From positions 1 through 64,000 of the forward strand of contig JAJEEM010000016.1 of assembly GCA_022820995.1 (NCBI GenBank): a DNA stretch of 64,000 nucleotides, in the 5' to 3' direction. The first letter of the stretch is position 1. The number at the start of each line of letters is the position of its first letter. The notes under the pieces are model-generated. The model was not told where the DNA came from. It did no database searches and saw only the letters and a program-made list of their open reading frames with translations. This DNA comes from Gemmatimonadota bacterium (GTDB lineage: Bacteria; Gemmatimonadota; Gemmatimonadetes; Palauibacterales; Palauibacteraceae). Shown piece after piece: positions 1 through 64,000 of the stretch. A program made the position numbers and the translations under genes.

Positions 1-150
1 CTCCCGCCGGCCCGAAACAGCCCGTCTCGACCCCTCCCCGAGCTACCCTCGCACTCCAAATGGGGACATTATCCGGCCAACTATGCCCGAACCCGCTTCC
101 GCACACCGCTCCCGGGACGCGTGTGAGAAATCCGGGCTAGTGTTGATGCC

Positions 151-1473
151 ATGCTCCCACAGGCCACTGATTCGACGCGAAGCCACCGGACTCTGATCGC
201 CCGAGCGGTCGCCGCCTCCGTCCTCACGGTCCCGATCGTGAGCGGGTGCGCGACGGACGCCGGGCAGGACGCCTCGGCTCTGCACGCCGCCGATCGGGAC
301 GCCGCGGTCGTGATCCGGGCGGACCGCATCCTCGATGGGCGCGGCGCCGTGCTCACCGGCCGGGAACTCGTGGTCCGCGACGGGCGGATCGAAGCCATCG
401 CCGAGGAGGGGGCCACGGAAGGCGCCGTGGTATACGAACTTCGGGGGGCGACCGCGCTGCCGGGGCTCATCGACACGCACGTCCATCTCGGCTGGCACTT
501 CGACGCGGAGACGGGGCGACTGCACAGCGCGGAGTCGACGGACACGGCGGAAGACCGCGCGCTTTACGCGGCCGAGAACGCGTGGAACATGCTCGCGAGC
601 GGCGTCACGACGGTGCAAAGCCTCGGCGGGCCGGAGGATGTGCCCATCCGGGACGCGATTGCGCGCGGATCGCTCCCGGGACCGCGGGTCCTGACGTCGA
701 TCCAGCCCATTACGTCCGGGAGCGGTGGACCTGAGGAGATCCGGGCCCGCGTGGATGCGCTCGCCGAGGCGGGCGCGGACGTGATCAAGATCTTCGGGTC
801 CGCCAGCATCAGGGTCGGCGGCGCGCCCACGCTGAGCCAGGAGCAACTCGACGCCGCCTGCGGCCAGGCGCGCGAGCGCGGCCTGCGCGCCGTGGTCCAC
901 GCTCACGGTCCCGAGAGCGCGCGGCGCTCGGCCCTCGCCGGCTGCCGTCAGATCGAGCACGGCGCCCTCCTCGACCGCGAGACGCTCGAACTCCTGGCCG
1001 AACGCCGGCTCTACTACGATCCGCACACGCACCTGATCTTCGAGAACTACTTCGCGAACCGGGACCGCTATCTCGGCATCGGAAACTACACGGAAGAGGG
1101 ATTCCGCCAGATGCGCGAGGCCGTGCCGGTCGCGCTCGGCGCCTTCCGCGAGGCGCTCGACGTCGAAGGGCTCGATATCGTGTTCGGGACCGACGCCGTG
1201 GCCGGCGCGCACGGGCTCAACTGGACGGAACTGGTGTACAGGGTGCGTGAAGGCGGACAGGACCCGATGGAGGCCATCGTCTCGGCCACGAGCCTGGCCG
1301 CGGCTTCGCTCGAACTCGAGGAGACGGTGGGCACCCTCGCGCCGGGGTTCGAGGCCGATGTGATCGCGGTGGCGGGCGACCCGACGGCCGATATCGGCGC
1401 CCTCGAGCATGTCGTGCTCGTGATGCGGGGCGGAGTCGTCTACCGACACCGGCCGCTCGCGGGGACTCCGTGA
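151..1473 (+). CDS. Secreted metal-dependent amidohydrolase
   Basis: A 440-residue member of the amidohydrolase superfamily (imidazolonepropionase/prolidase-like branch). An N-terminal hydrophobic stretch ends in a lipobox-like VSGC at about residue 33, so it is probably an exported lipoprotein. Metal ligands are visible in the expected order: DTHVHL (His110/His112), a Lys in DVIKIFG (about 213, the carbamylated-lysine position), VVHAHG (about 250), IEHG and FGTDA (Asp348). The ending on EADVIAVAGDP is typical of the family's small beta-sandwich. Family members hydrolyse cyclic amides or dipeptides; the substrate here cannot be told. No clear ribosome site precedes ATG 151, and no other good start lies upstream. 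Confidence 0.88.
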   Translation: MLPQATDSTRSHRTLIARAVAASVLTVPIVSGCATDAGQDASALHAADRDAAVVIRADRILDGRGAVLTGRELVVRDGRIEAIAEEGATEGAVVYELRGATALPGLIDTHVHLGWHFDAETGRLHSAESTDTAEDRALYAAENAWNMLASGVTTVQSLGGPEDVPIRDAIARGSLPGPRVLTSIQPITSGSGGPEEIRARVDALAEAGADVIKIFGSASIRVGGAPTLSQEQLDAACGQARERGLRAVVHAHGPESARRSALAGCRQIEHGALLDRETLELLAERRLYYDPHTHLIFENYFANRDRYLGIGNYTEEGFRQMREAVPVALGAFREALDVEGLDIVFGTDAVAGAHGLNWTELVYRVREGGQDPMEAIVSATSLAAASLELEETVGTLAPGFEADVIAVAGDPTADIGALEHVVLVMRGGVVYRHRPLAGTP

Positions 1474-1552
1474 GGCGGCGATCCTTCGCCGGCGGCACGA
1501 TGGTCCCCCGCCGCACCGACACCTGGAGAGCGGGACTCTCGTAAGGAGGCGC

Positions 1553-1798
1553 ATGAAACGCTCGATCGAAGATGCGCAGCAGCGACTCGCCGAGAAGCTG
1601 CTTTCGCGCAGGGATGTGTCCGCCGTGGGCATCGGGGCCGACAACGGGGACCCGTGCCTGAAGGTCTACCTCTCCGGATCCTCTTCCCGGAAATCGATCC
1701 CCGACCGCTACGACGGACACCCGGTGCGGGTGGTGGGCGGAGGCCCGTTCCGGGCACAGGGGAACGGGCCGGCGGACTCCTCGGCCGGCAGCGCGTGA
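1553..1798 (+). CDS. Small protein resembling the N-terminal module of the adjacent protease
   Basis: An 81-residue protein preceded by a perfect AAGGAGG seven bases before ATG. I know no named family. Its body (RDVSAVGIG, then a Gly-Asp-Pro-Cys-Leu-Lys-Val-Tyr strand, IPDRYDGHPVRVV, GGPFRAQG) matches, block for block, residues about 75-135 of the serine protease encoded 19 bp downstream (PGVVGVGVG, TPTIKVFVD, AGPFRVL). It has no signal peptide. It therefore looks like a free-standing copy of the protease pro-region or N-terminal domain. Such pairs can be inhibitor or chaperone and enzyme, but that role is inference. Confidence 0.72.
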   Translation: MKRSIEDAQQRLAEKLLSRRDVSAVGIGADNGDPCLKVYLSGSSSRKSIPDRYDGHPVRVVGGGPFRAQGNGPADSSAGSA

Positions 1799-1817
1799 CG
1801 GGCGGAGAGGAAAGGCG

Positions 1818-2960
1818 ATGACGCCACGCCGGAACCTCGTTCTTGCGATCACGATCGCGGTCATCACATGCGTCGGGGTCGGCATCCACTGGACGCTGAC
1901 GTCCTGGCCGACCCGGCCCCCGACGCTGCCCCCGCCGCGGCTTCCCACGCGTCCGCCGTTGCCCCCTGGCGCCTCCGCCCAGGAGATGCTCGCCGCCGCC
2001 ATGCAGGTTCAGAGTGACAGCGAGGCGACCCTCTTCGCCGTTCCGGGCGTGGTCGGCGTGGGGGTCGGGTTCACGGACGCCGGAACGCCGACGATCAAGG
2101 TCTTCGTCGATCCTTCCGCGTCTCCCGTACCGCGTGGTCTCCAGGGCATCCCGGAAGCACTCGGTCTCTTCCCCGTCACCGTCGAGCCGGCGGGCCCGTT
2201 CCGCGTCCTGCCGCCCGAACCCGTCGCTCCGGCCTCGGCGAACGAAGGCCCGGTACCCACCGGCCGCTTCGACCGGCCGGTGCCCATGGGCGTGTCCACG
2301 GGCCACACCCGCTCCACGGCGGGCACGATCGGCGCCGTCGTGACCGATGGCGAGCGCCGGTACGCGCTCAGCAACTGGCACGTGTTCGTACCGGGCGGCG
2401 AGGGACAGCCGGGCGACGTTCTCCTGCAGCCGGGACCCGTCGACGGCGGCTCGGACCCGGGGGACGCGATCGCCACGCTCGCGGCGTTCGAACCCGTGGT
2501 CCTGTCGCCGTTCGCGTCGAACCGGATCGACGCGGCGATCGCGCGCACGGATGACGTGCTGCCGGAGACGCCGGTGGGGGGCTATGGGTCGCCGCGCAGC
2601 GCGACGATGGCGGCGAAGCCGGGGCTGCAGGTCCAGAAGTACGGGCGGACGACGCGCCTCACGGTCGGGGAGGTGGAGGCGGTCAACGCGTCAATCAACG
2701 TGACCTACGGGTCGGCCGGATCGCAGGTGGCCCGCTTCACCGGTCAGATCATGGTGTGCTGCAACTTCAGCAAGGGCGGCGATTCCGGTTCCCTGATCGT
2801 GGCGCGCGACCTCGACCGGGACGGGAACGCGGGCCCGGACGACCGCAAGCCGGTCGCGCTGCTCTTCGCCGGCGACGGCCGGCTCACGATCGCGAACCCG
2901 ATCGACCTCGTCCTCGACCGCTTCGACGTGATGATCGTGGGCGAGGACGCCGACGGTTGA
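1818..2960 (+). CDS. Exported chymotrypsin-fold serine protease
   Basis: A 380-residue protein with an N-terminal membrane anchor or signal (about residues 8-28), a proline-rich linker, a module with VPGVVGVGVG at about 75, and a trypsin-like domain. The triad can be read directly: His188 in SNWHVF, Asp238 in NRIDAAIA and Ser323 in GGDSGS. A CC pair just before the serine loop (MVCCNFSKGGDSG) could form a disulfide. GAGAGGAAAGG precedes ATG. It is preceded closely by a small gene encoding a look-alike of its N-terminal module, so the two probably act together. It probably works in the periplasm; the substrate is unknown. Confidence 0.85.
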   Translation: MTPRRNLVLAITIAVITCVGVGIHWTLTSWPTRPPTLPPPRLPTRPPLPPGASAQEMLAAAMQVQSDSEATLFAVPGVVGVGVGFTDAGTPTIKVFVDPSASPVPRGLQGIPEALGLFPVTVEPAGPFRVLPPEPVAPASANEGPVPTGRFDRPVPMGVSTGHTRSTAGTIGAVVTDGERRYALSNWHVFVPGGEGQPGDVLLQPGPVDGGSDPGDAIATLAAFEPVVLSPFASNRIDAAIARTDDVLPETPVGGYGSPRSATMAAKPGLQVQKYGRTTRLTVGEVEAVNASINVTYGSAGSQVARFTGQIMVCCNFSKGGDSGSLIVARDLDRDGNAGPDDRKPVALLFAGDGRLTIANPIDLVLDRFDVMIVGEDADG

Positions 2961-3044
2961 TGCGGACTGCCGACGCCCACTGCTGAGCCCGGTGCGGGGC
3001 GGGGTGGCTGGCCGCTGGCGCCGAGGTGCGGCTAGCTTGGCCGC

Positions 3045-3269
3045 ATGACACGCTTCCGGTCGCATTTCCTGCCACGAACGCCGACGGGCCGCCGGCTCAC
3101 CGTCCTCTTCCTCGTGCTGTTCGCGTTCACGCAGTGGCCGTTCGTTTACGTGATCGGCAACCGCGTCGAGCCGTGGATCGGCGGCATGCCCTTCCTCTAC
3201 GTGTACCTGCTCGTCCTCTACTGCCTCCTCATCGGAGTCCTGATCCGGGTACAGAGGCGGGGTCTCTGA
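3045..3269 (+). CDS. DUF3311-type small membrane subunit of a symporter
   Basis: A 74-residue protein with two predicted membrane helices (about residues 18-35 and 46-66) and a basic tail. It fits the DUF3311 family, small proteins encoded directly before sodium:solute symporters. Its stop codon overlaps the symporter start by one base (TGATG), so translation is probably coupled. Its role in transporter assembly or stability is inferred from this constant pairing. Confidence 0.8.
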   Translation: MTRFRSHFLPRTPTGRRLTVLFLVLFAFTQWPFVYVIGNRVEPWIGGMPFLYVYLLVLYCLLIGVLIRVQRRGL

Positions 3270-4798
3270 TGGAGGCCTGGGTCGTCGCGACCGGCCTCAT
3301 CTTCGTCTATCTCATCGCCACCATCGTGCTGGGGGCGGTCGCGAACCGGCGCATGTCGGTGGACCTGGAGGACTTCCTCCTCTACGGACGCAAGGCCGGG
3401 TTCATCGTCCTCTATCTCACCGTCGTCGCCACCTACCATTCGGCGTTCGCCTTCCTCGGTTCGGGCGGTTTCTTCTACACGCACGGAATCGGGTTCTGGG
3501 CGGCGGGCGCGTGGACGGTGCTCGTCGGGGGGATCACCTACGTGCTCGGGAGCCGGATCTGGGCGCTGGGGAAAACCTTCGGCTACATCACGCCGGCCGA
3601 CCTGCTGGCGGACTTCTACGAGTCGGATGCGGTGCGCATCGTGACCGCCCTCGTGTCGGTCCTGTTCACGATCCTCTACATCCAGGTCCAGGCGGTGGGC
3701 CTCGGCTACATCCTCTCCGTCGCGTCCGGCGACCGGATCTCGTTCGAACTGGGTACGCTGATCCTGCTCGTGGTCGCCGCGGGCTATCTCATCGCCGGAG
3801 GTCTGCGCGCCGTCTACTGGACGGACGTGATCCAGGGCGTGTGGATGTACGTCGCCGTGTGGGCCGGCGCGCTCGTGCTCGCCTTCGAGCTGTTCGGCGG
3901 GCCGTTCGAGCTGTGGCGGCAAGTCGCGGCGCAGCGGCCCGATCTGCTGTCGCTCCCGGGGCCGGAGGGTTTCTTCACGCCGGGGATGTGGTTCGGGATG
4001 ATCGTCGTGCTCTCCTTCGGCATCATCTTCCAGCCGCACCTCCTGATCCGGTACTACACGGCGGTCTCGGGCCGCACGATCAAGCTGCTGGGCGCGACGA
4101 CGCCGATCTATCTCATGACGCTCTACATCCCGGCGGCGCTCGTGGGTCTGGGGGGCGCGCTCGTGATGCCCGACATCGCGATCCCGGACCGGATCTTCCC
4201 GGAGATGCTCTTCGCGTACGCCCCGGCCTGGCTCACGGGCGCGATCCTGGCCGGCGCGACGGCGGCGGCGATGTCCACGCTCGACTCGATGCTGCACGCG
4301 AACATGACGGTGCTGACGCGCGATGTGTACCAGCGCTACATGCGCACCGGTGCGAGCCAGAACCACTACATCCTCATCGGCCGGCTGATCGTCGTGGCCC
4401 TCCTCGCCGTCGGGTACGTCCTCTCCGTGAGCACGTTCGACTTCCTCGTGCAGCTCGTGGCCCTGTCGGGTTCGGGGGCGCTGCAGCTGATGCCGGCGGT
4501 CCTCGGAGTCTGCTTCCCGGGCCGGCGCCTGACGACGAAGGCGGGGGTGATCGCGGGCATCGGAGCGGGTCTCGCGACGCTCTGCTTCACGCTCATCGAC
4601 GTGAGTATCTCCACGCCCTTCGGCACCTTCGCGACCGCACCGCATCCGCTCGGCATGCACGGCGGGGTGTGGGGACTGCTGGTGAACTTCATCGTGACCT
4701 GGACCGTGAGCCGGTTCACCCTTCCGCCGAGCGACGTGACCGTGTCGCGGATCCACGGCGCCGTCGAACGCTTCGTGTACGAAGGCGACCCCGCGTGA
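3269..4798 (+). CDS. Sodium:solute symporter (SSS family)
   Basis: A 509-residue polytopic membrane protein of the SSS family (PutP/PanF/sialate type) with about 13 hydrophobic segments. Visible family features are the LEDFLLYGRK motif after helix 1, VVATYHSAFAFLGSGGFFYTHG in the substrate-site region, and the ATAAAMSTLDSML helix, a conserved signature near the sodium site. The start at ATG 3269 gives the usual family N-terminus and overlaps the stop of the DUF3311 gene. A longer open frame upstream is rejected because it would read through that partner gene. The substrate is unknown, probably an organic acid or amino acid. Confidence 0.9.
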   Translation: MEAWVVATGLIFVYLIATIVLGAVANRRMSVDLEDFLLYGRKAGFIVLYLTVVATYHSAFAFLGSGGFFYTHGIGFWAAGAWTVLVGGITYVLGSRIWALGKTFGYITPADLLADFYESDAVRIVTALVSVLFTILYIQVQAVGLGYILSVASGDRISFELGTLILLVVAAGYLIAGGLRAVYWTDVIQGVWMYVAVWAGALVLAFELFGGPFELWRQVAAQRPDLLSLPGPEGFFTPGMWFGMIVVLSFGIIFQPHLLIRYYTAVSGRTIKLLGATTPIYLMTLYIPAALVGLGGALVMPDIAIPDRIFPEMLFAYAPAWLTGAILAGATAAAMSTLDSMLHANMTVLTRDVYQRYMRTGASQNHYILIGRLIVVALLAVGYVLSVSTFDFLVQLVALSGSGALQLMPAVLGVCFPGRRLTTKAGVIAGIGAGLATLCFTLIDVSISTPFGTFATAPHPLGMHGGVWGLLVNFIVTWTVSRFTLPPSDVTVSRIHGAVERFVYEGDPA

Positions 4799-4819
4799 GC
4801 GCGGACGGGGGCTGACGCC

Positions 4820-5272
4820 GTGGGCAGGCTCATCGGGGGCATCGCCCTCCTGGCGCTCGCGCTCTTCATGGTCGTGGGGTTCCTTCTCTCGGGCGCGGAT
4901 CCGTTCGCCCTGAGAACGCTCTTCGCGCTCTTCATCGCTGCCGGACTCCCCGCCGCGGGCGGCGGCCTGCTCCTCGCGCACCGCTTCGGCGCCGGACGCC
5001 GCATCGCCCACCGGCGGGAGGACCTCCGCCGCGACACGCTCGAAGCCGAGATCCTGAAGATGGCGGGGCGCCACGGCGGGCGGCTGACGGCGGTCGAGGT
5101 GGCCGGGGAACTTGCGGTGCCGACGACGACGGCCGAGGAACTCCTCAACGAACTGATGGCGCGGGAGATGGCCGAGATCGAGGTCACGGATTCGGGCCTG
5201 CTCGTCTACAGCTTCCACGACGTGCGGCACCTGTCGGAGAAGGAAGCCGCGCGCGGGCTCCTCGAACCGTGA
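4820..5272 (+). CDS. Membrane-anchored winged-helix-like protein
   Basis: A 150-residue protein starting at GTG. It has two N-terminal membrane helices (about residues 4-24 and 32-55), a basic linker (HRRED), then a soluble part resembling a winged helix: EAEILKMAGRHGGRLTAVEVA, a TTTAEELLNELMARE recognition-like helix and a short beta wing. It follows the symporter gene by 21 bp and is probably cotranscribed. I do not recognise a named family. A membrane-linked regulator is possible but not shown. Confidence 0.7.
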   Translation: MGRLIGGIALLALALFMVVGFLLSGADPFALRTLFALFIAAGLPAAGGGLLLAHRFGAGRRIAHRREDLRRDTLEAEILKMAGRHGGRLTAVEVAGELAVPTTTAEELLNELMAREMAEIEVTDSGLLVYSFHDVRHLSEKEAARGLLEP

Positions 5273-5288
5273 GGGGAGGGTCGTCTTC

Positions 5289-5957
5289 GTGAGCGAGACG
5301 CGCTGGCCGTGCCCCGTGTGTCTCGGCGTCAAGATGGAGAAGACGTCTCTGGGGACCGGGGCCGGAGACGCCTCGGGACCGCTGACGCTCGACCATTGCG
5401 CCCGCTGCGGCGGCATGTGGTTCGAGTTGGGGGAGGTGCAGCGCCTCCGTTCAGAGCGGCCCGAGTCGCTGTGGGCGCGGATCCCGGCGCGGGACGAGCG
5501 GCACCGGGCCCAGTGCCATACCTGCCGTGCCTTCGTGGACCGTGACGCGCCGGCATGCGCCGCGTGCGGGGCGAAGACCCGCCTGAACTGTCCCGCCTGC
5601 GACATGCGGATGCTGCAGGTGCGCCAGTCCTCGCTCACGCTCGATGTGTGCAAGCGGTGCAAGGGCGTGTGGTTCGACCACCACGAACTCGAGGCGATCT
5701 GGGAACTGGAGAGGGACCGGCTGGTCGCGCGACGCGGCCGCGACGGCGCCGTCGGGCGCACGGCGGAGGCCGGCGCCGATGTCCTGTTCGAGACGCTATT
5801 CTGGGCGCCGGATCTCGTCTTCGTGGGAGCGCACGTCGCGGGTCACGCCGTGGCGGCCGCGGCGGAGGCGGCGCCGGCGGCGCTCGACGCCGTCGGCGAT
5901 GCGGCCGCCAGCGTGTTCGAGGCGATCCTCGAGATCGTGGGCGGCATCTTCGGCTGA
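5289..5957 (+). CDS. Zinc-ribbon (zf-TFIIB-like) protein
   Basis: A 222-residue protein starting at GTG after GAGGGGAGGG. It carries two TFIIB-type zinc ribbons: CPVC...CARCGGMWFE (about residues 8-50) and CPAC...CKRCKGVWFD (about 99-135). Between them lie two further CxxC knuckles (CHTC, CAACG). After each ribbon comes the family's W-F-(E/D)-xx-E-(L/V) motif. The C-terminal 60 residues are alanine-rich and weakly amphipathic. The molecular role of this family is not established. It follows the winged-helix gene by 16 bp in the same direction. Confidence 0.8.
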   Translation: MSETRWPCPVCLGVKMEKTSLGTGAGDASGPLTLDHCARCGGMWFELGEVQRLRSERPESLWARIPARDERHRAQCHTCRAFVDRDAPACAACGAKTRLNCPACDMRMLQVRQSSLTLDVCKRCKGVWFDHHELEAIWELERDRLVARRGRDGAVGRTAEAGADVLFETLFWAPDLVFVGAHVAGHAVAAAAEAAPAALDAVGDAAASVFEAILEIVGGIFG

Positions 5958-6050
5958 CCCCCGCCCGGATTCGCCGCGGCGCTCGACCCGCTACACTCCG
6001 GGTCCGCTCCGACCCAGGGCAGCTTCTTTTTTCCGATGGAGAACCGACGA

Positions 6051-6467
6051 ATGGAAATCGTGCTGGCCACACTGGCCGATGCCGCCAATACATCGAGCGA
6101 CGGCAAGCTCAATCTCATGGGCCTCTTCGACACGCTCTACGCCGGAGCCATGCCGGTGACCCACCCCTCCATGCAACTCGTCCTGAGGATCCGGGCCGAG
6201 CCGTCCGAGACCGACCGGCAGCACGAACTCGAAATCCGGTGCATGGCCGAGGATGGAGAGGAACTGTTCAAGGTGACGGGCGGGTTCTCCGTCCAGGGCC
6301 CGCCGGGGAAGGCGGCCACCTTCAATCACGTCGTGGGCATCAACAATCTGACGTTTCAGAAGTTCGGCGGGTACACGTTTCCGATCTTCATCAACCGGGA
6401 CCTGAAGCGGACGGTCGAACTCGACGTCGCACGGGCCGAGGGATCCGCCGAGCCGCCCCGGGGCTGA
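6051..6467 (+). CDS. Conserved hypothetical protein, DUF6941-like
   Basis: A 138-residue soluble protein starting MEIVLATLADAANTSSDGKL. The pattern A-D-A-A-N...GKLN-L-x-G-(L/I)-F-D followed by a Pro/His-rich strand resembles the DUF6941 family, whose function is unknown. I chose ATG 6051 over ATG 6036 because it has GGAG upstream and gives the usual family N-terminus. The stop codon lies inside a 16-bp tandem duplication. The gene converges on the PQQ dehydrogenase gene, with only 26 bp between the stops. Confidence 0.7.
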   Translation: MEIVLATLADAANTSSDGKLNLMGLFDTLYAGAMPVTHPSMQLVLRIRAEPSETDRQHELEIRCMAEDGEELFKVTGGFSVQGPPGKAATFNHVVGINNLTFQKFGGYTFPIFINRDLKRTVELDVARAEGSAEPPRG

Positions 6468-6484
6468 ACCGCCCCGGGACTGAA
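6453..6484 (+). repeat. 16-bp tandem duplication across a stop codon
   Basis: Two adjacent copies of CCGCCCCGGGGCTGAA (second copy has A for G at one site). The first copy carries the TGA stop of the DUF6941-like gene, so a second in-register stop follows 16 bases later. Confidence 0.85.
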
Positions 6485-6493
6485 GCGGGAGGG

Positions 6494-8677
6494 TCAGCGG
6501 CCGTCCTGGACGGGATCGGCGGCCGACTCAACCTCCCACAGGCGCCGCTGCTCGCTCGTGAGGTAGTGCCGGATCGCGGTGACGTCCTCCATCGAGAGGA
6601 GGTCGCCGAAGCCGGCCATGCCGTTCACGGCGAGCGCGCCGCCGAGCACCACCGCATCGAAACTCTCCCACGCGCCGCCATCCATGCGGCGCAGGTCGGG
6701 ATAGGCGGAGAGATGTTCGTCCGAGGCCCGGTGACAGATGCCGCAGTGGACGCCGAACAGTTCCGCCCCGCGCCGGACCCTGGCCGCGTCGAGCGCGAGA
6801 TCCGGCGGTTCCGGCGTCGTCGGCACGATCTGCGCGGGAGGTAGCGGCACCTCGCCGCCATCGAGCCGGAAGACGAGCAGCCGTCCCGCGCTGTCGTAGT
6901 CGTACGCCGCCGAGCCGAGCGGATATGCGGAGCCCCTCGGCCCGCCGTAGCCCGCCATGACCGCGATGTACTGCACGCCGTCGACCTCGTACGTCATGGG
7001 CCCCGCCATGACGCCGGTGCCGAGGTGGATGCTGTGGACGCGTTCGCCGGTGTCGGCCTGGTGGAAGTCGAGCGTGCCCGCGGCCGTCCCCTGGATGACG
7101 AGGTTTCCGCCCGTCACGAGGGTGCCCCCGTTCCACATGCTGCCGCGCGGCACCCGCCACAACTCCCGCCCCGCGATGGGGTCCCACGCGAGGAGAAACT
7201 CGTTGGGGCCGATATCGGGGAGACCCTCGGCGAGGTGCGCGAACTCCTCGGGGAACGGAGGCCAGGAGGCCGAGAAGCCTTCGTACGCGACCTCGGGGCG
7301 ATGGTCGAATTCATCCAGCGAACGCCACAGCATGGCCTGTTCGCGGGCGGGGATGTAGGCGATGCCCGTCTCGGGATTGAAGGACATCGGCTGCCAGTTG
7401 TGTCCGCCCGCGGACGAGGGAAAGACGACGCGCGGCTCGTCGCGATAGTCCGCGGCGGGGTTCGGGATCGGCCGGCCGGTCTCGAGGTCGATCCCGTGCG
7501 CCCAGGTGACGGTCACGAAGTTCTCCGCCTGCAGCAGCTCGCCCGTGGCGCGGTCGAGCACGTAGAAGAAGCCGTTCTTGGGGGCCTGGAGCAGGACGTC
7601 GCGCGGCCGGCCGTCGATCGTGACGGTGCTCAGGATGATGTTTTGCGTCGCCGTGTAGTCCCAGATCTCGCCCGGCACCGTCTGGTAGTGCCAGGCGAGG
7701 CGGCCCGTCTTCGGGTCGATCGCGAGGATGGAGACGAGGTAGAGGTTGTCGCCCCCCGACGGGCTCCGGTGCCAGATCGGGTACGGGTAGGCGTTCCCCG
7801 TCCCCACGTAGAGAAGGTCGAGTTCGGGGTCGTAGGCCATCTCGCCCCAGACGGTGCCCCCGAGTCCTCCCTCCCAGACCGAGTCCGGGTCCCACGTGGC
7901 CGCGGCCGCCTCCATCTCCGGGTGTTCGAAGCCACGGGCCGGATCGCCGGGGACCGTGAAGAAGCGCCACGCCTCGTCGCCGGTCTCGAGGTCGTATGCC
8001 GTAATGTACCCGCGCACGCCGAAGTCGCCGCCGGCGTTGCCGAGGACGACGACGTCGCCGGCGATCTGCGGCGAGCCCGTGCTCGTGTAGGAGAGGGACC
8101 GGTCGATGAAGGTGTCGACGCGCCAGATCTCCTCGCCCGTCGCGGCGTCGAGCGCGACCAGCCAGCCGTCGAAGGTGCCGATGTAGACGCGGCCCTCCCA
8201 AACCTCGAGTCCGCGGTTGACGGGGCCGCAGCAGCCCTTTCGCGTGGTGCTCGCGTCGACATGCGGATCATGGCGCCACAGCGGTTCTCCCGTCGCCGCG
8301 TCGAGCGCCGCGACGCTTCCCCAGGGGCCCGGCGAGTACATCACGCCGTCGACGACGACGGGAGTGGCCTCGAGCCCCCAGTGCACGGAGCCGACGTGGG
8401 ACCGCCACTCGTACTCCCAGGCGAGACCCACGGCGACCGCGTTCATGACGTGAATGCGCCCGAGCGGGGAGTAGCGGGTTTCCCCGAAATCCCGGCCGGA
8501 GGTCAGCCACTCCGCCGGGACCGTGTCGGTCGCCAGCAGGCGGTCCCGGGTGACGGCGCCGGCCGCGTGCCGCGGCGGTGACGGTTCGCAGGCCGACAGC
8601 GCACAGGCCGCAAGGAGTGCGCCGGCGAGCGGGCGGACCCCCGGATTGCCGCGGGCCACCGGATTGCCGAGGGCCAC
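6494..8677 (-). CDS. PQQ-dependent dehydrogenase with C-terminal cytochrome c domain
   Basis: A 727-residue exported quinoprotein. A lipobox-like ALSAC follows the signal peptide. The eight-bladed propeller carries the vicinal cysteines of quinoprotein alcohol dehydrogenases (KGCCGPVNRG), repeated AxD-x-x-TGE-x-(L/I)-W tryptophan-docking motifs, and the catalytic Asp in IWDYT. Lanthanide enzymes usually have a second Asp two residues later; here it is Thr, which suggests a calcium enzyme. The C-terminal domain has one haem site, CGICH. It oxidises an alcohol or sugar in the periplasm and passes electrons to the haem. GTG 8677 lies 7 bp after the TonB receptor stop, so the two are cotranscribed. 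GTG 8659 is an alternative start. Confidence 0.9.
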   Translation of the reverse strand: MALGNPVARGNPGVRPLAGALLAACALSACEPSPPRHAAGAVTRDRLLATDTVPAEWLTSGRDFGETRYSPLGRIHVMNAVAVGLAWEYEWRSHVGSVHWGLEATPVVVDGVMYSPGPWGSVAALDAATGEPLWRHDPHVDASTTRKGCCGPVNRGLEVWEGRVYIGTFDGWLVALDAATGEEIWRVDTFIDRSLSYTSTGSPQIAGDVVVLGNAGGDFGVRGYITAYDLETGDEAWRFFTVPGDPARGFEHPEMEAAAATWDPDSVWEGGLGGTVWGEMAYDPELDLLYVGTGNAYPYPIWHRSPSGGDNLYLVSILAIDPKTGRLAWHYQTVPGEIWDYTATQNIILSTVTIDGRPRDVLLQAPKNGFFYVLDRATGELLQAENFVTVTWAHGIDLETGRPIPNPAADYRDEPRVVFPSSAGGHNWQPMSFNPETGIAYIPAREQAMLWRSLDEFDHRPEVAYEGFSASWPPFPEEFAHLAEGLPDIGPNEFLLAWDPIAGRELWRVPRGSMWNGGTLVTGGNLVIQGTAAGTLDFHQADTGERVHSIHLGTGVMAGPMTYEVDGVQYIAVMAGYGGPRGSAYPLGSAAYDYDSAGRLLVFRLDGGEVPLPPAQIVPTTPEPPDLALDAARVRRGAELFGVHCGICHRASDEHLSAYPDLRRMDGGAWESFDAVVLGGALAVNGMAGFGDLLSMEDVTAIRHYLTSEQRRLWEVESAADPVQDGR

Positions 8678-8680
8678 CGG
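8641..8680 (-). repeat. 18-bp tandem duplication at the dehydrogenase start
   Basis: Two head-to-tail copies of CCGGATTGCCGCGGGCCA (one mismatch), plus four bases of a third. They encode a repeated (V)A(L/R)GNP at the extreme N-terminus and create two possible GTG starts 18 bases apart. Confidence 0.85.
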
Positions 8681-8684
8681 CGCT

Positions 8685-10850
8685 CTAGAAACGGGGAGTC
8701 ACGGTGAGGCGGAAGCTTCGGGTGGGTCCCGGACTCCGTTCCTGCACGTCCACGTAGGTCGTCTGGAACAGGTTCTCGATCTTCGCCTGTACGCGGGTCC
8801 CCAGAATCTCGGTGCGCGCGCGAAGGTCCACGAGCGTGATCGCGTTGCGCTCGTCGAGCGGGAAGGCGAGCACCTGTTCCACGCGGCTCCGGTGGCGGAA
8901 GTCGACGGCGACGGCGCCCCTCCAGCCTGAAGCCGTCGCCGTGAAATTGTGCCGCGACCGGTAGGGGAGGGCGCGTCCGGTCCGGTCGTCCCTCGTGTCG
9001 AGGAAAGTGTAGTTCGTGTTGACGTCCAGACGATTCGGGATCACGCCGATCCGCAGACCCGCGTCGACTCCCCGCACCATGGCCTCGGCGACGTTGCGGA
9101 ACTGGAAGGTGAAGAACTCGTCCGGCGCCGGCGTGGGTTCGATGAGGTCCGTGTAGTCGCTCCAGAACAGCCCCGCATCGAGCCATACGCGATCGCTGAA
9201 CGACACCGTCGCTCCGACCTCGCGCGCCCACGCGGACTCCCCTCGCATCTCGAGGTTCGGGACGACGCGGAAACCGAACTGGGTCGTCGACGTGAACTGT
9301 TCGGACACGCTCGGCGCGCGGTATCCCCGGCTCAGCGATCCGCGCAGGCTCAGCCGCTCGCTCGCCTCGAAGACGATCCCGAGCTTCGGGTTGAGCACGA
9401 CATCCGTCATCGCCGACGACGCCTCGTGGTAGTCGAGCCTCAGCCCCACGGAGCCGCGAACCCGGTCCGAGAAGGTGATTTCGTCCTGCGCGAACACCGC
9501 GAGGTCCGTCACCTCGGGCGTCGGATCGAGGAAGTTGGAGCTTACGCCCGTCCACGCGCCTTCCCCACCGATCGTCAGCGCGTGCGAGGTGTTGGGGAAG
9601 AGGGACCACTGTACGTCGGTGCCGACCCGCGTCGAGCGGTGGAAGTCCTGGTTGTCGTGGAAATGGTTCTGGTTCCGCGCGTGGTAGATGTGCGGCCGCA
9701 GTTGCACGCGCTGCTTCGGGGTCACATACGGCGTGGCCGTCACCCCGAACACGACGTCGTCCGCCCGGACCCAGTCGCCGAGTTCGGCCGGATCGACTTC
9801 CAGCGGACGATCCGCCGACAACCAGGTGAAGAACTCCTCCTCGTCCCTCCGGGTCCAGTTGACGAAAACCTCCCAGGGATTGGAGGACTCCGCGGGGAAG
9901 ACGGTCTTCAGCCGCACCCGCCAGCGTTCCAGTGCCCCGTTCTGGCGGAACCCGTCCGATTCCTCTCGCGCGAGGTACAGGGTGGTGCCGACGTCGCCGA
10001 GGCGGCGGGAATGCTGGAGCGCGATCCCTTCCCTGCTCAGGCTCTCGTCCGTGAACGAGTGTCGCGCCGGAGTGTCGAAGAGCCCCACGTAGCCGCGGAC
10101 GATGGTCTCGGGCTCCTCCGGCGGGCGTTTCGTGATCACGTTCACGACGCCGCCCAGCGCGTTCGTCCCCCACAGCGTAGAATGTGGACCCTTCACGATC
10201 TCGATCTGGTCCACGTCCAGCACGGGGAGGCCGCTGAAATCGATCGACGCGCCCACGCCGGAGAGCACGCGGTGGCCGTCGAGGAGCATGAGGACCCGGC
10301 TTCCGACGCCCCGCGCGATGCCGGTGGCGCCGCGGATATCCATCTGGCCGGAGTTGAAGATCACGCCCTGTGCGAAGGGGAGCGCCTCGTCGAGGGTCAC
10401 GGCGTCGCGGTTGCCGAGTTCGTCGGCGCTCATCACGGCGACGCTGACCGGGGCTTCGCCGGGACGGGCGGCGGAGCGGTTCGCCGTCACGGTCAGTTCG
10501 GGAACGTCGAACAGCCGGCGTTCGAGAGCGATGCGAAGTTCGCCCGACTGACCGGCCTGAAGTTCGCGTTCAGCGGCGCGAAAGCCGTCCGCGACGACGA
10601 CGAGAGTAAAGGTCCCATCGGCGGGCGAGGCGATCCCGAAGCCCCCGTCGGCCCTCGTCGTCGCCGTCAAGGTGGTGCTTCGGATGAAGACGGCGGCCCC
10701 CGCGACCGGCACACCCGTCTCCGCATCCAGCACGCGGCCCCGTACCGCGTCCTGGGCCTGGGCGGCCAGGCGGTCGCTCGCCACGAACAGGGCGAGCGCC
10801 GCCCACGCCGCGAGACAACGGCGAACGCCGGCCGCTACTGCCGCTGCCAA
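8685..10850 (-). CDS. TonB-dependent outer-membrane receptor
   Basis: A 721-residue receptor: signal peptide (cleavage near AAQAQD), a carboxypeptidase-regulatory-like domain (VRGRVLDAETGVPVAGA, about residues 37-115), then the plug (DALPFAQGV-like segment, RVLMLLDGHRV, IEIVKGPHSTLWGTNALGGVVNVIT) and a beta-barrel ending in aromatic RF. It lies directly upstream of, and 7 bp from, the PQQ dehydrogenase. No PQQ synthesis genes are in the window, so uptake of PQQ or of the enzyme's substrate is a reasonable guess. The TTG start overlaps the preceding lipoprotein gene by 16 bp. Confidence 0.9.
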   Translation of the reverse strand: MAAAVAAGVRRCLAAWAALALFVASDRLAAQAQDAVRGRVLDAETGVPVAGAAVFIRSTTLTATTRADGGFGIASPADGTFTLVVVADGFRAAERELQAGQSGELRIALERRLFDVPELTVTANRSAARPGEAPVSVAVMSADELGNRDAVTLDEALPFAQGVIFNSGQMDIRGATGIARGVGSRVLMLLDGHRVLSGVGASIDFSGLPVLDVDQIEIVKGPHSTLWGTNALGGVVNVITKRPPEEPETIVRGYVGLFDTPARHSFTDESLSREGIALQHSRRLGDVGTTLYLAREESDGFRQNGALERWRVRLKTVFPAESSNPWEVFVNWTRRDEEEFFTWLSADRPLEVDPAELGDWVRADDVVFGVTATPYVTPKQRVQLRPHIYHARNQNHFHDNQDFHRSTRVGTDVQWSLFPNTSHALTIGGEGAWTGVSSNFLDPTPEVTDLAVFAQDEITFSDRVRGSVGLRLDYHEASSAMTDVVLNPKLGIVFEASERLSLRGSLSRGYRAPSVSEQFTSTTQFGFRVVPNLEMRGESAWAREVGATVSFSDRVWLDAGLFWSDYTDLIEPTPAPDEFFTFQFRNVAEAMVRGVDAGLRIGVIPNRLDVNTNYTFLDTRDDRTGRALPYRSRHNFTATASGWRGAVAVDFRHRSRVEQVLAFPLDERNAITLVDLRARTEILGTRVQAKIENLFQTTYVDVQERSPGPTRSFRLTVTPRF

Positions 10851-11296
10851 ACCGTCGTCGCGACCGCCGCCGGGGGCTCCGTCACCATGACGGTGAGAAC
10901 GTTCCCCGCCAGCGTGTACGTGCCGATGTTCTGTTGCGCCTGCCCCGCAAACTCCCAGCTCCCATCCGTCCGCAGCGTGAAGCTCCCCTGGTCCGTGATC
11001 TCAATGACCTCGCCGTTCAGCGGGTTCGTCACCGTGAGGAGCATGGACATCGTGCCGGTCGCGGAGTCACCCGACGCGGGGTTTTGCGACAGCATCGCCG
11101 TTCCCACGGCAATCGGCGGTCCGATCGTCGCCCCCTGGGTGATCACACCGGTCAGGGATACGAGACTATAGGTGCCCGAGACGTCCGGCGGCCCCGCGGC
11201 GGGAGGCGGCTCCGGGTCCGTGGTGTCGCCGCCGCAGCCGGTGATAAGGGTCGCAACGACCAGGGGCACGCACAACGTGAACAAGTGCTTCTTCAT
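10835..11296 (-). CDS. Lipocalin-like lipoprotein
   Basis: A 153-residue lipoprotein with a classic signal ending in LITGC (Cys21). The mature part starts DVSGTYSLVSLTG and is a run of short beta strands (GTMSMLLTV, GSFTLRTDGSWEF, IGTYTLAGNVLTV). This is the pattern of small lipocalin-like or DUF5004-like proteins that are common in this phylum. It is the first gene of the receptor/dehydrogenase operon and overlaps the receptor start. The role is unknown. Confidence 0.78.
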   Translation of the reverse strand: MKKHLFTLCVPLVVATLITGCGGDTTDPEPPPAAGPPDVSGTYSLVSLTGVITQGATIGPPIAVGTAMLSQNPASGDSATGTMSMLLTVTNPLNGEVIEITDQGSFTLRTDGSWEFAGQAQQNIGTYTLAGNVLTVMVTEPPAAVATTVWQRQ

Positions 11297-11395
11297 GAAA
11301 CCTCCGTCAGTTTTTTGGATCAGGCGCCTTTACGAAGACGCCGCTCCTTTCAAGATAGTCGTCCGCTTCGGCGTTGCCGAGACCGATGCTCCGCC

Positions 11396-11683
11396 CTACG
11401 GGCCGTTCTCACTGTCGGTGGATACCGGGTATCGGTCCGTTTCCTGCTCGGGTTCGCCGCGTTCCACGACGATCGAGCAGTTCGTGACGAGCGCGGCGAT
11501 GGCGCCGATCGCGGCCCAGGCGGGCAGCATCAGCGTCCCCAGGACCCCGATGGAGAGCGGAACCTCGATGAGCTCCTTTCCGTCCTCGTTCCGGATCGAG
11601 ATGCGGCGGACGTTCCCCTCCCGGATGATCTCCTTGATCTTCCGGACGAGGTTCTCGCCCGGCACCCTGTGTTCCTCGGTCAT
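11396..11683 (-). CDS. DUF4342 family protein
   Basis: A 95-residue protein starting at ATG 11683 behind a strong GGGAGGTGG. The first 50 residues form an amphipathic helix and a strand (LVRKIKEIIREGNVRRISIRN), then VPLSIGVLGTLMLPAWAAIGAIAALVTNC, one long hydrophobic segment. This is the DUF4342 layout. The function is not known. The open frame continues far upstream but only this part has family character and a ribosome site. Confidence 0.78.
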   Translation of the reverse strand: MTEEHRVPGENLVRKIKEIIREGNVRRISIRNEDGKELIEVPLSIGVLGTLMLPAWAAIGAIAALVTNCSIVVERGEPEQETDRYPVSTDSENGP

Positions 11684-11806
11684 GTCCACCTCCCTTGCGG
11701 CGCGCCCGCGAGTCCGGCTTGATGTTGGATCCTGACAGTCCGCCGTACGCTCGTCATCCGGATCGGGTTTTGCGAGCCGCGGGAACCTCTCTACCGAGGA
11801 ATAACG

Positions 11807-12781
11807 ATGAAACGCTATCGAACGGAACTCTGCGCTCTCGCGCTCGCGCTCGGCTTTGCCGCCTGCGACGAGCCGGCGGACGAGGCCGGAGCCTCCGGCG
11901 GGGACGGACTCCCGGCGGGGGCGGAGGCGATCTCTCTGCTGGGCGAACCGCTCCATCCATCCCCCGCTTCGGCGGAAGTCGCGGCGGAACAGCAGCGCGA
12001 CATCGAAGTCGCGCGAGCGGACTACGACGCGGATCCGGACGATGCGGACGCGATCATCTGGCTCGGCCGGCGCGTCGGGTACACGGGGGCGTTCCGCGAA
12101 GCGATCGAGATCTTCTCGGAGGGGATCGAGAAGCACCCGAACGATGCGAGGATGTACCGTCATCGGGGACATCGCTGGATCAGCGTGCGGGAGTTCGATC
12201 GCGCCATCGAGGACCTGTCTCGTGCCGCGGACCTGGTGCGGGGCGACGAGGACGAGGTCGAGCCGGACGGCCAGCCCAACGCGCGCGGCATTCCGACCAG
12301 CACGCTGCAGTCGAACATCCACTACCACCTGGCGCTGGCCCGCTACCTGAAGGGGGACTTCGAGGGGGCGCTGCCGTCGTACGAGGCTTACATGGCGGTG
12401 ACGACGAATCCCGACCAGCTCGTGGCCATCTCGCACTGGTGGTACATGGCGCTGCGCCGTCTGGGCCGCGACGCGGAGACGGCGGCCGTCCTCGAACCGG
12501 TGACGGCGGATCTCGACGTGATCGAGAACACCAGCTATCACCGGCTGCTCCTCATGTACAAGGGGGAGCTTGCCGCGGACGAGCTGTGGGATCCCGAGAG
12601 CGGAGATCCGGCGGGCGTGGCGGTCGCGTACGGCGTCGCGACCTGGCACCTCTACAACGGCCGCGAGGCGCAGGCGGCGGAGATGTACCGCCGCATTCTC
12701 GAGGGTTCCGGCTGGGCGGGGTTCGGCTACATCGCGTCCGAGGCGGAGATCGCCCGCCTGGAGGCCGACGCAGGCGGCTGA
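11807..12781 (+). CDS. TPR-repeat lipoprotein
   Basis: A 324-residue protein with a lipoprotein signal ending in FAAC (Cys22). Tetratricopeptide-like helical pairs run through residues 60-310; the clearest are EAIEIFSEGIEKHPNDARMYRHRGHRWI and AIEDLSRAADLV, LALARYLKGDFEGALPSYEAYM, and the C-terminal AVAYGVATWHLYNGREAQAAEMYRRIL. It is probably a periplasmic scaffold. Its partner is not evident. GAGGAAT precedes the ATG. It is divergent from the DUF4342 gene. Confidence 0.83.
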   Translation: MKRYRTELCALALALGFAACDEPADEAGASGGDGLPAGAEAISLLGEPLHPSPASAEVAAEQQRDIEVARADYDADPDDADAIIWLGRRVGYTGAFREAIEIFSEGIEKHPNDARMYRHRGHRWISVREFDRAIEDLSRAADLVRGDEDEVEPDGQPNARGIPTSTLQSNIHYHLALARYLKGDFEGALPSYEAYMAVTTNPDQLVAISHWWYMALRRLGRDAETAAVLEPVTADLDVIENTSYHRLLLMYKGELAADELWDPESGDPAGVAVAYGVATWHLYNGREAQAAEMYRRILEGSGWAGFGYIASEAEIARLEADAGG

Positions 12782-12788
12782 CGTGAGG

Positions 12789-12825
12789 GGCTGACCCGGG
12801 CGGCTGACCCGGGCGGCTGACCCGG
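12789..12825 (+). repeat. 13-bp tandem repeat just after a stop codon
   Basis: Almost three copies of GGCTGACCCGGGC directly after the TPR gene. Each copy contains TGA, so they repeat the stop region (the gene itself ends GGCTGA). It looks like a slippage product. Confidence 0.85.
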
Positions 12826-12968
12826 TGCAACTTTTTCCCCGCCGGCCTCGTTTCCGACAGTGACGCGGCTGCCGGGGGTGCGGACCACGTACGGACCGCA
12901 ACCTTTCGACGGCTCGACGCGTCCTACTTCGCAAGGTTTGGAGTTCGGGCTGCTTAAGGAAGGTCACC

Positions 12969-15680
12969 TTGGGGTTTTCTTCGTTCCTGATAGATTCCGC
13001 CGCCCCGTTACGCCGGTGGGCGGCGTTCGTGTTTCTGATGGGCCTGGCCGCGCCGCTGGCGGCACAGGATTCCGCGATCGGCGGCGAGACACACGCACGG
13101 GCCGCCGCGGCCCCGGCGATCCGGGCGATCCGGGCGGCCGAGCCGCCGCAGATCGACGGACGGCTGGACGAACCCGCGTGGAGCGGGGCGCCGGTTGCCC
13201 GCGACTTCGTCCAGTTTCAGCCCGACCCGGGCGAGCCGGCGAGCGAGCGCACCGAGGTCCGGGTCCTCTATACGGACGACGCCGTCTACATCGGCGCGCG
13301 GATGTACGACCGCGATCCCGACGGGATCATCCGCCGGCTCGCGCGCCGCGATGAGCAGGTGACGACGGACGCCTTTTCCGTCGCGTTCGACAGCTACTTC
13401 GATCACCGCACGGCGTTCCGCTTCTCCGTCAGCGTGGCGGGCGTCCAGAGCGACGCGCTGATGTTCTCCGACACGCAGGAGGACGGCGATTGGGACGCGG
13501 TGTGGGAGAGCGCGACGCGCTCGGACGAATCGGGCTGGACGGCCGAACTGCGGATCCCCCTCTCGCAACTCCGGTTCGCCGGATCAGCGGACGACGGTTC
13601 CGGAAGCACATGGGGCATCAACTTCCTGCGCGAGATCGCCCGCCTCGAGGAGTTGAGCGTGTGGTCGCCCCTGCCGGAGGACCGCTCGCGGATCGTGTCC
13701 GCCTTCGGCACGCTGCGCGACCTTCAGGGCCTCCGGCCGCGCCGCAATCTGGAGGTGCGGCCCTACGTCCTTTCCTCGGCGACGCGGGCCCCGGGCACGG
13801 CCGACAATCCGTTCTACGCGGCCACGGCCCTGCGCCAGACGGTGGGGGGCGACCTGAAGTACGGCATCACGGAGAATCTCACGCTCGACGTCACCGTCAA
13901 CCCCGACTTCGGGCAGGTCGAAGCGGATCCGTCCGTCGTGAACCTCACGGCCTTCGAGACGTTCTTCCCCGAGAAGCGGCCGTTCTTCCAGGAGGGATCG
14001 GACATCTTCGGTTTTTCCTTCGGTGGGGGCGATGACAACAACGAGTCGCTCTTCTACAGCCGCCGGATCGGACGTGCGCCCCAGGGGTCCGTGACGGGCC
14101 CGGCGGAATACCGCGACGTGCCGGAGGCGACGAGCATTCTCGGAGCGGCGAAGCTGTCCGGGAAGACGGCGGACGGCTGGTCGATCGGGTTCCTCGATGC
14201 CCTCACCTCGAACGAAAACGCGAGCTTCATTTCGCCGGGGGGCACATCCGGCGCGCAACTCGTGGAGCCGATGACCAACTACGCCGTGGCGCGGGTCATC
14301 AAGGACTTCCGCGACGGCGAAAGCGCCGTCGGCGTCATCGCCACCGCCACGAACCGGGGTCTGGGCGCCGGGGGAACGCTCGCCTTCCTGGCGGACGAGG
14401 CCTACACGGGGGGGTTCGACTTCCGCCATCGGTTCGGAGGCGGGAACTATCAGATCGACGGTCACGTGATCGGGAGCACGGTGAGCGGGAGTCCGGAAGC
14501 GATCGCGCGTATCCAGCGTTCCTCCGTCCACTACTTCCAGAGCCCGGACTCCAGGCACGGACTGGACCCCACCCGCACGCGCCTCTCGGGCAGCACGTCG
14601 ACGATCAGCTTCTCGAAGGTCGGCGGCGGGAACTGGCGCTACGGACTGTTCGGCGAGAACCGGTCGCCCGGCTTCGAGTCGAACGACCTCGGATTCCAGC
14701 AGAACGCGGATTACCGGGTCGGTGCGGCCTGGGTGAACTACCAGCAGTTCCGGCCGCAGGGGCCGTTCCGGAACTGGGGAGTGAACGCGGCGACGTGGTC
14801 CGGCTGGACGTTCAACGGGGAACGGCAGTTCACGGGCGGCAACGTGAACGGGAATTTCCAGCTCAAGAACTTCTGGCGCGGCTTCGCGGGGTTCAATCAG
14901 GAGTGGGCGGGACTCGCGACCACGGCGCTTCGCGGCGGACCCACCCTCTACCAGCCGAGCCAGTGGAGCAGTTGGGGCGGCGTGTTCACGGACTCCCGGA
15001 AGCCCGTGCGGCTCGGAGCCGTGTTCAACGCCGGAGGAGAGTACCGCACCGCGACCCGCCGCCTCGGCCTGTCGCCGAACGTGACGCTCCAGCCGTCGAG
15101 CCGTCTCCAGCTTAACTTCGGCCCGAGCCTGCAGTGGAACGACCGGGCGTGGCAGTTCGTCTCGCGGCCCGACGCCTCCGACGGGACGCACTACGTGTTC
15201 GCGCGCCTGAGCCAGCAGACGGTCTCGATCACGACGCGCCTGAACTACACGTTCAGCCCGGACCTTTCGCTTCAGTTCTACGCCCAGCCCTTCGTGAGCG
15301 CGGGGAGCTACGACCGTTTCATGGAGGTCGATGATCCGCGTGCGTCCGATTTCTCCGACCGCTTCCGGACGTACGGCGAGAACGAGATCCGGCGGGTGGA
15401 GGCGAACGGCTTCGGACTCTACCAGGTCGACGCCGATCGCGACGGGAAGGCGGACTTCGGCTTCGGGGACCCCGACTTCAACGTGAAGTCGTTCCGCTCC
15501 AACCTGGTCCTGCGCTGGCAGTACCGGCCCGGATCGACCGTGTTCCTCGTCTGGAGCCGCGACCAGCAGTCGTTCCGCAACGACGGTTCGTTCCGCCTCG
15601 GCGACGATCTGACGGACCTCGCGCGGATTCCCTCCACCAATATCTTCCTCGTAAAGTTCGAGCACTGGCTGGGGCTCTAG
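12969..15680 (+). CDS. DUF5916 outer-membrane protein with CBM9-like N-terminus
   Basis: A 903-residue exported protein. The signal peptide ends at LAAQD (about residue 35). Residues about 55-240 are a carbohydrate-binding-family-9-like beta sandwich (PPQIDGRLDEPAW, DDAVYIGARMYDRD). It is followed by the conserved ETFFPEKRPFFQEG segment and a large beta-barrel ending FVKFEHWLGL, which together define DUF5916. These proteins are abundant in Gemmatimonadota and Bacteroidota. Their ligand is not known. The start is TTG 12969, with GGAAGGT about 5 bases before it; there is no ATG nearby. Confidence 0.88.
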   Translation: MGFSSFLIDSAAPLRRWAAFVFLMGLAAPLAAQDSAIGGETHARAAAAPAIRAIRAAEPPQIDGRLDEPAWSGAPVARDFVQFQPDPGEPASERTEVRVLYTDDAVYIGARMYDRDPDGIIRRLARRDEQVTTDAFSVAFDSYFDHRTAFRFSVSVAGVQSDALMFSDTQEDGDWDAVWESATRSDESGWTAELRIPLSQLRFAGSADDGSGSTWGINFLREIARLEELSVWSPLPEDRSRIVSAFGTLRDLQGLRPRRNLEVRPYVLSSATRAPGTADNPFYAATALRQTVGGDLKYGITENLTLDVTVNPDFGQVEADPSVVNLTAFETFFPEKRPFFQEGSDIFGFSFGGGDDNNESLFYSRRIGRAPQGSVTGPAEYRDVPEATSILGAAKLSGKTADGWSIGFLDALTSNENASFISPGGTSGAQLVEPMTNYAVARVIKDFRDGESAVGVIATATNRGLGAGGTLAFLADEAYTGGFDFRHRFGGGNYQIDGHVIGSTVSGSPEAIARIQRSSVHYFQSPDSRHGLDPTRTRLSGSTSTISFSKVGGGNWRYGLFGENRSPGFESNDLGFQQNADYRVGAAWVNYQQFRPQGPFRNWGVNAATWSGWTFNGERQFTGGNVNGNFQLKNFWRGFAGFNQEWAGLATTALRGGPTLYQPSQWSSWGGVFTDSRKPVRLGAVFNAGGEYRTATRRLGLSPNVTLQPSSRLQLNFGPSLQWNDRAWQFVSRPDASDGTHYVFARLSQQTVSITTRLNYTFSPDLSLQFYAQPFVSAGSYDRFMEVDDPRASDFSDRFRTYGENEIRRVEANGFGLYQVDADRDGKADFGFGDPDFNVKSFRSNLVLRWQYRPGSTVFLVWSRDQQSFRNDGSFRLGDDLTDLARIPSTNIFLVKFEHWLGL

Positions 15681-15748
15681 CAGCATCCGTGGCGGGGGCA
15701 ACGCGGCTCCCGCCACGGTCCGCCGGCCGTCGAGAGCAGCGGGAAGCG

Positions 15749-15985
15749 GTGACCGGTTACATTTTCGTGGCGCTTGCGGTGCTGGTGGCGGTGGCCGGCT
15801 GGAGACGCCGGAGCCAGTTGCGTCACCTCACCCGCAGCGGCGTGACGGACGAGATCGTGCAGCGCATCGAGACGGTCGGCCGCGTGGACGCCGAAGACGT
15901 CGAACCGGTGGATCTCGAGTTGGCGAGGGCCGAGGAGGACGAATTCTGGGCCCAGACGTGGGACGAGCCGGAAGAGGACTGGTAA
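15749..15985 (+). CDS. Small single-pass membrane protein
   Basis: A 78-residue protein starting at GTG 15749 behind GGGAAG. One membrane helix (about residues 3-18) is followed by a basic anchor (WRRRSQLRHL) and a very acidic C-terminus (ELARAEEDEFWAQTWDEPEEDW). I do not recognise a family. It sits between the DUF5916 gene and the propeller gene, 68 and 26 bp away, in the same direction. Confidence 0.6.
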   Translation: MTGYIFVALAVLVAVAGWRRRSQLRHLTRSGVTDEIVQRIETVGRVDAEDVEPVDLELARAEEDEFWAQTWDEPEEDW

Positions 15986-16011
15986 CTGGCGAGAGGACTG
16001 GCGGGAATTCG

Positions 16012-17211
16012 ATGACGAACACGGTACGGAACTCGGGGGTGATTCGCGTCGGGCTGGCGGCCGCGACGGCGCTGTCGCCGGCGTCGGTCTGCCGGGCGGA
16101 GGCGCAGGAGGCTCCGCGAGTCTCTTTCGGAATGGCGGCCGCGGCCTTCGAGGACGGCCTGGGTTCCATGCGTGGCGTGCGCGAACTCGAGGACGGCCGC
16201 GTACTCATCGCCGACGGTTTCGGCGCCGCGGTCATCGCGTGGATGCCCGGGGGCGGCGCGGACACGCTGACCAACACGGGCCAGGGGCCGGAGGAGTATC
16301 GGACGCCGGACGGTCTCTTCCCCCTTCCGGGCGGCGCGACTCTCCTCGTCGACCTCGGCAACGCGCGGCTCACCCGCATCGAAGCGGACCTCAGCTTCGG
16401 CGAAACGTGGCCCATCGCCCGGGGAGCGCCGAATACCGGGATGACGATGATGATTCCGGTGGGGACCGACCGCGAAGGCGGGATCTACTTCCAGCAACGA
16501 CTCGACGGGATGGGGGGCATGTCGGACTCCGCCGCTGTCGCCCGCTTCGATCCGGCGACGGGCGAGACCTCGGAGGTCGGACGGGTCCGGCTTGCGGAAC
16601 AGACGCGGGTCGAGTCGGGGGACGCCAACAATCGCAGCGTGAACATCCGGCCTGTGCCGTTCTCCGACCAGGATGCGTGGAACGTGGCCTGGGACGGCCG
16701 GGTGGCGATCGCGCGCGCGGACGGCTACCGACTGGAGTGGCTGGATCGCGCGGGCGGGGTCACGCGCGGACCCGGGATATCCTACGAGCCGGTGCAGGTG
16801 CGGCGGGCCGACCAGGACGAGTGGCTCGACCAGCTCGGAGGCGGCCTGCGCGTCGAGGCGACGGACGATGGGAGCGGGATGCGGATGTCCATGAGCCGCG
16901 CGCCTTCAGGCTCGGGCAATGCGGATCCCTCCGACTTCGAGTGGCCGGACGTGAAGCCGGTCATTCCCGCCGGCGCGGTCGTGGTCGATGCGGAAGGCCG
17001 GGCGTGGGTGCGGCGCCATGTGCGCGCGGGGGAACCGCACCTGTACGATGTGTTCGACGCGGGCGGGCAGCGCGTCGCCCAGGTGGAACTGCCCGAGGAG
17101 CGGCGGCTCGTCGCCTTCGGGGCGGAAAGCGCCTACCTGGTCCGGAACGACGAATTCGGTTTCGCCTGGCTCGAGACGTACCCGATGCCCGCGGTGCCCG
17201 GGACGCGCTGA
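16012..17211 (+). CDS. Secreted six-bladed beta-propeller protein
   Basis: A 399-residue exported protein (signal ending near CRAEAQEA). Repeated blades are visible: RELEDGRVLIADG, NTGQGPEEYRTPDGLF, GATLLVDLGNARLTRIE, and later WVRRHVRAGEPHLYDVFDAGGQRV. The GxGPEEYRxPxG loop is typical of the NHL/6-bladed propeller lipoproteins common in Bacteroidota and Gemmatimonadota. The ligand and role are unknown. I start at ATG 16012, which directly precedes the signal peptide. Confidence 0.78.
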   Translation: MTNTVRNSGVIRVGLAAATALSPASVCRAEAQEAPRVSFGMAAAAFEDGLGSMRGVRELEDGRVLIADGFGAAVIAWMPGGGADTLTNTGQGPEEYRTPDGLFPLPGGATLLVDLGNARLTRIEADLSFGETWPIARGAPNTGMTMMIPVGTDREGGIYFQQRLDGMGGMSDSAAVARFDPATGETSEVGRVRLAEQTRVESGDANNRSVNIRPVPFSDQDAWNVAWDGRVAIARADGYRLEWLDRAGGVTRGPGISYEPVQVRRADQDEWLDQLGGGLRVEATDDGSGMRMSMSRAPSGSGNADPSDFEWPDVKPVIPAGAVVVDAEGRAWVRRHVRAGEPHLYDVFDAGGQRVAQVELPEERRLVAFGAESAYLVRNDEFGFAWLETYPMPAVPGTR

Positions 17212-17241
17212 CGCCGGCCGGGCGGCGGCGCGGCTCAGCGC
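17205..17241. terminator. Hairpin shared by two convergent genes
   Basis: GCGCTGA (17205-17211) pairs with TCAGCGC (17235-17241), with CGCCG/CGGCG pairing inside. Both stop codons of the converging genes lie in the stem arms. There is no T-run, so it is a likely bidirectional terminator or 3' protecting hairpin. Confidence 0.55.
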
Positions 17242-18491
17242 GGACGCCGTCTCACAAGGTCCGGATCGGACGGTAGCAGCGTCGCGTCATCCGCCGGTAC
17301 GAAGTCCGCGGAGCCGGTGAGGGGCATCGGGGGCTCCCACACGTCGGAATCCGGCTGGAACGCGGCCCAGGCGAACCAGAATGCGTGGTACGCCTCGGGG
17401 TGAGGCTCGAGTCTCTCCCCGTCGAGCGGGCCCGCCACGGCCTCGCCGCCGAAGTTCCACACGCTCCCCGTTTCCACGTCCTGCCGGCGACCTTCGACCA
17501 CTTCGAACGTGAGAAACCGCCCGTTGGCGCGGGCGTGGTAGATCCGCGCACTCTGCGCGACGGAGTTCCAGAACGCGACGATGGGCTCGCCGCCGACGCG
17601 GGCACTCGCGGCCCAGACGGTGAAGTTCTGTCCCTCCTGGTCCTGCGCGGCCACCTCTCTCAGATCCGAGATGGCGAACGCGTAGCCGCCGGTCCCCGAC
17701 GGGACGCCGACCACGCGCTCCTTGGGCCTTCGCCGCAAGTCGATCGGGGCGGATGTCGGATAGAAGAGCGATGCGCTGTCCGGGTCCCGGTAGTTCCCGT
17801 ACGGGTAGAGGGTGTAGAGGAAGTCGTGCCCCGTCACGCGCGTCGCGATCCAGGTGTCCTGAAAGACCTGGAGCCAGGCCCCGTACACCATCAACTCGTA
17901 CGGCACGCGCTTCAGGCTGATGCCGTCCTGCGGGCCGCAGGTCGCGGCTCGCGTGAGCTGGGGATAGAGCGTCCCGGAACCGTCATCCATCACGAGATTG
18001 TTGTCGAGGACGTAGTTGGACACCGCGAAGTCGGGCGTCTCGGTCGCTGCGGGGTCGAAGACGCGGACGGATCCCGTGAGCGGCGAATAGGTGATCGTGA
18101 GCCGTTCTCCCATCGCATTCGGGACCGCCGGGTCGACGTCCGCCTGCAGGTTCAGAACCTCGTGGTACCAGAGCAGCTTCAGGGGTACGGCGAGGGGCTG
18201 GCCGTTGAATTCGAGCCCGATCACGAGGTCGCTGCGGTTCACGTAACCGACGTGGGGCGCGATGAGCCGCGTGGCGACCTTGGGATTGGTGAGCGCCGGA
18301 ATGTTCGAACGCTCGGCGCCGGCGTCCGTGAAGTTCGCGAACGGGAGCGAGCAGTCCGAGAACGGGGGCGGCGGACCGAAGCTCTCTCCTGTGCATGCGG
18401 CGAGCCCCACCGCATGCGGCACGAGGGCGATTCGGAGCAGACGGCGGCGCAACCCGACCCATCGGGCGACACTACTCCTGGCTGGACTCAT
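17235..18491 (-). CDS. DUF3179 domain lipoprotein
   Basis: A 418-residue protein with a twin-arginine-containing N-terminus and lipobox GLAAC. Family marks of DUF3179 are clear: IPALTNPKV, LVIGLEFNGQPLAVPLKLLWYHEV, ITYSPLTGSVRVFDP, a VSNYVLDNNLVMDDG loop and a C-terminal YHAFWFAWAAFQPD. The function of the family is unknown. In many members the strand before the LTGS loop carries Cys (YCPLTG), but here it is Tyr-Ser-Pro. ATG 18491 has GAGG six bases upstream; ATG 18512 is an alternative. Confidence 0.82.
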   Translation of the reverse strand: MSPARSSVARWVGLRRRLLRIALVPHAVGLAACTGESFGPPPPFSDCSLPFANFTDAGAERSNIPALTNPKVATRLIAPHVGYVNRSDLVIGLEFNGQPLAVPLKLLWYHEVLNLQADVDPAVPNAMGERLTITYSPLTGSVRVFDPAATETPDFAVSNYVLDNNLVMDDGSGTLYPQLTRAATCGPQDGISLKRVPYELMVYGAWLQVFQDTWIATRVTGHDFLYTLYPYGNYRDPDSASLFYPTSAPIDLRRRPKERVVGVPSGTGGYAFAISDLREVAAQDQEGQNFTVWAASARVGGEPIVAFWNSVAQSARIYHARANGRFLTFEVVEGRRQDVETGSVWNFGGEAVAGPLDGERLEPHPEAYHAFWFAWAAFQPDSDVWEPPMPLTGSADFVPADDATLLPSDPDLVRRRPR

Positions 18492-18588
18492 CCGGTGCCT
18501 CGCACCTGTCATGCTCCGTCACCGTTGGACGCGAGAGTGCCCGCCGGTGCTTCGGACGGTGGGACCGGCGAGGCCGCCGGCCGTCGAG

Positions 18589-18735
18589 CTAGATGAACAA
18601 GGCCTCGTTCTCGGAATCGACTCCCTGGATGTCGGCCCTCTGCGTCCGCACATCCTTCTGGCCGACCTGACGCTGCCCGACGACGATCATCGCGATACTC
18701 GCGACGAGCGCCAGCGCGATCCTCAGCTTCTTCAT
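18589..18735 (-). CDS. 48-residue single-pass membrane peptide
   Basis: A short gene with a strong GAGGGGGGAC ribosome site. It starts MKKLRIALALVASIAMIVVG, a perfect signal or membrane helix, then a polar tail (QRQVGQKDVRTQRADIQ) ending in ENEALFI. No family is recognised. It lies 30 bp after the stop of the upstream lipoprotein gene and about 97 bp before the DUF3179 gene, so it is probably in the same transcript. Confidence 0.55.
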   Translation of the reverse strand: MKKLRIALALVASIAMIVVGQRQVGQKDVRTQRADIQGVDSENEALFI

Positions 18736-18765
18736 GGCGTCCCCCCTCTTCCGTCGTCCCTGCCC

Positions 18766-19281
18766 CTAACGCCGCACTAACGCCGGATCCGGACACAGAT
18801 CGCTCCCATAGTATAAGGCCTTCCTGCCATTTAACGAACTCTGGGGCCCGATGGTGACACGTCCGATGGGAGCATCGGCCTCGATGGCCCAGCGGTTGAG
18901 AGTGTCCCCGGCCAGCGCGAGGTCGGTCTCCGCCAGGAGCATCCCTCCCTCAGCGCGTGCCTCGAGGCGGACGAGATCGGCGCGCACCCGAATGTTGACC
19001 CGGACGGAATCCCGGCGCGGCACGGTATCGAGCACCACGCTTCCGGCTCCGGCAGCGGCGAAGACGTAGGCGTCGATGTCGAGCGGGTTGACGAGAAGGA
19101 TCCGATACTCGCGGGTCGGACCCTCGCCCGGGAGCCGAGCGACCGCTGCGGCGTCGTCGGACGGCACGGAATCGGGCGGGACGACGGACGAATCGGACGT
19201 GTCGGCCGCCGGGGCGCACGCCGCCGCGAGCCCCGCGAGCGCCGAAAGGGCGCGGCCCCACCGGCATGGCCGCCCGTTCAG
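18766..19281 (-). CDS. Hypothetical lipoprotein with an unclear start
   Basis: The frame from about 19281 encodes a lipoprotein signal (RALSALAGLAAAC, lipobox Cys at about residue 22) and then a Ser/Asp-rich linker and a small beta domain (REYRILLVNPLDIDAYVFA, RVNIRVRADLVRLEARAEGG). No ATG, GTG or TTG precedes the signal in this frame. Either CTG 19281, which overlaps the GlpD stop, is used, or one base has been gained: removing one base near 19255-19260 would join ATG 19267 to this frame. GTG 19167 is the first ordinary start but would remove the signal. The function is unknown. Confidence 0.55.
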   Translation of the reverse strand: MNGRPCRWGRALSALAGLAAACAPAADTSDSSVVPPDSVPSDDAAAVARLPGEGPTREYRILLVNPLDIDAYVFAAAGAGSVVLDTVPRRDSVRVNIRVRADLVRLEARAEGGMLLAETDLALAGDTLNRWAIEADAPIGRVTIGPQSSLNGRKALYYGSDLCPDPALVRR

Positions 19282-20996
19282 CGGACCCCCTTCGCCCCGG
19301 CCGCCAACTCGCGGATCGCGCCGTCGTCCACCGCCCTGAAGGCCAGCGCGCGTTTCACTTCCCTCATCTGTCGTTCGCCTGTCCAGTCCAGCTCCGGGGC
19401 CACGACTTCAGCGACGCGCCGCGCCGCATCCGCCGTGCCGGAGCGCGTCTCGAGGCCGACCCGCATCCGCCGAAAGAGAATGTCCTCGACGTGAAGGGCC
19501 ATCTCGCTCCGCACCGAATACACCGCTTCGGCCAGAAGGTGCGGCCGACCCGCGACGACCCTCTCGCCAAGTCGCGGGTTTCGCTCGACGAGGTCGAGAA
19601 CCCGGTTCGCTCTCGTCCCGTACGCGCGCGTGAGGCGGTCGGCGGAAACCCGCTCGAGTCCCTGCGCGCGGGCACGCGTCCGGATCCTGCTGCGGAGCGC
19701 GTCCAGATCCCGGAACCGCGCGCCGGGGAGCGGGACCTTGTCCGTGTCCACCCTGCGGTGCGCCTTCACGCCGGCCGGCGCAAGGAAGGCCTGCACGCGA
19801 TCCAGCGTCGCCTCGGCCATGTGCCGGTGAGAGGTCAGTTTTCCTCCGCTCAGGGTGAAGACGCCCGGGGGATGCTGATGGACCTCGAACTCCCTCGAGA
19901 CGGCGCCCTCGTCGGCGCCGTCCGCGGGCGGCGCGACGAGCGGCCGCAGGCCGGCCCAGGCGCTGATCACATCCTCCGGTCCCAGCTTCGATGCGGGGAG
20001 CAGGTGACGGGTGGCCTCGATCAGGTAGGCGATGTCCCCGGGGGTGGCCGCGACCTCGTGCGGACGGCCACCGAAGAACTCGTCCGTGGTGCCGATGAGG
20101 GTGAGGTCCTCCCGCCACGGAAGGATGAACATCACGCGGCCGTCCCGGGGCGCCTCGAAGATCAGGGCGCCGGAGTGCCCCACCCGTTCGCGCGCCACGT
20201 GGATGTGCGTCCCGCGCGAGGGACGGATGCGCACGGGGGCCGCCGCGTCCTCCTCCGGGCCGGGCCCCCGCGCGTTCGCGGTGACGCGGTCGAGCATCTG
20301 TTCGGCCCACGCGCCGGTCGCGTTCACGACCGCGAGGGCGTCGACGGCCACTTCCCGTCCGCTCTCCGCGTCTCTCACCAGCGCCCGGTGGCCCGGCCAG
20401 TCCGAGGCGTCGACGCGGACGACCTCGGCCCGGTTGACCACGGTCGCACCGGCCTCGACGGCCGCCACGATGGTCGTGACGACGAGCCGCGCATCGTCCA
20501 CCTGGGCGTCGAAATAGCGCGCGCCGCCGAGAAGTCCGTCGGCGCGCAGCCCCGGTTCACGGGCGAGCATGGCCTCGGTGTCGAGCATCTGATGCCGTTC
20601 GATGTTGCGGAACAGCGAGAGCGCGTCGTAGAGCCACATCCCCGCGTCCAGCTTCATCCGGCCGATGCGGCCGTCCCGGAAGATCGGAAAGTGGAACTCC
20701 AGCGGCCGGACGAGATGGGTCGCGATGCGGAGCAGGGTCCGCCGTTCCTGGCTCGCCTCGAACACGAGGTCGAACTCGAAGTGCTCCAGGTAGCGCAGGC
20801 CGCCGTGGACGAGGCGGGAAGAACGGCTGCTCGTGCCCGACGCGAAGTCCGCGGCTTCGACGAGCGCGGTGCGAAAACCGCGGCGGGCGGCGTCCCGCGC
20901 GACGGCGGCGCCGGAGATGCCGCCCCCGATGACGATGATGTCGAAGGCGGTCTCCGCGAGGTTCCGGAACTGCTCGGCGCGCCCCGGAGCCGTCAC
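19278..20996 (-). CDS. glpD: Aerobic glycerol-3-phosphate dehydrogenase
   Basis: A 572-residue FAD enzyme that oxidises glycerol-3-phosphate to dihydroxyacetone phosphate and feeds electrons to quinone at the membrane. The FAD Rossmann motif IIVIGGGISGAAVARDAARRG is near the N-terminus. It is followed by ASGTSSRSSRLVHGGLRYLE and IRPSRGTHIHV, which are diagnostic for GlpD, and the C-terminal DAO_C helical domain (ALRSRIRTRARAQG onward). GTG 20996 is four bases after the alcohol dehydrogenase stop. No glpF or glpK is in the window. Confidence 0.92.
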   Translation of the reverse strand: MTAPGRAEQFRNLAETAFDIIVIGGGISGAAVARDAARRGFRTALVEAADFASGTSSRSSRLVHGGLRYLEHFEFDLVFEASQERRTLLRIATHLVRPLEFHFPIFRDGRIGRMKLDAGMWLYDALSLFRNIERHQMLDTEAMLAREPGLRADGLLGGARYFDAQVDDARLVVTTIVAAVEAGATVVNRAEVVRVDASDWPGHRALVRDAESGREVAVDALAVVNATGAWAEQMLDRVTANARGPGPEEDAAAPVRIRPSRGTHIHVARERVGHSGALIFEAPRDGRVMFILPWREDLTLIGTTDEFFGGRPHEVAATPGDIAYLIEATRHLLPASKLGPEDVISAWAGLRPLVAPPADGADEGAVSREFEVHQHPPGVFTLSGGKLTSHRHMAEATLDRVQAFLAPAGVKAHRRVDTDKVPLPGARFRDLDALRSRIRTRARAQGLERVSADRLTRAYGTRANRVLDLVERNPRLGERVVAGRPHLLAEAVYSVRSEMALHVEDILFRRMRVGLETRSGTADAARRVAEVVAPELDWTGERQMREVKRALAFRAVDDGAIRELAAGAKGVR

Positions 20997-21000
20997 GGGG

Positions 21001-22035
21001 TCACGGCTCGAGGACGAGCTTCCCGAAGACTCCGCCCGCCTCCAGCCGCTCGTGGGCCTCGCGCGCCCGGTCCAGCGGCCACACGTCGTCGACGATCGGG
21101 GCAAGAGTGCCGTCCAGCACGAGACCCATCACGGCCTCGAACTCGGCACGCGTCGCCATCGTCGTCCCCATGATCGATGTCTGACTCCAGAACAGGCGTG
21201 CGATGTTGAGCGTGCCCTGCGGCCCGGTCGTCGCACCGTACACGACCATCCTGCCCGAACGCGCCAGCGCGCGAACGCAGCCCTCCCACGTCGCCGCGCC
21301 CACGCTGTCGAGGACGAGATCGACGCCGCGCTTCTCCGTCTCCCTCCAGACGCGCCGCGAGAAGTCCTCCTCGAGGCGATCGATGACGAGGTCCGCCCCC
21401 AGCGCCTCGACCCGCCCCACGTTCGCGGGCCCGCTCGTGACCGCGAACACGCGCGCCCCGTGGTGCTTCGCGATCTGGATCGCGGCAGTGGAGACGCCGC
21501 CCGACGCCCCGGTCACGAGAACGGTCTCTCCCGGCGCCAGCCGCCCCCGCGAGAGGAGTCCGCGCCAGGCCGTCTGGTATACGAGCGGCGCGACGGCCGC
21601 GGTCGCGAACGGGAAGCCGTCGGGGAGCCGGACCAGGTTGCGCACCGGAACCGCGACCCGCTCCGCGAAACCGCCGGGGACGTGCTCGCCGAGTATGCGG
21701 TAGGAGGTGCAGAGGGGGTGCTCGCCGCGGGCGCACCATTCGCAGCCGGCGCGGGCGCACCAGAGGCCCGGGTTCACCGCGACCCGGTCTCCGGGGGTCC
21801 AGCCCTCCACGCCATCCCCGGTCGCCGTGATCTCGCCCGCCACATCCGAGCCCCCGATGTGGGGCATCTTCAGCGTGAGCCCGGGCAGGCCGCGACGCGT
21901 CCAGAGGTCGAGGTGGTTGAGGCCCGCCGCGCGCACGCGGATCAGCACCTGGCCGGGACCCGCCGTCGGCTCCGGCAGGTCGCCGACGCGGATGACGTCG
22001 GGACCCCCGTGTCGTTCGAAGTAGGCCGCTTTCAT
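21001..22035 (-). CDS. Zinc-type alcohol dehydrogenase / quinone oxidoreductase (MDR family)
   Basis: A 344-residue medium-chain dehydrogenase. The N-terminal GroES-like half contains a zinc-site pattern (WCARAGCEWCARGEHPLC) and GSDVAGEITATG. The cofactor half has VLVTGASGGVSTAAIQIAKHHGARV, the NAD(P) Rossmann loop. The end VFGKLVLEP is typical. It oxidises an alcohol or reduces an enone; the substrate is unknown. ATG 22035 fits the family start (MKAAYFERHGGP). It is first in the operon with glpD and divergent from the suf operon. Confidence 0.88.
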   Translation of the reverse strand: MKAAYFERHGGPDVIRVGDLPEPTAGPGQVLIRVRAAGLNHLDLWTRRGLPGLTLKMPHIGGSDVAGEITATGDGVEGWTPGDRVAVNPGLWCARAGCEWCARGEHPLCTSYRILGEHVPGGFAERVAVPVRNLVRLPDGFPFATAAVAPLVYQTAWRGLLSRGRLAPGETVLVTGASGGVSTAAIQIAKHHGARVFAVTSGPANVGRVEALGADLVIDRLEEDFSRRVWRETEKRGVDLVLDSVGAATWEGCVRALARSGRMVVYGATTGPQGTLNIARLFWSQTSIMGTTMATRAEFEAVMGLVLDGTLAPIVDDVWPLDRAREAHERLEAGGVFGKLVLEP

Positions 22036-22117
22036 GGCCGCCAACCTACGGTCGCGCCGCAGGCCGTGCAGGGGACGCCGCCCGCCGCGGAGGGGACGCC
22101 GACGTGAGCTCGAAACA

Positions 22118-22136
22118 GTTGAGAACCGGTCTCAAC
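22118..22136. promoter_or_regulatory. Inverted repeat just upstream of the suf promoter
   Basis: GTTGAGAACCGGTCTCAAC: seven-base arms GTTGAGA/TCTCAAC around ACCGG. It ends six bases before the -35 element of the suf promoter, a usual activator position. The regulator is unknown; an Rrf2/SufR-type protein is a possibility. Confidence 0.5.
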
Positions 22137-22141
22137 GACGC

Positions 22142-22170
22142 TTGATAAGGGATCGTGCGCCGCGTATCTT
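22142..22170 (+). promoter_or_regulatory. Sigma-70-like promoter of the suf operon
   Basis: TTGATA (22142-22147), a 17-base spacer and TATCTT (22165-22170) match the housekeeping consensus at 5/6 and 4/6 positions. Transcription would start near 22177, inside or next to the Fur-like palindrome and about 95 bases before sufC. Confidence 0.6.
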
Positions 22171-22177
22171 GTCCCGT

Positions 22178-22192
22178 CGATAATCGTTATCG
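22178..22192. promoter_or_regulatory. Fur-like operator
   Basis: CGATAATCGTTATCG is a perfect 15-base palindrome whose core GATAAT-n-(A/G)TTATC matches the 7-1-7 Fur box pattern. It covers the expected start site of the suf promoter, so a bound iron-Fur repressor would block transcription. This predicts suf induction in iron limitation, as known in E. coli. Confidence 0.65.
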
Positions 22193-22270
22193 GTTCATTT
22201 TGAATGAATTGCCGTGTTTCCAGGCCGGCGCCCCTGGGTGACCGGCCTTTTGCAACGCAAGAGGACACGA

Positions 22271-23044
22271 ATGTCAGAACCGCTTCTGTCGATACGCGGA
22301 CTCCGGGCGAAAGTGGACGGCGAGGACGGGGAGATCCTGCGCGGCGTCGATCTGGACGTCCAGCGCGGCGAGGTGCATGCGCTCATGGGCCCGAACGGCT
22401 CGGGCAAGAGCACGCTCGCCAAGGTCATCGCCGGCCATCCCGCCTACGAGGTGACGGCCGGCGAGATCCTGTTCGAGGGAGAGGATGTCCTCGAGCTGGA
22501 GCCCGACGAGCGGAGCCGCGCGGGGATCTTTCTCGCCTTCCAGTATCCCGCGGAGATACCGGGGGTCTCGATCGCCAATTTTCTGCGGACGGCCGTGAAC
22601 GCGCGGCTGGGCGAGGGCGAGGAGATGGACGTGTTCGGGTTCCAGCGCACGCTCACGGAGAAGATGGAGATGCTGAAGATGGATCCGGGCTTCGCGGCCC
22701 GGTATGTGAACGACGGCTTCTCCGGCGGCGAAAAGAAGCGGAACGAGATCCTGCAGATGGCCGTGCTTCGGCCGGCGCTCGGGGTCCTGGATGAGACGGA
22801 CAGCGGACTCGACATCGACGCGCTCAAGATCGTGGCCAGCGGCGTGAACCGCCTCTCCGAAGCCGACGAGGCGCTCGGGGTGCTGCTCATCACGCACTAC
22901 AAGAGGATCCTGAACTATATCCGGCCGGATCGAGTACACGTGATGATGGCGGGCCGCATCGCGGAGAGCGGCGGCGCCTCGCTCGCCGACAAGCTGGAGG
23001 CCGAAGGTTACGACTGGCTCCACCGGGCGGTGGCGGCGGTCTGA
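22271..23044 (+). CDS. sufC: Fe-S cluster assembly ATPase SufC
   Basis: A 257-residue ABC-type ATPase of the SufBCD scaffold complex. Walker A GPNGSGKS (about residues 40-47), the Q-loop FLAFQYP, the ABC signature [11 protein letters not shown] and the altered Walker [14 protein letters not shown] with the SufC-specific S-G-L-D-I-D are all present. It builds iron-sulfur clusters in the cytoplasm with SufB and SufD. The start at ATG 22271 gives the standard N-terminus. It is the first gene of the operon and is controlled by the promoter and Fur-like site upstream. Confidence 0.97.
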
Positions 23045-23066
23045 GGCCGTAAAGGAAGGAACAGAC

Positions 23067-24482
23067 ATGCCCCGGAACGAGACGATCACCGAACTTGGAC
23101 TCGACGAATACAAGTACGGATTTGTCACGGAGGACCAGCCCGTCTTCAAGGCCGTCCCCGGCCTGTCGGAGGACATCGTCCGACAGATCTCGCACCACAA
23201 GGAAGAGCCGGACTGGATGCTCGAGTTCCGACTCAAGGCGCTCGAAGTCTACTACTCCAAGCCGATGCCGAAATGGGGCGGCGACCTCTCGAAGCTCGAG
23301 GACACGCTCGACGAGATCTATTTTTACCTGAAGCCGCAGGACCAGATGGAGCGGTCCTGGGACGACGTCCCGCAGGAGATCAAGGACACGTTCGAGAAGC
23401 TCGGGATCCCCGAGGCGGAGCGTAAGGCGCTCGCCGGGGTCGGGGCCCAGTACGAGTCCGAGATGGTCTACCACTCCCTGAAGGAGCAGTGGGAGGAGCA
23501 GGGCGTGATCTTCGAGTCGATCGAGGACGGGCTCGCGAAGCACCCCGAGCTGTTCCGGCAGTACTTCTCCACCGTCGTTCCCACGCACGACAACAAGTTC
23601 GCGGCGCTCAACTCGGCCGTATGGTCGGGCGGGTCGTTCGTCTACATCCCGAAGGGGGTGAAGGTGGAGATCCCGCTCCAGGCCTACTTCCGGGTCAACG
23701 CGGAGCGCATGGGCCAGTTCGAGCGCACCCTCATCATCTGCGAAGAGGGGGCCGAAGCCCACTACATCGAGGGCTGCACGGCGCCGGTCTACTCGACGGA
23801 CTCCTTCCACTCCGGCGTCATCGAGATCGTGGTCAAGAAGGGCGCGCGCTTCCGCTACACGACGATCCAGAACTGGTCGAACAACATGTACAACCTCGTC
23901 ACGCAGCGGGCGCTCGTGCACGAGGAGGCGAAGATGGAGTGGCTCGACGGGAACCTGGGCTCGAAACTCACGATGAAATATCCGTCGTGCTACCTGGTCG
24001 GAGAGCGGGCGCACGGCGAGATCCTCTCCATCGCGTACGCGGGGGACGGCCAGCACCAGGACACGGGCGGCAAGGTGATCCACGCCGCCCCCAACACGAC
24101 ATCGCAGATCACCTCGAAGTCGATCTCGAAGGGGCTCGGACGCTCTTCGTACCGCGGACTGTGCAAAGTCTATGACGGCGCCGAGGGCGCGAAGTCCAAC
24201 GTCGAGTGCGACGCCCTGCTGCTCGACGAGACGTCGCGGACGGACACCTACCCCTACATCGAGATCGACGAGAACACGGCGTCCATCGGGCACGAAGCCA
24301 CGGTCTCGAAGGTCGGCGACGAGCAGCTCTTCTACCTGATGAGTCGCGGGCTCGACGAGGCGGAGGCGATGGCGATGATCGTCCGCGGCTTCATCGAGCC
24401 GGTGGCGAAGGAGTTGCCACTCGAGTACGCGATCGAGCTGAACCGGCTGATCGAGCTGGAGATGGAGGGGTCGGTCGGATGA
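23067..24482 (+). CDS. sufB: Fe-S cluster assembly scaffold SufB
   Basis: A 471-residue protein matching SufB along its length: the early [30 protein letters not shown]-like segment ([17 protein letters not shown]), the right-handed helix core with EGCTAPVY (the conserved Cys used for sulfur acceptance) and the C-terminal [11 protein letters not shown]-like stretch ([23 protein letters not shown]). It forms the cluster with SufC and SufD. AAGGAAGGA precedes the ATG. It overlaps sufD by ATGA. Confidence 0.97.
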
Positions 24483-25810
24483 GCACGATGACAGCCGGGC
24501 CGGCGGAATCGACGCTGGCCGCGGCGGACTTCGATACGCTTGCCGGCGGGCTGACGGAGCCGGAAGCGATCGCGGAGGCGCGGACCGCCGCGTGGGAACG
24601 GTTCACCGCCCTCCCCTGGCCGACGAAGAAGTCGGAGGAATGGCGGTACACGGACCTCGCGAAGGTCGGCTTCGAGGCGCTCACCCCGGTGGTCCCGGCA
24701 CCCGCGACGGCGGAAGCGCTGCCAGCGGACGTGCGCGACGTGCTCGGACGCTCCGGGGAGCGCGCGGGCGTCGTCGTGCTGCGGGAGGGGCGGGTCGCGC
24801 ACCTCGAACTCGAAGCCGGGGTGGCGCGGAGCGGCGTGGTCCTGTGTTCGATCCGGGACGCGGCGGACCGGCACCCGGAGGTGCTGAGGCGGGCGCTGCT
24901 GGAGGCGCAGCCGGGCCCCGCCGAGGAGAAGCTCTGGGCGCTGCACCTCGCTCTCCTGGGCGGAGGCTACTTCCTCTACGTGCCGCGCGGCGTGGAGATG
25001 CCGGCGCCGATCCACGCGTTCCACATCGTCGAGCGGGCGGGGACGCTCTCCTCCGCACACTCGTTCGTGTACGGGGAGTCCGGCGCCCGGGCCGCGGTCA
25101 TCGATGAGTTTCTTTCCGGCGACCTCGATGCGGAGACGGTCTCGCTTCACGGGGCGACGATCACGGGGGAGGGGGGCGCGGGTATCGAGTACGTCGCGCT
25201 CCAGCGCTTCGGCCGCGGCGTGAAGCGGTTCTCGACGCAGCACGTCACCGCGGGACGCGACTCGCGCGTCGTGACCTTCAACGTCGCGCTCGGGGGCGAC
25301 CTTTCGCGGGCGGACATCACAAGCCGTCTCGACGGGCCCGGGAGCGACAGCGAGATGCTCGCACTCTGGTTCGGGGACTCCGACCAGCACTTCGACCACC
25401 ACACGCTGCAGCATCACGCGGCGCCGCACGCGCACAGCGACCTGCTGTTCAAGGGGGCGCTGACGGATGCGGGTTCGAGCGTCTTCCGCGGGCTGATCCG
25501 GGTCGACAAGGGGGCCCAGCTCACGGACGCCTATCAGACCAACCGCAACCTGCTCCTGAGCGAGGGCGCGCATGCCTCCGCGCTTCCCAACCTCGAGATC
25601 GAGGCCGACGACGTGCGCTGCTCGCACGGGGCGACGATCGGGCAGGTGGAGGACGGCCAACTCTTCTACCTGATGAGCCGCGGCCTCACCCGGCGCCAGG
25701 CCGAGCGCCTTCTCGTGTTCGGGTTCTTCGATGAGGTGCTGGGGCGCCTTCCGATGGAGGGGGTGCGGGCGCGCGTGCGCGAAGCGATCGAGGAGAAGAT
25801 CGGGCTATGA
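24479..25810 (+). CDS. sufD: Fe-S cluster assembly protein SufD
   Basis: A 443-residue SufB paralogue. The N-terminus has the [13 protein letters not shown] motif of SufD. The core beta-helix includes [25 protein letters not shown] and [19 protein letters not shown], and it ends in [23 protein letters not shown] with the essential histidine region. It is part of the SufBC2D scaffold and is needed for iron entry. ATG 24479 overlaps the sufB stop, so the two are translationally coupled. Confidence 0.95.
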
Positions 25811-26118
25811 GCCGGTTCGTCACGGTGGCGAGGGTCGATGATGTGCCCGAGAACGGCACGTGCGGCGTGATGGCCGAGGATCTGGCGATCGCCCTCATCC
25901 GGAGCGGGGGCGAGGTCTACGCCCTCGAGGACTGTTGCTCCCACGAGGAGTTCCCTCTCTCGGACGGCGAGGTCGAGGGGGGCGAGATCACCTGTCTCCT
26001 CCACGGGGCGCGCTTCGACCTCGCGACCGGCGCGCCGAGGGCGCTCCCGGCGGTCATGCCGGTCCGGCGCTTCGACGTGCGGATCGACGGGGACGACATT
26101 CAGGTCGATCTCGGCTGA
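25807..26118 (+). CDS. Rieske-type [2Fe-2S] ferredoxin
   Basis: A 103-residue soluble Rieske protein. The two cluster motifs are CSH (in DCCSHEEFPLSDG) and CLLH (in EITCLLHGARFDLATG), spaced as in dioxygenase-type Rieske ferredoxins. Its start overlaps the sufD stop (ATGA). Such a ferredoxin is a common member of suf operons in Actinobacteria and related groups, where it may give electrons for cluster assembly. That role is inferred. Confidence 0.92.
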   Translation: MSRFVTVARVDDVPENGTCGVMAEDLAIALIRSGGEVYALEDCCSHEEFPLSDGEVEGGEITCLLHGARFDLATGAPRALPAVMPVRRFDVRIDGDDIQVDLG

Positions 26119-26146
26119 GCGGGACCCAGCCGAGGACCGGGGCCCG

Positions 26147-27454
<1,308 letters not shown>

Positions 27455-27458
27455 ATCC

Positions 27459-27956
27459 ATGATCGAACCCCGTTCGACGACGCCCGGGCCGATCGACCGG
27501 GAGATCCCTTCGTCACTCAACCAGCTGTACCAGGAAGTCATCCTCGATCACTACCGGAAACCCCGGAACAAGGGGCAACTGGACGAAGCCACGCACGCGA
27601 TCACGATGAACAACCCCCTCTGCGGCGACGTGATCGAACTCATGTTGCGCGTGAAGGGGGGGAGCATCGCCGAGGCGCGCTTCCTGGGTCGCGGGTGCTC
27701 GATCAGCCAGGCGTCGGCCTCGATGCTCACCGGACGCGTGCTGGGGAAGTCGCTCGAGCAGGCGCTCGAACTCTCCGGGAAGTTCACGCACCTCCTGCAC
27801 GGGGACGGAGCGCTGCTGTCGGACGACGACCTCGGCGATCTGCGCACGCTGGCCGGAGTCTCGAAGTTTCCGGTCCGCATCAAGTGCGCGCTGCTGGCGT
27901 GGAACTGTCTCGAGGAGCTGGGCGACGGGACCGGCGCCGACGGCGGCTCCGGGTGA
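27459..27956 (+). CDS. sufU: SufU sulfur-transfer protein
   Basis: A 165-residue IscU-like protein with the three zinc/sulfur cysteines of SufU: NPLCGD, GRGCSISQASASM and VRIKCALLAW. The insertion between the second and third motifs (GKFTHLLHGDGALLSDDDL) is what separates SufU from IscU. It accepts sulfur from SufS and passes it to SufBCD. It is four bases after sufS. Confidence 0.95.
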   Translation: MIEPRSTTPGPIDREIPSSLNQLYQEVILDHYRKPRNKGQLDEATHAITMNNPLCGDVIELMLRVKGGSIAEARFLGRGCSISQASASMLTGRVLGKSLEQALELSGKFTHLLHGDGALLSDDDLGDLRTLAGVSKFPVRIKCALLAWNCLEELGDGTGADGGSG

Positions 27957-27990
27957 ACTCCGCGACTCCGGACGGAAGCCGCAGCCCGGC

Positions 27991-28944
27991 GTGAACTCCG
28001 GCGGCCCCTCCGCGACCGTTGGCCGCGTGCTGCGGATCGCGGGTGGGGTCTATCACGTCGACGATTCCGCGACGGTGATCCGGGCGTCGCTGCGCGGGCG
28101 CCTGAAGCGGACGGACTCCCGCATCGTTTCGGTCGGCGATCTCGTCGAACTGGAACGCGTCGGCGACGAGATGCGGATCGTCCGGCTTCGCGCGCGAAGC
28201 GGCGCGCTCTCCCGGCACGGCGTTTCGAAGCGTCGGGAGCAGGTCATCGTCGCGAACGTGGACCAGGTCGCCGTCGTGGTCTCGGTGACGGCGCCCGATC
28301 CCGACTTCCTCATGGTGGACCGACTGCTCGCGCTCGCGGCGCTGAGCGGCATCGACGCCTTCCTCGTCGTCAACAAGACGGACCTCGCGGAGCCTGTGCC
28401 GAACGCTGCGACTTCCGGCGCGGCGGCCGGGAAACCGGCACCCGGGGACGGCCTCGAACAGTACGCGGCGCTCGGCGTGGAGACGCTGCGGACGAGCGTC
28501 GAGTCGAGGGCGGGACTGGAGGCGTTTTCGGAACGCCTCGCGGGACGGATCACGGTGCTCAGCGGGCAGTCGGGCGTGGGAAAGTCGAGCCTGTTGAACG
28601 CGCTCGTGCCGGAACTCGACCTGCGTGTGGGCGAGATCAGCGAGCGGCGGGGTCGGGGGCGGCATACGACCGTGGCGTCGGCGCTCTATCGATATCCGGG
28701 GGGCGGCTACGTGGCGGACACGCCCGGCTTGCAGTACCTGGCGCTGTGGGAGCTGGATCCGGCGGAACTTTCGGGGGGCTTCGTCGAGATCGCCGCGATG
28801 AGCGACGCCTGCCGGTTCGCGGACTGCCGGCATCGAGTGGAGCCGGACTGCGCGGTTCGCGTGGCCGTGGAGGATGGGACGATCGGGCGAAGGCGGCTGG
28901 AGAGCTACCTGCGCCTCCTCGACGAAGCGGAGAAGGGTCGTTGA
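27991..28944 (+). CDS. rsgA: Ribosome small-subunit biogenesis GTPase RsgA
   Basis: A 317-residue circularly permuted GTPase: an OB-fold (GRVLRIAGGVYHV), then G4 NKTD, G1 GQSGVGKSS, G2 (RGRGRHTT), G3 DTPG, and a C-terminal zinc knuckle (CRFADCRHRVEPDC). It checks late 30S subunit assembly. A run of low-complexity residues (ATSGAAAGKPAPGDG) sits after the G4 loop. The start is GTG 27991. It is 34 bp after sufU and overlaps the nudix gene by TTGA. Confidence 0.94.
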   Translation: MNSGGPSATVGRVLRIAGGVYHVDDSATVIRASLRGRLKRTDSRIVSVGDLVELERVGDEMRIVRLRARSGALSRHGVSKRREQVIVANVDQVAVVVSVTAPDPDFLMVDRLLALAALSGIDAFLVVNKTDLAEPVPNAATSGAAAGKPAPGDGLEQYAALGVETLRTSVESRAGLEAFSERLAGRITVLSGQSGVGKSSLLNALVPELDLRVGEISERRGRGRHTTVASALYRYPGGGYVADTPGLQYLALWELDPAELSGGFVEIAAMSDACRFADCRHRVEPDCAVRVAVEDGTIGRRRLESYLRLLDEAEKGR

Positions 28945-29537
28945 GCGAGGGTTGGAGCGCGGCACGGGTCGCTCATCGGCTGGTCACGGCGGGTCACGCC
29001 GAGGTCGACCCCGGGGCGGCGGAGCGCCACGCGGCCGTGACCCTCGTGGTCCGTCCTCGGAGTCACGACCTGGAGGTGCTCTTCGTCCGGCGGGCGGAGC
29101 TCCCCGGCGACCCGTGGTCCGGCCATATGGCGCTTCCCGGCGGACACCGGGACGCGGCGGACGCGGATCTCCTGGAGACGGCGCGCCGCGAGTTGCGCGA
29201 GGAAGTGGGGCTGGATCTTCCGCGCAACGGGTTCCTCGGACGGCTCGACGACCTGCACCCGGTGACGCGCCGGATCCCGTCGATCCTCATCTCCCCCTTC
29301 GTCGCGTGGCACGGGGAGGGCGCGCGGGTCTCGACGAACGCCGAAGTGCAGTATCATGTGTGGGCTCCGCTCCGCGCGCTGCGCGACCCGGCACTGCGCT
29401 CGGAAGTCCGCTATCCCGATGGTGGCCACGAACATGTGTGGCCCTCCATCTTGTACGAGGGCGACGCCATTTGGGGGCTCACGCACCGCGTCGTCATGAA
29501 CTTCCTAGACATCATCACGGAGAGAACCGGCCAATGA
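28941..29537 (+). CDS. Nudix hydrolase, CoA-pyrophosphatase-like
   Basis: A 198-residue nudix enzyme. The nudix box runs from GGHRDAADADLLETA to RRELREEVGL. The D-A-D-L-L-x-T-A-x-R-E form, with MALPGG before it, is that of the YeaB/NUDT7-type CoA diphosphatases rather than of MutT. The later PSILISPFVAW segment also fits that group. The start is TTG 28941 overlapping the rsgA stop, with GAGAAGGG upstream. Its own stop overlaps the osmC start (ATGA). Confidence 0.88.
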   Translation: MSEGWSAARVAHRLVTAGHAEVDPGAAERHAAVTLVVRPRSHDLEVLFVRRAELPGDPWSGHMALPGGHRDAADADLLETARRELREEVGLDLPRNGFLGRLDDLHPVTRRIPSILISPFVAWHGEGARVSTNAEVQYHVWAPLRALRDPALRSEVRYPDGGHEHVWPSILYEGDAIWGLTHRVVMNFLDIITERTGQ

Positions 29538-30001
29538 GTGAAGTCGTCTATCGCTCGCACGTGAAGATCGTGCGACAGAAGGGTCCATACCGCACGGCGG
29601 AGATCCCGGCCACGGATGCGCCGGTCGATTTCGGCGTCCACTCCGCGGTCGCCGAGTACTACGGAGTTCGGGACAACCGCGACATCGCGACGACCCTCGA
29701 CTATGTCATCGCCGCGACCGGCGGCTGACTGGCCGGAACCTTCGGGGGCGCGCTGGAAGCGCGCGGCGTCAAGGCGGATGAAGGACGGTTGGTGGCGAAC
29801 GTGGAAGGCGAGGTCGAGACGGACGACGGCGTGCTCGTGATCCGGCGGATCCGGGCCCGATACCGTCTGCAGGCGGATGAGGCGCACGCCGATGCGATCC
29901 GGCGCGCGTTCGAGGCCCATCCGCCGAAGTGTCCGGTCTACCGAACGCTTTCCGGCTGCATCGACATCACGACGGAACTCGACATCGTACCGGTCGACTA
30001 G
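29534..30001 (+). CDS. OsmC/Ohr-family peroxidase with predicted selenocysteine (UGA-decoded)
   Basis: A 155-residue OsmC-family protein read through an in-frame TGA at 29726-29728 (residue 65). Both halves are in the same frame. The part before ends TTLDYVIAATGG and the part after begins LAGTFGGALEARGV, so the TGA replaces exactly the peroxidatic cysteine of OsmC/Ohr proteins (the usual GGC-xxGT context). A second conserved Cys133 in PPKCPVYRTL is the resolving-cysteine position, 68 residues on. A SECIS-like hairpin follows. The enzyme would reduce organic hydroperoxides. It is the last gene of the suf operon and starts by overlap with the nudix gene. The alternative is a plain TGC-to-TGA nonsense mutation. 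Confidence 0.83.
29748..29764 (+). promoter_or_regulatory. Bacterial SECIS-like hairpin of the OsmC gene
   Basis: GCGCGC (29748-29753), loop TGGAA, GCGCGC (29759-29764). The loop starts 25 bases after the in-frame TGA and has G in its first positions, both within the known limits for SelB-dependent SECIS elements. Confidence 0.65.
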
Positions 30002-30393
30002 ACCCAAACCAGGCGTTGGTTTCGCGCGCCAAGTGCTGAACAGCCGGACGGCCGACGACGACGATCTCCTCGTCGCTTAGCTCGGCCTCCGGGCTGTGCT
30101 TGCGTGCCCGAATCCTGCCCGCCTCGCGCCTCCTCCCGGGCACTGTTCCTTCGGCCCAGGTCGTGCGATCTTGTCTTCGCCGGAAAGGCCTCCTGGCTGA
30201 GGACCGGGCATCTGCTGCCCGAATCCGTTAACCGCAACCAGAACAGGCGTTTCCGGTCTTTTTTTTAAATTCCTGACAAATCACGCTTGTCTTGGGGACA
30301 GGGTATCCGGCGTTGGCCACGCCCGGATGTTGGGCACACACGCGGAGCTGGACCTGAACCCGGGAGACAACCGCAGAGGACAAAACCAAACCC
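30002..30393. other. 392-bp intergenic region after the suf operon
   Basis: No gene is supported here on either strand. It holds a hairpin (30205-30221) and an eight-base T-run (30259-30266). From about 30240 the sequence is clearly less GC-rich than the surroundings. The end of the suf-osmC transcript and the promoter of the next lipoprotein gene must lie here, but I cannot place a convincing promoter. Confidence 0.6.
30205..30221. terminator. Hairpin, possible terminator of the suf-osmC transcript
   Basis: CGGGCA, loop TCTGC, TGCCCG. It is a perfect six-base stem but is not directly followed by a T-run; eight T residues come 38 bases later. Confidence 0.35.
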
Positions 30394-32106
30394 ATGAATT
30401 CACATCGCAAGTACCTTCTTCTGATCGCGGGCCTCCCGCTCGCAACAAGCTGCGTCGATGACCCGGTGTCCGTTGACGAACAACCGATCGAGGTCGTTGG
30501 CGATCTGTCGGCGCACCGGGTGCCGCAGGCCAATGATGTCACCGTCGTCAACAACTCCCGCGCCCGCCTCGAAGTCGAGTTCGAGGTCTCGGGAGAGCTG
30601 AGCCCGAACACGCCGATCACCGTCCACCTTGAGGGCGTGGCAACCGAGGACATCAGCGAAGGCGAGGTGCAACTGGCCCTGCCCACCTTTGCGGCGATGG
30701 AACTTGCCGGGTCGGACAAGCGGCCGAAGTACGTGCCGGGCGGCAAGGCGCCCGTGGTGGCAAGCTGGCCGTTGCCGAAGATGGATGCCGGCGACCACTG
30801 GAAGCAGTCGGTCGAGATCGGCAGTGTCGAAGAGAAGGGCTACTATCAGATCTCGGCGTTCGCCAAGACCGACGGGGATTTCAAGTCGCCGCATGTGTTC
30901 GACGATGTGTTTCACGAGAGGTGGCTGTATATCGCCGACGGCGGCGGATCCGTGACGCGCGTGTTCGACGAGTCGGTCTTTCCCGACAACATCGTCCCGC
31001 AACCGGGGCCCTTCGAGGCGTGGATCGGGCCGGGAACCAGTGGCCCCAACCAGGAGATGGCGAGTGCCAACGCTCTAGCTGCGGGGTCACGTCCCCGTAC
31101 GTTCAGTGTCTACTTCTTCACGAAGGACTGGGAGGGCACCAACACCGCGATGGAGGGCGCCTCGGTCAGTGCCGCGTACATCGAGCGCGGCCAGCACGTC
31201 GTCACGGTCAGGCGCACCGTCCCAGCCAATGGCATTGTGGAGTTCCCCTGCACGGGCTATGCGGAGCAACACGTCTCGGGCAGGGTGACGAACCCCACCA
31301 CGGCCGAGATCAACGGAGGGCATCGCCTCGCGTATTGGCAGGCGCGCTATGACGACTGCGGCAAGAGGCGCGACGTTGAAGGCAGCCGACAATACTATCT
31401 TCCGTGGAGCTTCCTCGACTATTCGATTCCGTTGATTGAGAACCACTTCGGCTACTTCCGGAGTCGGGTGACGTTCGAGTACGAGGACTTCGACACAGGC
31501 GCCACCCCTCTCCCCGGCTCCCTTTACAGAAGTGGCGACGACAAGATCGTGTACCGCGCCTACTACGACCGGCATTGGACATCCGCACACGAGTTCGGCC
31601 ACGCCCTGCACGAGGAACAGCTCGGTGGGCTGTGGGACCCCGAGTGCTCCATGCACGACGTCCCCGACGTGTCGAACTACAAGTGCGCTCTGCTGGAGGG
31701 GATTGCGGACTACGCCGGTAACGTCGGTACCCCCGTTAGTAGGCAGCCCTTCGGGAGTTGGGAATCTAAACACTACACCCCACCGGCCGGCCGGGGCTAC
31801 GGCGAGATCGAGGGCAATGTGGCCGCCCTGTTCCACGACCTGATCGACGACGCCAACGAAAGGAACGACCGGACGACCCTGAAGGCCGTCAACGTAATGA
31901 CGGTCTTCAAGACGTGCCGCAACTCTGGCGGCAAGCGCAACGACACGGCCGACTTCGTTTGGTGCCTCGAGAACCGGGTCGACGCGGCCGTGCACAGGGC
32001 CAGCTTCCCGGGGCTCGGTGTTCCGCGAAATCCGAGCAGCGCGAGACCGTCGGACTGGAATGCCGACGACATCCGGGCCACGTGGATTCAGAACCTGAGG
32101 AGGTAG
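30394..32106 (+). CDS. Lipoprotein with a zincin-type HEFGH motif
   Basis: A 570-residue lipoprotein (lipobox LATSC, Cys20). The N-terminal half is beta-rich with strands typical of an adhesin-like or Ig-like domain (NNSRARLEVEFEVSGEL, ITVHLEGV). The C-terminal half has HWTSAHEFGHALHEEQ (HEFGH, the zinc-binding helix of gluzincins or metzincins) followed by a conserved acidic EGIADYAGN, a good candidate for the third ligand region. A cell-surface metallopeptidase is likely; the family is not recognised. It uses more A/T-ending codons than neighbours, a hint of different origin. Confidence 0.7.
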   Translation: MNSHRKYLLLIAGLPLATSCVDDPVSVDEQPIEVVGDLSAHRVPQANDVTVVNNSRARLEVEFEVSGELSPNTPITVHLEGVATEDISEGEVQLALPTFAAMELAGSDKRPKYVPGGKAPVVASWPLPKMDAGDHWKQSVEIGSVEEKGYYQISAFAKTDGDFKSPHVFDDVFHERWLYIADGGGSVTRVFDESVFPDNIVPQPGPFEAWIGPGTSGPNQEMASANALAAGSRPRTFSVYFFTKDWEGTNTAMEGASVSAAYIERGQHVVTVRRTVPANGIVEFPCTGYAEQHVSGRVTNPTTAEINGGHRLAYWQARYDDCGKRRDVEGSRQYYLPWSFLDYSIPLIENHFGYFRSRVTFEYEDFDTGATPLPGSLYRSGDDKIVYRAYYDRHWTSAHEFGHALHEEQLGGLWDPECSMHDVPDVSNYKCALLEGIADYAGNVGTPVSRQPFGSWESKHYTPPAGRGYGEIEGNVAALFHDLIDDANERNDRTTLKAVNVMTVFKTCRNSGGKRNDTADFVWCLENRVDAAVHRASFPGLGVPRNPSSARPSDWNADDIRATWIQNLRR

Positions 32107-32108
32107 TC

Positions 32109-32696
32109 ATGATGAAGACGGTCGTGCTTGCCGTCGCCGCCGCGATGCTGGCGGCTTCATGCTACGTCTTCGACACCACTTCTCACGCCTGGCTCGAGGT
32201 AGGAGTCGGCGCCGGTTATGCCGATGGCACGTTCGAGATGGAGTGGCCTCCGGAGTCCGGCGAGCATATCGCGGTAAACCAGTCGCTTACGGATTCCGCA
32301 GGATTCGCCGGCATCGAAGTCGAGATCAACGTGCCCGGCGAATCGCCACGCATACTGACGGCCACCGACTTTTACGGGCGGCGCAACAACACCGTCGACC
32401 TGATCAAGGTGCCGGAGGAAGGCAGGGCGAGCATCTTCGTAAAGCTCTACCAACAAGGCGAGATGGTCGCGAGGGGCCACATTTCGTGGCCCCTCGACTC
32501 CGTCGCAGGGAGATGGAGACTCGTGGTGGAGCGAATACCCTGGGCATGGGGCGTAGGAATCCGCAAGAACGGCGACCCCGTGTGCTTTTTTCCGTGGTGC
32601 TACAACATCGAGCGCATCGAGATCGACGAAGCCGCTCGCAATCACCCGGATGAGGCGCTCTGGCTGGTGTTGGACAGGCACACCGCCGCCGGCTAG
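32109..32696 (+). CDS. Hypothetical lipoprotein, partner of the HEFGH lipoprotein
   Basis: A 195-residue protein with a short signal ending LAASC (Cys18) behind a strong GAGGAGG. The mature part is beta-rich (FAGIEVEINVPGE, ASIFVKLYQQGEMVARGHISW, WRLVVERIPWAWGVG) with two cysteines in CFFPWC near the end. It starts two bases after the preceding stop, so the pair is one operon. No family is recognised. Codon usage resembles the upstream gene. Confidence 0.65.
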   Translation: MMKTVVLAVAAAMLAASCYVFDTTSHAWLEVGVGAGYADGTFEMEWPPESGEHIAVNQSLTDSAGFAGIEVEINVPGESPRILTATDFYGRRNNTVDLIKVPEEGRASIFVKLYQQGEMVARGHISWPLDSVAGRWRLVVERIPWAWGVGIRKNGDPVCFFPWCYNIERIEIDEAARNHPDEALWLVLDRHTAAG

Positions 32697-32710
32697 TAGC
32701 CGCCTCACGT

Positions 32711-32757
32711 GCCACAGCTCCGGGGCTGGCTCGGATCGCCAGCCCGGAGCCTGTGGC
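32711..32757. terminator. Strong hairpin between convergent genes
   Basis: Left arm 32711-32730 and right arm 32738-32757 pair almost completely (GCCACAG with CTGTGGC outside, GGCTGGC with GCCAGCC inside) around a seven-base loop. Without a T-run it is best read as a bidirectional terminator. Confidence 0.6.
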
Positions 32758-32797
32758 GCTTCCGACCTCGTTCGTTCGCCTGGCAGGCGGCGGCGGC

Positions 32798-34171
32798 CTA
32801 GGTCAACTGGTCGGCGAGGCGGCCGTAGAGGTCGGCGAGGGCGGCGATCCCCTTTCGGTAGACCTCGAGATCGATCCACTCGTCCGGCGCGTGCATGTTG
32901 CTTCCCGGCAGCCCGAAACCGATGAGGAGCGCGGGGGCACCGAACGTCTCCTCGAACTCCTGCACGATGGGGATCGAGCCGCCCTCGCGGATGTAGGCGG
33001 GCGGAGCGCCGAACCCCGACTCCAGCGCGGCGGACGCGGCGTCGAAGACGGGATGTTCGGTGTCGGCCACCCAGGGCGCGCCGCCGTGGGAGCGCTTGAT
33101 CTCGACGGTCACGCCCTCCGGCGCGAGTTCGCGGACGCGGGCCTCGAAGGCTTCGACCACCTGCGCCGGATCCTGATCCGGAACGAGCCGCATCGACACC
33201 TTCGCCATCGCGTGCGAGGGGAGGACGGTCTTCGAGCCTTCGCCGGTGAAGCCGCCGAGTAGCCCGTTCACGTCGAGCGTGGGGCGGTACCATAGCCGCT
33301 CCAGCGCGGAGAACCCGGCTTCCCCGCCGAGCGCCGGTGCGCCGACACCCATCCGGAGCGTCTCTTCATCCATGGGGAGGCGTTCGAGATCGGCGCGTTC
33401 GCGGGGGCTGATGGGTCGGACCGCATCGTAATACCCCGGCACGGTGGCCCGGCCATCTTCGTCGCGGAGGCCCGCGAGGATGGCGGCCAGCGCGTTGGCG
33501 GGGTTCACGACCGCGCCACCGTAGGTGCCGGAGTGAAGGTCCGACCGGGGACCGCGGACGTTGATCTCGGTGTAGACGATGCCCCGCAGCCCGGTCGTGA
33601 TGCACGGCAGCTCCGGGGAGAACATCCCGGTGTCGCTGACGAGGATCGCGTTGCAGGCGAGCCGCTCCGCGTGCTCGTGGAGGAACGCCGCGAGGTGGCG
33701 GCTTCCCACCTCCTCCTCGCCCTCGATCACGAGCTTGAGATTGACGGGGACATCGGCCCCGGACGCCAGGCGCGTCTCGAGCGCCTTGATGTGCATGTGG
33801 ACCTGCCCCTTGTCGTCGATCGAGCCGCGGGCGTACAGGCGGCCATCGCGGACCTCCGGGTCGAACGGCGGGCTCGTCCACAACTCATCGGGTTCCGAGG
33901 GCTGCACGTCGTAGTGCCCGTACATGAGCACGGTCGGCGCCTCGGCGGAGTGGGTCCGTTCGCCGACGACGATGGGATGCCCCCCTGTCTCGATGACCTC
34001 GGACTCCTGCATCCCCGCCGCGAGGAGGTGCTCCGCGACCCAGTCCGCGCACGCGCGGACATCGCCCGCGTGTCCGGGATCGGTGCTGATGCTGGGAATG
34101 CGGAGAAAGGCCTTCAGTTCCTCGTGAAAGCGAGGCAGTTCGCGGTCGATATGGGCGGCGAAGTCGGACAT
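32798..34171 (-). CDS. M20 family dipeptidase
   Basis: A 457-residue zinc peptidase of the M20 family (carnosinase/CNDP-like branch). MYGHYDVQP holds the first metal ligand and ARGSIDDKGQVHMHI the bridging Asp. IEGEEEVGS supplies the Glu-Glu pair (catalytic base and ligand), and HAPDEWIDLE near the C-terminus gives the last His ligand. The dimerisation domain lies between about residues 200 and 340. There is no signal peptide, so it is cytoplasmic and releases amino acids from dipeptides. The diaminopropionate ammonia-lyase gene 115 bp upstream could use the products. Confidence 0.92.
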   Translation of the reverse strand: MSDFAAHIDRELPRFHEELKAFLRIPSISTDPGHAGDVRACADWVAEHLLAAGMQESEVIETGGHPIVVGERTHSAEAPTVLMYGHYDVQPSEPDELWTSPPFDPEVRDGRLYARGSIDDKGQVHMHIKALETRLASGADVPVNLKLVIEGEEEVGSRHLAAFLHEHAERLACNAILVSDTGMFSPELPCITTGLRGIVYTEINVRGPRSDLHSGTYGGAVVNPANALAAILAGLRDEDGRATVPGYYDAVRPISPRERADLERLPMDEETLRMGVGAPALGGEAGFSALERLWYRPTLDVNGLLGGFTGEGSKTVLPSHAMAKVSMRLVPDQDPAQVVEAFEARVRELAPEGVTVEIKRSHGGAPWVADTEHPVFDAASAALESGFGAPPAYIREGGSIPIVQEFEETFGAPALLIGFGLPGSNMHAPDEWIDLEVYRKGIAALADLYGRLADQLT

Positions 34172-34285
34172 GTGGCTCCCGGGCGGATCGAGGGGACTCG
34201 GGGCGCGCTGGCGGTTCGCGCCTGCGACCCGATGATCGGCGTGATCGACTATACGGAGGAGGAGGCCCGCGGCAAGCGGCCGCCG

Positions 34286-35425
34286 TCAGTCGAAACGCTG
34301 CTCGGTGACGAGCGCGCCGACGCGCGAGGACGCGTCGAGGCCGAGGAGCCGGCGCAGGGCGGGGAGGCGGGCAAGGGCGAGGAGCGCTCCTGCGCCGGCG
34401 GCGCCGGACGGGCCCGCGATGATGCGGGCGCCCAGCCGACCGGACTCCAGCGCCTCGGCGCCGGCGGCCCATGCGGGCTCGGGAAGCGCGACTGCGGCGT
34501 CGAGCAGCGGCGCCAGGTACTCCCAGGCGATCGTCGACGCGACGCCGGCGGCGAGACCGCCCATCGCGGTGTGGAACGGCGGTTCCGCAATGCTCGCCCG
34601 GCCGAGTCGCAGGCTCCGGCCGAAGCAGTCCGCCCGCCACGGCTCGACGGCGATGAAACGCGGCCGCCCCTCGCCGCACACCTGCGCGAAATGGCCGCAC
34701 ACCCCGGTCGCGAGGCCGCCGACGCCCGCCTGCACGAAGAGGTGCGTGAGCGGCGGCGCGCCGGCATCGGCGAGGTCGTCCAGCATCTCCGCGGCGAGGA
34801 GCGTGTAGCCCGCCATGATGCGGCGCGGCGTCTCCTCGTAGCCTTCATACGCCGTGTCGGAGACGACGATCCAGCCGTTCCGCGCGGCCTCCCGGTCGGT
34901 GTGCCCCACGACGCCGTCGTACTCGCCGGGTACGCGGACGACCCTCGCGCCGTGCTCCTCGATCGCGCGGGCGCGAGCCGGTATCGCATCTTCCGGAAGG
35001 AAGATCACGCAGCGGCAGCCGAACTCGGCGCTTCCCCACGCGACGGACCGGCCGTGGTTCCCCGCCGAGGCGGTCGTGACCGTGATCCCGGCCGCCAGCG
35101 GATGCCCGGCCCGCAGTTCCGCCGCGGTCGGCCGGGTGCCGCTCCGGCGCTCGATCTCGTCCTGCAGCGCGCGCAGGACCGCGAACGCCCCGCCAAGCAC
35201 CTTGAACGAGCCGAGCCCGAAGCGCGACGATTCGTCCTTTATCCGGACCGACTTCACTCCCAGCAACGCGGCGAGCCCCGGCAGTGTTACCATCGGCGTC
35301 GCGTCGTACCCATGCCAGCTTCGGATCACGTCCCTGGCCGTCGCGGCCGCGGACGGATCGAGGATCCCCTCCGCGGCCTCGTGCCGCAGTTGCGGTGAGC
35401 GGAGCGAAAGGCGGAGCGCGCTCAT
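34286..35425 (-). CDS. Diaminopropionate ammonia-lyase-like PLP enzyme
   Basis: A 379-residue fold-type II PLP enzyme. DESSRFGLGSFKVLGGAFAVL contains the PLP lysine in the SFKVLGG form that is characteristic of diaminopropionate ammonia-lyase (YgeX). ITVTTASAGNHGRSVAWG is the phosphate/substrate loop and QAGVGGLA the glycine-rich PLP phosphate cup. It would convert 2,3-diaminopropionate to pyruvate and ammonia; threonine or serine dehydratase activity is the alternative. ATG 35425 is chosen since the family begins close to this point. It is divergent from the VOC gene. Confidence 0.84.
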   Translation of the reverse strand: MSALRLSLRSPQLRHEAAEGILDPSAAATARDVIRSWHGYDATPMVTLPGLAALLGVKSVRIKDESSRFGLGSFKVLGGAFAVLRALQDEIERRSGTRPTAAELRAGHPLAAGITVTTASAGNHGRSVAWGSAEFGCRCVIFLPEDAIPARARAIEEHGARVVRVPGEYDGVVGHTDREAARNGWIVVSDTAYEGYEETPRRIMAGYTLLAAEMLDDLADAGAPPLTHLFVQAGVGGLATGVCGHFAQVCGEGRPRFIAVEPWRADCFGRSLRLGRASIAEPPFHTAMGGLAAGVASTIAWEYLAPLLDAAVALPEPAWAAGAEALESGRLGARIIAGPSGAAGAGALLALARLPALRRLLGLDASSRVGALVTEQRFD

Positions 35426-35545
35426 CGCGCAGATGGCCGGAACCGGAGAGCCGGGCGGTCTCGGCGCGCACCGTTGGCGGCGCGGCCCCGGAGCGTCAGT
35501 TTCCCGGCGACCGTCGCCACAGCGCCCTGAACCCGGAGCGATCCC

Positions 35546-35920
35546 TTGGATCTCGGCCTCTTCTCGATCAGTCTCACGGTGAAGGACCTCGCCGCCTCGA
35601 AGGCGTTCTATGAGAAGCTCGGTTTCGTGCAGACCGGCGGTGATGCCGAGGCAAACTATCTGATCATGATGAACGGAGGGACGGTGGTGGGCCTCTTCCA
35701 CGGCATGTTCGAGAAAAACATCCTCACCTTCAATCCGGGGCTCACGCTCGAGGGCAGGCCCATGGAATCGTGGACGGATGTCCGGGAACTCGAACGGACG
35801 CTGCGGGAACGCGGCGCGGAGATCGCGCACGGCACGGAGGAGGCGGGCGACTCCGGACCCGCACACGTCGTTCTCGAGGATCCCGACGGAAACCCCATCC
35901 TCATCGACCAGTTCTTCTAG
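35546..35920 (+). CDS. VOC-family (glyoxalase-fold) protein
   Basis: A 124-residue protein of the vicinal-oxygen-chelate fold: [21 protein letters not shown] at the start, a middle [15 protein letters not shown] strand, and the closing [19 protein letters not shown]. The usual first metal His is replaced (FSISLTV), so it may be a non-enzymatic or antibiotic-binding member. The TTG start has weak GGAGCGAT upstream. Confidence 0.83.
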
Positions 35921-35942
35921 CCGCCCCTCAAGGATATCTCCA

Positions 35943-37217
35943 GTGAAGCTCCCGATCTTTCTCGCTGCCGCGGCCTGCCTGGCCGTCGTTCCCCTGCCGG
36001 CGCAGGAGGTGACGCCCATCGCCAACGGCAACGGCGCCCTTCGCGTCTTCTTCGACTGCGACGGCGGCCGTGGCATGTGCGATTTCGATTTCTACCGGCG
36101 GGAGATCCCGTACGTGAACTACACGCGCGACCGTGAGGACGCGCAGGTCCACGTCCTCATGACTTCGGAAGGCACGGGCAGCGGCGGACAGCGCTTCACG
36201 CTCGATTTCATCGGGCGCGAGGAGTTCGTCGAGGTATCGGACCGGCTGGAGGTCGTGACGCGGGCCAACCTCGCGGTGGAGCAGAGGCTGACCGAGGTCG
36301 CGCGCGTACTCGAGATCGGCCTGCTGCGCTACATCGCCCGCACGGACCAGGCCGCCAACATCGACGTTCACTACGACGGAGCGGAACACGGCGAGATCGC
36401 GGCCAGACCCGAGGATGACCCGTGGAACTTCTGGACCTTCCGGCTCCGCGCGGACGTGGAACTCGAGGTCGACGAGCGCACCGAAGAGTACGAACTCGAG
36501 GGCGGCTTCTCTGCAGACCGGGTTACGGATGCCCTGAAGCTCGAGTTCTCCATCGGCGGGAGCTACAACCGGAGTCTCTTCGAGACTTCGGACACGACGT
36601 CCGTGACGAGCATCCGCGAGAGCTACGATGCGGAGGGCCTCAGCGTGTGGAGCCTGTCGGATCACTGGTCGGCAGGCGCCGCCTACGAAGTAGGGCACTC
36701 CAGCTTCGCCAACGAAGACCTGCAGCTCCGGGTGGGGCCGGCGCTGGAGTACAACATCTTCCCCTACTCCGAGTCGACCCGCAGGCAGTTCAATTTTCTC
36801 TACACGATCGGCCTCCGGTATCACGACTACATCGAGCAGACCGTCTTCCTGAAGGACGAGGAAACGCTCCCTCACCATCGCTTCAGCGTGCGCCTCAGCG
36901 TCCGCCAGCCGTGGGGTGAGTCCTACGGGTTTCTCACCTTCTCCCAGTTCCTCCACGATCCGTCCAAGAACCGCTTCACCGCATTCGCGGGCGCCGATTT
37001 CCGCATCTTCCGGGGCCTGTCGCTCAACCTGAACGCGAACTACTCGCGCATCCGCGACCAGCTCAATGTGCCCGCCGGCGACGCGACCACCGAGGAGGTG
37101 CTCCTGCGCCAGCGCATTCTCCAGAGCGGCTTCGAGTATGGCGTGTCGGTGGGGTTTTCCTACACGTTCGGGTCGATCTACTCCAACGTGGTCAACCCCC
37201 GGCTGGACCGCTTCTAG
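35943..37217 (+). CDS. Predicted outer-membrane beta-barrel protein
   Basis: A 424-residue exported protein (signal ending LPAQEV). Residues about 25-130 form a soluble domain beginning with ALRVFFDCDGGRGMCDFDFYRREIPYV and containing a Cys pair (DCDGGRGMC). From residue 150 on, alternating amphipathic strands with aromatic ends (RLRADVELEVDE, FNFLYTIGLRYHDY, RFSVRLSVRQPW, GYGVSVGFSYTFGS-like end) indicate a barrel. This layout is common in Gemmatimonadota but I cannot give it a name. GTG 35943 has AAGGAT upstream. It is the start of a likely operon with the M20 gene. Confidence 0.72.
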   Translation: MKLPIFLAAAACLAVVPLPAQEVTPIANGNGALRVFFDCDGGRGMCDFDFYRREIPYVNYTRDREDAQVHVLMTSEGTGSGGQRFTLDFIGREEFVEVSDRLEVVTRANLAVEQRLTEVARVLEIGLLRYIARTDQAANIDVHYDGAEHGEIAARPEDDPWNFWTFRLRADVELEVDERTEEYELEGGFSADRVTDALKLEFSIGGSYNRSLFETSDTTSVTSIRESYDAEGLSVWSLSDHWSAGAAYEVGHSSFANEDLQLRVGPALEYNIFPYSESTRRQFNFLYTIGLRYHDYIEQTVFLKDEETLPHHRFSVRLSVRQPWGESYGFLTFSQFLHDPSKNRFTAFAGADFRIFRGLSLNLNANYSRIRDQLNVPAGDATTEEVLLRQRILQSGFEYGVSVGFSYTFGSIYSNVVNPRLDRF

Positions 37218-37291
37218 CACGGATCGCCGACGGACCCGCGCCGCGGATCCGCCCAGGCCGCCGGGTGACCGCACGGCACAAGGACAGCGAA

Positions 37292-38782
37292 ATGTTCAGG
37301 ATCTCCCTCCCGAGGCGGACGTCGTTCACCGCAGGGGCGGCGGCGTTCGTGCTCTTCCTCACCGCCGTTCCCCTGACGTCGCAGGTTTCCACCGACCTCA
37401 TGCGGGACGTGTCTCCCGGGAAGATGGCTGCGCTGGAAGCGCTCGATGATCTGGCCGACGAGATCCGGGACATGTCGATGACGCTGTGGGAGTACTCGGA
37501 GATCGCCCTCCTGGAACACCGCTCGGCGGAATACCTGGCGGGCCTGCTGGAGGCGGAGGGGTTCGAGGTCGAGACGGCTGTCGCCGGCATGCCCACCGCT
37601 TTCGTCGCAACCTTCCGCCACGGGAGCGGGGGGCCCGTGCTCGGCGTCCTGGCGGAATACGATGCGCTTCCGGGCGTCGGCAACGAGCCGGTGCCGCACC
37701 GGCAGGCCCGCGCGGACGGGGTCACGAACGGACAGGGCTGCGGCCACAACCTGTTCGGGGCCGGGTCCGTCGGCGCCGCGATCGCGATCAAGCGGGCCAT
37801 GGCGGACCGGGACATCCCGGGCGAAGTGCGGCTGTTCGGCACGCCGGCCGAGGAGACGGTCGTCGGCAAGGTGTACATGGCCAACGCGGGGCTCTTCGAC
37901 GATGTGGATGCGACACTCGTCTGGCACCCGATGACGGAGACCCGGGTCACGAACGCCTCGACGCAGGCGATGAACAATTTCACGGTCGAGTTCCGCGGCC
38001 AGGCGGCGCACTCGGCGGCGGACCCCTGGAACGGGCGCAGCGCGCTCGATGCCGTGGAGATGATGAACTACGGCGCGAACCTCATGCGCGAGCACGTCCA
38101 TCCCTCGACGCGCATCCATTACGTGATGCCGAACGCCGGCGAGGCGCCGAACGTCGTCCCGGAGTACGCGAAGGTGTGGTACTACGTGCGCGACACGCTG
38201 CGCTCGAACGTCGACGAGTACTACGAGTGGCTGCTCGACATCGCGGACGCCGCCGCGCAGGCGACCCGCACCGAGAACGAGGTCTCGCTCATCACCGGCG
38301 TGCATGCCCTGCTGCTCAACCGTCCGCTGCAGGAGGCGATGCAGGCGAACCTGGAAGCGGTCGGGGGGCCGCGGTTCCCGGACGCCTTCCAGGCCTGGGG
38401 CCGCGAGATGCAGGCGGGCCTCGACATCGCCCAGGTGGGCCTGGATGTCGACGTGCAGCCGCTCGCGGCCCGCCCGTCCCCGGCACAGGGGGGATCCACC
38501 GACGTGGCGGAGGTGAGCTGGATCACGCCGACGGTCCAGCTCGAAGTGACGTCCGCTCCGAAGGGCGTCCCGTGGCACTCGTGGGCCACGAGCGCGTCGC
38601 ACGGGACCGAGTGGGCGGCGGCCGCCGCGGATGTGGCGGCGCGGGTCATGGCGCTGACGGGAGTGGATCTCCTCACGGATCCGGACCTGCTCGCGGCGGC
38701 CAGGGAGGCGCACGACCGGTCCACGGCGGGCCGGCCCTGGAAATCCCCGATCCCGAGGGACCAGAAGCCGCCGCTCCCCTGA
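37292..38782 (+). CDS. Exported M20D amidohydrolase (AbgB-like)
   Basis: A 496-residue M20D family hydrolase with an N-terminal signal (FTAGAAAFVLFLTAVPLTSQ). Metal-site motifs are LAEYDALPG, GCGHNLFGA (Cys/His ligands), PAEETVVGK, and WHP(M)TETRV; the HSAADPWNGRSALDA segment is the dimerisation domain. It resembles p-aminobenzoyl-glutamate hydrolase subunit B, but such enzymes act on many N-acyl or aminoacyl amides. I chose ATG 37292, which has AAGGACAG upstream, over GTG 37265. Confidence 0.88.
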   Translation: MFRISLPRRTSFTAGAAAFVLFLTAVPLTSQVSTDLMRDVSPGKMAALEALDDLADEIRDMSMTLWEYSEIALLEHRSAEYLAGLLEAEGFEVETAVAGMPTAFVATFRHGSGGPVLGVLAEYDALPGVGNEPVPHRQARADGVTNGQGCGHNLFGAGSVGAAIAIKRAMADRDIPGEVRLFGTPAEETVVGKVYMANAGLFDDVDATLVWHPMTETRVTNASTQAMNNFTVEFRGQAAHSAADPWNGRSALDAVEMMNYGANLMREHVHPSTRIHYVMPNAGEAPNVVPEYAKVWYYVRDTLRSNVDEYYEWLLDIADAAAQATRTENEVSLITGVHALLLNRPLQEAMQANLEAVGGPRFPDAFQAWGREMQAGLDIAQVGLDVDVQPLAARPSPAQGGSTDVAEVSWITPTVQLEVTSAPKGVPWHSWATSASHGTEWAAAAADVAARVMALTGVDLLTDPDLLAAAREAHDRSTAGRPWKSPIPRDQKPPLP

Positions 38783-38786
38783 CGGC

Positions 38787-39179
38787 GTGACGAACCCGCT
38801 GCTCGGCTTCTTCGCGCCGTGGCTCATCTCCGCGGGGATTCTCGGGCTTCACGCCGTGCTCCCGGCCCGCACCATCGAGGGCTACGCGATCGATGGGCGC
38901 GGGGAACGTCTCCGCTACCGGATCAACGGACTCCCGACCTTCGCGGCCAGCCTCGCGATCTGGGTTGTCGCGGGATACAGCGGCGCCATGCCGTGGGAAT
39001 GGCTCTGGCGGCACCGCAGGTGGGGCGCGGCGGGCGCCTGCGCGCTGGGTGTGTCGCTCTCGGTCGCTGCGATGCGGTGGGCTCCGTCGACCGGCCGCCC
39101 GCTCATCGTGCAGCGCCGATGCGTCTTGCCCGCTGCCTTTAACGATTCCTATGCTCAATCCGGCAGGCTGGTGTCGTAA
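38787..39179 (+). pseudogene. N-terminal remnant of an ERG4/ERG24-like sterol reductase
   Basis: 130 codons starting at GTG, four bases after the M20D stop. FFAPWLISAGILGLHAVLPARTIEGY and LRYRINGLPTFAASLAIWVV match the beginning of the ERG4/ERG24 (delta-14/delta-24 sterol reductase-like) membrane enzymes, which are about 400 residues long. After about residue 95 the similarity stops and a short unrelated tail (QRRCVLPAAFNDSYAQ) runs to TAA. The catalytic C-terminal NADPH region is absent, so this is probably a broken gene. Two or three membrane helices remain. Confidence 0.6.
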
Positions 39180-39282
39180 CGCCGAGGTGTGCTGCGTCAC
39201 GGCGCCCGGGTCTCAGGCCTGCGCCGGATCGGGGACGGGACGTGTCAGGGGGGGCCACCCACCCTCAGGCGGAGGTAACGCC

Positions 39283-39690
39283 ATGAACACGAAGTGCCTC
39301 GTCGCATCAGTCGCCGGTGCCGTCGTTCTTTTCGTGGGAGGCTACGTACTCTATGAGCTTGTGCTCGGCGGATTCTTCGCAGCCAACGCGGGGTCCGCCA
39401 CCGGGGTCATCAAGGAGTCTCCCGACTTCCTCTGGATCGCCGTAGGTCAGCTCGCCTCGGGGGGCGTGCTCGCGACCGCCCTGGGCTGGAAGGGCGCGAC
39501 GGACGTCGCGGGTGGCGCTCAGGCGGGCGCGAAGCTCGGCGCGCTCATCGCCGTCGCCTTCGGATTCGTGACGCTGGGCGCGATGAACACCTCGACGCTC
39601 GCCTCGGTGGTCGTCGATGTCGTCGTCACCGGCGTCCTGTGGGGCGCGGCCGGCGCCGTCGTCGGCATGATGCTCGGACGCGGCGACTAG
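39283..39690 (+). CDS. Small four-helix membrane protein
   Basis: A 135-residue membrane protein behind an ideal GGAGGT. Four hydrophobic segments (about residues 8-28, 50-68, 82-100, 108-128) with a conserved-looking FFAANAGSATGVIKESPDF loop between helices 1 and 2. Similar uncharacterised proteins (DUF1761-like) are found in soil and marine bacteria. The function is unknown. Confidence 0.68.
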   Translation: MNTKCLVASVAGAVVLFVGGYVLYELVLGGFFAANAGSATGVIKESPDFLWIAVGQLASGGVLATALGWKGATDVAGGAQAGAKLGALIAVAFGFVTLGAMNTSTLASVVVDVVVTGVLWGAAGAVVGMMLGRGD

Positions 39691-39899
39691 CCGCCCGGCG
39701 AATTCCACCAGGTCTCTGTCTGCCGGGGGGTCGGTCGTCCGGACCGGCCCCCGCCGGCAGGGTTGCGTCCCGGCAGTCCGTGGCAAGAGCTCCGCTGCGT
39801 TCGAGCGGCACCGCCATCTGGACAGGCCACGGCACCTCCTCCACGTTTTCCGACGTACTCTCGTCGCCCGCTCTCCAAACGACAACCACGAGTCCTGCC

Positions 39900-42467
39900 A
39901 TGAACTCCGTATTCCGTGCCCGTCTCCGCCGCTTCCTCCCGATCGCCGCCGTGATCCTGCTCGCGGCGCCGCTCGCCGCGCAGGAGGCCGCCGAAGACCC
40001 GGCGAACTACCGCCTCGCGGCGCGCTTCGCGCCCTACAAGATCCAGGATCTCGTCTACTCCACCTCGGTCGATCCGCAGTGGATCGAGGGTTCGGAGTCC
40101 TTCTGGTACGAATGGGAGACCTCCGACGGCTCCTTCTACCACATCGTGGATCCGGTGGCCGGGACGAAGCGGCAGATCTTCGACAACGACCGCATCGCGG
40201 CCGAACTCACCCGCATCACGCGCGACCCCTGGGACGGCCAGCACCTCCCGATCCGCGCGATCCGGTTCATCGACGCGAACACGCTCCAGTTCGAAGTCGA
40301 GTCGTCGCAGGATGAGGAGGAAGACGAGACGGAATCGGAGATGGAGGAGCTGGACGAGGAGGAGGAAGAGGGCGAGCAGCAGCGCCGGCGCGCGCGCAAG
40401 AAGGTCTTCCACTTCGAGTACGACGTGAACACGCGGGTGCTGCGGGAACTCGAGGATTGGGAGGCGCCCGACAATCACCCGTCATGGGCCAGCGTGTCCC
40501 CTGACGGCCAGACGGTCATCTTCGCCCGCCACCACAACCTCCACATGATGAGCGGGGACGACTACCAGCAGTTCCTCGAGGCGCGCCGCGGGAAGAGCGG
40601 GGACGAGGCGGACGAAGCGGAGGAGGGGATCGAGGTCGAGGAGACGCAGCTCACGACGGACGGCGAGGAGCACTACAGCTACGCCGTGTTCGAGCGCGGC
40701 GACACGGACATCGAGCGGGAGGAGAACGCGGACGAGCGGAAGCGTGTGTCGATCTCGTGGGCCCATGATTCACGCCGCTTCTCCCTCATCCGCCGCGACC
40801 GGCGGGAGGTGGGGAACCTCTGGGTCATCCACATGGTCGGCAACAGGCGGCCCGAACTCGAATCCTACAAGTACGACATGCCGGGCGAGGAGACCGTGAG
40901 CCAGCCCGAGCTTCTCATCTACGACCTCCAGGACCGGAACATGGTCGAGGTCGCGATGCCGGAGGAGTGGAAGGACCACCGCCTCTTCACGACCTCCGCG
41001 CGCCAGTTCCGCTATCCGGACAGCGAGGAGCCGTTCCGCTCGCTCTGGCTCTCGCCCGGCTCGGACGAACTTCACTTCGTGAGGCAGAGTCGCGACCAGC
41101 ACCGCGTGGACGTGATGGTGGCGGACGCAGCGACGGGCGAGGCGCGCGTGCTGTTCGAGGAGCGGCTCAACACCTACGTGGAGTTCCAGCGGCTCGAGCT
41201 CCTCGAGTCCGGCGACATGCTGTGGTGGTCGGAACGCGACGGCTGGGCGCACCTGTACCGGTTCGCGCCGGACGGCACGCTTCGCAACCGCCTCACCGAG
41301 GGTCCGTGGTCCGTGCGCCAGGTGGTCGGGATCGACGAGTCGGCCGGCGTCGTCTACTTCCAGGCCAACGCGCGCGAGGAGGGCGAGGACCCCTATTACC
41401 AGCACCTGTACCGTGTGAACCTGGACGGCTCCGGGCTGACGATTCTGAACCCCGGCGACTTCGATCACCGCGTCGAGATGGGGGAGTCGAACCGCTTCTT
41501 CGTCAGCAACCACTCGCGCGTCAACACGACCCCGGCGGCGGCGCTCCATGCGGCCAACGGCCGCCGGATCATGGATCTCGAGACGGCGGATTTCTCGAAG
41601 CTGGAAGAGGCGGGCTACCGGTTCCCGGAGCCCTACACGGTGAAGGCGGACGATGGCGTCACGGACCTGTACGGCGTGATGTACAAGCCGTTCGACTTCG
41701 ATCCGGCGAAGACGTATCCGATCGTGGCCTACGTATATCCCGGGCCGCAGACGGAGTCCGTGGCGAAGTCGTTCTCGACGGCGCGCTACGAGACGGCGCT
41801 GGCCCAGTTCGGCATTGTCGTGATCACGGTGGGGAACCGCGGCGGCCATCCCGCGCGCTCGAAGTGGTACCACAACTACGGGTACGGGAACCTCCGCGAC
41901 TACGGACTGGCGGACAAGAAAACCGCAATCGAACAACTCGTGGACCGGCACGACTTCATCGACATCGACCGGGTCGGGATCTACGGCCACTCCGGCGGCG
42001 GCTTCATGTCGACGGCGGCGATGCTCGTCTACCCCGACTTCTTCAAGGTCGCCGTCTCATCCTCGGGGAACCACAACAACGATGTATACAACCAGAACTG
42101 GTCCGAGAAGCACCACGGCGTGCGTGAAGTCGTGGACGACAGCGGGAACGTGACCTTCGAGTACGAGATCGAGCGCAACTCGGACCTCGCGGCGAACCTG
42201 AAGGGGCACCTGCTGCTCACGACGGGGGACATCGACAACAACGTCCACCACGCGGGCACGCACCGCATGGCGGAGGCGCTGATCCGGGCCAACAAGCGCT
42301 TCGACTACTTCGTCTTCCCCGGCCAGCGGCACGGTTACGGGGACATGAGCGACTACTGGTTCTGGCTGCGCGCCGAGTACTTCGTGAAGCACCTGCTGGG
42401 CGATACCCGCTGGACCCCGGACATCACGCAGTTGAACGTGGAGCGGGAGCAGACGGGCGGCCGCTGA
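39900..42467 (+). CDS. Exported S9 dipeptidyl peptidase (DPP IV-like)
   Basis: An 855-residue exported serine peptidase. A signal peptide (ending LAAQEA) is followed by an N-terminal beta-propeller and a C-terminal alpha/beta-hydrolase domain. The triad can be read: Ser698 in GHSGGGF, Asp779 in GDIDNNVHH and His811 in GQRHGYG. It trims dipeptides from peptides in the periplasm. A striking insert at about residues 140-170 is a run of Glu/Asp followed by a basic QQRRRARKK stretch, with a second acidic run near 230-245. These lie in the propeller and are not part of the usual fold. Confidence 0.92.
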   Translation: MNSVFRARLRRFLPIAAVILLAAPLAAQEAAEDPANYRLAARFAPYKIQDLVYSTSVDPQWIEGSESFWYEWETSDGSFYHIVDPVAGTKRQIFDNDRIAAELTRITRDPWDGQHLPIRAIRFIDANTLQFEVESSQDEEEDETESEMEELDEEEEEGEQQRRRARKKVFHFEYDVNTRVLRELEDWEAPDNHPSWASVSPDGQTVIFARHHNLHMMSGDDYQQFLEARRGKSGDEADEAEEGIEVEETQLTTDGEEHYSYAVFERGDTDIEREENADERKRVSISWAHDSRRFSLIRRDRREVGNLWVIHMVGNRRPELESYKYDMPGEETVSQPELLIYDLQDRNMVEVAMPEEWKDHRLFTTSARQFRYPDSEEPFRSLWLSPGSDELHFVRQSRDQHRVDVMVADAATGEARVLFEERLNTYVEFQRLELLESGDMLWWSERDGWAHLYRFAPDGTLRNRLTEGPWSVRQVVGIDESAGVVYFQANAREEGEDPYYQHLYRVNLDGSGLTILNPGDFDHRVEMGESNRFFVSNHSRVNTTPAAALHAANGRRIMDLETADFSKLEEAGYRFPEPYTVKADDGVTDLYGVMYKPFDFDPAKTYPIVAYVYPGPQTESVAKSFSTARYETALAQFGIVVITVGNRGGHPARSKWYHNYGYGNLRDYGLADKKTAIEQLVDRHDFIDIDRVGIYGHSGGGFMSTAAMLVYPDFFKVAVSSSGNHNNDVYNQNWSEKHHGVREVVDDSGNVTFEYEIERNSDLAANLKGHLLLTTGDIDNNVHHAGTHRMAEALIRANKRFDYFVFPGQRHGYGDMSDYWFWLRAEYFVKHLLGDTRWTPDITQLNVEREQTGGR

Positions 42468-42478
42468 TCCGGCCGCCC
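42455..42478. terminator. Hairpin over the S9 peptidase stop codon
   Basis: GGGCGGCCG, loop CTGATC (holding the TGA stop), CGGCCGCCC. A perfect nine-base stem between the convergent S9 and M16 genes. Confidence 0.6.
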
Positions 42479-42496
42479 GCCGCTCCCGTCGGCGGG
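42476..42496. terminator. Second hairpin between S9 and M16 genes
   Basis: CCCGCCG, loop CTCCCGT, CGGCGGG. It overlaps the first hairpin by three bases, so the two may be alternatives, one for each direction of transcription. Confidence 0.5.
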
Positions 42497-42509
42497 CCCG
42501 GGGACCCCG

Positions 42510-45263
42510 TTACGGAACGAGCTTGTTCGCGAAGTCGCCGCCCCGGACGATCGTCAGCTTTGCCGGATCGATGTGGCGCCGCATCGCGGCCTCGACGTCG
42601 GCAGCGGTCAGCGCCTCGATCGCCGCCTCCTGCTCCGCCGTAAATTCGAGCGGACGGTCCAGGAACAGACTGTTCGACAGCATGTTCGCGATGACGGCAT
42701 CGTTCGAGCGGGCGTTCTGCGCCTGGTCGAGGTATCCGCGCTTCGCGCCCTCGAATTCCTCTTCCGTGAACCCATCCGCCAGCGTCACGTCGAGGATGTC
42801 CGTGAACGACGCGACGACCTTGTCCGCGTTCTCCGGCGCGAAGATCGCGAAGGCGATGAACTGCGCGTTGTCATCGATCGGGGGCGCGCCATAGTTCGAG
42901 CCCACGCCGTACGACAGGCCTTCCTCCCCCCGGATCCTGCTGAACATCCGTGAGTTCATGCCGCCGCCCAGGATGTGGTTGCCGAGGAGCAGGGCGGGGT
43001 AGTCGGGGTGATCGTCGCGCATCTGAATCGTGAGCCCGGCGAACATCATGGCGTTCGCCTTGTCCGGCGTCTCGATGTCGAGGGTCAGCGGCGCGATCTC
43101 GCGGTACTGCACCGGCACGCGGGCGTAGGGCTCGCTCGCCGTCCAGTCCCCGAACAGTTCCTCGACCAGGGCGCGGATCTCCGCGGCGTCGAAGTCGCCG
43201 ACGACGGACCTGGTGCCGCCCTGCGCCCCGTAGAAGCCCTCCCAGAACGCGCGCGCCTCGTCCACCGTCGCGGCCTCGAGGCGCTCGATCTGTTCCTCGA
43301 AGGTCGGCGAGTAGCGGGGATGATCCGCCGGATACTCGCCGAAGTGGCGCTGGAACGCCTGGACCACGAGGGCCTGCGGCTCCGACATCTGCGACTCGAT
43401 GCCGGCCAGTCGCTCCTCGCGCAGCAGTTCGAACTCGTCCGGGGCGAAGGCCGGCTGCTGGAGAACCTCGGCGCCGAGCCGGAGTACGGCCGGAAGATTC
43501 TCCCGCACGGTGGTGAACGATCCGCTCGCGGTGGTGGCGCCGCCGCCGATGCCTCCCTGGGCCTTCAGGCGATCGAGTTCATCGGAGATATCCTGGCGGG
43601 ATCGGTTCTCCGTCCCCCGCATCAGCATGGCGCCGGCGAGCGAAGCTGCGGTCGCCTGCCCCATGAGGGCGCCCTCCGTGCCATGCCGTAGCGTGAAGCG
43701 CACGTTCACGGCGTCGCCGCGGTTCTCCTTGGCAAGAAAGGCGACCTTGAGGCCGTTGGGCAGTTCGAACCGTTCCGTCCGGGCCTCGATGTTCTCGATC
43801 GTGGGCTCGAACGCCTCCCCTTCGGCCACCGCCTCCCGCCCCGTGTACGAGGCGACGAGCGCTCCGACGTCCGGCGGCGCGGGGATCTCGGCGCGAGCCG
43901 GGGTCTCCTCCGTCGGGTAGTAGTAGCCGATCGTCCGGTTCGAAGGCTTGAGATACGCCTGTGCGACCTGGTGGACCGCTTCGGGCGTCACCCGCTCCAG
44001 GCGATCCCGGTGCAGGAAGAAGAGGCGCCAGTCGCCCATCGACGCCCATTCGCTGAGCTGAAGGGCGATCCCCTGGGGGTTGTTGAACGAGAGTTCGATG
44101 CCCGAGAGAAAGTCCGTCTTCGCCCTGTCGACTTCCTCCTCGGTGGGAGGTTCGTCGACGAGCGCCTGAATCGTGGCGAGCATGACGTCGGCGGCTTCGT
44201 CGAGCGAGTCGCCCTCGCGCACCTCCGTGCCGGCGAACAGGATGCCCGGCTCGCGCAGCTGGAAGTTGCCGGCGAACGCGTTGGCGGCCAACCCCGGCTC
44301 GACCAGCGCCTGGTAGAGGCGACCCGCGGGACGCGCGGTGAGGATGTGCGTCATCACGTCGACGGCGGCGAAGTGCTCGTGAGATCCGGGCGGCATGTGA
44401 TAGGCCGCCATCGCGAACTGGACATCTCCGACGCGACGCAGCGTGACGGTACGCTCGCCGTCCTGAGCGGGCTCGGCCGTGTACGTCTGGAACAGTTGGT
44501 TCGCCCCCGTGCGATCCGGCCGCGGGAGGGCACCGAACTTCTCGGCCACGAGTTCGAGCGCCCGGTCGGGATCGAAGCGCCCGGCGACGACGAGGATCGC
44601 ATTGTCCGGCTGGTAGTACTTCCGGTAGAAGGCCTGCAGCCGGTCGATGGGCACGTTTTCGATGTCCGCGCGCGCGCCGATCGTGGAGTTGCCGTAGTTG
44701 TGCCAGTCGTAGGCGGCGGACAGGACCCGCTTCTGGAGTACGCCGCGCGGGCTGTTCTCCCCCGCCTCCCACTCGTTCCGGACGACCGTCATCTCGGAAT
44801 CGAGGTCCTCCTGGGCGATGAACGAGTTCACCATGCGATCGGCCTCGAGGTCGAGCGCCCACTCGAGGTTCTCATCGGTGGCCGGGAACGTCTCGAAGTA
44901 GTTCGTGCGGTCGAACCACGTCGTGCCGTTCGGGAAGGCGCCGTGCTCGTCCAGTTCCTTCGGGATGTCCGGGTGGTTCGGCGTCCCCTTGAACACCAGG
45001 TGCTCGAGGAGATGAGCCATGCCCGTCTCGCCGTACCCTTCATGTCTCGAGCCGACGAGGTAGGTGATGTTCACGGTGATGCGCTGGTTGCTCTGGTCGG
45101 GGAAGAGCAGAAATCGCAACCCGTTCTCGAGCCGATACTCCGTAATCCCCTCGACGCTGGCGACCTCGGTGACGCCCGCGGGAAGCTGGGCCTCGGCCGT
45201 ACCGGGTACGGCCAGCACCGACACGAACCCCGCCACCGCCGCAAACCTGCGTGTCGTTCTCAT
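42510..45263 (-). CDS. M16 family zinc peptidase, double-domain
   Basis: A 917-residue exported protein with both halves of the M16 clam shell in one chain. The N-terminal half has the inverted zinc motif HLLEH (His84, Glu87, His88) in MAHLLEHLVFKGT; the C-terminal half (from about residue 500, FELPNGLKVAFLAKEN) lacks the metal motif, as usual. A signal peptide ends at AEAQLP. It degrades peptides in the periplasm. ATG 45263 has GGAGAAAGAG upstream; ATG 45275, overlapping the icd stop, is an alternative. It is cotranscribed with icd. Confidence 0.91.
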   Translation of the reverse strand: MRTTRRFAAVAGFVSVLAVPGTAEAQLPAGVTEVASVEGITEYRLENGLRFLLFPDQSNQRITVNITYLVGSRHEGYGETGMAHLLEHLVFKGTPNHPDIPKELDEHGAFPNGTTWFDRTNYFETFPATDENLEWALDLEADRMVNSFIAQEDLDSEMTVVRNEWEAGENSPRGVLQKRVLSAAYDWHNYGNSTIGARADIENVPIDRLQAFYRKYYQPDNAILVVAGRFDPDRALELVAEKFGALPRPDRTGANQLFQTYTAEPAQDGERTVTLRRVGDVQFAMAAYHMPPGSHEHFAAVDVMTHILTARPAGRLYQALVEPGLAANAFAGNFQLREPGILFAGTEVREGDSLDEAADVMLATIQALVDEPPTEEEVDRAKTDFLSGIELSFNNPQGIALQLSEWASMGDWRLFFLHRDRLERVTPEAVHQVAQAYLKPSNRTIGYYYPTEETPARAEIPAPPDVGALVASYTGREAVAEGEAFEPTIENIEARTERFELPNGLKVAFLAKENRGDAVNVRFTLRHGTEGALMGQATAASLAGAMLMRGTENRSRQDISDELDRLKAQGGIGGGATTASGSFTTVRENLPAVLRLGAEVLQQPAFAPDEFELLREERLAGIESQMSEPQALVVQAFQRHFGEYPADHPRYSPTFEEQIERLEAATVDEARAFWEGFYGAQGGTRSVVGDFDAAEIRALVEELFGDWTASEPYARVPVQYREIAPLTLDIETPDKANAMMFAGLTIQMRDDHPDYPALLLGNHILGGGMNSRMFSRIRGEEGLSYGVGSNYGAPPIDDNAQFIAFAIFAPENADKVVASFTDILDVTLADGFTEEEFEGAKRGYLDQAQNARSNDAVIANMLSNSLFLDRPLEFTAEQEAAIEALTAADVEAAMRRHIDPAKLTIVRGGDFANKLVP

Positions 45264-45274
45264 CTCTTTCTCCA

Positions 45275-46528
45275 TCACATGTTGTCGATCATCGCCTGGC
45301 CGAACTCGCTGCAACCGAGGAGTGTCGCACCATCCATCAGGCGCTCGAAGTCGTACGTCACCCGCTTCTCGGCTATGGTGGCGCCCAGGGAGGATACAAT
45401 AAGGTCGGCGGCTTCGTTCCACCCGATGTGCCGCAGCATCATCTCTCCGGACAGGATGACGGATCCCGGGTTCACCTTGTCCTGTCCGGCGTACTTCGGC
45501 GCGGTGCCGTGCGTCGCTTCGAAGATCGCGTGGCCCGTTTCGTAGTTGATGTTCGCACCGGGGGCGATGCCGATGCCGCCCACCTGTGCGGCGAGCGCGT
45601 CGGAGATGTAGTCCCCGTTCAGGTTCATGGTGGCGATCACGTCGTACTCCGCGGGCCGCGTGAGGATCTGCTGAAGGAACGCGTCGGCGATCACGTCCTT
45701 GACGACGATCCCGTCCGAGCTCCTGCACCAGGGGCCGCCGCCGAACTCCTGCGCCCCGAACTCGTCCTTCGCGAGTTCGTAGCCCCAGTCGCGGAAACCG
45801 CCCTCGGTGAACTTCATGATGTTCCCCTTGTGGACCAGCGTGACGCTGCCGTATCCCCGGTCGCGGGCGTAGCGAATCGCGGCGCGGACGAGACGCTGCG
45901 TCCCTTCCCGCGAGATCGGCTTCACCCCGAAGGAACTGGTCTCCGGGAAACGGATCGTCGAAACGCCCATCTCGTCGCTCAGGAAGGCGCGCAGCCGGCG
46001 GGCCTCCTCGCTGCCGGCTTCCCACTCGATGCCGGCGTAGATGTCCTCGGTGTTCTCGCGGAAGATCGTCATGTCGACGAGGTCCGGCTGTCGAACCGGC
46101 GACGGAACGCCCTCGAACCAGCGCACGGGGCGGACGCACGCGAACAGGTCGAGTTGCTGGCGCAGCGCGACGTTGAGCGACCGGATGCCGCCACCCACGG
46201 GCGTCGTGAGCGGCCCCTTGATCGCGACCCGGTGATGCCGGATGGCCCTGAGCGTATCGTCGGGCAGCCAGTCCCCCGTGCGATCGAACGCCTTCTGACC
46301 GGCAAGGACCTCGAACCACGCGATCCGTCGCTCGTCGCCGTAGGCCTTCTCGACGGCCGCTTCGAAGACCGCGCTCGCGGCGCGCCAGATGTCGGGACCG
46401 ATCCCGTCTCCTTCGATGAAGGGAATGATCGGGCGGTCGGGCACGTCGAGGCGGTCACCCGCCATGCGGATGGCGTCTCCGCCGGGGGGCGTGCGCAGAG
46501 TGTCATATGAGGGAGACGCGTCGGGCAT
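45275..46528 (-). CDS. icd: NADP-type isocitrate dehydrogenase
   Basis: A 417-residue enzyme, the same length as E. coli Icd. [14 protein letters not shown], the substrate-site serine region ([13 protein letters not shown]), [52 protein letters not shown] and [19 protein letters not shown] are all present; the last has the Lys-Tyr pair that favours NADP. It catalyses the TCA-cycle step to 2-oxoglutarate. ATG 46528 is preferred to GTG 46570 because it gives the family length. A palindrome upstream may regulate it. Confidence 0.95.
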
Positions 46529-46635
46529 GGGGGTTTCTCGAACGGTTTCGGGGATCTTCCTTGCGCTCACCGGGGATCGGCGCTGCGGGAGGGGAGAGTA
46601 CGCACGCCCTTCACCGATGACAAACCATGCGGACT

Positions 46636-46660
46636 GTATACACTCACATGGCGTGTATAC
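46636..46660. promoter_or_regulatory. Palindromic operator candidate upstream of icd
   Basis: GTATACAC (46636-46643) and GTGTATAC (46653-46660), eight-base perfect arms with a nine-base spacer, one half-site per 17 bases. It is AT-rich in a GC-rich region and lies about 110 bases before icd. The form suits a dimeric GntR- or TetR-like repressor. Confidence 0.55.
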
Positions 46661-46702
46661 GAGCCGCGTTCGTTGAGGATCTCAAGCGGAACTCCGCCGT
46701 CA

Positions 46703-47836
46703 TCAGGGCCGGGGCCAGATCCCGCTCATCTCCTGACTTCCCCGGACCCACACGACGGTGGGACCCGGGTCGGCCTCCGATTCGAGCGCGGTGACGAGGT
46801 CCTCGAGTTCCCGGGTCGGACGGTCCGCCGCTCTCAGAAGGAGATCGCCCGCCCGGAGCCCGAGCCGGGCGGTGACCGTTCCCCGCGCGACCCTGAGCAC
46901 GAGGAGGCCGTCCAGGCCGGCACGGTCGGAAAAGTCGCGTACGGGCTCGAACTCGGCTCCCGCGAACGTGCGGTGGAGGCGCACGGCGAGACCGGGCTCC
47001 GGCAGCGCCACCTGAGCGGCCCGCGCCACGCGGCGGCGGAACTCCGTCGCCGAGAAGCGTGCGCGCACGGCCCCGACGTTCTGGAGCGCCAGCGTGAAGT
47101 CCCGATAGGCCGATTCCGTCTCGCGCTGCAGATCGCGGAGTATTTCAACGCGAACCGCCGGCAACTCCGCCGCCGGACGGTCGCGCACGGGCAGCACGTT
47201 GAGTTGGCCGTCCACGACCCGCACCGCCGAAGGCTCCACCGCCACGCCGGTCTCGTCCGTATCGCGGAACGCCAGGGCGAAGCCGGCGCGGTCACGGTCG
47301 GTGGAGTCGCCCCCGCCGGAGTCCGTCAACCACAGGACGAACGTGCCGCGCCGCGGGCTCCCGGCCGTCGCGACGATCGTCCGACGGCCGACCATGGGGA
47401 TGTCGTCCGCATCCGGGGGCCGCCGGCCGGGGATGACTTCCAGCGTCCGGTCCGCCCCGTCTCGCGTGACCTGCAACCGTACCGGGACGCTCGGGCGGAT
47501 CGATGCGAGCAGGTCGGGGAGATTGACGAGGGTGATGCTCGTACCGTTCATCGCGGCCAGGCGGTCGCCGACGAGGAGTCCCGCACGCGCCGCCGGCCCA
47601 TCTTCCTGCATTTCACGCACCTGGATGACGAGCGTGCAGTTCTTCCAGTCGTCCGAAGTCTCCCAGCCGCAGTTGTAACGCTCGTCGACGCGAACCCCGA
47701 TCCAGCCCGGAGCGTCGTCCGGCGGCGTCTCCTGCGCTCCGGCCGGCGAGGGCGTGAACGCAGGGACGCCCGCCGCGAGAACCGCAACGAGAACCGCGGC
47801 GAGCGGTCCCGGAGACCGTGAGAGAGGCGCGGTCAC
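46703..47836 (-). CDS. Exported protein with two PDZ domains
   Basis: A 377-residue protein with a signal peptide (ending PAGAQETP). PDZ 1 is at about residues 50-130 (DGPAARAGLLVGDRLAAMNGTSI) and PDZ 2 at about 290-370 (DGLLVLRVARGTVTARLGLRAGDLLLRAAD). Between them is a beta-rich linker. There is no protease domain. PDZ proteins in the periplasm commonly recognise C-termini of misfolded envelope proteins. It is last in the sigma/anti-sigma operon and its GTG start overlaps the anti-sigma stop, so it may sense or modulate release of the sigma factor. That is inference. Confidence 0.82.
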   Translation of the reverse strand: MTAPLSRSPGPLAAVLVAVLAAGVPAFTPSPAGAQETPPDDAPGWIGVRVDERYNCGWETSDDWKNCTLVIQVREMQEDGPAARAGLLVGDRLAAMNGTSITLVNLPDLLASIRPSVPVRLQVTRDGADRTLEVIPGRRPPDADDIPMVGRRTIVATAGSPRRGTFVLWLTDSGGGDSTDRDRAGFALAFRDTDETGVAVEPSAVRVVDGQLNVLPVRDRPAAELPAVRVEILRDLQRETESAYRDFTLALQNVGAVRARFSATEFRRRVARAAQVALPEPGLAVRLHRTFAGAEFEPVRDFSDRAGLDGLLVLRVARGTVTARLGLRAGDLLLRAADRPTRELEDLVTALESEADPGPTVVWVRGSQEMSGIWPRP

Positions 47837-48528
47837 CAGGTTCGCGTCCCGCTCGCGCGGCCCAGGTCCTCCGCGAGCCGATCGCGCGTTTCCACGAGTT
47901 CCAGCAGGTAGGCGCTGGCGAGGGGATCGTCGGGATTCGTCGCGAGGCGGTCGCGCAGCGCCCGGATCAACCCCTCCAGCCTCGCCAGCCGCTGGGCCGT
48001 CTCCAACGGATCTCTCGCGCTCGATCCGCCTTCCGAAGCGGCGTCGGCCCCTCCCTCTCCCACCTGCCTGAGCGGCGACCGCAGCGATTCCATCCGGCTG
48101 AGCCCATCCACGAGCGCGCGGTCGTCGGCGGTCGAAACGACGGCAGGAAGATCCCCCGCCGTACCCGGCGGATTCCCGACGCTCCCGCCCGTGAACTGCA
48201 GGCCAGCGATCACGCCGCCCACAAACAGCACGAGGGCGGCCGCGGCCTGCAGCGGTCCCGGGACGAAGAGACGGCCGCCGAAGCCGCGTTCGATCCAGCG
48301 GATGCCGCCGCGGGTCTCGCCCGCATCGAGTGCGGCTTCGATGGCGGCCCACTGCCCGGCCGGCGCCTTCTCATCCGGCAGAGCGGACAGCGCCATGCGC
48401 ATCCGGCTCAATCTCTCGAACTCCGCCTGGCAATCGCTGCACGTCTCGAGGTGGGCCCGGCAGTCCCGGTCGGCCCACGGTTCGTCGAGCAGTGCCGAGA
48501 TTCGCTCGGCATCCATGTGGTTCGCCAT
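47833..48528 (-). CDS. Zinc-finger transmembrane anti-sigma factor
   Basis: A 231-residue protein. The N-terminus has the anti-sigma zinc-finger pattern (DRDCRAHLETCSDCQAEFERL: His plus the Cys-x-x-Cys pair), then one membrane helix (LQAAAALVLFVGGVIAGLQF, about residues 92-111), and a periplasmic part that is largely helical (LARLEGLIRALRDRLATN). It is encoded 14 bp after the ECF sigma gene, so it should hold that sigma factor at the membrane. AGAAGAG precedes ATG 48528. Confidence 0.85.
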   Translation of the reverse strand: MANHMDAERISALLDEPWADRDCRAHLETCSDCQAEFERLSRMRMALSALPDEKAPAGQWAAIEAALDAGETRGGIRWIERGFGGRLFVPGPLQAAAALVLFVGGVIAGLQFTGGSVGNPPGTAGDLPAVVSTADDRALVDGLSRMESLRSPLRQVGEGGADAASEGGSSARDPLETAQRLARLEGLIRALRDRLATNPDDPLASAYLLELVETRDRLAEDLGRASGTRTW

Positions 48529-48542
48529 CTCTTCTATCCCTC

Positions 48543-49100
48543 TCAGAGGCGCGCTTCGCCCCGTGCACCGCCGTTCCCGGAATCTTCCGGAGCGATGAGC
48601 TTCCGCATGCGCGCCCGCGCCTTGTGCAACTGCGATTTCGACGTGCCGGGCGAACATCCCAGAGCCTCGGCGATGTCGTTGTGCGTCCACCCTTCCACGT
48701 CGTGCAACACGAGGACCCTCCGGTACCCCGGCGGCAACTGGTCCAGCGCCTGGGTCAGGACCCGCCGCGTGACGATCACGTCGTCGTGCGCCCGCGCCAC
48801 GCGGGGAAGCTCGGCGGCGGATTCCACCGGACGCCGCTTCGACGACCGGCGCAGCCGGTTGAGCGCCACGTTCGTCGCCAACCGGTAGAGCCACGTGCCG
48901 AAGGCCGCATCACCCCGGAAGAGGTGGAGCTTCTCGAACGCGCGGATCCACGCCTCCTGGGAGAGATCCTCCGCGAGGTGATCGTCGCCCACGAGGCGGC
49001 GAATCACGGTGTAGACGCGTCGCGCGTGGAGTTCGTACAACTCCCCCATCGCGGATCGCTCTCCCGCTTTGGCGCAGGCGATCAGGTCGCGTTCGTCCAC
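48543..49100 (-). CDS. ECF sigma factor (RpoE-like)
   Basis: A 185-residue extracytoplasmic-function sigma factor. Region 2 contains AMGELYELHARRVYTVIRRLVGDDHLAEDLSQEAWIRAFEKL and GTWLYRLATNVALNRLRR; region 4 contains ALDQLPPGYRRVLVLHDVEGWTHNDIAEALGCSPGTSKSQLHKARARM, a helix-turn-helix. It should direct RNA polymerase to its own envelope-stress promoters. GTG 49100 is chosen because of AGAGGGA upstream; GTG 49133 is a weaker alternative. It is followed by its anti-sigma factor and preceded by lipid-synthesis genes. Confidence 0.92.
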   Translation of the reverse strand: MDERDLIACAKAGERSAMGELYELHARRVYTVIRRLVGDDHLAEDLSQEAWIRAFEKLHLFRGDAAFGTWLYRLATNVALNRLRRSSKRRPVESAAELPRVARAHDDVIVTRRVLTQALDQLPPGYRRVLVLHDVEGWTHNDIAEALGCSPGTSKSQLHKARARMRKLIAPEDSGNGGARGEARL

Positions 49101-49149
49101 GTCATCCCTCTGAAGGTCACCTTCCGGATCCACCGCTTTGATGCGCGGT

Positions 49150-50037
49150 TCAGGCCGCGGGTTGCCCGCCCCCGGCCGCTCGGGCACCGGCGGCGGCGCC
49201 CTCGGCCGCGCGCAGTGCGGCGCAGACCAGCAGCCCGAGCAGGATGCCCGCGAGGGCGTCGGTCGCATAGTGAAAGCGACCGTACACCGTCCCCGCAGTC
49301 AACGCGAGTTCCGGGATGAGGAGGAGCCAGAACCAGCGCCGATCCTCGCGTCCGGCCGCCACGACCCCGGCCAGGGAGGCGGCGATGTGGGAACTGGGGA
49401 AGGCCGTGCCCTTCGAAGATCCGGTCTCCAGGATCCCGTGCACGATCCCGAACAGCGTACCCTCGCCGATCTCGCCGCCGATCTGGGCGAACTCGTATCG
49501 GGGGCCGGCGACCGGGAAGAACATGAAGATGAGATAGGAGACGAAGAACGCGGCGGCCACGGCGAGGGCGGTGCGCTGCAGGGCCTCGAGCCCCCGCGTC
49601 GCGAACACGCCCAGGATGGTGGCGGGAATGATGGCGTAGTAGCCGAAGTAGCCCAGATGCAGCACCTCGGAAAAGGAGAGCCACGGGAGCCACGCGCTGA
49701 GATCGATGCTGGGCTGTCCGCCGAACACGGCGGCATCCCACGCCTGCACCGTGGCGTCGAAGTACCGCTGCGTGAGAAAGCGGTTCAGGATGGCGAGTTC
49801 CGCGTACAGGAGGGGCGTGAGGAGGACGGCGTACGCCCCTCTCGCGACCGCGGCGAGACCGGCGCGGGGGCGCCAGGCCGCAAGTCGCGTGATCCCGAAG
49901 GCGGCGATCGCGTGGGCCGCCGCGATTCCTGCGCCGGTGAGGCCGCCGAACACCAGGGCGATGAGGCCCGTGCAACCGAAGTAGCCGATGGCCACGCGGT
50001 CGACGGGCAGGAGCCGTCGGGTGCCGCCGCCGCTCAC
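49150..50037 (-). CDS. PAP2-family membrane phosphatase/phosphotransferase
   Basis: A 295-residue membrane protein with six or more helices. PAP2 catalytic motifs: KGTAFPSSHIAAS (motif 2) and YGRFHYATDALAGILLG (motif 3, Arg, His and Asp); motif 1 appears as VAGPRYEF. PAP2 enzymes remove or transfer lipid phosphate groups; yeast AUR1-type inositolphosphoryl-ceramide synthases belong to this fold. Its place directly after the ceramide genes suggests it adds or removes the headgroup of a sphingolipid. GTG 50037 overlaps the stop of the epimerase gene. Confidence 0.82.
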   Translation of the reverse strand: MSGGGTRRLLPVDRVAIGYFGCTGLIALVFGGLTGAGIAAAHAIAAFGITRLAAWRPRAGLAAVARGAYAVLLTPLLYAELAILNRFLTQRYFDATVQAWDAAVFGGQPSIDLSAWLPWLSFSEVLHLGYFGYYAIIPATILGVFATRGLEALQRTALAVAAAFFVSYLIFMFFPVAGPRYEFAQIGGEIGEGTLFGIVHGILETGSSKGTAFPSSHIAASLAGVVAAGREDRRWFWLLLIPELALTAGTVYGRFHYATDALAGILLGLLVCAALRAAEGAAAGARAAGGGQPAA

Positions 50038-50987
50038 AGCCAGCCCTTGCGCCGATACCACTCGGCGGTGCGCGCGAGCCCCTCGTCGATCCCGACCCGC
50101 GGACGCCAGGGGTCGAGGAATCTCCGGCTCGGCTCGATGTCGCAGGTCCAGGCGTTTGCGGACAGATCGCGCGCGCGCCTCCGGTCGAAGGCGGGGGCCT
50201 TCCCCGTCAGGCGGCCCGCGACTTCCGACAGGGCCCCGACGGTGAGAAAGAGGGCGGACGGCAACCGCAGGACGCGGCCGGGGCGGTCCACCGCGGCCAT
50301 CAGCGCTCTCGCCAGCGCGCGCCAGGAATGGCGTTCCGCCGCCGCGATGGGAAGCGGAACCGGCGCGGGCTCCGCCTCGAGGGCGGCGAGGACGGCCGAG
50401 ACGACATCGGCGACGTACACCGGCTGCAGGGGCGCCCGGCTGCGCGGAATCGCGGTCCACCCTCGCGCCGCCAGCCGGAAGAGCGGCAGCAGGTCGAGGT
50501 CGCGCGGGCCGTAGACGCCCCCCGGCCGGAGCACGGCGACCTCCATCGCCCCGTGGATGGAAGCGAGCGCCGCCTCCGCCTCGGCTTTCGACCGGCCGTA
50601 CGGGCTCACCGGGCCGTCCGCGCCATCCGGGCCCCGGGCGGCGAGGCTGCTGATGAAGACGAACCGCCGGACTCCCGCGTCCGCCGCCGCCTCTGCGAGC
50701 CTCCGCGTGCCGACCGCATTCACGGCCATGAACTCCGACTCGTTGCGCGCGCGCGTGAGCGCGCCGCAATGGACGACGGCGGTGCAACCCCCGAGTGCCG
50801 CGGCCGCTTCCGGCCTGTCCTCCACCCCGAGATCGAGTTCGACCTTTCTCAGCTCGAGGCGGTCGAGATGGCGCGTGTCGCTCGTTCGCCGCACGCTCGC
50901 GGTGACCTGGTATCCGGCCGCGACGAGGGCCTCGGCGAGATGCCCGCCGAGGAACCCGCTTCCCCCTGTCAGAAATACCGATGCCAC
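50034..50987 (-). CDS. NAD-dependent epimerase/dehydratase-like reductase, ceramide-reductase candidate
   Basis: A 317-residue extended short-chain dehydrogenase. FLTGGSGFLGGHLAEAL is the cofactor loop, ISSLAARGP the catalytic Ser strand and YGRSKAEAE the Tyr-x-x-x-Lys. In Caulobacter an enzyme of this type (CerR) reduces 3-oxo-ceramide. The position between a GNAT-like acyltransferase and serine palmitoyltransferase supports that role here. The start GTG 50987 overlaps the stop of the upstream gene by one base. Other sugar- or steroid-acting epimerases remain possible. Confidence 0.8.
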   Translation of the reverse strand: MASVFLTGGSGFLGGHLAEALVAAGYQVTASVRRTSDTRHLDRLELRKVELDLGVEDRPEAAAALGGCTAVVHCGALTRARNESEFMAVNAVGTRRLAEAAADAGVRRFVFISSLAARGPDGADGPVSPYGRSKAEAEAALASIHGAMEVAVLRPGGVYGPRDLDLLPLFRLAARGWTAIPRSRAPLQPVYVADVVSAVLAALEAEPAPVPLPIAAAERHSWRALARALMAAVDRPGRVLRLPSALFLTVGALSEVAGRLTGKAPAFDRRRARDLSANAWTCDIEPSRRFLDPWRPRVGIDEGLARTAEWYRRKGWL

Positions 50988-52117
50988 TAAAGCGCCGCTT
51001 CGTACAGCCGGTAGGTCCGGTAGATCCTGCCGCCGAGACGCTCGATGGCCTGGTTCATCTTCTGGTTGTCCTCGAGGATCCACGACTGCTCGGCGGACGT
51101 CATCCCGGCGGCGATCCCCTTCCTGAACAACCAGAGGTAGAGGAGGACGTCCACGGCCTTGCCACGCCATTCCTCGGCAAGGCCCAGGATGATGACCCGC
51201 ATGCACGTGATCTGCCGCCGGTAGACGAGCGCCTTGAGAATCCCGAAGGGGAAGAGCCTGCCGTTCATCCGGCGCAGCACCTGGTTGAAGTCCGGGAGAG
51301 CGAGCGCGAAGCCGGCGGTCTCACCCTCCGGCGTCTCGGCGAAGAGCGCGAGTTCGGGGTCGAGTATGGGCTTGAGTTCGGCTGCCATGTGTTCCATCTC
51401 GGCCTCGGTCATGGGGACGAAGCCCCAGTTCTTCTCCCAGGCCGCGTTGTACAGGCGCTGGATGCGGCCGAGTTCTTCGTCGAATCGCGACATCTCCAGC
51501 GTCCTGATCCGGATCCCGTACCTGCGTGTCACGACCTTCTCGGCGCGGAAGAGGTGCGGCGGCCAATCGCCTTTCTTCATGAGCCAGGCGAAAAGATCCT
51601 TGGCCTTCCGCAGCCCGGCAGCCTCCATCAGCCCGGGATAGTACGGCGGGTTGTAGGCCATGAGGACGACCGGCGGTCCGGGGTCTCCGTCGACGAGCAG
51701 GCCACAGGTCTCGTTGGTCGAGAAGCTCGTGGGACCCCGCATCGCGGTCAGGCCGCGTTCGCGGAGCCAGACCCGAACCGCGTCGAGCAGCGCCCCGGCC
51801 ACCTCCGGGTCGTCGATGCACTCGAACCAGCCGAAGAACCCCGTGGATTCGTCGTGCAGCCGTTCATGATTCCGGTTCCGGATCGCGCAGATTCGGCCCA
51901 CGGCCCGGCCATCGCGCAGCGCGAGGTAGGGCTGGACCTCCGAGTGCAGGTGAAACGGGTGTTTCTCCGGGTCGAAGGCCGCGCGCACGTCCCTCTTCAG
52001 CGGGGGCACCCAGTCGGGGTCGCCCCGATAGATCGACCACGGCAGGTCGATGAAGCGCCCGAGATCGGCGCGGCTCTCGACGGGAACGACGCGCACGGAG
52101 GAAGCGAGACTCGTCAT
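50987..52117 (-). CDS. GNAT-like N-acyltransferase, bacterial ceramide synthase candidate
   Basis: A 376-residue cytoplasmic protein: FIDLPWSIYRGDPDWVPPLKRDV, HPFHLHSEVQPYLALRDGRAVGRICAI, GFFGWFECIDDPEVA, FSTNETCGLLVDG and a C-terminal GNAT half (MRVIILGLAEEWRGKAVDVLLY). This is the family of the Caulobacter bacterial ceramide synthase, which N-acylates 3-ketosphinganine. Members also occur outside sphingolipid clusters, so context matters: here it is 16 bp after serine palmitoyltransferase and overlaps the reductase gene. The product is probably 3-oxo-dihydroceramide. Confidence 0.78.
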   Translation of the reverse strand: MTSLASSVRVVPVESRADLGRFIDLPWSIYRGDPDWVPPLKRDVRAAFDPEKHPFHLHSEVQPYLALRDGRAVGRICAIRNRNHERLHDESTGFFGWFECIDDPEVAGALLDAVRVWLRERGLTAMRGPTSFSTNETCGLLVDGDPGPPVVLMAYNPPYYPGLMEAAGLRKAKDLFAWLMKKGDWPPHLFRAEKVVTRRYGIRIRTLEMSRFDEELGRIQRLYNAAWEKNWGFVPMTEAEMEHMAAELKPILDPELALFAETPEGETAGFALALPDFNQVLRRMNGRLFPFGILKALVYRRQITCMRVIILGLAEEWRGKAVDVLLYLWLFRKGIAAGMTSAEQSWILEDNQKMNQAIERLGGRIYRTYRLYEAAL

Positions 52118-52133
52118 GGTGGGAAGCGCCGGC

Positions 52134-53336
52134 TCAGACGACGCCGAGTTTCTTCCCCACGCGCTCCACCTGTTCGAGCACGAAATCGAGATCGTCGTCC
52201 GAGTGCGTGGCCATGTAGCTCGTGCGCAGGCGGCAACTCCCCTCGGGAACGGCGGGGGGAACGACCGGGTTCGAGAAGACGCCCGCCTCGAACAGGGCGC
52301 GCCAGAACACGAAGGTCTTCTCCATGGGCCCGATGAGAATGGGTACGATCGGGGTCTCGGTCGGCCCGATGTCGAACCCGATCGACTTGAAGCCCTCCAT
52401 CATCCGGTACGTGTTCTTCCAGAGCTGCTCCCGGCGCTCCGGCTCGTCGCGGATGATCTCCAGCGCCTTGAGCACGGTGGCGGCGGAGGCGGGGGGCATG
52501 CTCGCGCTGAACATGAGGGCGCGGGCGTTGTGCTGGAGGTAGTCGATGACGTCCGCGCGGCCCGCCACGAAGCCCCCGATCGAGGCGAAGGACTTGGAGA
52601 AGGTGCCGAGGATCAGGTCCACTTCGTCCGTCAGTCCCCAGTGCTCGGCGGTCCCGGCCCCGGTCTCTCCCAGCACGCCCACGGCGTGCGCGTCATCCAC
52701 CAGGATCGCCGCGCCGTACTCCCGCCTCAGTTCGACGAGGGTGGGCAGATCGGCGATGTCGCCTTCCATGCTGTACACGCCGTCCACCGCGATCAGCTTG
52801 CCGCGCGAGGGCTTCTCGGCCTCGAGCATGCGGCGCAGCGTGGCGAAGTCGTTGTGGTTGAAGCGCCGCGTGCGGCCGAGCCCCAGACGCACGCCGTCCT
52901 GGAGGCTCGCGTGGTCCAGCTTGTCGATGTAGACCGTGTCCGCGCGACCGATCAACGCGCCCAGCGTGCCCAGATTCGTCTGGTAGCCGGTCGAGAATAC
53001 GAGCGCCGCCTCCATGCCGGTGAAGTCGGCGAGCTCGGCCTCGAGCTGCTCATGAAGATCGAGGTTGCCGTTGAGGAAGCGGCTGCCCGTATTGCCGCTT
53101 CCGAACTTGTTGAGGGCGTCGCGGGCCGCCTCGAGGACGCGCGGATCGTGCGTGAGCCCCATGTAGTTGTTGGAGCCGACCATGATCTTGCGGGCCCCAT
53201 CGATGACGACCCACGTGTCGTGCGAGGCCTCGATGGGCATGAAGTACGGATAGAGGCCGGCCTCGCGAAGGTCGTTCACGGTCGCTAGTTCACGACACTT
53301 GTCGAGGATCGGAGGCGGCTGGACGCGGCTTTTCAT
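52134..53336 (-). CDS. spt: Serine palmitoyltransferase-type alpha-oxoamine synthase
   Basis: A 400-residue PLP enzyme. KIMVGSNNYMGLTHDPRV, GSRFLNGNLDLHEQLE, AALVFSTGYQTNLGTL, DDAHAVGVLGETGAG and the PLP lysine in GTFSKSFASIGGFV (Lys248) mark the alpha-oxoamine synthase family. The soluble bacterial serine palmitoyltransferases look like this; they condense serine with a fatty acyl thioester to make 3-ketosphinganine, the first step of sphingolipid synthesis. BioF and Kbl are relatives, but neither fits the neighbouring acyltransferase, reductase and PAP2 genes. It heads the operon. ATG 53336 matches the family start. Confidence 0.85.
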   Translation of the reverse strand: MKSRVQPPPILDKCRELATVNDLREAGLYPYFMPIEASHDTWVVIDGARKIMVGSNNYMGLTHDPRVLEAARDALNKFGSGNTGSRFLNGNLDLHEQLEAELADFTGMEAALVFSTGYQTNLGTLGALIGRADTVYIDKLDHASLQDGVRLGLGRTRRFNHNDFATLRRMLEAEKPSRGKLIAVDGVYSMEGDIADLPTLVELRREYGAAILVDDAHAVGVLGETGAGTAEHWGLTDEVDLILGTFSKSFASIGGFVAGRADVIDYLQHNARALMFSASMPPASAATVLKALEIIRDEPERREQLWKNTYRMMEGFKSIGFDIGPTETPIVPILIGPMEKTFVFWRALFEAGVFSNPVVPPAVPEGSCRLRTSYMATHSDDDLDFVLEQVERVGKKLGVV

Positions 53337-53433
53337 TGAGCCCGACCGGGACACCGCAGCTTGGGGTGTAGGATTCTGCACGAAGCGAAGCTAAGCCGGA
53401 ATCGGGACGCCCGGCAAGGAAAATCAGCCGTTC

Positions 53434-54918
53434 ATGGGGAGCAGAAACGTGGATCGAGACGGGATGTTCGACATCGTCGCCATTGGCGGAGGTACGGCGG
53501 GTCTCGTGACGGCCGCCGGGAGCGCGGGGCTGGGCGCGAGCGTGGCGCTGATCGAGCGCGACCGCCTGGGCGGCGACTGCCTCTGGACCGGATGCGTGCC
53601 CTCCAAGGCGCTGATCAGCTCGGCCCGGGTGGCGCATCATTTTCGTGACGCCGCCGCCCACGGCCTGCGGCCCGTCCAGCCGACGATCGAGGGAGCGGAC
53701 GTTCTCGCCAGCGTCCGCGCCGCTCGGGCCGAGATCGAGCCGCACGATGATCCGGAGCGTTTTCGCGCCATGGGCGTCGATGTGGTCGAGGGGGCGGCCC
53801 GCTTCGTGTCGCCGCACGAAGTGGAGGTGGACGGCCGCCGCATCCGCGCGCGCCGTTTCGTCATCGCCACCGGCTCCCGGGCGGCCGTGCCGCCGATCCC
53901 CGGGCTCGAGGAGGCGGGTTACTTCACGCACGCCGAGGCCTTCGACCGCGACACGATCCCCGCCTCGCTCGCCGTGGTCGGCGGCGGGCCGATCGGCGTC
54001 GAACTCGCCCAGGCCTTCCGCCGCCTCGGCTCGGACGTCACGGTGGTGGAGCTGCTCGACCGGCTCATGGTGCGCGAGGAGCCGGAGCTGGGAGAGCTCC
54101 TGACGAGCAGGCTGCGTGAAGAGGGCATCGAGATCCGCACCGGACGCGTCGTGACACGCGTCGACCGGGCGGGAGACCGGCGGCGCGTGACGATCGCCGC
54201 CGCCGGGGACGCGGTCGGCGACAGTCAGGCGGTCGCGCCCGAAACGTTCGAGGTCGACGAGGTGCTGGTCGCCGCGGGGCGCGCGCCGAATACGGAGGAC
54301 ATGGGACTCGACGCCGCGGGGGTGGCGACCGCGAAAGGCTGGGTCACGGTCGATTCGAAGCTGCGCACCTCCAGCAAACACATCTTCGCCGCCGGCGATG
54401 TCATCGGCGGCTTCCTGTTCACGCACGTCGCCGACCACGAAGCGCGCACCGTCGTGCAGAACGCGCTCTTTCCCGTGCGCGCGAACATCGACTATGGCGT
54501 GATCCCGTGGTGCACGTACACGGAGCCCGAACTCGCCCATGTCGGGCTCACCGAAGCCGAAGCCGGGGATCGCCACGGATCCGCGGTGTCCGCACACGTC
54601 TACGACATCGGGAACCTGGACCGGGCGATCGCCGAGCGCGCCGCGATGGGCCGAGTCAAGATCGTCGTCGGGAAGGGGGGCCGGATCCTGGGCGGACACG
54701 TCCTGGCGCCGGGCGCGGGGACGATGATCGCGGAGATCTCGCTCGCCATGAAGGCGGGGGTGAAGCTCGGGACGCTCGGGTCGCTCGTTCATCCCTATCC
54801 GACGATGAGCGAGGGAGTGAAGCGCACCGCCGACGCCTACCGCAGATCGACGCTGACGGGATGGAGGAAATCGGCCGTCGACCTCGCGCTCAGGGTGGGC
54901 AGGTCGATGCCTCCCTGA
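53434..54918 (+). CDS. Pyridine nucleotide-disulfide oxidoreductase (lipoamide dehydrogenase / mercuric reductase-like)
   Basis: A 494-residue flavin enzyme: FAD loop IVAIGGGTAGLVTAAG, redox disulfide GGDCLWTGCVPSKAL, NAD(P) loop VVGGGPIGVELAQ, ATGSRAAVPPIPG, and the C-terminal HPYPTMSEGVKRTADAY with the His/Glu dyad. The dimer interface sequence ends without the extra Cys pair of mercuric reductase, so mercury resistance is not implied. It could be a dihydrolipoyl dehydrogenase or a thiol/quinone reductase with unknown partner. The shorter start ATG 53464 (MFDIVAIGGG) is also plausible. Confidence 0.86.
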   Translation: MGSRNVDRDGMFDIVAIGGGTAGLVTAAGSAGLGASVALIERDRLGGDCLWTGCVPSKALISSARVAHHFRDAAAHGLRPVQPTIEGADVLASVRAARAEIEPHDDPERFRAMGVDVVEGAARFVSPHEVEVDGRRIRARRFVIATGSRAAVPPIPGLEEAGYFTHAEAFDRDTIPASLAVVGGGPIGVELAQAFRRLGSDVTVVELLDRLMVREEPELGELLTSRLREEGIEIRTGRVVTRVDRAGDRRRVTIAAAGDAVGDSQAVAPETFEVDEVLVAAGRAPNTEDMGLDAAGVATAKGWVTVDSKLRTSSKHIFAAGDVIGGFLFTHVADHEARTVVQNALFPVRANIDYGVIPWCTYTEPELAHVGLTEAEAGDRHGSAVSAHVYDIGNLDRAIAERAAMGRVKIVVGKGGRILGGHVLAPGAGTMIAEISLAMKAGVKLGTLGSLVHPYPTMSEGVKRTADAYRRSTLTGWRKSAVDLALRVGRSMPP

Positions 54919-55019
54919 GCGGTTCCAAGGGAACCTCGCCGCACGAACGCCGTCGGTTTGCGAGGGCGGATGACTCCACCGTAGGCTGGTTCAGAGCGGA
55001 CCGTTCAGCGAGAGCTTGT

Positions 55020-58000
55020 ATGGTTCATCACCCGGGCACCGTCGGGGAGGCAGCCACCCGGAAGCGGTGTCGCCATGGCTGGAGGCTGGCCGTCGTCGTT
55101 TCGGTGGCCGGCGCCCTGTCGTGCGGGGAAGACGCCGTCGCCCCTCCGTCCCCGCCCGTGGAGCCCGGCCGGCCCACCTCGATTTCGATCAGCCCGGCCG
55201 TCCTGCGGTTCGAAGCGCTGGGCGATACGGCGCGACTCGTCGCCGAGGTGCGAGACCGGAATGGTGAAGTCGTGCGCAGCGCCAGGGTGACGTGGGAGAG
55301 TGGCGATCCATCCGTGGCAACCGTGGACGCCACGGGCCTCGCGACGGCGGTCCGCAACGGCACCGTTTCCATCGCGGCCGCGGCGGAAGGGGCTTCGGGC
55401 ACCGCTGAGGTAACGGTGGATCAGGTCGTGGCCGCCCTGGAGGTGTCGCCTTCCTCCGTCGGCCTGGCGCTCGAGGACTCACTCCGCCTGCGGGTGGAGG
55501 CGGCGGATGCCAACGGTCATCCGGTAACCGACTTCGGGCTGGCCTGGCGTTCGACCGACGAATCGATCGCGACCGTGGACGCCACGGGACTTGTGCGAGG
55601 CGTCGGCATCGGGATGGCGACGATCCGCGCAACGTCCGGCGCCGCCTCGGCTGATGCGGGCGTGGAGGTGCTGTCCGGCGCGGATGCCGACCGGCTCGTC
55701 CTCACCACGCTGTTCGACGTCACGGACGGGGCTGGCTGGATCCACGACGAGAACTGGCTGACGGACCTCCCGCTCGCGGACTGGCATGGCGTCGGCGTGG
55801 ACGATGAAGGACGCGTCTCGAAACTGGACCTCGAGGCCAACAACCTCGTCGGTCCGATACCCGCCGAACTGAGCCGACTCAGGCGACTCGCGGAGTTGAA
55901 CCTGATCCGCAACAGCTTGCGCGGCCGGATCCCGCCCGAACTCGGCACTCTGGCGCACCTCGAGGTTCTGGGCCTCGGGATCAACCGGCTGACCGGCCCC
56001 ATCCCCCCGGAACTCGGGCAGCTCTCCAGGCTCAGGGAACTCCACGTCTACAGGAATCCGCTGAGCGGACGCATCCCGGGCGAGCTCGCGGAACTCGACC
56101 GCCTGGAGAAGTTCGTCCTGTATTGGACCGGCATCGCCGGCCCCCTCCCCCAGGCCTTTCTGCGCCTCGAACGCCTGAAGGAAGTGGCCGCGTTGCGGAC
56201 GCCCATCTGTGTGCCGGGCACGGCGGCCTTCGCGCGCTGGGCGGAAGATATCCGGATCGTCGAATTCGAGGCTCCCTGCAACCAGAGGGATGTCGCGGTT
56301 CTGACCGGGCTGTATCGGACCGGCGGCGGCGAGAACTGGCATCGCTCGAGCGGCTGGGGCGAGGGCTCCGTGCTCGAGGATTGGCACGGTGTCGGTGCCG
56401 ACTCCCTGGGCCGCGCGGTGGCGCTCGACCTGGCCGGCAACGGACTCGCGGGGCGCCTCCCGGCCTCCCTCGGGGAGCTGACCCGGCTCACGGAACTGCG
56501 CCTCGGCGGCAACGCGCTGACGGGGCCGCTTCCGCTTGCGCTATCGAAACTGCCGCTGCGCGAGTTCCACTACGTGGACACCGAACTGTGCGTCCCCGAC
56601 GATGAACGGTTCCGGGACTGGTTGGCGGGCCTCGCCTCCCACGACGGCCCCGGCCTGCAGTGCGCCCTCACGTCCCGGGAGATTCTGGAGACGCTCTACT
56701 ACGCCACCGATGGTCCGAACTGGAAGCGGAACGACAGCTGGCTGACGAACGAACCGCTCGGGACCTGGCACGGCGTGGAGGCGGATACCACCGGTGTGGT
56801 GCTCCGCCTCGACCTCCCCGAGAACGGCCTGGCCGGGGAAATCCCGGCGGAGATCGGCAGGTTCTCCGCACTGCGGGTCCTGGACCTCGGGGACAACGCG
56901 CTGCGCGGTTCCATACCGTCCGACCTGGGCGGCCTCGCCAGTCTTCGGCATCTGTTGATCGGCGGGAACCGGCTCCAAGGCGAGATTCCGGCGGAACTCG
57001 GCAACCTCGCCGCGTTGCGCCAGCTCGTGCTTGAGGGGAATCAGTTGCAGGGGCCCATTCCCGCCGAACTCGGAAACCTCGCCAACCTGAGAACCTTCGA
57101 CCTCTCCTCGAACCGATTGACGGGTTCGATTCCATCGGGCCTGGGCCGTCTCCCAGCCCTCACCGGGCTCGGCCTGGCGAACAACCGCCTGTCCGGCCCC
57201 ATCCCCGCCGAACTCGGCAGTCTCGCGAATCTCGGGTGGCTGTCGCTTTGGGGTAACGACCTGTCCGGCCCCGTCCCCGCCGAACTCGGCGGCCTCCGCA
57301 ACGTCTCCGCCCTGTGGCTCTCCGGCAACGAACTGACGGGGCCGATTCCCGCGGAGTTCGGGGATCTGGCGAACCTGACGAATCTTTGGCTGAACGATAA
57401 CGAACTCTCCGGTTCGATCCCGTCGGAACTGGGCTCACTCGCGAACCTTCGACAGTTCAGGGCCGGGAGTAACGAACTGAGGGGGCCGATCCCGCGGGAA
57501 CTGGGCAACCTTGCCGCTCTGGAGCACCTCTTTCTCGGATCCAACGCCTTGACGGGGCCGATCCCTCAGGAACTGGGCTCGCTCGCGTCCCTCGCCTGGC
57601 TGGACCTGTCCGCGAATCGCCTCTCCGGTGCGCTCCCGGGAGAGCTGGGAGAGATGGAGAAACTCAACGGGCTCGTCCTGAACGACAATCCGGGACTCGC
57701 CGGCCCGGTCCCTCTCTCCCTCGGGCGCCTCGGGTCGGTCGGCGTGTTCCTGGCCGGTGGCACGGATCTCTGCGCTCCGGCGGACGCCGCCTTCCTCGCC
57801 TGGCTTGAGGGCCGCCCCCAGCGCCGGTTGGCGCGCTGCATCGAGGCTGGAGAGGCGGAATCGGCGGCGTACCTCATCCAGGCGATCCAGTCGCGGACAC
57901 ACCCCGTCCCGTTGATCGCCGGCGATCCCACCCTCCTGCGGGTCTTCGTGGCCGCCGCGGGCGCCGGCGGCGCGACGCTGCCGGCGGTTCGCGCGCGATT

Positions 58001-59306
58001 CTATCACGGGGGCGAGGAAGTGCATCGGGTGGACATCCCGGCCGGGACCGCCGGGATCCCGACCGCCGTGGATGAGAGCTCGCTCGACTTGTCCTCGAAC
58101 GAGGAAGTGCCCGGCTGGGTGATCCAGCCGGAACTGGAGATGGTGGTCGAGATCGATCCGGAGGGAGCGCTGGATCCCGGACTCGGCGTACCGAAGCGCA
58201 TCCCCGCCGAGGGGCGTTCCCGCGTCGACGTGCTCGCGATGCCCCCGCTCGATCTGACGGTGGTTCCGATGTTGTGGAGCGTGGTGCCGGACTCGTCGAT
58301 CCTCGACATCACCGAGGGTCTCTCGACCGACGGAGAGCTTCTTGCGCCCGTGGGGTCGCTGCTCCCGGTCGGGGAGTTCAGCGTCACCGTGCACGATCCC
58401 GTCGTGACGGAGAGCCGGAGCACCCTCGACCTGCTGGTCGAGACCCTGGTGATCCGACGACTCGAGGGAGAAACGGGCTATTACCTGGGCACGATGGCGG
58501 AGCCGTCCGTTTCGGTGGGTGTGGCGTCCATCGGAAACCCGGTCGCCTTCGGGGCGCCGAACCCGCATACGTTCGTGCATGAACTGGGCCATAACATGAG
58601 CCTCCGTCACGCGCCCTGCGGGGGTGCCGGCGGCGCCGATCCGGCGTTCCCGCACGCGGAGGGATCGAGCGGCGCCTGGGGGTACGACTTCGAGCGGCGC
58701 GAGTTGGTCGATCCGAGTACACCGGATCTGATGGGCTACTGCGAACCGAACTGGATCAGCGACTACTTCTTCACGCACGCGGCGCAGTTCCGACGCTACT
58801 ACGAACAGGCCGGGACACGGGCAGCGGCCCCGACCCGAACGCTTCTCCTGTGGGGAGGGATCGAGCCGGACGGAGCGCCGTTCCTGGAACCGGCGTTCGT
58901 CGTCGCCGCGCCCGTCGCCGCGCCGGCGGCGGGCGGAGCCTACGAACTCAAGGGCGCCGCGGGGGACGGCCGCGTGCTGTTCTCAACGAGCTTCGAGATG
59001 CCGGAGGTGGCCCACGGCGAGGGCGGATCGCGTTTCGCGTTCGCCCTGCCGGTCGAGCGGGAATGGGGCGATGCGCTCGCGAAGGTGACGCTCTCGGGAC
59101 CCGGCGGCACGGCTACGCTGGACGCAAAGACGGATGCGCCTCTGGCCATCGTCCGCGACCGGTCCAGCGGTCAGGTGCGGGGGATCCTGCGCGGGCCGCT
59201 CACGGACGGACTCGCGAACGCGTCCGTGTCCAACCTGCTTTCCGACCCGGACGTGGAGGTGCTGGTCAGCCCCGGCCTGCCGGGGCGGGAGGCGTGGCGG
59301 CGCTGA
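55020..59306 (+). CDS. Giant lipoprotein: Ig-like (BIG_2), leucine-rich repeats and zinc metallopeptidase
   Basis: A 1428-residue predicted surface lipoprotein (signal near ALSCGED). Two bacterial Ig-like domains (TSISISPAVLRFEALGDT, then VAALEVSPSSVGLALEDS; each ends with SxATVDATGL) fill residues 50-220. Two or three plant-type LRR blocks (LxxNxLxGPIPxELGxLxxLxx) follow, with four DxxDGxxW-like inserts that begin each block (TDGAGWIHDENWL, TGGGENWHRSSGW, TDGPNWKRNDSWL). After about residue 940 comes a large beta region and a metzincin-like zinc site HELGHNMSLRHAPC (HExxHxxxxxH). It could bind and cleave surface glycoproteins. The start is ATG 55020. Confidence 0.83.
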   Translation: MVHHPGTVGEAATRKRCRHGWRLAVVVSVAGALSCGEDAVAPPSPPVEPGRPTSISISPAVLRFEALGDTARLVAEVRDRNGEVVRSARVTWESGDPSVATVDATGLATAVRNGTVSIAAAAEGASGTAEVTVDQVVAALEVSPSSVGLALEDSLRLRVEAADANGHPVTDFGLAWRSTDESIATVDATGLVRGVGIGMATIRATSGAASADAGVEVLSGADADRLVLTTLFDVTDGAGWIHDENWLTDLPLADWHGVGVDDEGRVSKLDLEANNLVGPIPAELSRLRRLAELNLIRNSLRGRIPPELGTLAHLEVLGLGINRLTGPIPPELGQLSRLRELHVYRNPLSGRIPGELAELDRLEKFVLYWTGIAGPLPQAFLRLERLKEVAALRTPICVPGTAAFARWAEDIRIVEFEAPCNQRDVAVLTGLYRTGGGENWHRSSGWGEGSVLEDWHGVGADSLGRAVALDLAGNGLAGRLPASLGELTRLTELRLGGNALTGPLPLALSKLPLREFHYVDTELCVPDDERFRDWLAGLASHDGPGLQCALTSREILETLYYATDGPNWKRNDSWLTNEPLGTWHGVEADTTGVVLRLDLPENGLAGEIPAEIGRFSALRVLDLGDNALRGSIPSDLGGLASLRHLLIGGNRLQGEIPAELGNLAALRQLVLEGNQLQGPIPAELGNLANLRTFDLSSNRLTGSIPSGLGRLPALTGLGLANNRLSGPIPAELGSLANLGWLSLWGNDLSGPVPAELGGLRNVSALWLSGNELTGPIPAEFGDLANLTNLWLNDNELSGSIPSELGSLANLRQFRAGSNELRGPIPRELGNLAALEHLFLGSNALTGPIPQELGSLASLAWLDLSANRLSGALPGELGEMEKLNGLVLNDNPGLAGPVPLSLGRLGSVGVFLAGGTDLCAPADAAFLAWLEGRPQRRLARCIEAGEAESAAYLIQAIQSRTHPVPLIAGDPTLLRVFVAAAGAGGATLPAVRARFYHGGEEVHRVDIPAGTAGIPTAVDESSLDLSSNEEVPGWVIQPELEMVVEIDPEGALDPGLGVPKRIPAEGRSRVDVLAMPPLDLTVVPMLWSVVPDSSILDITEGLSTDGELLAPVGSLLPVGEFSVTVHDPVVTESRSTLDLLVETLVIRRLEGETGYYLGTMAEPSVSVGVASIGNPVAFGAPNPHTFVHELGHNMSLRHAPCGGAGGADPAFPHAEGSSGAWGYDFERRELVDPSTPDLMGYCEPNWISDYFFTHAAQFRRYYEQAGTRAAAPTRTLLLWGGIEPDGAPFLEPAFVVAAPVAAPAAGGAYELKGAAGDGRVLFSTSFEMPEVAHGEGGSRFAFALPVEREWGDALAKVTLSGPGGTATLDAKTDAPLAIVRDRSSGQVRGILRGPLTDGLANASVSNLLSDPDVEVLVSPGLPGREAWRR

Positions 59307-59361
59307 CTGTCGCGCGGCAGGGTCGATCAGCGCCCCTCAAGCAGGCGGATGAACTCGCGGG

Positions 59362-60198
59362 TCAGCCGACGCGGTGGCGCCCCGTGTAGATGTTGAATCC
59401 CGTCGGCTTCGCGAAGCCGATGAGCGTCATCCCGAACTCCGCGGCGACGTCGACGGCAAGGCTCGAGGGGGCGCCCACGGCGGCCACGATCGGGATTCCG
59501 GCGGCGAGCGCCTTCTGCATGATCTCGAAGGAGGCCCGGCCGCTCACGGCCAGCACCGTATCGCCCAGCGGCAGATCTCCCTGGAGGAATCGGTCGCCGA
59601 TCACCTTGTCGAGCGCATTGTGCCGCCCGATGTCTTCGCGCAGGAGCCGCAGTTCACCGGCCGCGTCGAACAGGCCGGCCGCGTGCAGCCCGCCCGTCCG
59701 TTCGAACACCGGCTGGCGGCGGCGAAGCGCTTCCGGGAGGGTGCGCACGACCTCCGCCGCGACGGTCGGTCCCTCGGCGGGCACGGGAGCGCAGCCCCGG
59801 ATCTCGATCGCCTCGAGGGAGGCCTTTCCACAGACGCCGCAGCTCGACGTCGTATAGAAGTTCCGGGTCAGCTCGGCCGGGTCGAAGCGCGCCGTCTCCG
59901 TCAGGTGCGCGGTGACGATATTGTACTCCTGCGTGTCCACGTCGACGCAGTACCGCAGGTCGGCGAGTTCGGACCGCTGCCCCAGCAGCCCCTCGGAGAA
60001 GAGGAACCCGGCCGTGAGGTCGAAATCATCCCCCGGCGTCCGCATCGTCACGGCCACCTGGTGCTCTCCCCCGTCCGCGGGCGCGATCCGGATCTCGAGC
60101 GGCTCTTCGACCGCGACGGCGTCGCGCCGCCTTCGGCTCGAGGCTTCGGACACGCGGTCGATGTCGACGCGGGCAGTGTTCCTTCGGGGCGTAATCAT
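59362..60198 (-). CDS. fdhD: Formate dehydrogenase sulfurtransferase FdhD
   Basis: A 278-residue protein that sulfurates the molybdenum cofactor for formate dehydrogenase. EEPLEIRI, MRTPGDDFDLTAGFLFSEG, SSCGVCGK (both catalytic cysteines), DIGRHNALDKVIGD and SGRASFEIMQKALAAGIPIVAAVGAPSSLAVDVA are all diagnostic. It is divergent from the fdh structural genes by 126 bp, so the two are probably controlled together. Confidence 0.96.
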   Translation of the reverse strand: MITPRRNTARVDIDRVSEASSRRRRDAVAVEEPLEIRIAPADGGEHQVAVTMRTPGDDFDLTAGFLFSEGLLGQRSELADLRYCVDVDTQEYNIVTAHLTETARFDPAELTRNFYTTSSCGVCGKASLEAIEIRGCAPVPAEGPTVAAEVVRTLPEALRRRQPVFERTGGLHAAGLFDAAGELRLLREDIGRHNALDKVIGDRFLQGDLPLGDTVLAVSGRASFEIMQKALAAGIPIVAAVGAPSSLAVDVAAEFGMTLIGFAKPTGFNIYTGRHRVG

Positions 60199-60324
60199 GG
60201 GTCGAAGCTACGGTGTCGAACTCCGGGGTGCCCGAGCAAGCGCTCCGTCCACGGTCGTGCCCGACGACGATGAGGTGCCGGAAGTCGTTTGCCGCTATTC
60301 GTGTCGGCGGGTAACTATGACGGC

Positions 60325-61989
60325 ATGAACACGCCCTCGGATGCGGACCTGCTCGCGAAGTGGCGGAGCCGGCCCGCTCCCCTGCTCCCCCTGCTGCATG
60401 ACTTCCACGAGAGGGATGGGTTCCTCTCGGAGGCGTCGCTCCGGGCCATCTCCGAGGACCTGCGGATTCCGATCGCCGACCTCTTCGGCACGGTGACGTT
60501 CTACCACCACTTTTCCCGTGAACCCGAGGGCTACTCTCGCGCCCGCGTCTGCACCGGGCCGATCTGCGCGCTCGCGGGGGCCGACGAACTGCTGGCCGCG
60601 CTGCCGGACGCGCATGCGATGCCCTGCCCCGGTCGCTGCGACGAGCCGATTCCGGTCCTGGACCGTGACCGGGTTCTCTGCGGGACGACGGTGGCGGAAC
60701 TCTCCGCCCGGCCGTCCCCTCTTCCGCCCGCGGTGCCGCCGGACATCGAGGAGTGTGTCTTCGCGCACATCCGAACTCCCGGCCGCGACACGCTGGCGGG
60801 CTATCGGGCGACGGGCGGCTATGCCGGTCTGGAGGCCGCCCTCCGCGGGCGGCCCGATGCGCTCCTCGATGTCATGGACGCGAGCGGTCTTGCGGGGCGT
60901 GGCGGCGCCGGCTTCCCCACCGGGCGGAAGTGGCGGGCCGTGGCGGAGGCCGCGGGGGAGCCGAAAACGATCGTCTGCAACGCGGACGAGGGGGAGCCGG
61001 GCTGCTTCAAGGACCGGGCGCTGATGGACTACGACCCGCACGCGGTCATCGAGGGGATGATCGCCGCCGGCTTCGCGACGGGGGCCACGCGCGGGTTCAT
61101 CTACCTCCGTTACGAGTATCCGGACACGCTGCGCATCCTGGAGACGGCCCTCGAGGAGGCCCGCGGCGACGGGCTGCTGGGGCCGGACGCCTTCGGGCCC
61201 GGACGACCGTTCGACCTCTGGGTGCGCCGTGGCGCGGGCGCCTACATCTGCGGCGAGGAGACGTCTCTTCTCAACAGCCTCGAGGGCAAGCACCCTTTTC
61301 CGCGCAACCGGCCGCCCTTCCCGGTGACGCACGGGTACGAGGATCTTCCCACGGTCGTGAACAACGTGGAAACGCTGGCATCCGTGCCCCACATCCTCGT
61401 GAACGGCGCCGACTGGTACCGGGATCTCGGGATCGGCGACCACGCGGGCACGAAGGTGATCTCGCTCTCCGGCGATGTCGCCCGCCCGGGCAACTACGAG
61501 GTGCCCATGGGCTTCCCCCTGCTGACGCTGATCGACGACTGGGCCGGCGGCGTACCGAACGGGCGGAAGATCCAGGCGGTGACGATGGCGGGACTCTCGG
61601 GCGGCTTCCTGGCGGGAGATGATCTCGGGGTCACGCTGGACGAGCCCGACATCCGCTCGAAGGGGTCGTTCCTGGGCGCGGGCGGGATCATGGTCTTCGA
61701 CGACTCACGGGACATGATCCAGGTCGCCCATTCCGCCATGGAGTTCTTCGCCGAGGAATCGTGCGGGAAGTGCTTCCCCTGTCGCATCGGCACGCAGCGC
61801 CTCACCGAGCGCCTGCACGGGGAGGGTCCGACCGGGATCGGCGCCTGGATCGACGAGGTGCACGATCTGGGCGACACGATGATGCAGACGAGCGCCTGCG
61901 GACTCGGGCAGGCCGCTCCCCTCATCACCGAGAGCCTCATTCGCTACTTCCCCGACCGCATTTCCAGGCACGTCGCCGGGTCCCTCTAG
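60325..61989 (+). CDS. NuoE-NuoF fusion, NADH-binding subunit of formate dehydrogenase
   Basis: A 554-residue fusion. Residues about 1-140 are NuoE/FdsG-like with the [2Fe-2S] cysteines CTGPIC and CPGRCDEP; residues about 170-550 are NuoF/FdsB-like with GLAGRGGAGFPTGRKW (FMN/NADH), CNADEGEPGCFKD, GAGAYICGEETSLL, and the [4Fe-4S] motif ESCGKCFPCRIGT. It passes electrons from formate to NAD+. ATG 60325 is chosen; a TTG at 60289 is another start. It is 116 bp before fdhA. Confidence 0.92.
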   Translation: MNTPSDADLLAKWRSRPAPLLPLLHDFHERDGFLSEASLRAISEDLRIPIADLFGTVTFYHHFSREPEGYSRARVCTGPICALAGADELLAALPDAHAMPCPGRCDEPIPVLDRDRVLCGTTVAELSARPSPLPPAVPPDIEECVFAHIRTPGRDTLAGYRATGGYAGLEAALRGRPDALLDVMDASGLAGRGGAGFPTGRKWRAVAEAAGEPKTIVCNADEGEPGCFKDRALMDYDPHAVIEGMIAAGFATGATRGFIYLRYEYPDTLRILETALEEARGDGLLGPDAFGPGRPFDLWVRRGAGAYICGEETSLLNSLEGKHPFPRNRPPFPVTHGYEDLPTVVNNVETLASVPHILVNGADWYRDLGIGDHAGTKVISLSGDVARPGNYEVPMGFPLLTLIDDWAGGVPNGRKIQAVTMAGLSGGFLAGDDLGVTLDEPDIRSKGSFLGAGGIMVFDDSRDMIQVAHSAMEFFAEESCGKCFPCRIGTQRLTERLHGEGPTGIGAWIDEVHDLGDTMMQTSACGLGQAAPLITESLIRYFPDRISRHVAGSL

Positions 61990-62024
61990 CAAGAGATTTC
62001 CGGACGGGGCCGGGGGCCGGATTT

Positions 62025-62041
62025 GTCGTGGCGGGCACGAC
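62025..62041 (+). terminator. Hairpin between the fusion gene and fdhA
   Basis: GTCGTG, loop GCGGG, CACGAC, followed after four bases by CATTTTA. A weak terminator or attenuator that could lower fdhA relative to the upstream gene. Confidence 0.35.
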
Positions 62042-62105
62042 GCGTCATTTTAGTCGGCCCGGCAGTTTCCAGCGGCGCGGGGTTTCCGGGCTTCCGGAGG
62101 TTGGC

Positions 62106-64000
62106 TTGAGCGACAACTCGGGTAACGGCGCAGGCTTCGATTTCGAGATCACGCTCGACGGCGCGAAGGTGGGCGTCCGTCGCGGCGAGAGCCTATACGA
62201 AGTCTCCGAGCGGCACCGCAAGGAGATCCCGACGCTCTGCTATGATGCGCGCCTGGAAGCCTTCGGCGCCTGCCGGCTCTGCATCGTCGAACTCGATGGC
62301 GCCCGCAATCCCGTCGCCTCCTGCACCATGCGGGCGGAGCCGGGAATGCGGATCACGACCCGCTCGGCACGGCTCGACATGCACCGCCGGGTGCTCATGG
62401 AGATGCTCGCCTCCGAGAACCGGGACACGGACGTCGATCCGCTCTCCGGATACGCCTCTCAGGAGATGGCGGTCCTGCTCGACCGCTACGACGCCCGGAC
62501 GGGCCGCTTCGCCGGGGCCAGATCCGGCCGCAGCCGGCCGGACGACGACAACCCCTTCATCCTCCGCGACTACGACAACTGCATCTCCTGCTATCGCTGC
62601 GTGCGGGTCTGCGCCGAACAGGAGGGCGACTACGCGATCTCGGTCATGAACCGCGGGTTCGAGACGCAGATCACGACCGAGTTCGAGGGCCTGCTCGGGG
62701 ACTCCGCCTGCACGTTCTGCGGGCAGTGCATACAGACCTGCCCGACGGGGGCTCTCGCGGACATCAAGGCGCTCGCGAACGCGGACGTGCCGGGGGAGAC
62801 CGAGAAGACGCGTACCGTGTGTCCCTACTGCGGCGTCGGGTGTTCCGTCGACCTGATGTCACGGGGCGACAAGCTGATCGGCGTCCAGCCGGCCATGGAC
62901 GGGCCCGCCAACGAGGGCGCACTCTGCGTCAAGGGACAATTCGCGTTCGACTTCGTGCAGCACCCCGACCGGCTCGCCTATCCGATGGTGCGGGGCGAGG
63001 ACGGCGAACTCCACGAAACCGACTGGGACACGGCCCTCGACCGCGCGGCGGCGGGCTTCACGGCGGCGGTGGAGAATCACGGCAGGCATTCCGTGTACGG
63101 CGTCGCCTCCGGACGTGCGCCGCACGAAGCGGCCTACATGATGCAGCGCTTCATCCGGGGCGCGTTCGGTACGAACCAGATCGACAACTGCAGCCGTGCT
63201 TGACACGCCCCCACGGTCGCCGGTCTGGCGGCCTCAATCGGACGGGGCGCGATGTCGAATCCGCTCGAGGACATGGAAAAGCCCGATGTGATCTTCTGCA
63301 TCGGGACCAACATGACCGAGTGCCATCCCGTCGCGGCCACCCGCATCAAGCGCGCGGTGGCGCGGGGCGCCAAGCTCATCGTCGCCGATCCGAGGCGGAT
63401 CGCGCTGGCCGAGATGGCCGACATCTACCTGCCGCTGAGGGTGGGATCCGACGTCGCGCTCCTGCTCGGCATGGCCCACGTGATCGCACGCGAGGGACTG
63501 CTGGACGACGACTTCGTGGCCGCCCGCACGACGGAGGGCCGGGACTTCATGGAGCACGTCCTGGAATACCCCCCGGAATGGGCCGAGTCCATCACCGGAG
63601 TGGACGCGAAGCTGATCGCGGAGGCGGCGCGCTGGTATGCGAAGGCCGAACGCGGAGCCATCTACTACACGCTCGGGATCACGGAGCACATCTGCGGCGT
63701 GGACAACGTGCAGAGCCTCTGCAATCTCGCCCTCATGACCGGCAACGTCGGCCGCGAGGGAACGGGGATCAATCCGATGCGCGGCCAGAACAACATCCAG
63801 GGCGCGGGCGACTGCGGGGCGCTGCCGAACAACTATCCCGGCTTCCAGGACGTGCTCGACCCGGCGCACCAGGCGAAGTTCGCCGAGGCGTACGGCCGGG
63901 AAGTGGATCTCGAACTGGGGCCCACGAAGGTCACTGCACTCGACATGTGCGGCGACCGGATCCGCGCCATGATCATCAACGGCGAGAACACCGTCGTCAC
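62106..64000 (+). CDS. fdhA: Formate dehydrogenase alpha subunit, selenocysteine-containing (partial)
   Basis: The first 631 codons of a molybdenum formate dehydrogenase; it runs past the window end. TTG 62106 has GGAGG five bases upstream. An N-terminal [2Fe-2S] domain (Cys45, 56, 59, 73) is followed by two [4Fe-4S] sets (DNCISCYRC, CTFCGQCIQTC), then the catalytic part starting CPYCGVGC (Cys239). The in-frame TGA at 63201-63203 is residue 366 in NCSRA-Sec-HAPTVAGL, exactly the position of the molybdenum-ligand selenocysteine. After it, the frame continues with normal FDH sequence (IFCIGTNMTECHPV, RGQNNIQGAGDCGALP). It oxidises formate to CO2 and, with the NuoEF-like subunit, reduces NAD+. 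Confidence 0.94.
63215..63233 (+). promoter_or_regulatory. SECIS element of fdhA
   Basis: A seven-base stem (63215-63221 with 63227-63233, one G-U pair) with loop GGTCT. The loop is identical to that of E. coli fdhF and lies 18 bases after the TGA, the same distance as there. Confidence 0.88.

Follow-up and report, generated by a model that had tools for sequence, protein, structure and literature searches.

The window examined here, a 64,000-nucleotide stretch of a Gemmatimonadota contig, encodes an OsmC-like protein that, on comparative grounds, is very probably a real selenoprotein. We consider it likely that this protein represents a separate and ancient OsmC-like subfamily, found in Gemmatimonadota, Calditrichota and Actinomycetota, in which selenocysteine (Sec) is ancestral and near-obligate, two diverged paralogues occur in many genomes, cysteine (Cys) forms were derived once, mostly in genomes lacking selA, and the stem of the SECIS hairpin has constrained the protein. 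The relevant features of the window, all on the forward (+) strand, are as follows.

23067..27956, +: SUF Fe-S assembly genes sufB, sufD, a Rieske protein gene, sufS and sufU (Pfam matches; names from Pfam families and gene order)
27991..28944, +: RsgA GTPase gene (Pfam; syntenic in the genus)
28944..29537, +: NUDIX hydrolase gene, directly upstream of the OsmC-like gene (Pfam NUDIX, E = 1.6e-15; start codon uncertain; syntenic in the genus)
29534..30001, +: predicted OsmC-like selenoprotein gene, 155 amino acids with Sec65 (sequence, Pfam, AlphaFold2 model)
29726..29728, +: in-frame TGA, U65, predicted Sec at the catalytic-Cys position (alignments)
29748..29764, +: predicted bacterial SECIS hairpin, 6 bp stem and loop UGGAA, fitting the published model
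29930..29932, +: codon of Cys133, the presumed resolving Cys, motif CP (aligns with the second OsmC Cys)

An OsmC-like gene interrupted by one TGA

When the TGA is translated as U, the reading frame continues to a TAG stop (29999-30001), and the resulting 155-residue protein includes both U65 and C133. This read-through protein matches the Pfam OsmC family (PF02566) across residues 55-148 with an E-value of 5.9e-12 and 46.3 bits, above the gathering score of 27.5, and the half downstream of the TGA matches the same family on its own (E = 1.3e-7). The preliminary description of this DNA had read the locus as an OsmC-family gene split at the catalytic Cys by one TGA, with the resolving Cys133 intact, and both observations hold.

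Fold, redox residues and predicted function

An AlphaFold2 model (mean pLDDT 94.6) and its Foldseek/VIA matches indicate an OsmC fold. Of its two redox positions, U65 and C133, which align with the two OsmC cysteines, the former is borne by the central helix (residues 54-76). The highest structural Z-scores were obtained for Ta0195 (2onf; Z = 15.6, 12% identity) and 1ml8 (Z = 14.2, 16% identity), the latter of which we take to be YhfA. Twenty residues are invariant across 45 aligned rows, including R20, H36, D56, U65, H129, C133 and P134. Inspected by eye, five of the seven Cys forms described below, which lie outside the 45-row alignment, carry Pro in place of H36.

The family has been divided into Ohr, OsmC and YhfA, of which Ohr and OsmC are thiol peroxidases (PMC4069020, available portion), and XfOhr uses a triad of Cys61, Arg19 and Glu51, with Cys125 as the resolving residue (PMC5962072, available portion). 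The window protein shares with the Ohr and OsmC peroxidases (TIGR03561, TIGR03562; XfOhr and the T. thermophilus OsmC 1ukk) the fold and the two redox positions, with U65 and C133 corresponding to Cp and Cr, but it differs from them in having Sec for Cp, Leu55 and Asp56 at the Ohr Glu spacing, and a score far below the OsmC family cut-off. In XfOhr, Glu51 stands ten residues before Cys61; the equivalent place here is occupied by Leu55, with the invariant Asp56 beside it, and Ohr-like chemistry is therefore uncertain. The OsmC model TIGR03562 gives the window protein 20.6 bits against a cut-off of 85.8, and the Ohr model TIGR03561 gives no match at E = 0.1. Together with the Leu at the Glu spacing, these scores do not bear out the labels "Ohr-type" and "peroxidase" with which the gene had initially been described.

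The main rival to a peroxidase is that this OsmC-fold Sec protein is not a hydroperoxide reductase but a YhfA-like or other thiol/selenol oxidoreductase, acting in disulfide or persulfide exchange, a reading to which we give a substantial but minority chance. Against it, the invariant R20 and D56 could stand in for the Arg/Glu pair of Ohr, D56 occupies the column of the second Glu in the OsmC motif PEEL, and the arrangement of the two redox residues matches Ohr and OsmC. We lean, with somewhat better than even confidence, towards a predicted Sec-based, thiol-regenerated peroxidase. SelB carrying Sec-tRNA-Sec very likely recognises the hairpin with its GG loop, shortly downstream of the UGA, so that Sec enters at position 65, where the catalytic cysteine would otherwise stand. 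Its selenol would then attack an oxidised substrate, most likely a hydroperoxide by analogy with Ohr and OsmC, and subsequently form a selenenyl-sulfide with Cys133, for which a cellular dithiol would act as reductant. Sequence evidence supports the Sec codon and its position, the SECIS and the machinery, whereas the pairing of U65 with Cys133, the substrate and the reductant are our inference.

Conservation of the TGA and of the sequence after it

The preliminary description had pointed to codon 65 of close relatives, as TGC or TGA, as informative. Across 103 copies aligned by tblastn (86 distinct proteins, some of the copies being one gene fetched twice), this column is TGA without exception, and in an enlarged set of 190 rows it is TGA in 180, TGC in seven, TGT in one, GAC in one and missing in one. 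Within 100 relatives, exactly one TGA was present in every match with E ≤ 3.4e-19, and none in seven weaker or partial matches. A profile of the family at E ≤ 1e-6 matched 125 of 395 sampled genomes of the phylum Gemmatimonadota, at least seven of them only via ordinary OsmC; contrary to the expectation that such a protein would be rarely described, the gene is thus widespread, and published examples of OsmC-like selenoproteins go back to 2005 (PMC1088965, available portion). One TGA was found at every place among the matches listed in this search (down to E = 5.2e-58). In 16 genomes that were re-examined, strong matches carried TGA, one match stopped at a contig end immediately ahead of column 65, and the weak matches, seven in number (E = 9.4e-11 to 6.2e-7), were ordinary OsmC without stops. 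Outside Gemmatimonadota, the subfamily was detected in two of 40 genomes from the phylum of the Calditrichota record, both with TGA, and 47 of 396 genomes matched at E ≤ 1e-8 in the phylum of locus L051, which is Actinomycetota by its NCBI placing, though the isolate name contains "Acidobacteriota" (genome G404 was assigned to the same phylum via L051). The window's own genome holds a second Sec paralogue (L084, G000:C40:45903-46349) with 34% identity, in which the TGA is kept and is accompanied by a hairpin of its own, GCGCAC/GTGCGC; many relatives likewise have two copies.

Substitution rates point to constraint on both sides of the TGA, with dN of 0.008-0.063 and dS of 0.08-0.29 against L066, L060 and L062, and dN of 0.21-0.27 and dS of 0.74-1.34 (where computable, which excludes L067 upstream) against the more distant L067 and L068. 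As the preliminary description had held, the frame after the TGA is conserved, unlike that of a decaying gene, and the random substitutions that it had named as grounds for doubt are not what relatives with TGA display. C133, moreover, is retained in every one of the 137 distinct TGA copies that were checked (135 by pattern and two by eye, as CPA).

These observations bear on three other ways of reading the TGA. A conserved regulatory UGA stop, yielding a 64-residue product with read-through as a minor event, could draw on the competition between bacterial Sec insertion and termination, with recoding of 30-40% in vivo (PMC4513850, available portion), but the purifying selection on post-UGA codons and the C133 kept throughout the 137 copies make it highly improbable. 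A pseudogene or sequencing error, in which TGC or TGT has mutated to or been misread as TGA, has some precedent in two decayed-looking copies that contrast with the intact TGA genes, one with three different stops (G743:C346:3342-3799) and one split (G680:C1:3821623-3821933); given a TGA at the same column in all of the aligned copies, low dN/dS on both of its sides and the preservation of the hairpin described below, it was rejected, with a residual probability that we regard as negligible. A global reassignment of UGA in the lineage, whether to Trp, Gly, Cys or another residue, found no support and is just as negligible, since 57 of 102 genes of the subfamily themselves end in TGA and tRNA-Sec(TCA), selA and selB are present.

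A scan of the window for TGA read-through returned one candidate, at 4796, which was discarded because it reads as an ordinary gene boundary between a transporter-like protein and a new in-frame gene. Because the scan missed 29726 at its thresholds, it is insensitive and leaves room for other selenoproteins.

A predicted SECIS hairpin that covaries with the protein

The hairpin lies exactly where it had been placed in the preliminary description, starting 20 nt after the TGA, with a stem of GCGCGC (29748-29753) and GCGCGC (29759-29764) closing the loop TGGAA (29754-29758). The stem overlies codons 72-77. A published bSECIS model (PMC13188914, available portion) specifies a 4-16 bp stem, a 3-9 nt loop, a G at the first or second loop position and a distance of 16-37 nt from the UGA, plus an energy limit. 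With six base pairs, five loop nucleotides, G in second position and a UGA-to-loop distance of 25 nt, the window hairpin agrees with the four geometric and loop rules, which define the fit as used here.

For comparative analysis, the 190 rows were reduced to 143 distinct and then to 108 by removing near-copies above 88% DNA identity, leaving out copies that were identical, cut by a contig end or had fewer than 140 aligned residues. All six pairs are kept in 88 of the 102 non-redundant TGA genes, compared with 4.5 expected and a maximum of 12 in 2000 trials under synonymous recoding; candidate alternative hairpins were found for the other 14, which lack the full six pairs in the register of the window. 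By contrast, the full hairpin occurs in none of the seven Cys genes (two of which had been removed by filtering and were restored for this count), and a GG loop is found in 93/102 TGA genes vs. 0/7 Cys genes. Among these genes, the hairpin is complete only alongside TGA, a pattern that the preliminary description had suggested looking for.

Two stem pairs vary on both sides, and residues 73 and 76 vary with them: these are Ala-Ala, Val-Ala or Ala-Val, with matched codons, in 99/102 genes, never Val-Val, and Val-Glu (one) or Ala-Ser (two) in the remaining three. Val73-Ala76 is encoded by GTG-GCA in 12/12 genes, Ala73-Val76 by GCA-GTG in 21/21, and Ala73-Ala76 by GCG-GCG in 56/66, while outside these positions GCA accounts for 104 of the 1513 Ala codons that the TGA genes contain. 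Across 64 distinct 24-mers, 91.1% of cells pair, compared with 68.2% in the best slid register, 13 cells change on both sides vs. 2.2 in shuffled data, and the covariation score is 0.204 vs. 0.150, with 0/500 shuffles as high for either of the latter two. On two of the five measures applied to these 24-mers, pairs changed on both sides (2) and further pair types (6), values were no higher than in shuffles. Folding energies of 48-nt segments, compared with synonymous shuffles in 40 of the 102 TGA genes and five Cys genes, were weak everywhere (mean Z of -0.43 for codons 0-16 past the TGA, compared with -0.54 for an unrelated stretch), the single-sequence folding energy at the window hairpin was unremarkable (z = 0.06), and Rfam returned no match up to E = 5 within 29690-29830. 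The case for Sec is thus comparative, as single-sequence folding energy does not single out the hairpin.

Selenocysteine machinery and a probable switch to Cys

Searches identified selA (492 bits), selB (367.7 bits), selD (371.6 bits, with one in-frame TGA inside) and tRNA-Sec (selC; 79.7 bits, anticodon TCA by ARAGORN) in the window's own genome, with tRNA-Sec and selB ~5 kb apart on the same contig, so that all four genes whose absence had initially been named as evidence against Sec are present. Beyond this genome, the machinery test consisted of selA alone. Among 80 of the 100 relatives (the 20 left out being all TGA carriers), selA was found in 33/35 carriers vs. 30/45 non-carriers (p = 0.003). 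The search was extended to 65 listed genomes, of which G005 and G033 are repeats. In the phylum of L051, selA was found in 37/41 TGA carriers, a count that includes G680 with its split copy, vs. 1/5 genomes with only Cys/Asp copies (p = 0.002); G779, with the gene end only, was placed on neither side. No selA was detected at E ≤ 1e-40 in six of 78 TGA carriers (G005, G033, G712, G723, G788 and G830), of which G005 and G033 are incomplete drafts (90% and 81%). One selA match (G024:C332:3100-4233) has a single in-frame TGA inside, which may reflect error or decay, or be worth a look.

Seven relatives within the subfamily, all from the phylum of L051, carry Cys (TGC/TGT) at the column of the in-frame UGA: one each in G457, G532 and G772, and two each in G521 and G586. 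The remaining TGC row (L160) belongs to a distant, ordinary OsmC outside the subfamily. selA was not found in G457, G521, G532 or G586, and is present in G772, which has only Cys/Asp copies. The Asp form, also from G772 (L209, G772:C43:5578-6015), has lost C133 as well as Sec and may be a degenerate, redox-dead copy. In a tree of 91 rows, built by a quick method and rooted on ordinary Cys-type OsmC across a long branch, the seven Cys forms and the Asp form group together in a single clade (SH-aLRT 98) nested among Sec forms; the forks around it are supported at 81-94 and a deeper fork at 99, and a single change between Sec and Cys is reconstructed. Since the Cys clade sits inside the Sec forms, Sec is most simply the older state within the subfamily, and is probably ancestral to it; Cys versions would most simply have arisen once, in genomes mostly without detectable selA.

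Together, the conservation of the TGA, the sel genes and tRNA-Sec, the preservation of the hairpin, and the pattern of Cys relatives and selA make Sec insertion very likely. The original proposal of Sec at the catalytic position with a SECIS is well supported, and residue 65 is very likely a site of insertion via SelB and the GG-loop hairpin.

Relation to known OsmC-like selenoproteins

OsmC-like selenoproteins have been reported from marine metagenomes, as mentioned in the preliminary description. Extracts of the relevant publications give an OsmC-like selenoprotein (COG1765, "UxxT") with three Sec and ten Cys sequences in Sargasso Sea data (PMC1088965) and an OsmC-like row with counts of 5, 3 and 161 in a GOS table (PMC2398784, in an extract without column heads), and include OsmC-like selenoproteins in two reviews (PMC9312934, PMC13188914). 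The marine proteins resemble the window protein in belonging to the OsmC family, with a predicted Sec and a SECIS with G in the apical loop, but Cys homologues outnumber Sec in the Sargasso data, whereas Sec is near-universal here. The motif UxxT, compared with U-x-x-G-T here, is no safe divider and was dropped as such because a YhfA-like Sec group also reads U-x-x-x-T; the NCBIfam score serves as the divider here, and the Sargasso sequences might themselves fall within this subfamily. NF041052 (OsmC_like_Se) has detectable homology to the subfamily, with 40/45 members matching at E ≤ 0.1, but the scores of the window protein (13.5 bits) and of its paralogue (21.4 bits) fall far short of the cut-off of 95, which argues for a distinct subfamily; a match over this cut-off was found in 1/390 genomes of the phylum, without an in-frame stop. 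By these sequence scores, this is a new subfamily within the known OsmC-like selenoproteins. A limited search of titles and opening lines of abstracts in the OsmC and Gemmatimonad selenoprotein literature returned no paper describing it, and a term search of three Gemmatimonadota papers gave no OsmC and a sole match to "selen" in an author name. No NCBIfam model reaches its cut-off for the window protein, and in many genomes such genes may therefore well appear in annotations as two separate pieces.

The YhfA-like group is a second OsmC group of the phylum; of 20 loci, 13 (L228-L240) have TGA where the catalytic Cys would be, and the other seven have Cys. Its TGA members, all below the NF041052 cut-off, read LGAU followed by TSMT (once MSMT), and by eye a GCGC-TGTAY-GCGC hairpin follows. 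In G304, a TGA gene of this group (L228) directly adjoins a member of the main subfamily.

Gene neighbourhood

The preliminary description had placed the gene at the end of an Fe-S operon. The SUF context is present in the window and the genus, but was observed no further: synteny of SUF, RsgA and NUDIX genes with the OsmC-like gene was observed for loci of the genus only, and clustering of neighbouring ORFs, in loci reaching ~1-3 kb each way, found no common partner gene across the wider set. A cluster of antisense ORFs at 65 loci was set aside as a by-product of GC-rich codons. The ATG of the OsmC-like gene and the TGA that ends the NUDIX gene overlap (ATGA, 29534-29537), an arrangement that suggests coupled translation, and one may speculate that the neighbouring sufS desulfurase helps supply selenium.

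Implications

Read from its sequences, the subfamily documents both SECIS covariation and a Sec-to-Cys switch with unusual clarity. An RNA signal within the gene couples amino-acid and codon choices. Sec dominates, and the switch to Cys accompanies both the absence of selA, undetectable in four of the five genomes with only Cys/Asp copies, and the absence of the complete hairpin from all Cys genes. This switch represents a natural experiment on why Sec is retained and what its loss entails.
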